Positions 1-42,325 of a stretch of 42,325 nucleotides of DNA are shown here, piece after piece. Numbering within the stretch: the stretch's first letter is position 1; each line of letters starts with the position of its first letter. The stretch is from Myxococcales bacterium (GTDB lineage: Bacteria; Myxococcota_A; Polyangia; Nannocystales; Nannocystaceae). The stretch covers positions 1-42,325 of the forward strand of contig JAAZXR010000035.1 in assembly GCA_014240065.1 (NCBI GenBank), read 5' to 3'. The position numbers and the translations under genes were made by a program. The notes beneath the pieces were generated by a model. The model was not told where the DNA came from and made no database searches. It saw only the letters and a program-made list of their open reading frames with translations.

Positions 1-245
1 AGGTGGTAGTGGTTGCTCATCACGACGAACTCGTGCAGCTCGATGCCGTACTTGTTGGCGCAGCGGGCGAGGCAATACTCAAACACCTGGCAAGTCTCGG
101 GGTCTGGACGCAAAAAGAACCGCCGCTCGCTGCAACGGCGCGTGCCGAGCACGACGTCACCGGGTTCGATGCTGCGAGGGAGCGTCACGATAGACAGCTC
201 GCCCTTCACCGAGGGTCGTTGCGCTCCCTCGACAACAAAATCCAA
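1..245 (-). CDS. Y1 (HUH) transposase-like protein, REP-associated type, C-terminus beyond window edge
   Basis: Only the first ~80 residues are present; the gene runs off the left edge. The minus-strand frame is open from a TAG at 255-257 and contains no ATG. Candidate starts are TTG at 245 and GTG at 209. The fragment ends in VVMSNHYH, which is the His-x-His metal site of Y1 single-strand transposases (HUH motif), preceded by a Cys- and Arg-rich stretch (GTRRCSERRFFLRPDPET) that resembles myxobacterial members of the TnpA_REP/IS200-like superfamily as I recall them. Family knowledge: REP-associated transposases (RAYTs) act on palindromic repeats dispersed in the same genome rather than on their own flanks. 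Such repeats fill the next 7 kb. The catalytic Tyr would lie outside the window. The family call is good; whether it is a true RAYT and still active cannot be seen. Confidence 0.72.
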   Translation of the reverse strand, partial: MDFVVEGAQRPSVKGELSIVTLPRSIEPGDVVLGTRRCSERRFFLRPDPETCQVFEYCLARCANKYGIELHEFVVMSNHYH

Positions 246-258
246 AGCCCCGCGCTAC

Positions 259-331
259 CCCCGCCGAAACGACCCTCGGTTCGGGTTTTCGAAACGACCC
301 TCGGTTCGGGTTTCGGCGGGGTTTTGGTTTT
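259..331. repeat. Hairpin-forming repeat upstream of the transposase: 12-bp inverted repeat enclosing two 24-bp direct repeats
   Basis: The arms CCCCGCCGAAAC (259-270) and GTTTCGGCGGGG (310-321) are perfect inverted repeats. Between and overlapping them are two identical 24-bp copies (265-288 and 290-313) with the core GACCCTCGGTTCGGGT. That core resembles the GACCCTGGGTCTGGGT unit repeated at 1996-2182. The right arm is followed on the plus strand by TTTTGGTTTTT, so the hairpin could also act as a rho-independent terminator in that direction, although no plus-strand gene precedes it. Its place between the metallophosphoesterase stop and the start of the transposase fits a REP-like site. Confidence 0.75.
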
Positions 332-337
332 TCGAAC

Positions 338-1702
338 TCACGGCGCAGCAGGAAGCGGGAAACTCGTAATCTCCCCCCCATCGAGGTCGCGCAAGGACGC
401 GGTCCAAGCATCGCCGACCCGGGTCGCGACGACGAATCCAAACTCATCGAACATATCAAAATTCATCGGATCGAGACCGAGAGTCCCGAAGACCTCCGGA
501 TACGTTGCGATCGCGTCCGACGTGACGGGGGGTGCGAGTTGGGTGCCGCCCCCACCTATCGCGAGCTGCATCGGGCGCCCATCGTCGAAGGTCATCTTCT
601 GGAACTGATGTACGTGCCCGGCGATGGCCAGCGGCACCTGCGGCGGCAGACCGCCGGTAGCCTCGATGGCCGCGATCAGCGTGGTCTCAATGGCGACCAG
701 CGGGTCGCCATCGCCAGGAAGATTGGCACGCGGGGACCAAAAAGGCCGATGCGTAGTGAGCCACGCGTTCGAGTCGTCGGCGAGTAGCGCCGCGATCGCT
801 GTCAGTTGCGCGGCATACTCGGCGACAGCGTCAGGGTCGGGCGTGGGAGGGTTCGCCGACTTGGGGATGCTCGACGAATCCATCACCGCCACCGACAAGT
901 CACCCACCGCCACCCGGTAGGGCGGCGTGAACTGCTGGCAGTTGTCTTGATTCCACGGATCAGTCGGCAGCGGTGACGCATCCATGAATAAAAACCACCC
1001 GAGCCACGCCCTCCCGCAGTCCTCGTGGTTGCCCCGCGTGAAGACCCACGGCGCCACGGGCAACAGCTGCTCTCCGGGCTCGAACCAGTCCGCGTGCCAC
1101 GACGCCCAGTTCGGACCGTACGGACTGCCCTCACACCCCTCGTTTCCGTCGGGACACGGCGCTTCACGATAGTGGTAGTCCCCCATGTGAAAGATGAGTT
1201 CCGGGTTCTCTGCCGCGATCGCGCTCGCCACCCGTGAAAAAGGCCACCCCTGATCGGAGTTGTCATTGCACGCCTGCGCGATCACGGTCGTGTCCGTCTG
1301 CTTAATGCGGCATCCTGTGTCACCAACAATGACCACTTTCGTCGGCGTATCTGACGGTGGCAGCCGCAAGCTTTGCTCCCCAACCACGAGCGTCTGCGCC
1401 CCTTCAGGTACCGCGAGTTCGCAGACGCGCACATCAAACCCCGAGGGGCTGGTTGAAGCGCGAGGGTCCATCGCCATCACCGCGCCGTCCACCATCGCAT
1501 CAGGGCACGCAGCGTCGGTCGTCACAACGCGCGCCGAGACGCCGCTTGGCGTGAGTTGGGTCCACGCATAGCGGTCGGTGTCCGCGGTGCCGCTTGTAGA
1601 CCCGTCGCCACCGCAACCCACTGCGCACGACACAACCCCAACTACGAGCGCCTTGACCCATGAGTTAAGTCCTACGCTTCGGTGGTGACTGCACGCATAC
1701 AT
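338..1702 (-). CDS. Metallophosphoesterase (calcineurin-like) lipoprotein
   Basis: The predicted product is a secreted, lipid-anchored phosphohydrolase of 454 residues. ATG at 1702 is chosen over an upstream in-frame start at 1819 because it puts a hydrophobic signal segment and lipobox (AVGC, lipidated Cys ~30) at the N-terminus; the extra 39 residues look non-coding. The metal-binding motifs of the calcineurin-like fold appear in order: GDTGC (about residue 130), GDYHYRE (about 172), GNHEDC (about 227) and GHVHQFQ (about 362). GNHE and GHVH are the classic dimetal ligands. The spacing fits a single catalytic domain filling most of the mature protein. The substrate is unknown; purple acid phosphatase-like or nucleotidase activity are both possible. 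It is transcribed towards the transposase fragment and diverges from the thioredoxin-like gene across a repeat-filled 650-bp spacer. Confidence 0.88.
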   Translation of the reverse strand: MYACSHHRSVGLNSWVKALVVGVVSCAVGCGGDGSTSGTADTDRYAWTQLTPSGVSARVVTTDAACPDAMVDGAVMAMDPRASTSPSGFDVRVCELAVPEGAQTLVVGEQSLRLPPSDTPTKVVIVGDTGCRIKQTDTTVIAQACNDNSDQGWPFSRVASAIAAENPELIFHMGDYHYREAPCPDGNEGCEGSPYGPNWASWHADWFEPGEQLLPVAPWVFTRGNHEDCGRAWLGWFLFMDASPLPTDPWNQDNCQQFTPPYRVAVGDLSVAVMDSSSIPKSANPPTPDPDAVAEYAAQLTAIAALLADDSNAWLTTHRPFWSPRANLPGDGDPLVAIETTLIAAIEATGGLPPQVPLAIAGHVHQFQKMTFDDGRPMQLAIGGGGTQLAPPVTSDAIATYPEVFGTLGLDPMNFDMFDEFGFVVATRVGDAWTASLRDLDGGEITSFPLPAAP

Positions 1703-1891
1703 CTGTGAGCGCGAGCTTGTGCGGATGGTCGGCGACGTGTTTCGGAATTCCCGAGGATTTATCACGTCGCAATAATACTCCCTTCTTCTAGGGTTGCAGG
1801 GCTTCACTTGATCCACCATGAATAATCGTCACCGGCCCATTCGCCGGAAATGGTCCCCCCCTCTCCATCTTGCCCCAGGGTCGTCTCCCTA

Positions 1892-1977
1892 AGTCTGTCT
1901 CCACTCGATTTGGAGCACCCTAACCCAGGGATGTCTTCAGCGCCCAGTCTGTCTCCACTCGATTGAAGCACCCTACC
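1892..1977. repeat. Two-copy direct repeat (~33 bp, period 54 bp)
   Basis: Both copies start AGTCTGTCTCCACTCGATT and end with AGCACCCTA plus a C-run. They differ by a single-base insertion and one substitution in the middle. Between them lies CCCAGGGATGTC, a decayed form of the CCCAGGGTCGT arm found in the other elements of this region. Confidence 0.8.
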
Positions 1978-1995
1978 CCCCCTCACCCTACTAAA

Positions 1996-2182
1996 GACCC
2001 TGGGTCTGGGTGAGTGAAGACCCTGGGTCTGGGTGAGTGGTCTGCACCCTAGTAAAGACCCTGGGTCTGGGTGAGTGGGGTGAGTGAAGACCCTGGGTCT
2101 GGGTGAGTGAAGACCCTGGGTCTGGGTGAGTGAAGACCCTGGGTCAGGCTGAGTGGCTGAGTGATAGTGAAGACCCTGGGTC
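1996..2182. repeat. Array of seven GACCCTGGGTC palindromes (basic unit 23 bp)
   Basis: The 11-mer GACCCTGGGTC (five-bp arms around a central T) occurs at 1996, 2019, 2057, 2089, 2112, 2135 and 2172. Three of the six steps are exactly 23 bp, the others 32, 37 and 38 bp because of short extra pieces of the same sequence. The unit continues as TGGGTGAGTGAA. The copies are nearly identical, which points to recent amplification. The same 11-mer closes the inverted-repeat elements near 4886 and 7241. Confidence 0.9.
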
Positions 2183-2355
2183 TGGGTGAGTGGGTGAGTG
2201 GAAAAATCGGGAGCCCGCATTAACTCTAGGTGTGGTCGCGCATGCAATCCTCTCAATCCGCCGTCCCACGGGGCGCGACGGCCCGCAGACCCAATTCGTC
2301 ACCTGTCAAGCCAGCTTGATTGACACCCGCCCCCTCGAATCACAATAATCTGAAT

Positions 2356-3129
2356 ATGAAGCGTCGAGGTCCTCGAATGGTCCTACTCTCCACGGTGATC
2401 GTCGCAGCAGGGTTCGCCCTCGATGGATGCGTAGATGCTGACGAAACCACGGCCGATGTCGGCGATGAGGCCGAAGATTCTGGTCCCCTCGACGAGGGGG
2501 GCGACGGCGACGGCGACGGGGATGGTGATGACGGCGGGGATGGCGATGACGGCGGCGGGGACGGCGACGACACCCCACCCGCCGAGGGCGCTCCGTGTGA
2601 GGCTGCGGACCCGGGTTGGGAGCTGATGGCCGAGGTCGGAGGATCCGCCCCCCATTTCGAAGGCATCGATCAAGTCGGCGACAACGTCAGCATCTGCAAG
2701 TATGAAGGCAAGCACATCGTGCTCGACGTCGGCACCGTGTGGTGCGGCCCCTGCAACGCGCTCGCCGCGTGCCTGTCGGTCAACGAGTACGACTTCCAGT
2801 GCGACGGCTACTTCGTCGACCCGACGCCGGAGTTCTTTGAGTCGTTCATTCAGCCGCTTCGCGACGCGATCGCCAATGAGGTGTTCGGTTGGGTCACGGT
2901 CATCGTTCAAGATAATTACGGCCAACCGCCCACGTCTGTCGACGCCTACCTGTGGGATGCGATGTATCCCAACCCCAACATCCACGTGTTCCCGGACTTC
3001 ACACAGCAGTACCTGGATCACCTCCCGATTGAGTCCTTCCCAAGTTTCTGGGTGATCGGTCCCGACATGAACTACGTGGACCTCAACTCCGACGGGGTGA
3101 TGTACGAGACCATCGGCTCGCTCCTTTAG
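2356..3129 (+). CDS. Thioredoxin-fold (TlpA/redoxin-like) lipoprotein
   Basis: This is a 257-residue exported protein. The ATG at 2356 places a signal peptide and lipobox (LDGC, Cys25) at the N-terminus; an upstream in-frame start at 2320 would add 12 polar residues and is less likely. Residues ~28-80 are an acidic Gly-Asp linker encoded by GGCGACGG-type repeats. The folded domain follows with W129-C-G-P-C133, the active-site pair of thioredoxin-like thiol oxidoreductases, then a segment containing a cis-Pro candidate in SFPSFWVIG near the end. The domain contains further Cys residues (for example Cys81, Cys114, Cys139), unusual for TlpA. The expected role is disulfide reduction or exchange at the cell surface or periplasm; the partner is unknown. 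A second lipoprotein with the same layout lies at 29246-30103. Confidence 0.85.
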   Translation: MKRRGPRMVLLSTVIVAAGFALDGCVDADETTADVGDEAEDSGPLDEGGDGDGDGDGDDGGDGDDGGGDGDDTPPAEGAPCEAADPGWELMAEVGGSAPHFEGIDQVGDNVSICKYEGKHIVLDVGTVWCGPCNALAACLSVNEYDFQCDGYFVDPTPEFFESFIQPLRDAIANEVFGWVTVIVQDNYGQPPTSVDAYLWDAMYPNPNIHVFPDFTQQYLDHLPIESFPSFWVIGPDMNYVDLNSDGVMYETIGSLL

Positions 3130-3189
3130 GCGGGCACTCCTCCAAGAACCTCCCGAATCCCGACTCCCGTCCCCCCGACTCCCGACTCC

Positions 3190-3268
3190 CGTCCCAGGGT
3201 CGTTCAGGAGTCTCTGATAGCTTTCGCCCTACATTGTTCTAACGAGGGAAAATAGAGCCTGCGTCAGG
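3190..3268 (+). repeat. REPIN-like element copy A
   Basis: It sits between two convergent genes. The left arm CCCAGGGTCGTTCAGGAG is at 3193-3210, the core GCCCTACATTGTTCT at 3226-3240, and a decayed right arm AGAGCCTGCGTCAGG (two mismatches to AGACCCTGGGTCAGG) at 3254-3268. Upstream are several copies of CGACTCCCGTCC. The order arm, core, inverted arm is shared with copies at 4881-4972 and 7124-7254. Confidence 0.75.
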
Positions 3269-3339
3269 ATTCAGATTCAAGGATTCAAGAGGCTTCAACA
3301 ATTCGGGTGTTGGTTTTTTGGGTCTTCCAGCCCAGGCTG

Positions 3340-4857
3340 CTACGGGACGCGGTCGTACATCTGCTGGATGACAACCGCGCAGGGCGTCCCAGGGTCGGTG
3401 GTGGAGTACTCGACGGCGCCAAGGTCGGCGGTGGCCCCGCGGGGATAGCCGCAAAAGTCGTGGGGCACCGCCGGGTCGGCCGGCCCCTGTTCGACAATGT
3501 TCGCTCCGCTGGCAAGCGAGAAGTCGCCGATCACCGGGGCCGTGAAGATCATGTCCATCTCGGCGTGGCTGGGCATGACGTTGTCGGCCTCGTCGAGCGC
3601 CTGGTTGGCGTAGTTAATGTTGACTCCGTTCTCCAAGATGCTGTGTCGCCAGAGCGTGGTGTGGACAGGGTGTCCCTCGTAGAACCCCGCGTTGCGCGGC
3701 TCGGCGTCGTAGACGGTGTTGTGGGTGATCCGCGAGTCCCGGTCGCTGCCCACGATGATGCCCGCGGAGCTGCCGCCGTTGTTGCAGCCCATGATGATGT
3801 TGTTGCGCACGAGGATCTCCTGGCTCTGACCGTTCTCGTCGCAGTCGCCGACGCCGTCCTGGTCGTCGTCGCCGTCACAGATCGTGGCCGGCGCGCCGTC
3901 GCCGAGCTGGATCCCGCGGTTGGTCTCTCCTTGCGGGCGGGACTTCTCACACACGATGAGGTTCATCTCGATGAGCATGCGCTTCGCCGACGCCTTGGGG
4001 TAGACCGCCGAGGCCGAGCGCGGCACCGTCACCGGCGCGCTGTAGTCGGCGAAGATGTTGCCGCGGACCACGTGGTTTTGGCCCCCGTCGAGATTCAAAA
4101 TATTGTGGGGCGCGAGGTTCTCCACGTACTTCGTGTTGTGCCAGAAGTTGTTGAGGAACCAGGCCCGGTCGGGGAAGGCCTTGGCCGGGCCGGAGCCGAC
4201 CACCTCGCCGTTGAGCTTGACGTGGGAGGCGAAGTTCACGACCTCGTTGTCGCGAAAGATCACGTCGTCGGCGTCGGCCACGAGGTGAAAGGCGTGCTCG
4301 CAGGAGCTGGCAGAGGTGCAGTCGCCGAAGAACGTGAGGTTCTCGAAGATCCAAAAGGCCCCGCTGATCTTGAAGTTCTCGATGTGCGAGAGGTTCAAGG
4401 TCACAGTGCCGGGCGTCTCAGCGCGTAAAAAGATGCGCTGGGAGTCTGTGCCGTTGGCGGTCACGGAGATGAGTTGGTTGAAGTTGAAGGTGCCGGGGCA
4501 GATGGTGATGACGTCGCCGGCAGACGCGCCCGCAATCGCCGCGAGGATCTCTTGCTCCGAGCACACATCGACCACGGTGCCGCCCTCGTGTCCCGGCCCG
4601 TTGTCAGGGTCGTAGCGCCCGTCTCCATCACCGTCTCCATCGCCGTCGCCATCGCCATCACCTGCGGTGGTCGGGTCGCCATCACCTGCGGTGGTCGGGT
4701 CGCCGTCGCCGTCACCTGCGGTGGTCGGGTCGCCGTCGCCGTCGCCGTCGCCCGATGTGCCTTCCTCGGACGCGGTGTCACCGCCGGACCCATCGCCGCA
4801 CGCAAGCAGGGGTGCAAAGAGAATCGGGACGGTCAACACAATGGTAAGCGCGCGCAT
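3340..4857 (-). CDS. Right-handed parallel beta-helix lipoprotein (pectate lyase-like fold)
   Basis: This is a 505-residue exported protein. The ATG at 4857 gives a signal peptide with lipobox LLAC (Cys20); the longer in-frame ORF reaching 5145 reads through repeat DNA and is discounted. Residues ~25-80 are Gly-Asp/Pro-Thr-Thr-Ala linker repeats (DPTTAGDGDG type). The remainder shows beta-helix rungs: repeated I/V-x-x-N-x-I/V ladders such as VRGNIFAD, VRNNIIMG and ITHNTVYD, and an opening ITICPGTFNF typical of parallel beta-helix lyases and hydrolases. A Ca-binding-like insertion (CDGDDDQDGVGDCDENG) lies near the middle. The fold is well supported. The activity could be polysaccharide lyase, glycosidase or simple carbohydrate binding; no catalytic residue can be assigned with confidence. 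Confidence 0.82.
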   Translation of the reverse strand: MRALTIVLTVPILFAPLLACGDGSGGDTASEEGTSGDGDGDGDPTTAGDGDGDPTTAGDGDPTTAGDGDGDGDGDGDGDGRYDPDNGPGHEGGTVVDVCSEQEILAAIAGASAGDVITICPGTFNFNQLISVTANGTDSQRIFLRAETPGTVTLNLSHIENFKISGAFWIFENLTFFGDCTSASSCEHAFHLVADADDVIFRDNEVVNFASHVKLNGEVVGSGPAKAFPDRAWFLNNFWHNTKYVENLAPHNILNLDGGQNHVVRGNIFADYSAPVTVPRSASAVYPKASAKRMLIEMNLIVCEKSRPQGETNRGIQLGDGAPATICDGDDDQDGVGDCDENGQSQEILVRNNIIMGCNNGGSSAGIIVGSDRDSRITHNTVYDAEPRNAGFYEGHPVHTTLWRHSILENGVNINYANQALDEADNVMPSHAEMDMIFTAPVIGDFSLASGANIVEQGPADPAVPHDFCGYPRGATADLGAVEYSTTDPGTPCAVVIQQMYDRVP

Positions 4858-4880
4858 ACTTGAGGGTATCAACCCGAGAA

Positions 4881-5035
4881 CCTGACCCAGGGTCTTTTCA
4901 CTTTTTCCGATAAAACGATGTAAGGGAACGATGTAGGGTGACAGCTGCCGCGAATTCGTGAACGACCCTGGGACGGGACTCTGGACTCTGGACTCTGGGA
5001 CTCTGGGACTCTGGGGACGGGACTCTGGGGACTCT
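4881..5035 (-). repeat. REPIN-like element copy B with microsatellite-like flank
   Basis: In minus-strand orientation it has the same layout as copies A and C: TCCCGTCCCAGGGTCGTTCA (near 4959-4978), core CCCTACATCGTTC (4926-4938), and right arm AAGACCCTGGGTCAGG (4881-4896). The left arm is extended by a degenerate array of ACTCTGG/GGGACTCTGG units from about 4977 to 5035. It occupies the spacer between two divergently transcribed lipoprotein genes, so it is close to both promoters. Confidence 0.78.
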
Positions 5036-5255
5036 GCTGCTCTGGAGGTTCCTGAACCGGGGACGGGATCAAGATTCCAACACGAGCCCCCGCCAGGACT
5101 CCCAGGGCGAGGGCAGCCGCGGATGGATCCGGTCTGCGGATCCACGAGGCTCCCGAGCCGACCGCGGCCCCAGGGAAACGCGGAAATCAGGAAACGGCGG
5201 GCTCGTCGTGGTTGAGGATTGACAAGCGCCCCAATTGGGAGCCAAGTAAGAGCCT

Positions 5256-7064
<1,809 letters not shown>

Positions 7065-7123
7065 TCGGGCCCTCCCCCACGAAACACCCGACCCGAAACA
7101 GCCGACCCGATGTGAGATCCCAT

Positions 7124-7254
7124 CCCAGGGTCGTTCATGAGATCCTGAGATCCCGTCCCAGGGTCGTTCAGGAATTCCAGGGTCGTTCAGGAATTCCCGA
7201 TATCTACCGCCCTACATCGTTCTGTCGTGAAAAGTCAGAAGACCCTGGGTCAGG
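7124..7254 (+). repeat. REPIN-like element copy C, left arm triplicated
   Basis: Three left arms, CCCAGGGTCGTTCATGA (7124-7140), CCCAGGGTCGTTCAGGA (7157-7173) and CCAGGGTCGTTCAGGA (7178-7193), precede the core CGCCCTACATCGTTCTGTCG (from 7208) and the inverted right arm AGACCCTGGGTCAGG (7240-7254). After it, AGAGTCAGG units continue to about 7276. It lies downstream of the FG-GAP gene and upstream of a small unknown gene. Confidence 0.8.
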
Positions 7255-7371
7255 AGAGTCAGGAGAGTCAGGAGAGTTGGGTCAGGAAAGTTGAAGGTTG
7301 AAAGTTGGGACAGTTAGTTGGAACTTACAAAGTTCACTACCCTCGCACCTGAGGGAGCGGCCGGCGCCACC

Positions 7372-7851
7372 ATGAATCGAGATGAAAGAAAAACAAGCGA
7401 TCCCCGCGACCGCATGATGGGACAGATCGCGGAGGGCGTGGACGAGAGCGCTCCCCTCGATCACACAGGCAAGAGCGTCCTCGCTCGCGGATGTGACCCC
7501 CAGATGGCGGTGCGGGCCTCCACGATGCTCCCCCCACACCTCGGCAGCCCCACCTTCGTGTCAGCAACCTCCGACGATGATTTTCTCGCGAAGCTGCAGC
7601 GTGAGCGATGGTCCGTCGTGTTCTTCGCGCCCGGCGCGTGTCGCTATGACGCGGCCAACAAGCCGATCCCCGGAGGCAACGCGCAGACCCACGGGTGGAC
7701 CTTGGCGCGGTACCGTGACGTGGTTCGAGAGCACCAGGGCGACGACGTACAGATCGTAGAGACCCCTGACGAGCGGGAGATCATCCCGCTGCTCCGCCGA
7801 GCGCTCGCTCGCGCCCGCGACGCCGACTCGACGCCGCGTCCGCCCACCTAG
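7372..7851 (+). CDS. Conserved-looking protein of unknown function
   Basis: This is a predicted soluble cytoplasmic protein of 159 residues with no signal peptide or membrane segment. The ATG at 7372 is preferred over a TTG 54 bp upstream; a weak purine stretch GAGGGAG lies 15 nt before it, and an ATG-ATG pair at 7414 is an alternative. The first ~60 residues are polar and Met/Asp-rich. The second half contains a WSVVFFAPGACRYD segment that looks like the beta-strand/loop of a small alpha-beta domain, with a lone Cys, then DVQIVETPDEREIIPLLRRAL, a likely strand plus helix. I recognise no family. A degenerate thioredoxin-like or receiver-like fold is only a guess. It converges with the GH2 gene, with 8 bp between stops. 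Confidence 0.5.
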   Translation: MNRDERKTSDPRDRMMGQIAEGVDESAPLDHTGKSVLARGCDPQMAVRASTMLPPHLGSPTFVSATSDDDFLAKLQRERWSVVFFAPGACRYDAANKPIPGGNAQTHGWTLARYRDVVREHQGDDVQIVETPDEREIIPLLRRALARARDADSTPRPPT

Positions 7852-7859
7852 GGGCCCCC

Positions 7860-10073
7860 TCATCCGCTCACGAGCACGGAGATCCGGTTGGCACACACCC
7901 GCACGTCACCGTCGAAGACCTCGGCCACCAGCACGTGGGCGCCCGCTTCGATCGGGGCCGTCACAGTGATCCCATCCACGCTCTCCACCTCGTAGGGCGC
8001 GCTCTCAAAGTCCGCCGCGGCCTCGGTCTCTCCGTCCCCCCAACGCAGCCGGAGGGTGCGCCCTCGCGCTTCGCCCGACGACCACTGCGAGAACCACAGC
8101 GGCACTTGCACGGTCGCGCCCGCCGTGAGCGCCTCCCCGGGCAGCCACTCGAAGCCCACGAAGTCGTCGCCGATCACGTCGGCGAGCCCCACCCCGTGTC
8201 GCGCGCACATGTCCTCCTTCGTGGCGCGGTCGTAGGTCACGAGACCGTTGTGCTCGTACTCCACGTCCGTCAGTTGGGTGAGCACCCACCCGGTCAGTCG
8301 AGGCCGCCGACGCAACTCGTTGAGGCTTCCGAACAGCCCGCAAAACACGTCGTCGGAGCCGCCGAAGGCGCTGAAGCTCGCGAACTCCGAATTCCACCAC
8401 GGCGCGCCGTCTTGCGCGCCCCCGCCCACGTAGTTCGCCGCGCTCCCCGGGAACGTCACCGCCGCCTCCGCCTCGAGCAACGCCCGCCATGACGCCGCGT
8501 CGTCGTCGTAGTGGTGGAAGGAATTGACGTCGGTGTCGAGGTGCTCGAAGACGCCGACAGATCCGCCTGCGCTGTTGTCTTCGACCGGCCGGGTGGGGTC
8601 CAGCTCCCGCGCGAGCGCCACCATCTCGCGCACCCACCCCTGCATCTCGGTCGCTCCCTGAAGGGGCGTGGGGCTCAGCAAAGAACCGTTGGTGGACAGC
8701 CCCCAGTTCTCGTTGAACACCACCCACGACAGCAGCGAGGGGTGGTTCCTGTCGCGGCGCATCACCGCCTCTTGGGTCTGGGCGAAGTGTGCGCGGCCCA
8801 CAAATCCCTCGGTGTTCTTCGTCTCCATGTCGAGGTTGGGGAGGTCGTACACCAGATACAAGCCCATCTCGTCGATGAGCCGATACTTCGCGGGCTCGTC
8901 CGGCTTGATGTGAAGCCGAACGCAGTTGAAGCCCAGGTCCTTCGCTAGTTGGAGGTCGGCGCGAATATGATCGAGCGACGGCGCCGTGTAGATTCCGTCC
9001 GGCCAATACGACTGGTCGAGGACGCAGCGCGGATAGACAGGCGCGCCATTGAAGATGAAGGACTTCGCCTGCTGAAGAGCGTCTGACTGCTCCGCGGGCG
9101 AGCGCCCCGGCATCCAGTCGGTGCCCGCCGTCGACAGGCCAAAGTAGCTGTGCACCACGTCGTCCCGGCCATTCGACGACACGGTCACAGTGAGATCGTA
9201 GAGCGTAGGCGTGCCCACATCCCACAGCGCCACCTGTTCCAGCGGCACCGTCAACGTCGCGGCGGTCCCCACGGCGCTCGCCTCGCCCACGACCACCCCG
9301 TCGAGCGACGCCTCCACGCGCACCTCGGCGGCGCCGGCGTACTCCAGCGTCACGTCGACCGCGCCGCTCTCGATCCTCGGTACGACCCGCACGCCCACCA
9401 GATGCGTGGGCGGTCGCTGCTCCAGGTACACCGTCTGCCAGATTCCGCTCACCCGCGTGTACCAGACCCCCCCCTGCTTCCCCACCGGCTGCGCGCGGTC
9501 GTTGAGCTCGGTCTGGTCCTCAACCCGCACAACGATGGTCGGCGGAGTCTGCCCCGAAGTCGCCGCGCTCAGGTTCACCGAAAATGGCGCGTAGCCCCCG
9601 CGATGGGATCCCACCTCCGCACCGTCCACCCACACGGTCGCCTCAAAATCCACCGCGCCGAACACCAGATGCCAGTCGTCGCCGGGGGGCAGCACCTCGG
9701 GGAGCTGGAGGCGATACCACCCCACCCCGCGGTAGGTGGTGGCCGCGGCGGTGTGCACGATCGAGTACATCTCGGGGATCGTGCCCAAGCCCGACAGCGG
9801 CGCCTCCCACGCGTAGGGCACCTGGATCTGTGCGTCCCATACGTCCTCGCGCTCGAACCACTGGGCCGCCAGCCCCTCGTCTGCAGGGTCGAAGGCGAAC
9901 TCCCACACGGTGTTGAGGTTGATGAAGGTGTCGCGGAAAAAATCAGGGCGAGGGTGCTCCGGTCGCACCACCGGCTCCGCGAAGCTGCCGTCCCACCCTT
10001 GGACGACCGCGGCGGGCTTCGCTGTGCAGCCCGCTACGAGCAGCGACGAGATGATGACGGTGAGCCTTCCCAC
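7860..10073 (-). CDS. Glycoside hydrolase family 2 lipoprotein (beta-galactosidase/beta-glucuronidase type)
   Basis: This is a 737-residue exported glycosidase. The GTG at 10073 gives MGRLTVIISSLLVAGC, a short lipoprotein signal with Cys16. Domains follow the GH2 plan: an N-terminal jelly-roll sugar-binding domain (about 40-210, with YRGVGWYR and WVDGAEVGSHRGGYAPF), an Ig-like domain (about 215-320), then the TIM barrel. FNGAPVYPRCVLDQSYWPDG replaces the usual NG-x-PxxxRG-x-NxH entry. The acid/base Glu is in FNENWG (about 453) and the nucleophile Glu in WNSEFAS (about 560). An Ig-like tail ends the protein. Retaining exo-hydrolysis of beta-linked sugars is expected at the outer surface. It lies 127 bp after the glycosyltransferase operon on the same strand, so it may be co-regulated with glycan synthesis. 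Confidence 0.9.
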   Translation of the reverse strand: MGRLTVIISSLLVAGCTAKPAAVVQGWDGSFAEPVVRPEHPRPDFFRDTFINLNTVWEFAFDPADEGLAAQWFEREDVWDAQIQVPYAWEAPLSGLGTIPEMYSIVHTAAATTYRGVGWYRLQLPEVLPPGDDWHLVFGAVDFEATVWVDGAEVGSHRGGYAPFSVNLSAATSGQTPPTIVVRVEDQTELNDRAQPVGKQGGVWYTRVSGIWQTVYLEQRPPTHLVGVRVVPRIESGAVDVTLEYAGAAEVRVEASLDGVVVGEASAVGTAATLTVPLEQVALWDVGTPTLYDLTVTVSSNGRDDVVHSYFGLSTAGTDWMPGRSPAEQSDALQQAKSFIFNGAPVYPRCVLDQSYWPDGIYTAPSLDHIRADLQLAKDLGFNCVRLHIKPDEPAKYRLIDEMGLYLVYDLPNLDMETKNTEGFVGRAHFAQTQEAVMRRDRNHPSLLSWVVFNENWGLSTNGSLLSPTPLQGATEMQGWVREMVALARELDPTRPVEDNSAGGSVGVFEHLDTDVNSFHHYDDDAASWRALLEAEAAVTFPGSAANYVGGGAQDGAPWWNSEFASFSAFGGSDDVFCGLFGSLNELRRRPRLTGWVLTQLTDVEYEHNGLVTYDRATKEDMCARHGVGLADVIGDDFVGFEWLPGEALTAGATVQVPLWFSQWSSGEARGRTLRLRWGDGETEAAADFESAPYEVESVDGITVTAPIEAGAHVLVAEVFDGDVRVCANRISVLVSG

Positions 10074-10200
10074 AGCTCAAAGTCTACCCCCAATGAGAGG
10101 CCCAGCCCTCGCGATGGGGGTCAACGGGTGCGACGGGCGCAAGCATCGAACACCCGCCCGGACTGCGGGGCCAGTGTACGGCGCCCCCACGCCCTGCTTT

Positions 10201-11271
10201 TTAGTGGAGACGCCCCAACACCTGGGCCAGCGCGGCCGAGTCGTCGGGTGGCACCAGCTGCGGCTGGGCGCCAATGGATGCCGCCAGCTCCGCGATCCCC
10301 CCCACGTCCGACGCCACAATTGGGCGCCCCATGGCATGCGCCTCGGCCACCACGAGCGGGGCGCCTTCGCTGAGCCCTCGGACCGCCCGTGAGGGCACGA
10401 CGACCGCGTCGGCATCTCGAATGAGCGCGCGTTTTGTCGCACCTTGCACCCAGCCCACAAACCTCGCGTCCACACGGAGCTGTTCCGCTCGACGTTCCAA
10501 GGACGCGCGCAGCGGACCGTCTCCGGCGATGACAACGCAGAGCCCCGGGTGCTCCGACGCCGCCTCCAACAGCACGTTCACCCCCTTTTGATCGATCAGC
10601 CGGCCCAAAAACAAGATGTAATCCCGCTCGAGCTCACGGGGAGACGCCCCCCCCTCCATCGTGATCGTGTGACTCATGTGCTCCACTCGCACCTTGTGGG
10701 CGATGTGATGCCATCCGAGCGCCTCGATGATCGCGTCCCGCTTGCGAGTCGACGGCACATGAATGACAGAGGCCCGCGCCAGTCGCTTCGCGATCGCAGC
10801 CCGCAACGGCGCGGGCGAGGCCATCACGATGTCGACGTCGGTGCCGTGACCGTAGAGCTCAAACGGGATCCTCCCAGCGCAAAGGCGCGCCGCGACCAAC
10901 CCACTCGGCAGCCAAAAATGCGCCGCCACGCGGTCGTAGCTGCCCTCCTCAAGCTCTCTCGCGACCGCGCGGTGGAGCGCCCACACATACGCGGGCACCA
11001 GGCACGCCCGCCACGGACGCTCACGGATATTCTCAAGGATTCCGAAGTGCCCCGTCAGGCTCGAAACGCGGCGTGGCGCGTACCAAAAACGCCGCATGCG
11101 AACGCCCGGCCGGAACCGCGCGTCGGTCCACGCGGTCTTCGGTGCGAGCACGGAGACATCTTCACCGCGCGCGACCTCTCGCTCCCAGTGGCGACGCAAG
11201 AACACACCGCGGTCGTCATCCTCGTATTGTGGAAAAGTGGACGTCACCACGAGGGTGCGCCGACACTTCAC
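10201..11271 (-). CDS. Glycosyltransferase, GT4-type (GT-B fold)
   Basis: This is a 356-residue cytosolic glycosyltransferase. The GTG at 11271 is chosen because it overlaps the TGA of the upstream methyltransferase (GTGA), the usual coupling in this operon; a longer in-frame start at 11340 would add an unlikely Cys/His-rich leader. The N-terminal Rossmann half begins RRTLVVTSTFPQYEDDDRGVF. The C-terminal half carries FLGRLIDQKGVNVLLEA, the GT4 linker and nucleotide-binding helix, then GLSEGAPLVVAEAHAMGRPI, where the two Glu match the E-x7-E motif that holds the donor nucleotide. The donor and acceptor sugars are unknown. It is the last of four overlapping genes (flippase, GT, methyltransferase, GT), which implies assembly of a lipid-linked oligosaccharide. 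Confidence 0.9.
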   Translation of the reverse strand: MKCRRTLVVTSTFPQYEDDDRGVFLRRHWEREVARGEDVSVLAPKTAWTDARFRPGVRMRRFWYAPRRVSSLTGHFGILENIRERPWRACLVPAYVWALHRAVARELEEGSYDRVAAHFWLPSGLVAARLCAGRIPFELYGHGTDVDIVMASPAPLRAAIAKRLARASVIHVPSTRKRDAIIEALGWHHIAHKVRVEHMSHTITMEGGASPRELERDYILFLGRLIDQKGVNVLLEAASEHPGLCVVIAGDGPLRASLERRAEQLRVDARFVGWVQGATKRALIRDADAVVVPSRAVRGLSEGAPLVVAEAHAMGRPIVASDVGGIAELAASIGAQPQLVPPDDSAALAQVLGRLH

Positions 11272-11984
11272 GCAGTGCGCTCCAACGTGAGGACCATGAA
11301 GCCGCCCAGCCTCGCGAGCGGACCGTCCATCAGCTTCCACTCCAACGCCCGACTCATGGCCCCCACCAGCGGGAGGCGATTCACGGCGGGGTGCGGCGTC
11401 ATCACCCGGATCCCGGCGACGTCCACCAGCTGCGTCCGCTCGGGCACGTGCGCCAGCGCCTCATCGAGGTTCCAAAAGCGCGTCTCAATCGCGCCCTCGT
11501 CGAAGGTCGCGGAGGTCTTCCGCGGCCCAAAGAGCCGCTTGATCAAATAACGAATCGACGCGCGATTGTAGATGTCGATCACGAGGTGGCCGCCCGGACG
11601 CACGACCCGCACCATCTCCGCGAGCGCGGCGTCGAAATTGGGGACGTGCGCCAGCACCTTGAATGAGCAGGCCACATCGAAGCTCGCGTCCTCAAACGGA
11701 AGATCGGTGCAGTCCGCCTCCTGCACGTCCAAGTTCCGAGCCTTGGCGTGGGTCAACATGCCGGGTGACAAGTCGATGCCTTTCGCGGCGCTCGCGAACT
11801 CTGCGATGCGACCGAGCACCAAGCCAGTCCCACACCCCACCTCGAGCACGCGCTTGCCCTCCCCCACCCGACGGACAAGCTCGGCCGCTTGGTCGTCGAT
11901 CAGCTTGTGATAACCAACGTCACGTCCGTCGTCATACCCCGTCGCGAACTCATCGTAGTAACTTCGATTATCCGTGCTGGTCAT
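11268..11984 (-). CDS. Class I SAM-dependent methyltransferase
   Basis: This is a 238-residue soluble methyltransferase of the Methyltransf_11/25 type. The AdoMet-binding motif I is RVLEVGCGTGLVLGRIAE, the acidic end of strand 2 is KGIDLSPGML, motif II is EADCTDLPFEDASFD and the post-motif is RVVRPGGHLVIDIYN. Its ATG at 11984 lies 17 bp inside the preceding glycosyltransferase gene, and its stop overlaps the next glycosyltransferase start by 4 bp, so translation is coupled on both sides. In this context it most likely methylates a sugar or a carrier-linked intermediate (inference); ubiquinone-type methylation is an alternative by sequence alone. Confidence 0.88.
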   Translation of the reverse strand: MTSTDNRSYYDEFATGYDDGRDVGYHKLIDDQAAELVRRVGEGKRVLEVGCGTGLVLGRIAEFASAAKGIDLSPGMLTHAKARNLDVQEADCTDLPFEDASFDVACSFKVLAHVPNFDAALAEMVRVVRPGGHLVIDIYNRASIRYLIKRLFGPRKTSATFDEGAIETRFWNLDEALAHVPERTQLVDVAGIRVMTPHPAVNRLPLVGAMSRALEWKLMDGPLARLGGFMVLTLERTA

Positions 11985-13086
11985 CCAACCGTCGGTACAA
12001 CGTTTGGTATGCGCTCGCTAGTAGCTTCGAAGAAAAATGGGCCGCGATCAGCGCGTGGGCGTCGGCGCGCCACCGCTTCGCCGCGGCTTCATCCGGCAGC
12101 GCCGCGCTGAATTCACTGGCAAACTGAGCCTCGTCACCCGCGAGTGGCAGGCGCGCTCCCACCTGCAGTCCCCCCGCTTCGGCGACCTCAAAAATCTCGC
12201 TCAGGGGCTTGAAATCAAGCGCCAGGAGGCCGAGCCCCTGCGCGAGGCCCTCCAGCAAGGTCAGCGGGAGGTCCACTTTCTTCCGGACGTGATCGGCGAC
12301 AAAGAGCTGACACCCGCAGCGCCGCACCAGGGCGTCGAAATCGTCCACGTGCCCTAGCAGCTCGACCTTGCCGTTGCCAAGTTCAGCGCTCAGCTCCGCC
12401 CGAAGCAGCGCCCGCGCGTCGGCGTCTCGCGCTCCCTTGGGCCGACAGGCGACCACGAGCCGCCACGCCGACCCCTCACCGCTCGGCAGAGATCGCGCGC
12501 ACGTGATCAAGCGTCGCGCCGTCGCCGGATCGAGGTCACCCGCATACAACAAGACTCTCGGCACCGGCCCCCCCCGCGGCGCTCCCAGCGTCACGCCTGG
12601 GTAGATCCGCACGACCCTGGCCGCGTCGAGGCCGCTCTCCACCAAGCGCGCGCGCGTGTGCTCCGACAGCGTCACCACGGCGTCGAGCCCCCGCAGGTGC
12701 GGCACCATCCGCTCGACTCCGTCGGCCGACATCACGTTTTGAATCACGGGGCGGCCTGGCCCCGTCATCCTCAGGGCACGAACGACCCGCGAGGTGACGC
12801 CGTTGGGCGTGAAGAAAAAATGCAGCCCCTCGCGCCGGTGCGATGGACGAACGAGCTCGCTGAGGACCGAGATCTTGGCCCTCATGCTCGGCGCGTGCCC
12901 CATGGGTGCGCGTTCGACGACGTGATCGGCCGCCCCCGCGCGCAGCGGATGCGCAGGATCGCCGAAGTACGTGAACACCTCCCCCGGCGGCATGGACTCG
13001 AGCAAGTAGCGGACCAGGACGCTCGACCCGTCTGCGAAGGGGGGTCGCAAGGGCTTGCTCACCAAGAACCAACGGGAGCTAGCCAC
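11968..13086 (-). CDS. Glycosyltransferase family 1/4-like
   Basis: This is a 372-residue predicted GT-B glycosyltransferase. The GTG at 13086 sits 8 bp inside the end of the flippase gene and opens with ASSRWFLVSKPLRPPFADGS, the N-terminal strand and loop of GT-B enzymes; the longer frame to 13134 is rejected. The N-half contains HFFFTPNGVTSRVVRAL and VVTLSEHTRARLVESG (a common pre-linker segment). The C-half has RVLLYAGDLDPATARRLI and VDLPLTLLEGLAQGLGLLALD, equivalent to the donor-binding region, although only one Glu of the usual E-x7-E pair is recognisable. It may therefore be a divergent or weakly active member. It is the second gene of the overlapping operon. Confidence 0.85.
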   Translation of the reverse strand: MASSRWFLVSKPLRPPFADGSSVLVRYLLESMPPGEVFTYFGDPAHPLRAGAADHVVERAPMGHAPSMRAKISVLSELVRPSHRREGLHFFFTPNGVTSRVVRALRMTGPGRPVIQNVMSADGVERMVPHLRGLDAVVTLSEHTRARLVESGLDAARVVRIYPGVTLGAPRGGPVPRVLLYAGDLDPATARRLITCARSLPSGEGSAWRLVVACRPKGARDADARALLRAELSAELGNGKVELLGHVDDFDALVRRCGCQLFVADHVRKKVDLPLTLLEGLAQGLGLLALDFKPLSEIFEVAEAGGLQVGARLPLAGDEAQFASEFSAALPDEAAAKRWRADAHALIAAHFSSKLLASAYQTLYRRLDDQHG

Positions 13087-14539
13087 GGCGCCGCAGCTCC
13101 TTAACCTCAGCCAACGACACCACCCGCACCCCAAACACAGCCGCGCAAAATGCCAGCGTCAACATCACGAGCTTGACCAAAATGAGCGGCTTCGACGCGG
13201 GGCTCCACATCGCGCCGAGGCCGTACACCCCGGCGATCACAGCCGCGATTTTGATCAGCCACAGCGCCGGCAGCCGCACGCCAAAATGGTGATGCAGGGC
13301 GACCAGTGAGGCGAGCGCGCCCACGCCACCGGCGCTCATGACCGCCCACGCCACGCCGTCGCTGCCGGTCTTCGGAGCCCCGACCCACGCGCCCGCAGCG
13401 GACACGCCCAGCGCCAGCGCCACCAGCAACAACGCGGTGCGTGAGCGCTGGCTGCTGTTGAGGATCCACGCCACCGTCACCGTCATCGAATAGCCCGAGT
13501 ATCCGACCACGATGCGGCGCAAGTCATCCGCGGCGACGCCGTAGGAGGGCGGGAACAGCAGCGCCATAATCCCCGGCGCCGCGGCGGCCGCCACCGTCGC
13601 CATCAGCGCCAGCAGCACCACCATGACCTTCGCTGTCTGGGTCACGTAGTCGCGCACGCGCTCGGTCTCCCCCTCGGCGTGGAGCGTCGCGATGAGCGGG
13701 AACATCAGCAGGCTGATCGCGTTGAGCAGGCTGTACGGGACCTGCGCGACGTACTGCGCCCCAGAATAATATCCGACCGCCTCTTTGAGGGCGGCGTCCA
13801 CAGCGAAGTGCTTCAGGATGAACAAGTCCATCGAGAGCAGGAGGTTGGTGGACAAGGTGAAGATGATGAGGATCCCCGCGAGCTCTGTCATCGGCGCCCC
13901 CTCGGTCGCGGGGCCCGACGCCGCGGGTCGCACCCGCCGCACCCACAGCATCGAGACCGTGAACGCCACGACGCTCGCCGCGGTGAAGCCTCCCAACGTC
14001 AACGTCAGCCCCAGACCAAGCGCCGCCGCCATGATGATCAAGCCCGCCTTCGCGGTGGCCATGAGGATGTCGAGTGCGGCCTGCCGCGGGAACGCTCGCC
14101 GGGCGTTGATGGTGCCGATATTCACCGCGTAGAGCGCGTAGATAAAGGAGATCGGCGCGACGATCCTGATGGGTCCGGTCAGCGAAGGCTCCGAGAGCGC
14201 CCGCGCGAACCACGGCGCGCCGACGAAGAACGTCACGCTGACGATCCCACCCAGCGCTCCGGCGAGCCGAAACCCGCGCCCACGCACAGCGTCGTAGCTC
14301 GGGGTGCCGCGCTCATACTCGGCGGCGAGCGGGCGGCTCACGGTGAACATCAGCGTGTAGATGATCACCATGTTCGGGACGGCGATCAGCCTCCCCACCG
14401 CGCTGTAGGACCCGAAGGTAGAGGGATCGATGAGCCGGGTCAGCGCGAGCACCGTCGCGTACGACGCGATGAGAAAATACAGCTTCGCGAACCCCAAGAG
14501 CGCGCCACCAGACCCGAGCCCCTTTGCCTTCGTTCCCAT
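13079..14539 (-). CDS. Oligosaccharide flippase/polysaccharide transporter (MOP superfamily, Wzx-like)
   Basis: This is a 486-residue integral inner-membrane protein with about 12-14 hydrophobic segments spread evenly. The N-terminus has the hallmark LYFLIASYATVLALTRLIDPSTFGSYSAVGRLIA of Polysacc_synt flippases. Further helices carry few charges, as expected for flippases of undecaprenyl-linked oligosaccharides. The ATG at 14539 is chosen because it begins just before the first helix; an ATG at 14560 adds seven residues and is also possible. It is the first gene of the overlapping GT/methyltransferase operon, which strongly suggests that the product of those enzymes is its cargo. No polymerase or ligase is seen here. 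Confidence 0.9.
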   Translation of the reverse strand: MGTKAKGLGSGGALLGFAKLYFLIASYATVLALTRLIDPSTFGSYSAVGRLIAVPNMVIIYTLMFTVSRPLAAEYERGTPSYDAVRGRGFRLAGALGGIVSVTFFVGAPWFARALSEPSLTGPIRIVAPISFIYALYAVNIGTINARRAFPRQAALDILMATAKAGLIIMAAALGLGLTLTLGGFTAASVVAFTVSMLWVRRVRPAASGPATEGAPMTELAGILIIFTLSTNLLLSMDLFILKHFAVDAALKEAVGYYSGAQYVAQVPYSLLNAISLLMFPLIATLHAEGETERVRDYVTQTAKVMVVLLALMATVAAAAAPGIMALLFPPSYGVAADDLRRIVVGYSGYSMTVTVAWILNSSQRSRTALLLVALALGVSAAGAWVGAPKTGSDGVAWAVMSAGGVGALASLVALHHHFGVRLPALWLIKIAAVIAGVYGLGAMWSPASKPLILVKLVMLTLAFCAAVFGVRVVSLAEVKELRRRG

Positions 14540-14692
14540 ACGCGCAGACTCATAACACATACGGTCCAACGCCGACGCGCCCGCCGCTCCCAATCGACGC
14601 GGAGGCGACGCTGTGCCTCCGGACATCGACGAATGGATGTCCGCTACCCAAGCGAACAGAGCGCGGCGGGGAGCGACGCTGTGCGACGCCCC

Positions 14693-16942
14693 CTAGAAAA
14701 ACGACAGCTTGGCGATATTCCCGGTGAGCGTGCGCGAGAGTTCCTCTCGAAGTTTCTTCACCTCCGCCGCTCGCGCGGCGTCTTGAATGAGGTTCTTCTG
14801 CTCTGAGAGGTCGCCTTTTGAGTCGAAGAAGAGCTCCTCGCTGTTACGGAGATCCGTCATGAACACCAGACCGTCCCGGCGCACGCTGCGTCGCAGGAAG
14901 TCTCCGAAGGAGGCCTTCACCGAGGTGGTCGTACAAAAAATCGGCCGATGGGGATCGAGCGCCTCCGGCTCAAGCGCAGGGATCGCCAGGCTCTGCCCGT
15001 CCAGGTCGTCTCGCGGCGGCTCAAGCCCGACAAAGTCCAGCAACGTGGGCACGACGTCGACGAGCGCCACGGGAGTGTCGATGTGACGCGGCTCCATCCC
15101 CGGGATCCGCACGAGCAGCGGCACGTGCACCGACTCCTCGTGGCACGTCCTCGCGTGGTTGATGTTGCCGTGCTCTTTGAACTCCTCGCCATGATCCGCA
15201 GACACGATGACGATGGTGTTCTCCCACAAGCTCCCCTCGTCTTGATATCGGAGGTACTCGAGGAGGAACTTCAGCATCTGATCAGTGTCCGCGACCTCTC
15301 CTTGGTACCTCGAACGCCGAGACTTCCCGACCTTGAAGCCCGAATCGGGGTGCACGATGTACTGATTGTGCGGACCGTCTGTGTACAGGGTCAGAAAGAA
15401 TGGCGTCTCGCTCAACGGAAAGTCGGGGTCCTGCTTGAGGAAATCGACACCCAACGCGACCGCAACACGTGACGCGAGCTTGTACCAGGGGCTGCGTTTT
15501 CCGCGGAACCAGTAGTTCAACACCTCATCTTGGCCTTGGAACTGCCCCGGAAGACGCCCGACGAGGTAGCCGCTCGCGACCTTGCCCGTCCGGTATCCCG
15601 CCTCCTTAAGTTGCTCGGCGATCAGCGTCTCCTCGTCCACCACGTTGGGACGATCAGTGTGACTCCTCCACGTCATTTTTCCGGGCCAGCGCCCCGCGAA
15701 CATGCTCGGCATGGACAGCATGGTCATCGAGCTCTGGGAGTAGGCGTTGTCGAACACCCACGACTCCTTGGCCAGCTCGTCGAGGTACGGCGTCGCTGAG
15801 CGCCCCTTCAACTTGGGCTTATCGCGGTAGTCTGTGAAACCGACGGCGTCGGCCCGCAGCGCGTCCACCACGATCCAGACGATATTGTACCGACGGACCT
15901 GGTCGGCTGGCACCTTACCGTACAGCAGGCGCCCGCCGTCGGCGTCCTTGGACGCGGCCTGGGGTGCATCCCCGTCGCAGTCCTCGTCCACGTCATTCCC
16001 GAAGATCTCGGTCGCGTTTGGATTCCTCGCTCGATCCCACGGCGCACAATCGCCGCCGGCGAGCTTGTGCGAGAAACCGTCACGATCGACATCCGTCAGG
16101 TCCTGCAGCGCGCGAACGCTGGCGGGGAAGACGAAGCCCCCTTTCACCAGGCGGCGCGCGCCCTCCACAGAAGGAAACAGATGGAGGGCGGTGAGCACCG
16201 CCACGAACCAACTCACGAGCGCCACGTGTCGCGCGCGACGTGACATCGACCGCCGGAACAAGAGCAGCCAAGACAGCCACTCCAACGCCACAAACGGGAC
16301 CGCGATGAAGACCAACGTCAAGGTCCCAAGATCGTGTCGAAAATTGACGATGATCCACGCCGTGAACAACGCCACCGGCACGAACGCGTACAACATGAAG
16401 CCCGGGACCCCCCCCGGGATCGGCAATCGAACGCGGGCGTCGAGCTTCCCCAACAGCGCCGGGAGCCAACGACTCCCGGCCACGGTGACGACCGCGGCCG
16501 CGACCGCCGCGACGATCACAAACACCACCGTCAACAGCGCGACGAAGGGGTCTTCGTCCACACGCCGGAGGCGCAAGGTGATCCACACAGTCACCGTCGT
16601 GAGCCCAGCCACCCCCACGAGGAGCGAGAGCGCGGCGGCGTGAAACCACAACACGGGCCCGCGGTCGTCCGCGGTCCGGGAGGTCGCGGCCTCCCACGCG
16701 CTTGAGACACGCGTCGCGTCGATTCGTCGCGTCGCGAGGAACACCAGCGCCCACTGCGGCAAGCCCAAGATCGCCGCCGCGCCCGAGACGATGGCGCAGC
16801 GAAGCAGCACTCCTCCCGCTGAGCTTGGCAACAGCGCCGCTTCGATCAACGCGGCCAACACACCAGCGCTCGCCGCACACGCGATGAAGACGCCCAATTT
16901 CGCGCGCGGTGGCGCGTAGCGAGACGCTGACGTTGTTTGCAC
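14693..16942 (-). CDS. Polytopic membrane sulfatase-like enzyme with MopE-like metal motif (1)
   Basis: This is a protein of about 749 residues in the inner membrane. The first ~260 residues hold about seven hydrophobic helices. Residues ~281-323 form a DxDxDG...GGDC...DEDCDG block that matches the putative metal-binding motif family (MopE-type). The alkaline-phosphatase/sulfatase fold follows: VDALRAD (about 357-363) as first metal ligands and DHGEEF (about 581) as later ligands. The position of the catalytic formylglycine reads SSMTMLSMPSMF, with no C/S-x-P-x-R, so the enzyme may be a transferase or phospho/sulfo-hydrolase using Ser/Thr. The GTG at 16942 is a best guess: the frame is open to 17293 but the extra leader looks non-coding. 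A GTG at 16951 is equally possible. It lies upstream of the glycan operon. Confidence 0.83.
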   Translation of the reverse strand: MQTTSASRYAPPRAKLGVFIACAASAGVLAALIEAALLPSSAGGVLLRCAIVSGAAAILGLPQWALVFLATRRIDATRVSSAWEAATSRTADDRGPVLWFHAAALSLLVGVAGLTTVTVWITLRLRRVDEDPFVALLTVVFVIVAAVAAAVVTVAGSRWLPALLGKLDARVRLPIPGGVPGFMLYAFVPVALFTAWIIVNFRHDLGTLTLVFIAVPFVALEWLSWLLLFRRSMSRRARHVALVSWFVAVLTALHLFPSVEGARRLVKGGFVFPASVRALQDLTDVDRDGFSHKLAGGDCAPWDRARNPNATEIFGNDVDEDCDGDAPQAASKDADGGRLLYGKVPADQVRRYNIVWIVVDALRADAVGFTDYRDKPKLKGRSATPYLDELAKESWVFDNAYSQSSMTMLSMPSMFAGRWPGKMTWRSHTDRPNVVDEETLIAEQLKEAGYRTGKVASGYLVGRLPGQFQGQDEVLNYWFRGKRSPWYKLASRVAVALGVDFLKQDPDFPLSETPFFLTLYTDGPHNQYIVHPDSGFKVGKSRRSRYQGEVADTDQMLKFLLEYLRYQDEGSLWENTIVIVSADHGEEFKEHGNINHARTCHEESVHVPLLVRIPGMEPRHIDTPVALVDVVPTLLDFVGLEPPRDDLDGQSLAIPALEPEALDPHRPIFCTTTSVKASFGDFLRRSVRRDGLVFMTDLRNSEELFFDSKGDLSEQKNLIQDAARAAEVKKLREELSRTLTGNIAKLSFF

Positions 16943-17367
16943 GGAGCCCACCGAGGAGGAGTATATACATCGACGTTTCGAGTTCAATCGACAAATCCCG
17001 GACGCGCCGGAGCGGCCAGAAACGGACACTCGACGACGCGTACTCGGACTATTTGAGCTCCGACCGACCGATTTCGTCATTCGCATCCCAGGGGCTCTCC
17101 ATCGTCCGCGCTCCGAGCCGTCAGCCAGGAGGAGGCGACGAGATCCATGGTGGAGGCCCTCCCGCCGCAGTTCCCGACTCTGCCACGCCACGATGAGCGA
17201 GTTGTGGTCCGTCGGACTCGGTCGGCATCCACGCCATGAACACCGCGAGAACCCAAGCCCCGGACAAGCGACGCGCGCTCGCGCCGCCTCCAATCGTTAA
17301 GGGCGCGTTGACGCTTCGCCCCAGCCGCGTCCTCCTTCCCGGGTGTACGCCGACGCCTACATTCCCC
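16943..17367. other. Intergenic region between the two sulfatase-like genes
   Basis: This 425-bp stretch has open minus-strand frames because of base composition, but none looks like protein. One reading at 17121-17420 has a short hydrophobic segment (GAWVLAVFMAWM) without a convincing start or ribosome site. The region probably holds the promoter or leader of the downstream sulfatase-like gene, which argues that the two are not tightly coupled. No terminator hairpin or known motif was seen. Confidence 0.6.
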
Positions 17368-19506
17368 TCACTGCCCGTTCGACCACGTGCTGAGGATCGC
17401 CCCTTCGTGCAAGTACGCATGAAGCGCGCGGGCGTATCGAACGGAATCGACCGCCGCCTCCACTTCCGCGGGACTCCTCTCGGGATGCCGTGGATCGAGG
17501 AGGGTGCCCGCGTTGTCGGTGCGGCTGAAGACGAACTTCGCCGCTCCGTCGAACGCCGCCACCATCTCCATCAGCAGAAGGCCGTCTTGGCGGTGACGCC
17601 ATACATCGCTGAAGAGAAGACGCTGTTCATCGGGCTCGCCGAACAGACTTCGACCGTCCAGGTAGGTCGGCGCCGGCGTCTCCGTCAGTTCGAAGATGGT
17701 GGGGACAATATCGACAATACTCACCGGCGTCCCCACACGCCCTACGGGCAGCCCTGCTCCCCCCACCACCAGCGGGACGTGGATCTCATCCTCGGTGAGC
17801 CCGAAGCCATGCATCCGATCGCTGTGGAGCAGCCTCTCCCCGTGATCCGCGGTCAGGATGTAGGCGACGTCTGGGTCCCGCTGAATCGCCGCATCGATGA
17901 GACGGTCGATCTGCGCGTCCACGAAGTGAATCTCATGATCGTATTCGGCGGCGACGCCAATACCAAACGTGGGAGAATCCGGATGGCGTGTCGACGGGGA
18001 ATGGGGTCCAAAGAGATGAACCCACATGAACCATGACTGCGCTGCGGAGAGCTCCTCGAGCGTCTCGATGGCGCGATCGACGACCGCATCATCAGGGTCT
18101 CTGCCCTCGATTTCATCCCCCTCAACGAAGACATCGAAGCCTGCGGCGAGTCCCGTCGACGGATCAAGCAGCTCGGAGAACCGATCGTCCACCACCGCCG
18201 CGGTGCTCATGCCTCGACGCTGCAGCCACCACGGCAGCGGCGGTGGATTCTTCGACTCAGGCAACATGAACAGATGCAGGGGGCGCTCGCCCTCCAAGAA
18301 CTCTGGCTGTGAGCGGGCACGCAACATGCGACTCTTGGTGGTCTCAAAGTACGGCTCCCAACGCAGTCGCCTCGCGAACACCCCTCGAAGCAGCGTCGGG
18401 ATCGCGATGCTCGTCCACGTCCCCGTCGTATAGGCCCGCTCATAGATCCGCAGGGCCGGCGCCCGTCGTTCGAGCGCCGGGGTCGTCTTTTGCGGATAGC
18501 CGAACAGGCTCATGTGATCCGCGCGGAGCGTCTCCACGGTGATGAGCAGCACGCTGCGTGGGGCGGGCTTCGTCGCGAGCGGGACGCTCGCGGGGTCAAT
18601 TGCTCTGCGAACTGCGTCCGCACCTGAACAGTCTTGGTCGATTCCATCACCCGGGAGGTCCTGGGCTCCGGGAGAGATCTCACCGTCCCACGCCGCACAG
18701 TCTCCGCCCCATAGGACGTGGGAGAATCCATCCGCGTCCACGTCGCTGAGGCTGCGAAGCGAGGTCAATGCGTGGCCGCTCATTGGCGCTGAAAACAGCG
18801 CCCCCGCCCACGGTGCGGGCGAGCCTCGCATGAACATGAAGGGGAGCAACGCCGCCGCCATCGTCGCGACGAATCCGAGGGAGTCGCGGATCGAGTGAGC
18901 GCGGGTCGAGGCGAACGACGTGACGACAAACCCTAGCGTAGACAGGACCGCAAAACGTAGCGTCGCGTGGGCCGCGGGGTGCTCCCCAGGAAAGAAGGAG
19001 CGATCCACAATCGCGGCGATGAGGGCCAGGCCGCACAGCACCCCGCGCAGCAACCAACGTTTTGTTCGCGACCCCGTGAGCGCCGCCGAGCTGGAGCCAT
19101 CAGGTCGAGGACCAAATATCCACGACAACCCGTAGATTCCAAGGCCTACGACGACACTCGCGGCGAGCCCGGCCAGCGCGAGCCCGTGGTTGCGATGACC
19201 GAGCCTCACGAACACCCCTAGATCCATGGCGAGCCACAGCGCATAGCCCAAGGCGACCACGCCCCAAATGGCCCGCGCCCGCGGGACCCGAGCTTGGGCG
19301 GGACCTTCGAGCAATCCAAACCAGAGGCTCCCCACCAAGCCTCCGCTCGCGCAACCGAGGCCCGCCGCAGCCAACCAGGCCTCCCAAGGGCCGCCATCGC
19401 TGAGGACGAAATCTACCAAGCAACTGATGGCACCCGCACACGCGAAGCCCGTTACGAACCTTGACGCGTGGCGAATTTGACGCTCTGGCTCCAGTGCTGC
19501 GGTCAT
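17368..19506 (-). CDS. Polytopic membrane sulfatase-like enzyme with MopE-like metal motif (2)
   Basis: This is a 712-residue paralogue of the downstream sulfatase-like protein. The ATG at 19506 is preceded by GGAGGAG five bases upstream, an excellent ribosome site. About seven hydrophobic segments fill residues ~17-235. A MopE-like DVDADG...GGDC...IDQDCSG block is at ~253-295. The catalytic domain has VETLRADHMSLFG (about 321) and DHGERLLHSDRMHGFGL (about 546). The formylglycine position reads TWTSIAIPTLLRG, again lacking C/S-x-P-x-R. The domain order is the same as in its neighbour, so duplication is likely, though the two are quite diverged. Transfer or removal of phosphoryl or sulfuryl groups on envelope glycans is the likely role, with the active domain outside the membrane (inference). 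Confidence 0.85.
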   Translation of the reverse strand: MTAALEPERQIRHASRFVTGFACAGAISCLVDFVLSDGGPWEAWLAAAGLGCASGGLVGSLWFGLLEGPAQARVPRARAIWGVVALGYALWLAMDLGVFVRLGHRNHGLALAGLAASVVVGLGIYGLSWIFGPRPDGSSSAALTGSRTKRWLLRGVLCGLALIAAIVDRSFFPGEHPAAHATLRFAVLSTLGFVVTSFASTRAHSIRDSLGFVATMAAALLPFMFMRGSPAPWAGALFSAPMSGHALTSLRSLSDVDADGFSHVLWGGDCAAWDGEISPGAQDLPGDGIDQDCSGADAVRRAIDPASVPLATKPAPRSVLLITVETLRADHMSLFGYPQKTTPALERRAPALRIYERAYTTGTWTSIAIPTLLRGVFARRLRWEPYFETTKSRMLRARSQPEFLEGERPLHLFMLPESKNPPPLPWWLQRRGMSTAAVVDDRFSELLDPSTGLAAGFDVFVEGDEIEGRDPDDAVVDRAIETLEELSAAQSWFMWVHLFGPHSPSTRHPDSPTFGIGVAAEYDHEIHFVDAQIDRLIDAAIQRDPDVAYILTADHGERLLHSDRMHGFGLTEDEIHVPLVVGGAGLPVGRVGTPVSIVDIVPTIFELTETPAPTYLDGRSLFGEPDEQRLLFSDVWRHRQDGLLLMEMVAAFDGAAKFVFSRTDNAGTLLDPRHPERSPAEVEAAVDSVRYARALHAYLHEGAILSTWSNGQ

Positions 19507-19686
19507 CCAAGCTCCTCCAAACCTGGCAAGGTTACACTTCATCGGGCATCCACGCATCCCGGGTCCTGCGCCCATTTGGTCCTCAGATTCCCGAATATCC
19601 CACGCGGAGTGTCACGAACCGACGGAGGCGACACTTGAGGGGGCACAGCGGCGGCGACCGTGAATACAGTATGCTCCAATGAGACG

Positions 19687-20268
19687 ATGGGTTGCTCTCT
19701 TCATCCATTTCTTCGCTGTCAGACCGTCGCAGCTCTCGCCCTCGCGAGCATCTCCGGATGTGTTGAGCGACCAGTGACCGCGGTCGCGTCCGAGTCTCCT
19801 GCGGCCGCTGTCGCCAAGCATCAGAGCGCCTCGCGATCCCGCCGTGCGACCGGCCCGCTGCGATGGGGTCCCTACGAGAACGCCGATGGTTGCATGCTCA
19901 ACCTCTTCGACGCCCCCGCCATCATCTCTGACGCCCAGACCCTCGAGGCCGTGATCGTCCGCTACTACGAGACCTGCGATCCACGGGTGGCCGCGGGACG
20001 CGTGGACTTCCACCGACAGCGGTTGTTTGTAGGCCGTGTGGAGGGCGCGGGCTTCAACCCCAACACGCAGGACACTATTCGACCAACGGCGGTCGTGCGC
20101 CGAGGTGAACGGGTGGAGGTGCACGTCGACGTCGCCCCCAACTGCGGGGGCGCCGAGGCAGGACCAGGTTTCGTCGCCATCGTGCTGAACGCGGGCGATC
20201 AACCGGTCGACATGCGGAACCTTAACACAGAGACCTGCAGCTTCGGCGGCCAGGCGCCCCCTCCGTGA
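19687..20268 (+). CDS. Lipoprotein of unknown function
   Basis: This is a 193-residue exported protein. The ATG at 19687 (GAG six bases upstream) gives a signal peptide ending ASISGC, lipid Cys25; a GTG 27 bp upstream is less likely. After a ~40-residue low-complexity Ala/Ser stretch comes a compact domain with mostly beta character: FHRQRLFVGRVEGAG, then TAVVRRGERVEVHVDVAPNCGG, then GFVAIVLNAGDQPVDM. Four Cys in the domain could form disulfides. The strand pattern vaguely recalls PrcB-like domains, but I cannot support a family. It is divergently transcribed from the sulfatase-like gene across 180 bp. Confidence 0.65.
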   Translation: MGCSLHPFLRCQTVAALALASISGCVERPVTAVASESPAAAVAKHQSASRSRRATGPLRWGPYENADGCMLNLFDAPAIISDAQTLEAVIVRYYETCDPRVAAGRVDFHRQRLFVGRVEGAGFNPNTQDTIRPTAVVRRGERVEVHVDVAPNCGGAEAGPGFVAIVLNAGDQPVDMRNLNTETCSFGGQAPPP

Positions 20269-20602
20269 CCGCAGGCTCGTATCTCGGCCCCGGTGAGATT
20301 CCCATCACGGGATCGCCACCACGCCACCTCCAAAGCCGCCTCACCGCGGGCGCCGCTCCTCCTCGACCAGGCGTGGGCTGAGCGCGACGGCCGAGGCCTC
20401 GAACCGAACGTGACCGGGTCTGGAGCTTCGACTTTGGGAGTACTCTTGCGTGCGAAGAACGCGACGAGTAAAATCAGCCCAAGTCGGTGGGGTCGGGTCG
20501 AACCCGTCACGACATCCAACCACCGCACGCACAAACGCTCGGGTCACAACCCCGCGCTCGCCGCCCCGAGGAGTCAGGGCACCAAGGAGAATGGGGACAA
20601 CG
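20269..20602. other. Intergenic region upstream of the SDR gene
   Basis: This 334-bp stretch contains no recognisable gene. The SDR frame is open through part of it (to 20450), but the translation before the GTGGAxx-type ribosome site looks non-coding. No hairpin, repeat or known operator was seen. It should contain the promoter for the SDR gene. Confidence 0.55.
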
Positions 20603-21589
20603 ATGACACAGCAGATTCAAAGAGTGTTGGTGACCGGGGGCGCGGGCTATATCGGTTCGGTGCTCGTACGACTGCTCCTCGACAAGGGGTACGGCGTCGA
20701 GGTGCTCGACTGCTTGCGCTCCGGGGGCGAATCACTGCTCGAGGTCCGTGAGCACCCCAAGTTTGGCTTCACCAAGGGCGACATCCGCGTGGAGGCCGAC
20801 GTCCGCGCGGCCATGGCGGGCTGTGATGCGGTCGTGCACTTGGCCGCCATCGTCGGGGACCCCGCCTGCAAGCTCGAGCCCGAGGTCGCGCGCTCTACCA
20901 ACCTCGAAGGCAGCCAGACCCTCATTCGCGTGGCCCAGGAGCTCGGCGTGCAGCGCTTCGTGTTCGCCTCCACCTGCTCGAACTACGGCCGAATGGATGA
21001 CGCGGAGGCCTACGTCGTCGAGACCTCCGCCCTCAACCCGCTGTCCATCTACGCCGAGACGAAGGTGGAATTTGAGCGCTCGCTCCTGGGGATGCCGCGC
21101 ACGAGCGTCACCAAGCCGACCTGCCTGCGGTTCTCCACGGTGTACGGCATGTCGCCCCGGATCCGTTTTGATCTCACGGTCAACGAGTTCACCCGGGAGC
21201 TGGTCCTCGGCAAAGAGCTGCTGATCTTCGGCGAGCAATTTTGGCGCCCCTACTGCCATGTCACCGACCTCGCTCGCTCGGCCGTCGCCGTGATCGAGGC
21301 GGAGGAGGCCGCGGTGGCCTATGAGGTGTTCAACGTCGGGGCGACCGAGGAGAACTACCAAAAGAAAATGATCGTGGACGCGATCGTGGCGCAGGTCCCC
21401 GCCGCTCAGGTGAAGTACGTCCCCAAAGACGACGACCCGCGCGACTACCGGGTGAACTTCGACAAGATCACCGAGCAGCTCGGATTTGAGATTACGAAGC
21501 GCGTGCCCGACGGGATCCGAGAAATCCGCGCCATCCTCGAGGCCGGCTACCTCAAGGACCCCTACGACGCGCGATTCTCGAATATCTGA
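20603..21589 (+). CDS. NAD-dependent epimerase/dehydratase (extended SDR)
   Basis: This is a 328-residue cytosolic sugar-nucleotide-modifying enzyme. The ATG at 20603 is preceded by GGGGA with a 5-nt gap (and AAGGAG further up); an in-frame ATG at 20591 is possible. The Rossmann motif VTGGAGYIGS is at residues 10-19, D60 of GDIR contacts adenine, and the catalytic set is S123/T124 with Y150-x3-K154. These match extended SDRs such as UDP-glucose 4-epimerase, NDP-sugar 4,6-dehydratase or reductase relatives. The C-terminal substrate region is standard (RPYCHVTDLARS, YEVFNVG). The substrate cannot be told from sequence. It may supply a precursor for the glycan operon upstream, but this is inference from proximity only. 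Confidence 0.9.
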   Translation: MTQQIQRVLVTGGAGYIGSVLVRLLLDKGYGVEVLDCLRSGGESLLEVREHPKFGFTKGDIRVEADVRAAMAGCDAVVHLAAIVGDPACKLEPEVARSTNLEGSQTLIRVAQELGVQRFVFASTCSNYGRMDDAEAYVVETSALNPLSIYAETKVEFERSLLGMPRTSVTKPTCLRFSTVYGMSPRIRFDLTVNEFTRELVLGKELLIFGEQFWRPYCHVTDLARSAVAVIEAEEAAVAYEVFNVGATEENYQKKMIVDAIVAQVPAAQVKYVPKDDDPRDYRVNFDKITEQLGFEITKRVPDGIREIRAILEAGYLKDPYDARFSNI

Positions 21590-21606
21590 CGACCACCGCT
21601 GCCCCA

Positions 21607-24534
21607 TCACCCCGAAGGCGTTGGGGGCAGCGCGGCGAGCCACTCCCTCACCTCGTCCAGCTCCCGTCGGTCCACCGCGCGCTGACTGAACGCCGCTTCT
21701 GCGCGGACCGCCAGGCCTCGACCCTCGGCGGTCTCCCCGGTTGTCGCGGTGACCGCCCTCGCCAAGGCGAACCATAAGAACCCCTGATTCGTCGTGGTCT
21801 CGCGCTTCATGACGGGCGAGGCGCGGAGCCTGCTCAACAGCGAGCGCGCCTGCTCATCCTGGCCGAGCGACAGCATGGTTTCAGCGAGTTCGAGATCTAC
21901 GACCCACGGCAACCGATGCTCCGACCCGAGATGCCTCACGCGTTCACGGGCGCCGCGCAGCACGCCCAGGGATCGCTCGGGCCGCCCTAGCAATCGCAGC
22001 GCGTTACCGTAGTTGATCTCGTCGATGGCCATGGCGGAGGCGTGGGGCGTGGGCTTCGCCCCCCGAATCGCCAACGAGCGCTCCAGCAGCTCGACCGCCG
22101 CGCCGTAGTTCCTCTGTTCGGACTCAAGGGTGGCGAGGTTCCCCAGGATCGATGCGACGCGCTCGTCATCGGGACCGTACATCTCGCGCCGCCGCGTGAG
22201 CACCGCCTCGTATTGCTCGCGCGCGCCGTCGTAGTCACCGCTCGCCATCGCCGCAGAAGCCAGCGCTTCTTGAGCCGCCAAGGTACGGCTGTGTCGGTCC
22301 CCATGCGCCGCCCGGTAGATCGAGACGGCCTCTCGGGCGGCCTCCGTGGCGACCTCCAAATCTCCGAGGTGACGAGAGACGAGCGCGAGATTCGTCAACA
22401 TCGCGCCGACGTCCGGATGCTCGGGTCCCTGCACGCGCTTGTCGATGCGGAGGGCGTGTTCGAAGTGGTCGCGCGCGGTGGCAAAGTCACCGATCCGACC
22501 GGCGATGACCCCCAACATCCCGTGGATCGCCGTCAGTTTGTGATGGTCTGCGCCGAACCGCCCCTCAACCACCGCCCGCGCACGATTCGCCAGAGCGCGC
22601 GCCTCCTCGAGCGCGCCCTCTCCCATCGCGACGACAGCGAGACGATGCAATCGCGGCGCCTCGTAGCGATCAGCGTCTACAGCCCGCTGGATCAACATCT
22701 CCGCGTGGCGCCCCCACTCGCGCACTTTGGCGTAGTCCTTCTTGTGCTCTACATACAGCCACATCAAGTCAGTCGCCGCTCGCGTGGCGCCGTGGACGTA
22801 GTCCATCGCCCCCGCCTCAAAGTACGCGTCGAGGAGACTCGCCTCGGCCTCGTCCACCTGCTCTTGTTGTTCTTGGAGCGCGGCGAGCTCGATTTTCGCG
22901 TCGACGTGAAGCCGTCCGGCTCCAAGTTCCACACTCTGCGCGACCACCCGCTCCGCGCGCGGGATCATCCCCGCGTACATCGCCGCTTTCCGTCGGGCCT
23001 TGATCGTCTCAAGCTCTCGACGCAGCTTGGTCGCCGACGACCGCGCGCCGCCCTCCTCGAGGACCGTCGCATCCGACAGGAGCAGCTCCGCGGCGTCGCA
23101 GTCCAGCGGCGACGAGAGCAACACCAGCACGTTCGAGGCGCGCGACACATGGCTCGCGTCGAGCCCTCCGAGGGTCTCGACCACCGCCCGCAGGGTCGCG
23201 CGATGGTCCTCGATGCACGTGGCGCGATGGGCCAACAACTCCGGGGTCTGCTCGCGTCGCTTCTCGGCGATGCAGCGGTGGGTCTCCGCCTCCACCCATT
23301 CATCCATGAAGCTGTCGATCCGCGCGATCGCGATGCGGCCTGCGTCTCCGGCGAACGAGACGCCCGTCGCGTCGAAGGCCTCCTCGATGCCCGCGCGCTG
23401 CACGTCACCCCAATATGGTGACATCTTCGCGCTCGCAGCGTCACTGGTGCACTCTCTCGCCGGATCTGCTCCAAAAAAGTAGCCTGCGCACGCCACCACG
23501 GCCACCAGCCCGGCCCACCCCAGCGCCCGCCGGGTTCGCCGGTGGGGATCTCGGCGAAGCACTCTCAGCAAGACCTCCATCGCGGGCCAACGCCGCTCTC
23601 GGTCGGGAGACAGCCCGCGCTCGAGCGCCCGGCGAAACCACTGTGGCACCCGGCGCGAACCGGGGTCTACGGTCGTCTTCCCTTCGAGCGCGGCTGCGAC
23701 GTAGGCGTGCTTTGTCTGCCCTCGGAACGGTCGCTCGCCGAACAGCGCCTCCCACATCACCACGCAAAACGCGTACTGATCGCTCAGCTTATCCGCCGGC
23801 ATGCCCGTATAGCACTCGGGTGCCAGATACGCGGGCGTCCCCACAACCGCCCCCGGCTGCGTCAACGTCTGGGACGCAAACGAGTCGTCGAAGGAACCTG
23901 GTTCATCTCCGTCCACATCGACGGCGTGGGTCTCACGGGCGAGCCCGAAATCCACGACCCGAACCTCGCCCGACGATCCGACCAGCACGTTGTCTGGCTT
24001 GAAGTCGCGGTGGACCAACTGGGCGCGATGGGCCGCCGCGAGTCCGTCGCCGGCCTCCATGACGACAGATGCGATCGCGCGCCAACCGAGGCGCTCGCTC
24101 GACGTAGACCACTCGCCCAGGGTCTTCCCCTCCACGAACTCCATGCAGATGAACAGCTGGTCTTCATGGAGTCCCACCTCGTATACGCGGATGACATTCG
24201 CGTGGGAGATTCGCGCGAGCGCCTTGGCCTCTCGCTGCAACCGCTGCTGATGCACGGAGTTCCTGCCCCTCCCGAATCTCTCCACCTTAAGCAGCTTGAT
24301 CGCCACGTCGCGATCCAGCGTTGGATCGTAGCCCAAATAAATGCGTCCCGTCGCCCCGGCGCCCACCAACCTCTTGATCCGATAGGCGCCGATCTGGAGG
24401 GGGATGTGCTCCAGCGGTGGGTCGTCGTGCAGCCTCCCACCACCTCGCTCCGTGATCGCCTCGCTGTCCGACGCATCGATCCCCGCCGCGTCGTCGGCGC
24501 TCCAATGCGAGTCCGTCAGCGTCTCCAACGGCAC
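21607..24534 (-). CDS. Serine/threonine protein kinase with transmembrane segment and TPR domain
   Basis: This is a 975-residue Hanks-type kinase. The kinase domain (about 45-330) is complete: Gly loop VGAGATGRIYLG (57-68), Lys80 in VAIK, HRDFKPDN with catalytic Asp177, DFG at 195-197 and APE-like LAPE in the activation segment. A single membrane helix lies at about 338-355. The outer part (about 400-975) contains many 34-42-residue helical repeats, for example HPDVGAMLTNLALVSRHLGD and DDERVASILGNLATLESEQRN, typical of TPR_12 tails in myxobacterial kinases. The GTG at 24534 is preferred because GGAGAGGAG lies nine bases upstream; a GTG at 24555 adds seven residues. It converges with the SDR gene with a 17-bp gap. 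The stimulus and targets are unknown. Confidence 0.92.
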   Translation of the reverse strand: MPLETLTDSHWSADDAAGIDASDSEAITERGGGRLHDDPPLEHIPLQIGAYRIKRLVGAGATGRIYLGYDPTLDRDVAIKLLKVERFGRGRNSVHQQRLQREAKALARISHANVIRVYEVGLHEDQLFICMEFVEGKTLGEWSTSSERLGWRAIASVVMEAGDGLAAAHRAQLVHRDFKPDNVLVGSSGEVRVVDFGLARETHAVDVDGDEPGSFDDSFASQTLTQPGAVVGTPAYLAPECYTGMPADKLSDQYAFCVVMWEALFGERPFRGQTKHAYVAAALEGKTTVDPGSRRVPQWFRRALERGLSPDRERRWPAMEVLLRVLRRDPHRRTRRALGWAGLVAVVACAGYFFGADPARECTSDAASAKMSPYWGDVQRAGIEEAFDATGVSFAGDAGRIAIARIDSFMDEWVEAETHRCIAEKRREQTPELLAHRATCIEDHRATLRAVVETLGGLDASHVSRASNVLVLLSSPLDCDAAELLLSDATVLEEGGARSSATKLRRELETIKARRKAAMYAGMIPRAERVVAQSVELGAGRLHVDAKIELAALQEQQEQVDEAEASLLDAYFEAGAMDYVHGATRAATDLMWLYVEHKKDYAKVREWGRHAEMLIQRAVDADRYEAPRLHRLAVVAMGEGALEEARALANRARAVVEGRFGADHHKLTAIHGMLGVIAGRIGDFATARDHFEHALRIDKRVQGPEHPDVGAMLTNLALVSRHLGDLEVATEAAREAVSIYRAAHGDRHSRTLAAQEALASAAMASGDYDGAREQYEAVLTRRREMYGPDDERVASILGNLATLESEQRNYGAAVELLERSLAIRGAKPTPHASAMAIDEINYGNALRLLGRPERSLGVLRGARERVRHLGSEHRLPWVVDLELAETMLSLGQDEQARSLLSRLRASPVMKRETTTNQGFLWFALARAVTATTGETAEGRGLAVRAEAAFSQRAVDRRELDEVREWLAALPPTPSG

Positions 24535-24620
24535 CTTTGACAGCTCCTCTCCCACGGCTCAATGGTAGCATCCTCTGCGACGCTATCGACGCTCAAGTCA
24601 GCCGCGGCCCGCTCGCCAGG

Positions 24621-26498
24621 CTACGGCGCCACAGCGCACGGATAGGGCTGCACGCCGGGAATCGCGGTCACAAAGTCCGCCTCCTCCACCCGCGTTTGGA
24701 GCGTGTCTGGCTCGGTCACGGCGCGCCAAAACCAGTCTCTCATGACCTCTCCATCCACGCTTCCGGCCCAAAGGTCGGGGCGAATGGACACGACGTGGAT
24801 GCTCTGATCGGAGACGCTGGTCAGGTAGTAGTTGATCCCAGGGAGGTCCCGGGTGTCGCACACCGACTGGCGCATGGTGTTGATCCACGTGGCCTCGTCG
24901 CTGAAGTAGGCGTCCCCTTGTTGGGTGTCATCTTTAGGGTTGCTCACGATGAGGAACTGCTGCTCAGGCGACTGCTTAAGCCGCGGTGAGATCGCCTCGT
25001 AGAGCACTGGGCCCACAGCGCACCCGCCGTCGAAACAGTAGGGTGGCAGCAGGGGCTGGGTGCCCCACGCGGGGATTTTTACCTGACCGAGCCCCGCGAC
25101 CCCGAGCAGCTCTCCGTTGTCGAGGGCCATGCCCGCGTCGGGGAAGGCCGCCGTGCGCGGCCACTGCAGGTCGTCAAGCAGCCAGTGATAGTTGTAGAGC
25201 GTCCCGTAGCCGCCCGCCGACCATCCTCCGAACAACGCGAGGACCTGGTCCGGTCGAAACCCTGCCCCGCCCTCCGCGTCCATCTCTTTCCACAGGACGT
25301 CGCGCACCATGCGAAGCGCCGCGCGCAGATTGACCGCGCCGTAGCGCGGCAACTCGAGGTTACCAAGCACCTCCACCACCCCGCCGCCCGCGAACACATC
25401 CTGGTTGCAGTAGGGCAGATACACCTTCGTCCAGTCGGCGAAGGGGCTCTCCGCCGGATCATTCGAGGCGATTCCGAACCCGTAGGGCTCGTCGTCGAGG
25501 GCGTTGAACAATCCAGGGGCCGACGCCAACTTGGCGCTGCAGTCGTCCTCGAAGATGCACACGCCCCCACCTTGCAGCCCGATCACCATGCGATCGAGGG
25601 GCGCCCCCTCCGGCGCGAGGCGAATTTGAAAGGCGTAGTCCGTGCCGTCGCCACATAAGGTCCCCCATTTTTCTCCGTCCACCACCACCTGCGTCCACTC
25701 CCCACGCGGCGCCGTGAAGTCCGCGTTGGAGGGGCCGCAGTTGAGCGTGAGGCCGTCGAGATCTGGGATCGCCACCGCCGCGAGACACTCCATCTGATCC
25801 GCCGCCCGCGTCTTGTAGGTGTCGAGGTCGATGGCGATGGTCGCGGGGAGGTTGACCCCTGCGCACGAATCTGAGCAACGCTCCAGTCCCTCCTGGATGG
25901 CCCCGCCGACGTCGTCTCGGGCTGCGTTCAATGCCACCGCGCCGCAGTTGCCTGCCGCCGCGCAATCGTCGAGCCGCGAGAGCCCCCAGTCCATGCCCAT
26001 CGAGCCCCCCAAGGACAAGCACGCGAGACAATCCTGCGTATCCCCCGAGAGCGTGTCGTAGGGGTCGCCCTGCGGTCCCCCATACGAGCGCCAGGCGAGC
26101 GAAGACATCTCCGAGGCGCACGCGTTGCGAAGCCGACCGGCGAGGGCGCTCGCGTCGAGTCCGAAGGCGCCGTCGTCGGCGCACGCATCCAGGACGCTCG
26201 CCTCAAGCTCGTCGAGGACCTCATCTCCCGAGTCGACGCCGCACGTCCCCGTGCCCGCCTCATAGCATTCCCACAAGGCGACCCTGAACTCAAACAAGCA
26301 AGTACCAAGTGCGGCCGGCATGGCACGCGCGCAGGCCTCTGGACTCGCGCCATCATCTACCCCGGTGTCCCCAGACGGGTCATCGTCCGCGGTCGCTCCG
26401 TCGCTCGCCCCGGAGCTCGAAGTGGTCGTACATCCCGCGAGACCCACCACACACGCCGTGAACACCGCTACCTGTCGCCAATCCGCTCGATCCAACAT
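24621..26498 (-). CDS. Pectinacetylesterase-family (PAE/Notum-like) lipoprotein
   Basis: This is a 625-residue exported protein. The ATG at 26498 gives a signal with lipobox LAGC (Cys23), then a Ser/Asp linker. Residues ~55-220 form a Cys-rich region (many paired Cys, probably disulfides) of unknown fold. The alpha/beta-hydrolase part follows: LDRMVIGLQGGGVCIFEDDC (oxyanion segment), VYLPYCNQDVFAGG, and the nucleophile elbow FGGWSAGGYGT with Ser at about 428. These match the pectinacetylesterase/Notum family, which removes acetyl or acyl groups from glycans or proteins. A late Asp (NPKDDTQQGD) and His (SIHVVS) could complete the triad. The Cys-rich N-terminal domain is extra compared with plant PAEs. 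The natural substrate is unknown; deacetylation of an envelope or prey glycan is possible. Confidence 0.83.
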   Translation of the reverse strand: MLDRADWRQVAVFTACVVGLAGCTTTSSSGASDGATADDDPSGDTGVDDGASPEACARAMPAALGTCLFEFRVALWECYEAGTGTCGVDSGDEVLDELEASVLDACADDGAFGLDASALAGRLRNACASEMSSLAWRSYGGPQGDPYDTLSGDTQDCLACLSLGGSMGMDWGLSRLDDCAAAGNCGAVALNAARDDVGGAIQEGLERCSDSCAGVNLPATIAIDLDTYKTRAADQMECLAAVAIPDLDGLTLNCGPSNADFTAPRGEWTQVVVDGEKWGTLCGDGTDYAFQIRLAPEGAPLDRMVIGLQGGGVCIFEDDCSAKLASAPGLFNALDDEPYGFGIASNDPAESPFADWTKVYLPYCNQDVFAGGGVVEVLGNLELPRYGAVNLRAALRMVRDVLWKEMDAEGGAGFRPDQVLALFGGWSAGGYGTLYNYHWLLDDLQWPRTAAFPDAGMALDNGELLGVAGLGQVKIPAWGTQPLLPPYCFDGGCAVGPVLYEAISPRLKQSPEQQFLIVSNPKDDTQQGDAYFSDEATWINTMRQSVCDTRDLPGINYYLTSVSDQSIHVVSIRPDLWAGSVDGEVMRDWFWRAVTEPDTLQTRVEEADFVTAIPGVQPYPCAVAP

Positions 26499-26645
26499 GC
26501 GCAGAGGCTAGCACGAATCCATGACACCCGACGTGCTGACGCGACTTCCCGAACCACGACCCGAGTTCGCGACGACCAACAACGGACGGCTCCTGGCCAC
26601 GCGTCGACCCATTTGTGTATGCTGCGAGCGACATGGTCACAACTC

Positions 26646-28036
26646 ATGCTCATCGATTTCCTTGAGTCGCCATCCTCCCCCTCGCCTTCGGCGCGCTCTT
26701 CGCCGCGACTCCGGCGACCGCGAAGCCGAAGGCCGCGCCGATCACCCTCGACCTTCCCGTGCAGTCATTCACCCTCGAGAACGGGCTGCGGGTGTTTGTG
26801 GTCGAGGACCATTCAACCCCCGCCCTCGCCCTCACCCTCTTCTACGACGTCGGCGCCGCGGACGAGGTCCCCGGCAAGACCGGGCTCGCGCATTTCTTTG
26901 AGCACATGATGTTCATGGGGTCTGAGAAACTTCCGCGCTTCGCCGTCATGGAGAACACCAAGAACGCGGGAGGAGACGCGAACGCGTTCACCACAGCGGA
27001 CATCACGGTCTATCTCCACACGATCCCGTCGAACTATCTCGACATGGTGTTGTGGGGCGAGGCAGACCGACTCGGCGCCCTCACCATGACCGAAGATCTG
27101 TTTGAAGTACAGCGGGCCGCGGTGATCTCCGAGAAGGACAGACAGGGCAACCAGGCGTTCGCATAAATCATCCAGACGCAGTACGTCCCCGACCTCATGC
27201 CCGGCTCGCCGTACACCCACGAAGTCATCGGTACCGATGAGGACCTGGCCGCCATGACCCTCGGTGACGCGCAGCGCTTCTTCGATCAGTACTACACGCC
27301 CCAGAACGCGATCATGGTCCTCGTGGGCGACCTCGACTTTGAGAACGCGCGCGCGCGCGTGACCCACTACTTCAAAGACATCCCACGAGGTTCGCAACGA
27401 CCCTCCAGTCCCACGCTGGCACCCACGACCGATCGCGTTCGTGCCCATGTAGAGCGTCGCGTAGAGGACCCCCTCGCCCAACAACGGCTGATAAGAATCG
27501 GGTGGCGCACCGTGTCATTCGACGAAAAAGACCGCGCGGCCCTCGATGTGCTGGGCGCGATCCTTGGTGGCGGAAAAACATCGAGGCTGTACCGTCGATT
27601 GATCGATGACGACCCCGTCGCCACCGTCGCGTTTGCGGGCCATGAGGCGCAACGATACGACGGCGGCCTGTCGGTCATGCTGCTCCCACTGCCAGGGGTC
27701 AGCGCCGAAGTTATTCGCGATCAAGTGCTCGCGGAGATCGAGACGTTAAAGAAGCGCGGCCCCACAACGAAGGAGCTCGACCGCGTGCGCCGCCAACGCC
27801 TCACAGGTACGTTATTCGGCCTGTCCACGAATCTTGGACGAGCCATGGGGATCGGCCAAAGCGTGATCATGGGTGACGACCCGAAGTTGTTCATTCGGAT
27901 GCTCGAACAGCTCGACACGATCACCCCGAGAGACGTGCAACGGGTCGCCAAGAAGTACCTCGATGAGAATTTCGTCATGTACGAGATCGTCCCGGAGGAG
28001 AACAAGAGCCCGGCGCTCCCTGGCGTCATCCGATGA
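26646..28036 (+). pseudogene. M16 family zinc peptidase (insulinase-like), interrupted
   Basis: One reading frame encodes an M16 peptidase but is broken. The zinc motif HFFEH is intact in TGLAHFFEHMMFMG (about 26883-26924), and the second half shows the usual YYTPQNAIMVLVGD and the inactive C-terminal domain ending at 28036. A TAA at 27164-27166 stops translation after NQAFA, and the same frame resumes immediately with IIQTQYVPDLM, so a single substitution explains it. At the 5' end the signal peptide-like LPLAFGALFAATPATA is in frame with the body but has no start codon, because a TGA lies at 26663-26665. An ATG at 26646 (MLIDFL) would join it after a one-base deletion. Two lesions suggest decay, unless there is sequencing error. 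An internal restart at 27197 would lack the zinc site. Confidence 0.8.
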
Positions 28037-28059
28037 GGAGATTGCTGCTCTCTCCTCAT
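28033..28059 (+). terminator. Hairpin overlapping the stop of the M16 pseudogene
   Basis: ATGAGGAGA (28033-28041) and TCTCCTCAT (28051-28059) form a perfect 9-bp stem with a 9-nt loop, and the stem includes the TGA stop. There is no following T-run, so it would be an atypical or bidirectional terminator between convergent genes. Confidence 0.4.
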
Positions 28060-28201
28060 GGAGAGGCGGGCTGGGTCCGTGGTTCACCTCACCCTCGCTC
28101 CCGCGATGGACAACGAGGCCCTCGGAGCCGGCGTCTGTTTTTACAAACGAATGGTTGGGCAGCCACGCCGTCGCCATCGGCCACGTTCAACCGTGGTTCC
28201 T

Positions 28202-29239
28202 TCACTCGCCCTGGTTCGTGGGGTAGCCCTGCGACTCCCACACGTAGTAGCCCTCGTCGAGCACCGCGATATTGGTGAATCCAGCCGTCGCCAAGGCGTC
28301 GAAGCTGAGCCCGCTCACCGTGTGGGGACACCCGCAGTAGTTGATGATCCATACGTCCTTTGGCAAGGCATCGATCACGAGGTCGAGGTCGTAGAACGGG
28401 ATGGAGACCGAGCCCGTCACGTGCCCATCGACGTAGTCGCTGTGGGCCCGCGCGTCCAACATGATCATCTCGCGTCCTTCGTCGAGGGCGGCCTTCACCG
28501 CATCGACCCCGATAAAGCGATCGTCCTTGAGACTCCATGAGGGCGGACCTCCGCCGAGGTTTTGGATGTCTCGGTTAGGATCGAAGGTGGGCGTGAACGG
28601 CGGCAGCGGTGTGTCATCGACGGGCACCTGCCAGCTGCGGATCAACGCGACCAGGTCGCCGATCTCGATCTCGCCGAGCACCCCCTCAAATCCCTGCATC
28701 GACGTGCCGGGCCGCCCCTCGCGGATGCTCTGCCGCACATAACCGTCGCTCGCGGTGGCCAGGAACCACGGGTTGTTCACGCTGAGCGCGATGGCCCCAC
28801 CCTGGCCAAAGTCCCCGTGACACTCGTCGCACTTCGCCGCGCTCCACACCGCCTGCCCCTTGGTCGCGATGCCCTCCACAGTGTCGCCGTGGACCTCTTG
28901 GCTCGGGGTCGCCTGGTAGCTGCGCACGAAGGCCACGACATCGTCCACGTCCGCGTCGCTGAGCGGGCCCGCCCGCGCCTCTCCCCACCCGGACATGGGC
29001 GTGCCGGGCCGGCCGTAGACGATGGCGTCCCGCAAAAAAGCGTCGGTCGCGAGTGACAGAAAATTCGAATTGGACAGGGCGTTGGCGTTGTCGGCGGCGT
29101 AGCCCTCAAGCTCCTGCCCGTGACACGGCGCGCAATACTCGGCGTAGGTCACGGCTCCCCGCTCCTTAGCCGTGGGGCCCTCGCCCCCACACGCCGACAA
29201 GGAGAGACTCGCTGCGACGAACACCCCGGCGAAACGCAT
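28202..29239 (-). CDS. Dihaem cytochrome c-rhodanese fusion lipoprotein
   Basis: This is a 345-residue exported protein with lipobox LSAC (Cys17). Two class I cytochrome c domains follow: haem site C36-A-P-C-H40 with axial Met82 in GTPMSGW, and C137-D-E-C-H141 with Met181 in GTSMQGF. A short Pro-rich hinge (about 205-220) leads to a rhodanese domain (about 240-345) with Asp-Ala-Arg (DARAHSDYVDGHV) and active loop YCGCPHTVSG, where Cys302 is the likely sulfur acceptor. Family knowledge: rhodaneses move sulfane sulfur and cytochromes c carry single electrons. Fusion in one lipoprotein suggests redox-linked sulfur handling at the membrane surface (inference). It starts 6 bp after the redoxin-like gene and must be co-transcribed with it. 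Confidence 0.9.
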   Translation of the reverse strand: MRFAGVFVAASLSLSACGGEGPTAKERGAVTYAEYCAPCHGQELEGYAADNANALSNSNFLSLATDAFLRDAIVYGRPGTPMSGWGEARAGPLSDADVDDVVAFVRSYQATPSQEVHGDTVEGIATKGQAVWSAAKCDECHGDFGQGGAIALSVNNPWFLATASDGYVRQSIREGRPGTSMQGFEGVLGEIEIGDLVALIRSWQVPVDDTPLPPFTPTFDPNRDIQNLGGGPPSWSLKDDRFIGVDAVKAALDEGREMIMLDARAHSDYVDGHVTGSVSIPFYDLDLVIDALPKDVWIINYCGCPHTVSGLSFDALATAGFTNIAVLDEGYYVWESQGYPTNQGE

Positions 29240-29245
29240 CGGACC

Positions 29246-30103
29246 TCAGCCCTGCAACACCGCGAGGATCGCGTTCTTGACGTTCGCGTAGCCCTCTTCC
29301 GTGCTCATATTCGTCGAGATGTCGCCGCCGGGGGCGATATAGTCGGCCAACACGCCCTCGGCGTCGTAGATGTACAGGGAGTCTTTGATCCCACCTTGCT
29401 GGGCCCAGAGGTCGTTGCCTTCCATCCCTTGGAACAGCGGAAACGAGCAACGATCCGTGAGTTGTGCCTGATACTCAGGCGCCTCGTACCCCACCTGGTT
29501 AAGCCCGGCGAAGTATACCTGGTGCCCTTCGAGGTCGAGCTCGATCCTCAGCTCCTCAAATTTGCTCGCCTGCCCTTGGCAGTAGCCGCAGGTGGCCCGC
29601 CACAGCACGACCACCGTCACCGTGCCGAAGAAGGCGTCTTGCAACCCATAGGTTGCTCCGTAGTTGCAACTGTTTGGTTGAAAGTCTTCGGCCGTCCACC
29701 CGACAAAGCTCGCCCCGATGGCCGTGGGGTCTTCCACGTCGCCGTCTCCGTCGCCGTCGCCGTCTCCGTCGCCGTCTCCGTCGCCGTCTCCGTCGCCGTC
29801 TCCGTCTCCGTCTCCGTCGCCGTCTCCGTCCCCATCGCCGTCTCCGTCGCCGTCTCCGTCGCCATCTCCTGCCCCGAGCGCCGGCGGTCCAACACACGCC
29901 CCCTCATCTGCGCCCATGGTGTCACCCGCGTCCATCCCGTCCGTCATCGCGCCGTCCGACGAGGTCCCCGGTGACACGGACGTCGCGGTGTCGGCTCTGT
30001 CCGACGCCCCACACGCGGGGAGCACCAAGGTCAGCAGCGCGGGGACGAACAATCCCCGGATTCCAGCCCATCGGGGCTCTTGTCGATCGTTTAAGTTATC
30101 CAT
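29246..30103 (-). CDS. Thioredoxin-like (redoxin/AhpC-TSA-like) lipoprotein with long Gly-Asp linker
   Basis: This is a 285-residue exported protein. The ATG at 30103 starts a signal ending LVLPAC (Cys31); the frame is open to 30313 but the leader looks non-coding. Residues ~79-122 are 22 consecutive Gly-Asp pairs, encoded by ~132 bp of 6-bp repeats at 29738-29869. The folded part has VVVLWRATCGYCQGQ, with the redox pair C172-G-Y-C175 in the place of the thioredoxin active site, then SFPLFQG and LYIYDAEGVLADYI, typical of TlpA/redoxin strands. Extra Cys residues are at about 146 and 219. The next gene, 6 bp downstream, is a cytochrome c-rhodanese, so this protein probably exchanges electrons or sulfur with it (inference). 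It resembles the WCGPC lipoprotein at 2356 in layout. Confidence 0.87.
   Translation of the reverse strand: MDNLNDRQEPRWAGIRGLFVPALLTLVLPACGASDRADTATSVSPGTSSDGAMTDGMDAGDTMGADEGACVGPPALGAGDGDGDGDGDGDGDGDGDGDGDGDGDGDGDGDGDGDGDGDGDGDVEDPTAIGASFVGWTAEDFQPNSCNYGATYGLQDAFFGTVTVVVLWRATCGYCQGQASKFEELRIELDLEGHQVYFAGLNQVGYEAPEYQAQLTDRCSFPLFQGMEGNDLWAQQGGIKDSLYIYDAEGVLADYIAPGGDISTNMSTEEGYANVKNAILAVLQG
29738..29869 (-). repeat. In-frame 6-bp tandem repeat encoding (Gly-Asp)22
   Basis: On the minus strand GGCGAC and GGAGAC/GGGGAC units alternate without interruption for about 132 bp. Because the unit is 6 bp, slippage changes linker length without breaking the frame. Equivalent but shorter arrays occur in the lipoprotein genes at 2500, 4620, 5445, 40990 and 42195. 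Confidence 0.9.
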
Positions 30104-30194
30104 GGCGAATGGGTCGAAACCTCGATGCGCAGAGGATACCGCAGCCGCGCAGGCACGCCTAGGGGCTCCCCCCCCACGCCCACGGAGCGCCGCG

Positions 30195-31325
30195 TCATCC
30201 GCAGGCGGGGCTGCCAAGGCGTCGCAGATGGCGATAGTGAGAGCGCAACGCGCCACGCAGGGTCGGCACGCAGTGGTACGGCGCCCCAAACTCCCGCGCG
30301 GTGTCTCGCACAATCTCCGCGAGCGCCGGGTAGTGGGTGTGGCTGATCCGCGGGAACAGGTGGTGCACCGCTTGGAAGTTGAGGCCCCCGACGTACCAGG
30401 TCAAGAGTCTGTTGTTCGGGGCAAAGTCCGCCGTGGTCTGAAGCTGGTGCGCCGCCCAGTCCGCGTTCATGGCGCCATCCTCCGGTGCGGGCGCGGGGAA
30501 CTCCACCTCCGTCACGCAATGCGCCAACTGGAACACGACCGAGAGCACCACCCCCTGCACAAACATGACGAACGAAAACATCCCCAGCACGACCAGCGGG
30601 CCATGAAACACGAGCGGCACCCCCAGCGCGAGCGTGAAGAAGAGGAGCTTCCCGCCGAAAAATACAGCGAGCTCCATCCCTTTGGGGCGTGGGATCGTGG
30701 TGTAGCCGACCCTCCCGGTCACGAACGTCATCCAGTCGTCGTACAGAAACCACTTGGGCATGATGAAGCCATACAGCGGCCACATGTACAGATGCTGAAA
30801 GCGATGGAGCGCGCGCCGCGGCTGGGCGGGTGACAACCGGGCGAACACGGCTGTGTCGATGTCGTCGTCAAAGCCGTCGATGTTCGCGTAGGTGTGATGC
30901 AACACGTTGTGCTTGTAGTTCCACACATACGAGCTCGCGCCGAGCAAGTCCACGACCCGGAACGTCCATCGATTCACCCACCCGTGTCGAGAATAGGCGC
31001 GGTGTCCCCCGTCGTGCATGATGCTGAAGCCGGCGCCGGTGCACGCCAAGGCCAACGAGGTCCCTACGAGCACAGCCAACGGGGCGCTCAACTCCGCGAA
31101 CACGAGCGTTCCCCACGACGCTGCGATCCACGACAAGATAATGAGCCCCTTGAGATACAAGCGCGGGTCGTCACGCTTGGCGATTCCCCGAGCCGCGAAG
31201 TGATCGTTCACCCGGGCGTTCAAGGTCTTGAAGAACGCGCCGCTCGGGGCGAAGGTGGGGTGGCCCCACGACGAAGGGGGCGAGGTTGGGACGCGGACAC
31301 GGGCGGACACGGGCGGGGCGGACAT
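30195..31325 (-). CDS. Fatty acid desaturase (acyl-lipid, front-end-like)
   Basis: This is a 376-residue membrane di-iron desaturase. The three His boxes are present: HDGGH (104-108), HNVLHH (139-144) and QAVHH (318-322). Gln in place of the first His of box three is typical of front-end (Delta5/Delta6) desaturases, although the cytochrome b5 domain found in eukaryotic ones is absent. Hydrophobic segments lie at about 58-100 and 220-265, with the boxes on the cytosolic side. The ATG is at 31325. The expected reaction is O2-dependent double-bond insertion in a phospholipid or CoA acyl chain. Some myxobacteria make polyunsaturated fatty acids by desaturation, which fits. The gene stands alone, divergent from the DNA methyltransferase and 92 bp upstream (on the same strand) of the redoxin-like gene. 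Confidence 0.92.
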   Translation of the reverse strand: MSAPPVSARVRVPTSPPSSWGHPTFAPSGAFFKTLNARVNDHFAARGIAKRDDPRLYLKGLIILSWIAASWGTLVFAELSAPLAVLVGTSLALACTGAGFSIMHDGGHRAYSRHGWVNRWTFRVVDLLGASSYVWNYKHNVLHHTYANIDGFDDDIDTAVFARLSPAQPRRALHRFQHLYMWPLYGFIMPKWFLYDDWMTFVTGRVGYTTIPRPKGMELAVFFGGKLLFFTLALGVPLVFHGPLVVLGMFSFVMFVQGVVLSVVFQLAHCVTEVEFPAPAPEDGAMNADWAAHQLQTTADFAPNNRLLTWYVGGLNFQAVHHLFPRISHTHYPALAEIVRDTAREFGAPYHCVPTLRGALRSHYRHLRRLGSPACG

Positions 31326-31742
31326 GGGGAAGACTCGAATCAGCGTCGATGGTGGCGCGCTGAGATGGGGTCACGGTCATCGGTTCGAGCCGACGTGCCA
31401 AGGCAAGACCGGCGCCGTGACGAAGGTATGACCCTGCGGAGACAAATCCGCGACCCCGTAAGGACGTGACCAGCCGCCCTCCCCGGCATCTCACCGACGC
31501 GGTGCGCAATCACGTTCGCGCTCGCGTGTGCGGCGGTCTCTCCGCGAAACAACGAGCCCCTCCGCGCCGGCGCGCACCAGCCCTAGAGCGGGCTTTGACT
31601 TTTGGGTGCGGGCGTGGGGCACTTGGGCCGTGGGGCCCTCGACAGATCGTGTCGCGACAGTCAACGCGTCGCTCCCGTCGAGCGGGCGACGCTCCCCCCG
31701 CCCCGGTCTTCCCACGCATGGTGGCCGACAAAGGAGGGAGCG
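31326..31742. other. Divergent intergenic region between desaturase and DNA methyltransferase
   Basis: This 417-bp stretch has no convincing gene. It contains short GGACACGGGCGG direct repeats near 31295-31320 at the desaturase end and a strong ribosome site, AAGGAGGGAG at 31731-31740, for the methyltransferase. Promoters for both genes should lie here; no clear -10/-35 pair could be picked. Confidence 0.55.
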
Positions 31743-34607
31743 ATGAAGCACCTGCGACCGGCGGACGCGCACGGCCTGCGCCTGCCGGAGTCCTTCGTCG
31801 TCAAGGCGACGGGGCGCTACTACACGGCCATGCCCATCGCCGCGCGCATGTGCAACGAGGCCATCGGCGCCTGGACGCGAGCTGATTTCGTCACCGGTCA
31901 ACAGCTTCGCCTCGCGGACCCCTTCGGAGGCGACGGCCGCTTGATCGCCGCGTGGATCCGCGCGTGGGCGCAGGCCCGGCGCCCCACGGTCAAGTGGCGA
32001 ATCACCGCTTGGGATCTTCACGAGGAGGGCTTGACCGCGGCCGCCTCCCAATTTGAGGACCTTCGCGTGGAGACTGGGCTCGACATCCGATGGGAGCTCG
32101 AGGTCGGCGACGCATTTTGTCTCGCGCGCACAAGGGCGAAGTCGTTCGACGTGCTGGTCTCAAACCCCCCGTGGGAGCTCCTCAAGCCCGACCGCAGAGA
32201 ACTCAAGCTGCTTCCGACCGAGCTCGCGACCTCCTATGTGGACGCCATGCGCGACTACGACGACTTCCTCGCGCGGGCCTACCCCCTCGCCCAGCCCTCC
32301 CGTAAATTCGCTGGATGGGGCACGAACCTCTCGAGGGTCGGCTTCGAAGCGTGTCGAAACCTGGTCCGCGACGACGGCGTCATGGCCGTCGTCATGCCCG
32401 CTTCATTCATGGCCGACGACCTGTCCACGCCGCTGAGACGCGACGTGCTCCGTTCGTCTTGCGTGCGCGCGATCACCTACTACCCGGCGGAGGCGCGGCT
32501 GTTCGAGGGCGCCGACGTCGCCACGATCACCGTGGTGGTAGAGCCGACCCCGGCGCCGAGCATCACCCCCACGCTCACCCGGCTCGATGACGCGCTCGGG
32601 CTCGCCTCTCGCCGCGCGCTCCGACTCACGCTGCCACTGCTCGAAGCCACCGGCTACGTGATTCCCGTGTCGATGGGGGGCGACGCCATGGACGTGCTCA
32701 CGCGGCTAAGCGAGGCCTTCCCAACGTGGGCCAAACTCGAGGGATCCGAATCTACGGCGCTCTGGGCTGGCCGCGAGCTCGACGAGACCCGCAGCCGAGA
32801 CTGGCTGTCGAACGACGCCGCGGGGCCGTGGTTCATCAAGGGGCGCATGATCGACCGCTTCGTCGTCAAGGAGACGCCGACCCAACGCGTCGCCAAGGTC
32901 GGATGGGTGGCGCCCCCGTCCACCGCGTCCACGCGCATCGCGTGGCGTGATGTGTCGCGACCGAGTCAAACACGCCGCGTGATCGCGACGCTGATCGCCC
33001 CTGGCGTCGCCGCGGGCAACTCCCTGGGCGTCGCCTACTTCAAAGACGACGCCCCGCAGCCGCTCCATGCGCTGTTGGGGATCATGTCGTCGCTGGTGTT
33101 CGAGTTTCAGCTCCGCTGTCACCTCGCGACGGGGCACGTCTCGCTGTCCTCCCTCCGGAAGGTGCGGGTGCCGTCGCGAGAGCGCCTCGAGCGCCTCACG
33201 GAGGTTTCCGATGAGGTCGAGGCGTTGCTCGCCGACCCCGAGCGCGACCAAGCCCGACTCGAAGCGCTCGTCGCCATCGACGCCTTTGGTCTGAGCGAAC
33301 AGGAGCTGGTCGCGCTCATGAACGCGTTCCCGCGGCTCTCCCTGCCCCGGCGGGCGGCGATTCTCCGAGAGTATTGTGCGCTCGTCCGAGCCGACGCCCC
33401 GTCCCCCAAGCGGGCCCCCGCCCACCACCAAATTCCCAATCACGCCTCGGCCCGACTAAGCGAACTGGACCTGCGCATGGTCCGCGCCGTGCCGCAAGGG
33501 GGGAACTGGAAGGACATCCCCGAATCGGTCCCCTCCAAGCGCCTCGACCAAATTCGCGAGAGCTTTCGCCGCGGCGAGGGCAGCCGGTCCACCTACTACG
33601 GGCGCCTACGCGCCGACCGGCCCTCCTACACGATCAACACCTACTTCAACCGGCCGGGGAACGGATGCCATATCCACCCGACCCAGGATCGAGTCTTGTC
33701 TCGGCGTGAGGCGGCCCGGCTGCAGAGCTTCCCAGACCGTTTCCGGTTCGTCGGGCCACAGACCGTCGTCAACAAGCAAATCGGCAACGCGGTCCCGCCG
33801 TTGCTCGCCTACCAGCTCGCGGGCACGCTCGGCACCCCGGGTGTCTTCGTCGACCTGTTCTCCGGGGCAGGCGGGCTGGGCCTGGGCTTTCGCTCAGCGG
33901 GTTGGCAGCCCCTCGTCGCCAATGACATCGAACCACGGGCGCTGCAGACCTACCGCCTCAACGTGCACGAAGACACCATCCTTGGAAGCCTCGCGGACCC
34001 CACGATTCGATCCCTGGTGGTGGCGGCGGCGACACGACTCCGAGCGGCCCATCCAGCTGCGCCCTTGTGGATCCTCGGAGGCCCCCCGTGCCAAGGATTT
34101 TCCACCGCAGGCCGCGCGAGGACCATGGACGATCAGCGCAACCTGCTGTTCCACAGCTACTGTGAGATCCTCGACGCGCTGCGACCCGATGGTTTTGTGT
34201 TTGAGAATGTAACCGGCCTCTTGAATATGCGCGGCGGCGAGGTCTTCGCGCAGGTCAAGGAGGCCTTCGCTGCGGTCATGCCACGGGTGGAGGGGTGGGT
34301 GCTGTCGGCGGATCACTACGGCGTGCCGCAGCGACGCAAGCGGGTCTTCCTTGTCGGCGCCACGGCCCCGACGATCGCGTTGGACCCCCCGCCCCCGATC
34401 ACCGCGCACGACGACCAGCCGCCGGTGACGGTTGAGGAGGCCTTCGGAGACCTGCCGCCCTTGACCACGAATCAAGACGGCGTCTCGTCTCCGTACACGA
34501 CGGCCCCCCGAACGATGTACCAGGCGCTGATGCGGGGGCTGATGACCCCCCATGAGTACGTCGAGCACCTCCGCGCCGGACGTCGCTACCGACTCTTAGC
34601 GACCTAA
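31743..34607 (+). CDS. Fused DNA methyltransferase: adenine-type domain plus circularly permuted C5-cytosine domain
   Basis: This is a 954-residue protein. The ATG at 31743 follows AAGGAGGGAGCG, an optimal ribosome site. Domain 1 (about 1-560) is a gamma-type N6-adenine methyltransferase: AdoMet motif DPFGGDG (59-65), catalytic SNPPW (140-144), then a long TaqI/Eco57I-like recognition half. Domain 2 (about 575-954) is a C5-cytosine methyltransferase with motifs in permuted order: recognition/motif IX (QGGNWKDIP, RPSYTINTYF near 628), motif X (GNAVPP, 681-686), then motif I (VDLFSGAGG, from 703), IV (PPCQGF, catalytic Cys783), VI (ENV, Glu821), VIII (QRRKRV, from 863). All catalytic residues are intact. 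From memory, adenine/cytosine fusions occur in the Alw26I/Eco31I/Esp3I family, which modify an asymmetric site on both strands, and permutation is known in M.BssHII. No endonuclease gene is adjacent. Confidence 0.9.
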   Translation: MKHLRPADAHGLRLPESFVVKATGRYYTAMPIAARMCNEAIGAWTRADFVTGQQLRLADPFGGDGRLIAAWIRAWAQARRPTVKWRITAWDLHEEGLTAAASQFEDLRVETGLDIRWELEVGDAFCLARTRAKSFDVLVSNPPWELLKPDRRELKLLPTELATSYVDAMRDYDDFLARAYPLAQPSRKFAGWGTNLSRVGFEACRNLVRDDGVMAVVMPASFMADDLSTPLRRDVLRSSCVRAITYYPAEARLFEGADVATITVVVEPTPAPSITPTLTRLDDALGLASRRALRLTLPLLEATGYVIPVSMGGDAMDVLTRLSEAFPTWAKLEGSESTALWAGRELDETRSRDWLSNDAAGPWFIKGRMIDRFVVKETPTQRVAKVGWVAPPSTASTRIAWRDVSRPSQTRRVIATLIAPGVAAGNSLGVAYFKDDAPQPLHALLGIMSSLVFEFQLRCHLATGHVSLSSLRKVRVPSRERLERLTEVSDEVEALLADPERDQARLEALVAIDAFGLSEQELVALMNAFPRLSLPRRAAILREYCALVRADAPSPKRAPAHHQIPNHASARLSELDLRMVRAVPQGGNWKDIPESVPSKRLDQIRESFRRGEGSRSTYYGRLRADRPSYTINTYFNRPGNGCHIHPTQDRVLSRREAARLQSFPDRFRFVGPQTVVNKQIGNAVPPLLAYQLAGTLGTPGVFVDLFSGAGGLGLGFRSAGWQPLVANDIEPRALQTYRLNVHEDTILGSLADPTIRSLVVAAATRLRAAHPAAPLWILGGPPCQGFSTAGRARTMDDQRNLLFHSYCEILDALRPDGFVFENVTGLLNMRGGEVFAQVKEAFAAVMPRVEGWVLSADHYGVPQRRKRVFLVGATAPTIALDPPPPITAHDDQPPVTVEEAFGDLPPLTTNQDGVSSPYTTAPRTMYQALMRGLMTPHEYVEHLRAGRRYRLLAT

Positions 34608-34652
34608 GCTATCGTGACGTCGCCGGGCCGCCCGCGCTCGGACGTGATCCAT

Positions 34653-35105
34653 ATGCCCGCGACCATCCGAAACATCCTCGCCGTAATGGGAGGGCTCGCC
34701 GTAGGCATGGCCATCAACATGGCCATCATCAAGATCAATTCCTCCGTCCTCTTCCCGGCGCCACCCGGCGCCGACCTCAGCGACACGACGCAGTTGAAGG
34801 CCTACGTCGCCACGCTGCCCGCGTCGGCGTTCTTGGTGGTCATGCTCGCTCACCTCGGGCAGTCCTTCGTCGGCGGCTGGATAGCGGCTCGCGCCGGTGC
34901 TTCGAGGCCGATGCTCCTGGCGATGATCGTCGGCGCGGTCTCACTCTACGGCGGCCTCATGATGATGATGGAGATCCGAGGGCCCACATGGTTCGCCGTG
35001 GAGTTACCCTTGTACCTGGTGGTGGCGTGGCTCGCTGGCGGCATCGAGCGCCGCCGCCGCGCCGCGCAGACTCCCGCCGAGCCCTCGCCGTCTGCGTCCA
35101 CCTGA
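34653..35105 (+). CDS. Small integral membrane protein, unknown function
   Basis: This is a 150-residue protein with four hydrophobic helices (roughly 7-32, 60-85, 90-112, 118-140) separated by short loops; the C-terminus is Arg-rich then Pro/Ser-rich, likely cytosolic. The ATG at 34653 is chosen; a GTG at 34614 would add 13 polar residues. Small polar residues (Gly, Ser) inside the helices and the motif AHLGQSFVGGWIAAR resemble small four-helix proteins of unknown function that I have seen in Bacteroidetes and Myxococcota, but I cannot name a family. It begins 45 bp after the methyltransferase and may share its transcript, yet nothing suggests a restriction role. Confidence 0.75.
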   Translation: MPATIRNILAVMGGLAVGMAINMAIIKINSSVLFPAPPGADLSDTTQLKAYVATLPASAFLVVMLAHLGQSFVGGWIAARAGASRPMLLAMIVGAVSLYGGLMMMMEIRGPTWFAVELPLYLVVAWLAGGIERRRRAAQTPAEPSPSAST

Positions 35106-35125
35106 CACACCGAGCGGACGAGCGC

Positions 35126-35695
35126 TCAGCCGGCGTTCTTCACGACGCGCAGCGTCATGTCGATCTGTTTCACCACGTTGTTGTGAGAGCGGATCGTCGT
35201 CTCAAGCTCCTCCCGGGTCAATTCTCCGCGGGTCGCCTTTCCCAACCACGGCTCATCGAGGTGCATGTTCACCCGCGCCAGCTCAAAGTCGACGCCGAGG
35301 TATAGCGCCAATGGGGTGTTCGCGAGGTTGCGCTCTTGCCAGTCAATATTCGACGTTTTGGAGAACAACATCAGCGTCTCCGGCAAGATCGGTCGAACGT
35401 GGGTAGGATCCGCGAGAAATTCGTCGTGGCGCGGATGCGGCACATGAATCACGATTTCTGCCCCGTCCGCGCACACTCGATACAGCTCTTTCATGATGGT
35501 GAGGAACTGCGCGGTCGTCCCTCCGAGGTGCTCAAGCACGTGGCTCATGAGCACTGTGTCGACGGTGCTGTCGCCCCAGGGCCACGGCGCCTGCTCAAGA
35601 TCTACCACCTCGTCGGGTTCGCACACCTCCGAAATATCCACGTTCACGTAGCCCGCGCGCTTCCGACTCCCACACCCTAGATTCAGTTTGATCAT
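35126..35695 (-). CDS. SAM-dependent methyltransferase-like protein
   Basis: This is a 189-residue soluble protein. The ATG at 35695 opens directly with MIKLNLGCGSRKRAGYVNVDI, the AdoMet-binding motif I of predicted SAM methyltransferases in glycan or lipid clusters; the longer frame to 36046 overlaps the helicase gene end and is rejected. The motif II region is DSTVDTVLMSHVLEHLG, and RVCADGAEIVIHVPHP forms the next strand. The C-terminal ~60 residues (helices with RGELTREELETTIRSHNNVV) are family-specific. The N-terminus is short compared with most class I enzymes, so AdoMet binding starts at residue 3. The substrate is unknown. It converges with the membrane protein gene with a 20-bp gap. 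Confidence 0.82.
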   Translation of the reverse strand: MIKLNLGCGSRKRAGYVNVDISEVCEPDEVVDLEQAPWPWGDSTVDTVLMSHVLEHLGGTTAQFLTIMKELYRVCADGAEIVIHVPHPRHDEFLADPTHVRPILPETLMLFSKTSNIDWQERNLANTPLALYLGVDFELARVNMHLDEPWLGKATRGELTREELETTIRSHNNVVKQIDMTLRVVKNAG

Positions 35696-35856
35696 CGCGT
35701 CCCGTCCATCCCCGCAAGGGTCACCTCCCCTCCGCACGGCCATCATAGCCTGTCGCGCATCACGACCGGGGCACGCCACGGGCGACAGCATCCTGGGCCA
35801 GCAGCACCCACACTGCCAACAGAGGCCATGACCGCCACCCGGGGGGGGCCGCCCGA

Positions 35857-37161
35857 CTACGAGGAGCGGCGACCCGAACCGGCAGAAGACCGGCGTCCGC
35901 CCGACGACCCTCGTCGCCCGCCGCGAGCTCGGTTGCCACGACCGCGGCTCTGGCTCTTGCCTGAGGAGCGCCCCGCGCCGCTCTTGGCACCCCTGCTCCG
36001 AGCGTTGAGGTCGGTCTCCGGGGGCAGCGGCTGCGTCGGCGGGCACGCGTGGTCCACGACCCGCGGGACGTGCTGACCGATCAGTCGCTCAATATCGACG
36101 AGGTAGGGGCGCTCTTCGACGTCACAAAATGACAGCGCGATCCCGGAGCGACCCGCTCGCCCCGTCCGCCCGATCCGGTGGACGTAGGTCTCTGGGACGT
36201 TGGGTAAATCGTAGTTGAACACGTGGCTGACGCCATCGACGTCGATGCCTCGCGCGGCGACATCCGTCGCCACGAGCACCCGTATCTTCCCCTCACGAAA
36301 CCCCTCGAGCGCTCGGACACGAGCGCCCTGCGATTTGTTGCCGTGAATCGCCGCTGCGACCACATTCGCCTTCAAAAGCTGCTTGGTGAGCTTGTTCGCG
36401 CCGTGCTTGGTGCGGGTGAAGACGAGCGCTCGCGACTTGGCCTCGTCACGGAGCAGGTCGACGAGCAGGCGCGCCTTGTCGCTCTTGTCGACGAAGTACA
36501 GGTGTTGCTCCACCGCCTCGGCCGTCGATGAGACCGGGTCCACGTTCACGACCGCGGGGTTGACAAGAAGCTGGTCGGTGAGCCCCATGATCTCAGCCGG
36601 CATCGTGGCCGAGAAGAACAGCGTTTGTCGCTTCTCAGGGAGGTGCTTGATCACGCGCCGCACGTCTGGCAAGAAGCCCATATCCAACATGCGATCCGCC
36701 TCATCGAGGACAAACAACCCTACGTCCTTGAGCGTGAGCGCGCGCCGCTCGAGGAGATCGAGCAGCCTCCCGGGTGTGGCGATGAGCGCGTCGACGCCCG
36801 TCGCCAAGGTCCGCAGTTGGGGCTTGATGTTCACGCCTCCAAACACCACGGTGTGGTCCAGATCCATATTCTTGCCGTAGACGCGGAAGCTCTCCTCGAT
36901 CTGCGCAGCCAGCTCGCGGGTCGGCGTCAACACCAGCGCACGGAGCTTGGGCTCATCTCCCGCCATCGCGTCCAAGCGTTGGATGACCGGCAAGGTGAAG
37001 GCGGCGGTCTTCCCGGTCCCTGTCTGCGCGGTCCCCAAGACATCGCGGCCGGTCAACGCCGGGGGAATCGCCATCTCCTGGATCGGCGTGGGGTTCTCGT
37101 AGCCGGCGGCGTGAACGTTGTCCAGCAGCTCCGGGAGGAGGTCTAGGTCTTGGAACTTCAA
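35857..37161 (-). CDS. rhlE: DEAD-box ATP-dependent RNA helicase, RhlE type
   Basis: This is a 434-residue cytosolic RNA helicase. The Q motif (F3, NPTPIQ), Walker A AQTGTGKT (45-52), PTRELA, ATPGR, DEAD (153-156), SAT (184-186) and HRIGRTGR (about 325) are all present and correctly spaced, so it is active by sequence. The C-terminal ~45 residues are Arg/Gly/Ser-rich, an RNA-binding tail common in RhlE proteins. The likely role is RNA remodelling in ribosome assembly or mRNA decay, often cold-induced. The gene appears monocistronic. RhlE versus SrmB-like naming rests on overall similarity, including MLDMGFLPDVRR after the DEAD box. Confidence 0.95.
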   Translation of the reverse strand: MKFQDLDLLPELLDNVHAAGYENPTPIQEMAIPPALTGRDVLGTAQTGTGKTAAFTLPVIQRLDAMAGDEPKLRALVLTPTRELAAQIEESFRVYGKNMDLDHTVVFGGVNIKPQLRTLATGVDALIATPGRLLDLLERRALTLKDVGLFVLDEADRMLDMGFLPDVRRVIKHLPEKRQTLFFSATMPAEIMGLTDQLLVNPAVVNVDPVSSTAEAVEQHLYFVDKSDKARLLVDLLRDEAKSRALVFTRTKHGANKLTKQLLKANVVAAAIHGNKSQGARVRALEGFREGKIRVLVATDVAARGIDVDGVSHVFNYDLPNVPETYVHRIGRTGRAGRSGIALSFCDVEERPYLVDIERLIGQHVPRVVDHACPPTQPLPPETDLNARSRGAKSGAGRSSGKSQSRGRGNRARGGRRGSSGGRRSSAGSGRRSS

Positions 37162-37339
37162 GTGATGCGTCCTGCTCTTTCGAGCCGCGGCACCATGTCA
37201 CGTCGCTACCAATGACGCAAATTGCCCACGAATCCCCCTAGGGAGCCCGCCGTGGGCGTTTTGAGGCGGCCCGACCATGACCGCACACGCGAGCCCACCA
37301 CGCATCGAAGGTCGAAAGCCGCTGCCGCGACCTCGCGCT

Positions 37340-38110
37340 CTACCCCGCCCGCGAGGAGCCCCCGCCGCTCCGATGCTCAAGGCGCATCGCCTCGGCCTCG
37401 GCGCACAGCGCCACCATACGCGCCCGCACCCGCGCGACGAGCTCGTCCCTGTCTTCGAAGGCGACTCCGGCGGTCTCGATGGGATCCCCGACCACCACGC
37501 ACACGGGACTCGAGTCTCGCACCCACCACCCCGGCGGCAGCACGTCGTACGTGCCAGCGATCCCGATGGGGAGGATGGGGAGCCCAGCCTTCAACGCCAA
37601 GACGAAGCCTCCCTTTTTGAACGGGCCGAGCACACCGTCTCGAGAGCGCTGCCCTTCAGGGAAAACGAGCACGTGGCGTCCGGCCCTCGCCATCTCCGCG
37701 GCGCGCTCGATGCTCGCGAACGCTTTCTCCCGCCTGTCCCGGGTGATAGGAATATGACCAGCGGCGAGGAGCGCTTGCCCAAAGAACGGGAAGAAAAACA
37801 AGCTGCGCTTTCCAACCACCCGAAATGGGCGGTCCGAGAGGGCGATGAGGCTGAGCCCGTCGAGGTGACTTTGATGGCTCGGCATCAGCACCACCGGGTA
37901 CCGAGGATCGAGCCCTTTCCATCCCTTCGACACGACCGGCTGCGCACCCGCGATCCTGAGGACCGAGCGGGCCCACCATCGCGTCGCGGGATACCAAATC
38001 CGCCCATCAACATCGCCGAACACCCGCGTCACCACGATCACCGTGGAGACGAGCACCGTAAAGACGGCCAAGAACAGATAGAGGATCGCGGTCGTCAGTC
38101 GAGTCATCAT
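37340..38110 (-). CDS. plsC: 1-acyl-sn-glycerol-3-phosphate acyltransferase (PlsC-like)
   Basis: This is a 256-residue membrane-associated acyltransferase. An N-terminal hydrophobic helix (about 7-30) is followed by the four LPLAT blocks: HQSHLD (H-x4-D, catalytic His), VGKRSLFFFPFFG, FPEGQRSRDG and LPIGIAGTYDVLPPG. These match lysophosphatidate acyltransferases, which place the second acyl chain on glycerol-3-phosphate at the inner membrane. The length is standard. ATG codons at 38110 and 38107 are both possible starts. The Arg-rich C-terminus is unremarkable. A role in an alternative lipid (ornithine or ether lipids) cannot be excluded, since genomes of this group often carry several PlsC paralogues. 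Confidence 0.92.
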   Translation of the reverse strand: MMTRLTTAILYLFLAVFTVLVSTVIVVTRVFGDVDGRIWYPATRWWARSVLRIAGAQPVVSKGWKGLDPRYPVVLMPSHQSHLDGLSLIALSDRPFRVVGKRSLFFFPFFGQALLAAGHIPITRDRREKAFASIERAAEMARAGRHVLVFPEGQRSRDGVLGPFKKGGFVLALKAGLPILPIGIAGTYDVLPPGWWVRDSSPVCVVVGDPIETAGVAFEDRDELVARVRARMVALCAEAEAMRLEHRSGGGSSRAG

Positions 38111-38579
38111 CGGTCAAGTTCGCGTCGGCGCCCGCGAGTGTACGTACCACCATCGACGGCTCGCGCTCGCGCTCGATGTCCCGCGTCCCAAAAAACACTG
38201 CTGTGGGGCGATTCTACGCCCGGCGAGCGAGAGCGCATGCTATCGACCGACCGCCCCCCGCGCCGCGCCTCCGCGAACCTGCCTCCTCGAACGCCTGCGC
38301 GAGCCTGAAGCGCGGCATTCGCCGCGTTCGAGCACCTCCGACCTACGCGATCGATTCGCTGTTTCACGCAAAAACGACCGATGGGCCGGAGGCTCGTTGG
38401 CGTGACCTGCCCAGACAGCCATCTCTCACCAGCGCCGCTTGTTCGCGCGCGCCGTCCCCCCAAAGATGAACACGGCGCGCGTCAAAACAATGTCTCTGGC
38501 CCGCGCGGTCGTCCTGCGCGGCGGCCTGAATCCGACTCGTCGTGTTCACATAACCGGCGGGGCGCGATACAATGCGCGA
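38111..38579. other. Divergent intergenic region
   Basis: In this 469-bp region, open frames on both strands are Arg/Ser/Ala-rich and look like composition shadows; none has a ribosome site or signal. The only clear element is the promoter at its right end (38545-38573). Confidence 0.55.
38545..38573 (+). promoter_or_regulatory. Near-consensus sigma70-type promoter, predicted leaderless
   Basis: The -35 TTCACA (38545-38550) and -10 TACAAT (38568-38573) are separated by exactly 17 bp. Each hexamer is one base off consensus. Transcription would start 6-7 bases after the -10 box, on or just before the GTG start at 38580, leaving no room for a ribosome site. Confidence 0.65.
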
Positions 38580-38876
38580 GTGCGACTGTTCGCATCCTTC
38601 CTCGGCTTGCTGCTCATCGTGCTCTCATCGAGTCCGGTCCTTTGGGCGTCAGTAGACGAGAGCGACCCACCGCAGGGGCTGGCGGAGCTCGAGTTTGAGG
38701 ATTCCATCGAAGAAGACGAATCTTCGGAGCGAGATCTCGAAAGCGACGACATCGATGGCGTCGATGCTTCCACCGTGCGCTTCACCTCTCTCGATGGCCC
38801 CTTTGGAGGACTGGCCCGGGCGAATATCGAACGCGACCGGCGCGGGCCGCCCTTGAGACCACCGAGGAACTGTTAA
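38580..38876 (+). CDS. Small exported acidic protein, unknown function
   Basis: This is a 98-residue protein. The GTG at 38580 yields MRLFASFLGLLLIVLSSSPV, a good Sec signal peptide with likely cleavage after LWA or SSP; no lipobox Cys. The mature part (~70 residues) is strongly acidic at first (EFEDSIEEDESSERDLESDD) and basic near the end (ERDRRGPPLRPPR), with a single C-terminal Cys. It looks intrinsically disordered. The start is supported by the promoter directly upstream rather than by a ribosome site. About 100 bp downstream is the anion transporter gene on the same strand, so co-transcription is likely. The function is unknown. Confidence 0.6.
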   Translation: MRLFASFLGLLLIVLSSSPVLWASVDESDPPQGLAELEFEDSIEEDESSERDLESDDIDGVDASTVRFTSLDGPFGGLARANIERDRRGPPLRPPRNC

Positions 38877-38978
38877 CCGTTGTACTACTGGCGGTCCGCC
38901 GCCAGTCCACGCGGTTCGCGACGACTTTCAAAGTCCCGCGCGTTGCCACGGCTAGCCCGCTTCGAGACAGATCTACCA

Positions 38979-40607
38979 GTGACCAAAGAATCTTCCACCG
39001 AAACAGACAATTCGAACCAACCCTCCGCGTCGACCCCTCAGGGTTCCCAGCCTCCGTCCAATCAGGGCCTTGAGGTAACGTTGGTGCCCTTCGCGGGCCT
39101 GCGAGGCGACATCGCGCGGAGGCTGCCGTTCTACGTCCACGACTTCACGCAGGGCTTTCACCCGAAGGTCCTGGCGTCCATTTTGTTCCTCTTCTTCGCG
39201 TGTCTCGCGAACGCGATCGCCTTTGGCGGCCTCACAGAGCTCGTCACGGGGGGAGCCATTGGCACCGTGGAGATGATCGTCGCGACCGCCATCGGCGGCA
39301 TCCTGTTCGCGATCTTTTCTGGTCAACCACTCATCATTTTGGGAGGCACCGGCCCCATTGTCATCTTCACGGGGATCCTCTACGTGACCTGCGAGCAATT
39401 TGGGCAGCCGTTCTTGCCCGTCTACGCGTGGGTGGGGCTGTGGTCGGGAGCGCTGTTGGTGCTCTTGTCGATCTTCAATCTCAGCTATCTCATGCGGGAG
39501 TTCACGCGCTTCACGGATGAGATTTTCGCCGCCCTCATCGCGGTGATCTTTATCGTGGAAGCCGCGAAAAATACCGCCTCGCCCTTCATGCAAACGGGGG
39601 CGAACGACGCCAGCGAGCTGCTCACCCTGGTGTTGGCGCTCGGGACGTTCTCCCTCGCACGCGGACTACGCGGCTTTGGAGCGACCCCGTACGCCTCGAA
39701 GCGAGCGCGCGAGTTCATCTCGGACTTCGGGCCGGCGATCGCCATCGCGGTGATGACTGGATTCGCACTGTACGAGGGCTCCGTCGCCATCGAGATGCCC
39801 GCGGTTCCCGACGAGTTCGCCACCACGACCGGCCGACCATGGATGGTAGATCTGCTCGCGGTCCCCCTCCCGATCATCCTTGGATCCTCGATCCCAGCGC
39901 TCATGGCCACCATCTTGCTGTTCTTGGATGAGAATATCACCGCGCGCCTCGTCAACGCTCCAGGCCATAAGCTGACGAAGGGTGCCGGCTATCACTTGGA
40001 CCTGTTGGTGGTCGGTCTCATCACCGCTGGCTGCTCGCTGTTTGGGCTCCCATGGATCGTGGCAGCCACCGTGCACGCCATCAACCACGTCAAGAGCCTC
40101 GCGGACACCAAGAAAGTGGATATTGGGGCGGGACAGCACGTCGAGGTCATCACCAATGTCCGTCAAAACCGACTGTCTGGCCTCGGAATCCACGCGCTTA
40201 TCGCGGGCTCCATCTTCTTCCTTCCGCTCATCAAGATGATCCCGATGGCGGTCTTATTCGGCCTGTTCTTGTACATGGGATTCGCCACCCTCACCGGTAA
40301 TCAGTTCTGGAGCCGCGTCACGCTCTGGGTCACCGACCGCGGCCTGTACCCCGACACCCACTATCTGCGGGGCGTACCGAATAGGGAGATTCACAAGTTT
40401 ACAGTGGTGCAGGTGGTGGCGTTGGCTTCGCTGTGGATCTTGAAGACGAGCAAGTTGGGAATCTTGTTCCCGGCGCTCATCGCCGCGCTCGTCTTCGTTC
40501 GGAAAGGTATCGGTCGATTCTTCGACCCTGCGCACCTCGACGCGCTCGATGCCGACGAAGCGGATGACGAAGCGGACGCTGGATCCACGACTTCCCTGGC
40601 GCCCTAG
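38979..40607 (+). CDS. SLC4-type anion (bicarbonate) transporter homologue
   Basis: This is a 542-residue inner-membrane transporter. The GTG at 38979 is chosen; a TTG at 38880 would add 33 basic residues. A ~60-residue polar cytosolic N-terminus precedes 10-14 hydrophobic helices. Signature segments of the HCO3-transporter/SLC4 fold are clear: FSGQPLIILGGTGP (about 114), FTDEIFAALIAVIFIVEA (about 179), LFLDENITARLVN (about 320), GAGYHLDLLVVGLI, and a late HKFTVVQV. The large N-terminal regulatory domain of animal SLC4 proteins is missing, as expected for bacterial members. The acidic C-terminal tail (DADEADDEADAG) is distinctive. Transport of bicarbonate, borate or chloride is possible; the sequence does not decide. 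SLC4 members are uncommon in bacteria. Confidence 0.88.
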   Translation: MTKESSTETDNSNQPSASTPQGSQPPSNQGLEVTLVPFAGLRGDIARRLPFYVHDFTQGFHPKVLASILFLFFACLANAIAFGGLTELVTGGAIGTVEMIVATAIGGILFAIFSGQPLIILGGTGPIVIFTGILYVTCEQFGQPFLPVYAWVGLWSGALLVLLSIFNLSYLMREFTRFTDEIFAALIAVIFIVEAAKNTASPFMQTGANDASELLTLVLALGTFSLARGLRGFGATPYASKRAREFISDFGPAIAIAVMTGFALYEGSVAIEMPAVPDEFATTTGRPWMVDLLAVPLPIILGSSIPALMATILLFLDENITARLVNAPGHKLTKGAGYHLDLLVVGLITAGCSLFGLPWIVAATVHAINHVKSLADTKKVDIGAGQHVEVITNVRQNRLSGLGIHALIAGSIFFLPLIKMIPMAVLFGLFLYMGFATLTGNQFWSRVTLWVTDRGLYPDTHYLRGVPNREIHKFTVVQVVALASLWILKTSKLGILFPALIAALVFVRKGIGRFFDPAHLDALDADEADDEADAGSTTSLAP

Positions 40608-40793
40608 GTGCGCCCGAGCCCCTCGGAGGGCACCGCCGTGCGCGCGCGCTCAGCGGCCGCACGCGCGGGAGCGTCCCTCCGTCGCTCGCGCTGCTTCGGC
40701 CTCAGACACTGCTCTAGCCCACCCTTCCGCCTTCGTGCGACCGCCGAGTCCTCCGGTCTTCCCTTCGCGCCAAAATTCGAAGACACTGCAGGG

Positions 40794-41864
<1,071 letters not shown>

Positions 41865-41875
41865 TGACCTGCGCA

Positions 41876-41894
41876 AGCGCGCGAATGGCGCGCT
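41876..41894 (+). terminator. Possible terminator hairpin
   Basis: AGCGCGC and GCGCGCT form a 7-bp perfect stem with loop GAATG, starting 11 bp after the stop of the lipoprotein gene. No T-run follows, so this is a weak, rho-independent-like candidate. Confidence 0.35.
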
Positions 41895-41946
41895 GCTTGG
41901 GTGACGGAGGCGTGATCGAGTTCGCGGTTCGCGGCACTTCGCAGGC

Positions 41947-42325
<379 letters not shown>

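Follow-up and report, generated by a model that had tools for sequence, protein, structure and literature searches.

The window (the whole stretch of DNA that was analysed, 42,325 nucleotides) harbours at positions 31743-34607 of the plus strand an open frame of 954 codons with no stop inside and with the codon pattern of a coding gene. The ATG at 31743 is backed by a likely ribosome-binding site, AGGAGG, at 31732-31737 (+). Matches to TIGR02987 and PF00145 identified the 954-residue product as an adenine methyltransferase fused to a permuted C5-cytosine DNA methyltransferase; all features of this gene given below lie on the plus strand. The flanking genes are ordinary host genes coding for a desaturase, a small membrane protein, a SAM methyltransferase and a DEAD-box helicase. 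Elsewhere in the window, the minus strand (29246-30313) codes for a redoxin-like protein in which GDGDGD is repeated over a long stretch, a low-complexity acidic linker. An M16-type peptidase (26759-28036, plus strand) seems to be divided between two frames, one at 26759-27166 and the other at 27197-28036; a frameshift or an assembly error may be the cause.

The adenine half (residues 21-544, 31803-33374) was delineated with TIGR02987 and the structural model as a gamma-class enzyme with its own recognition part. The match covers profile positions 1-520 of 523 with 391.9 bits, above the curated cutoff of 353.5 bits. By this near full-length match, the HMM comparison that the first-pass annotation had proposed for the adenine part, the adenine half is a member of the Alw26I/Eco31I/Esp3I adenine methyltransferase family. 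The SAM-binding motif DPFGGDG is located at residues 59-65 (31917-31937) and the catalytic motif NPPW at residues 141-144 (32163-32174). The predicted structure resembles M.BseCI, CamA and M.TaqI, and the PADLOC profile for the lone adenine half (PDLC03365) covers residues 18-542 with 450 bits.

A junction or linker of residues 545-561 (33375-33425), placed from the model and the relatives and with low model confidence at 552-562, is followed by the C5 half (residues about 562-945), in which the motifs are arranged in the order IX-X-I-IV-VI-VIII. Its first part (residues 562-625, 33426-33617) was recognised by alignment with canonical enzymes as the recognition-region segment NH...PQGGNWKDIP...YGRL, still joined to motif IX. 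Motifs IX and X (RPSYTI ... REAARLQSFP ... GNAVPP; residues 626-697, 33618-33833), with RPSYTI starting at 626 and GNAVPP at 681, are located by sequence, rotation and alignment ahead of motif I, VDLFSGAGG (residues 703-711, 33849-33875). Then come motif IV, PCQ (782), with the catalytic Cys783 (34086-34094), motif VI, ENV, with Glu821 (34203-34211), and motif VIII, QRRKR (residues 863-867, 34329-34343). The conserved C5 blocks are all present, including the catalytic Cys and Glu. All motif positions of the first-pass annotation were recovered at the same residues in both halves, and with them its statement that the catalytic motifs of both halves are intact.

The permuted order was clearly visible in profile searches. 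In native order, the Pfam profile PF00145 matched in two stretches (1.7e-56, 192.5 bits), the best of which aligned residues 702-879 with profile positions 3-167. When the residues were rotated, a single stretch covering profile positions 3-322 of 324 was obtained, with 197.9 bits versus 192.5 in native order. The PADLOC profile for the lone permuted C5 enzyme (PDLC03381) matched residues 563-942 in one stretch (profile 8-390 of 396, 1.1e-147, 490 bits), and the profile for the fused protein (PDLC03237) matched residues 131-909, also in one stretch. The Pfam rotation, TIGR02987 and PADLOC together bear out the initial claim of a complete, permuted C5 domain fused behind an adenine methyltransferase in one chain. 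On the strength of these matches, a fused permuted layout by chance can be ruled out.

The position of the break had to be revised. Alignment with canonical enzymes places the cut between MRG..EYVEHLR, where the motif VIII side ends, and the NH...PQGGNWKDIP...YGRL segment, which stands ahead of motif IX in canonical order and in the window protein alike. The cut thus separates motif VIII from the target-recognition region; the position first suggested, which would separate that region from motif IX, does not hold, although the recognition part has indeed come to lie next to the adenine half, as was also stated. A few residues (about 698-701) link the natural C-terminus to the natural N-terminus. 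The new N-terminus agrees, as judged from the alignment, with the published Type H class of permuted C5 enzymes, within a scheme whose H/J class assignment is somewhat arbitrary (PMC5944983). A structure prediction of the C5 half, also proposed at the outset, gave an AlphaFold2 model with a pTM of 0.87; in most of motifs IX/X and I the pLDDT is about 89-97. These values indicate that the C5 half would form one compact domain. The Foldseek match of the C5 half to M.HaeIII and M.HhaI comprised only ~185-205 columns; the method is sequential and cannot follow a permutation, and an alignment confined to the motif I-VIII half is what the permuted order should give.

Both features of the protein have published precedents. 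A permuted order is known for M.BssHII, M.Alw26I, M2.Eco31I, M.Esp3I and M2.BsaI (PMC5944983). The modification enzyme of Esp3I/BsmBI is a gamma adenine methyltransferase fused to an m5C methyltransferase, while Eco31I/BsaI have two separate methyltransferase proteins (PMC3874165). Since permuted order and fusion have both been published, the Esp3I/BsmBI restriction systems already provide the single-chain layout, and the window protein adds another member. The first-pass annotation named M.BssHII as a precedent for permutation and the Alw26I/Eco31I/Esp3I family for fusion; the combination of the two is on record as well.

By published description (PMC3874165, PMC5944983), the window protein is like M.Esp3I/M.BsmBI in having one chain with the adenine half first and the permuted cytosine half second, and the single-stretch match to the fused-type profile PDLC03237 adds to this likeness; it differs in that no endonuclease was found here. 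It is also not the nearest relative of the fused proteins found here, of which those of Lactococcus, Enterococcus and one phage contig form a separate, fully supported group. Each of its halves fits best with the separate-protein profiles (PDLC03381, which we infer to stand for M2.Eco31I, and PDLC03365), a likeness to M1/M2.Eco31I and M1/M2.BsaI, whose two methyltransferases are separate proteins where the window has one chain. M.BssHII works as a C5 methyltransferase on its own and is not known to carry an adenine half. By description, it shares with the window protein the same general break, in the variable region (PMC5944983).

Relatives of the protein were found in three arrangements. Fused proteins are encoded on plasmids of Lactococcus (L072) and Enterococcus (L073) and on viral contigs L088, L089 and L091. 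Separate neighbouring genes for the adenine and the permuted C5 enzymes were detected in six records (L026, L069, L070, L075, L087 and L090); there the two frames meet at the junction point of the window protein, overlapping or a few bases apart, with start/stop overlaps of ATGA in L026 and L075, ATGACTAA in L069 and TGATG in L070. Lone permuted C5 genes, with neither adenine half nor endonuclease in those records, occur in the Thermus phage phiLo (L074) and in IMG/VR viral contigs L084, L085 and L086. These lone phage enzymes are the closest relatives of the C5 half, with an identity of 67% for L084 (the closest of all), 62% for L085 and 58% for L086. E. coli plasmid CP054241 has a separate permuted C5 gene that is 57% identical to the C5 half and matches PDLC03381 end to end with 968 bits. 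Residues 521-544, with which the adenine half ends, resemble the N-terminal stretch of the lone enzyme of L084 (4854-6191) at 50% identity (E 0.09), so that this enzyme may be what is left of a fused ancestor.

Further observations were made on individual records. The small Roseomonas plasmid L070 (CP099480.1, 3517-6809) carries genes for a Vsr endonuclease, an adenine and a permuted C5 methyltransferase, the last one seemingly frameshifted; the TIGR02986 endonuclease was not found in it. In three viral contigs (L092:4938-7124, L093:2363-4576 and L094:1-2334), a single frame contains a head-to-tail pair of complete canonical C5 methyltransferases, with copies 37-43% identical. A tandem C5 pair is the intermediate required by the permutation-by-duplication model; these three are more simply read as two enzymes that were fused long ago. 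In L150, one frame (5917-7374) displays motifs IX/X, then I-VIII, then IX/X again, and the frame upstream (4950-5951) holds I-VIII, which is probably a tandem C5 pair interrupted by a frameshift.

The order of permutation and fusion was addressed with trees of both halves; for the C5 tree, canonical relatives were cut and rejoined to the permuted order. In the C5-half tree, the permuted proteins occupy one side of a branch with a support of 90/87 (100/99 without long branches), which is consistent with a single permutation among the sampled sequences. The fused state requires three changes on each tree (C5 half and adenine half), at least two of which are made unavoidable by the well supported branches of the smaller C5 tree, a count in which gain and loss are not distinguished. 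According to the first-pass annotation, fusion and permutation may have happened together; as a rival reading, this would mean a single event that made a new enzyme layout. Every fused relative found is indeed permuted, but permuted enzymes are also common in the unfused state, both as the six pairs of separate genes and as the four lone phage genes; moreover, M2.Eco31I and M2.BsaI are permuted (PMC5944983) while the Eco31I/BsaI methyltransferases are separate (PMC3874165). The AU test rejected a single fused clade for the C5 half (p 8.7e-11, or 8.9e-5 without long branches) and for the adenine half (p 6.4e-29). The joint origin is rejected by the unfused permuted relatives together with the AU tests, and we give it hardly any credence. 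As far as these trees reach, permutation preceded fusion, and fusion was gained or lost several times.

For the window protein itself, an independent fusion is the simplest reading, suggested by the affinity of its halves for the separate-type profiles and by the position of its C5 half among lone or separate genes in the tree. Its nearest neighbour is L084 for the C5 half and L090 together with L070 for the adenine half, L084 having no adenine half. With neighbours differing between the two trees, some exchange of halves is possible.

The genomic setting was examined for a restriction partner. A TIGR02986 endonuclease was not found in the window or in the organism's own genome (4.7 Mb, 97.7% complete, 235 contigs), while the same model, as a positive control, detected the endonuclease in the relatives' records with 1e-95 to 1e-175. 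The direct neighbour at 34614-35105 was considered as a partner and rejected: 11 of 29 family genomes, own genome counted, contain relatives of it, a spread that the methyltransferase does not have, and it is therefore regarded as a host gene. Vsr mismatch repair, as an m5C companion, was likewise not found in the own genome. Full-length relatives of the methyltransferase were missing from the other genomes of the group searched, the sole full-length match being in the own genome, and only one of 379 phylum genomes, the own one, contained a TIGR02987 protein above cutoff (the window protein). From this isolated occurrence, the gene was probably acquired by horizontal transfer. A comparison with an empty site via the flanking desaturase gained nothing from synteny, as in two family genomes the homologues and the membrane gene are on different contigs. 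The GC3 of the gene (0.84) is similar to that of its neighbours, and this points to an acquisition that was not recent or to a source of similar composition.

In view of these results, we consider it quite probable that the protein is a solitary, horizontally acquired modification enzyme of the Alw26I/Eco31I/Esp3I family, with adenine and permuted C5 methyltransferases in one chain. It could instead belong, as the modification half, to a Type IIS restriction-modification system that still works, with an endonuclease that escaped assembly or has diverged beyond the reach of TIGR02986. Relatives usually do have the endonuclease, near the methyltransferase genes in the loci read, and an assembly in 235 contigs leaves room for a gap; yet the 31 kb upstream and 7.7 kb downstream carry ordinary host genes, the direct neighbour is widespread in the family, and the model that readily detects the endonuclease of the relatives gave no match in the own genome, which makes such a system decidedly improbable. 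The same low probability is assigned to a decaying gene with one or both halves inactive. Related copies do decay: the Alw26I-like system of E. coli plasmid L071 (CP088711.1) is interrupted by many stops, the adenine gene of E. coli plasmid L069 (CP054241.1) is fragmented next to an intact cytosine gene, and three phage-contig relatives are without the adenine half. Against decay of the window gene stand its 954 stop-free codons, the intact catalytic motifs of both halves, the ribosome-binding site and the coding-type codon pattern. Slightly less remote, though still unlikely, is a double methyltransferase fused independently of Esp3I/BsmBI, set free and retained by a member of this phylum without endonuclease, either to regulate through two marks (m6A and m5C) or to confer immunity to related restriction enzymes.

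In the solitary family enzyme that we prefer, each half has its own SAM site and its own recognition part, and each would flip its own target base. By analogy with the characterised family, the two halves are predicted to share a short asymmetric site, probably one with the family core GTCTC/GAGAC, where the adenine half would methylate A in one strand and the cytosine half C in the opposite strand. Marks on A and C in opposite strands of one asymmetric site are described for Alw26I, Eco31I and Esp3I. At present, the protein may serve for self-protection, as a leftover of a restriction system that was lost, or for immunity to related restriction enzymes; without an endonuclease, the protein may be a still-harmless remnant, a shield against such enzymes or a regulator. 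As a solitary enzyme for two bases, it could also conveniently serve to label the two strands of a single asymmetric site. For the family, one permuted C5 type is now seen lone in phages, overlapping or abutting with its adenine partner, and fused, and the order of events becomes testable.
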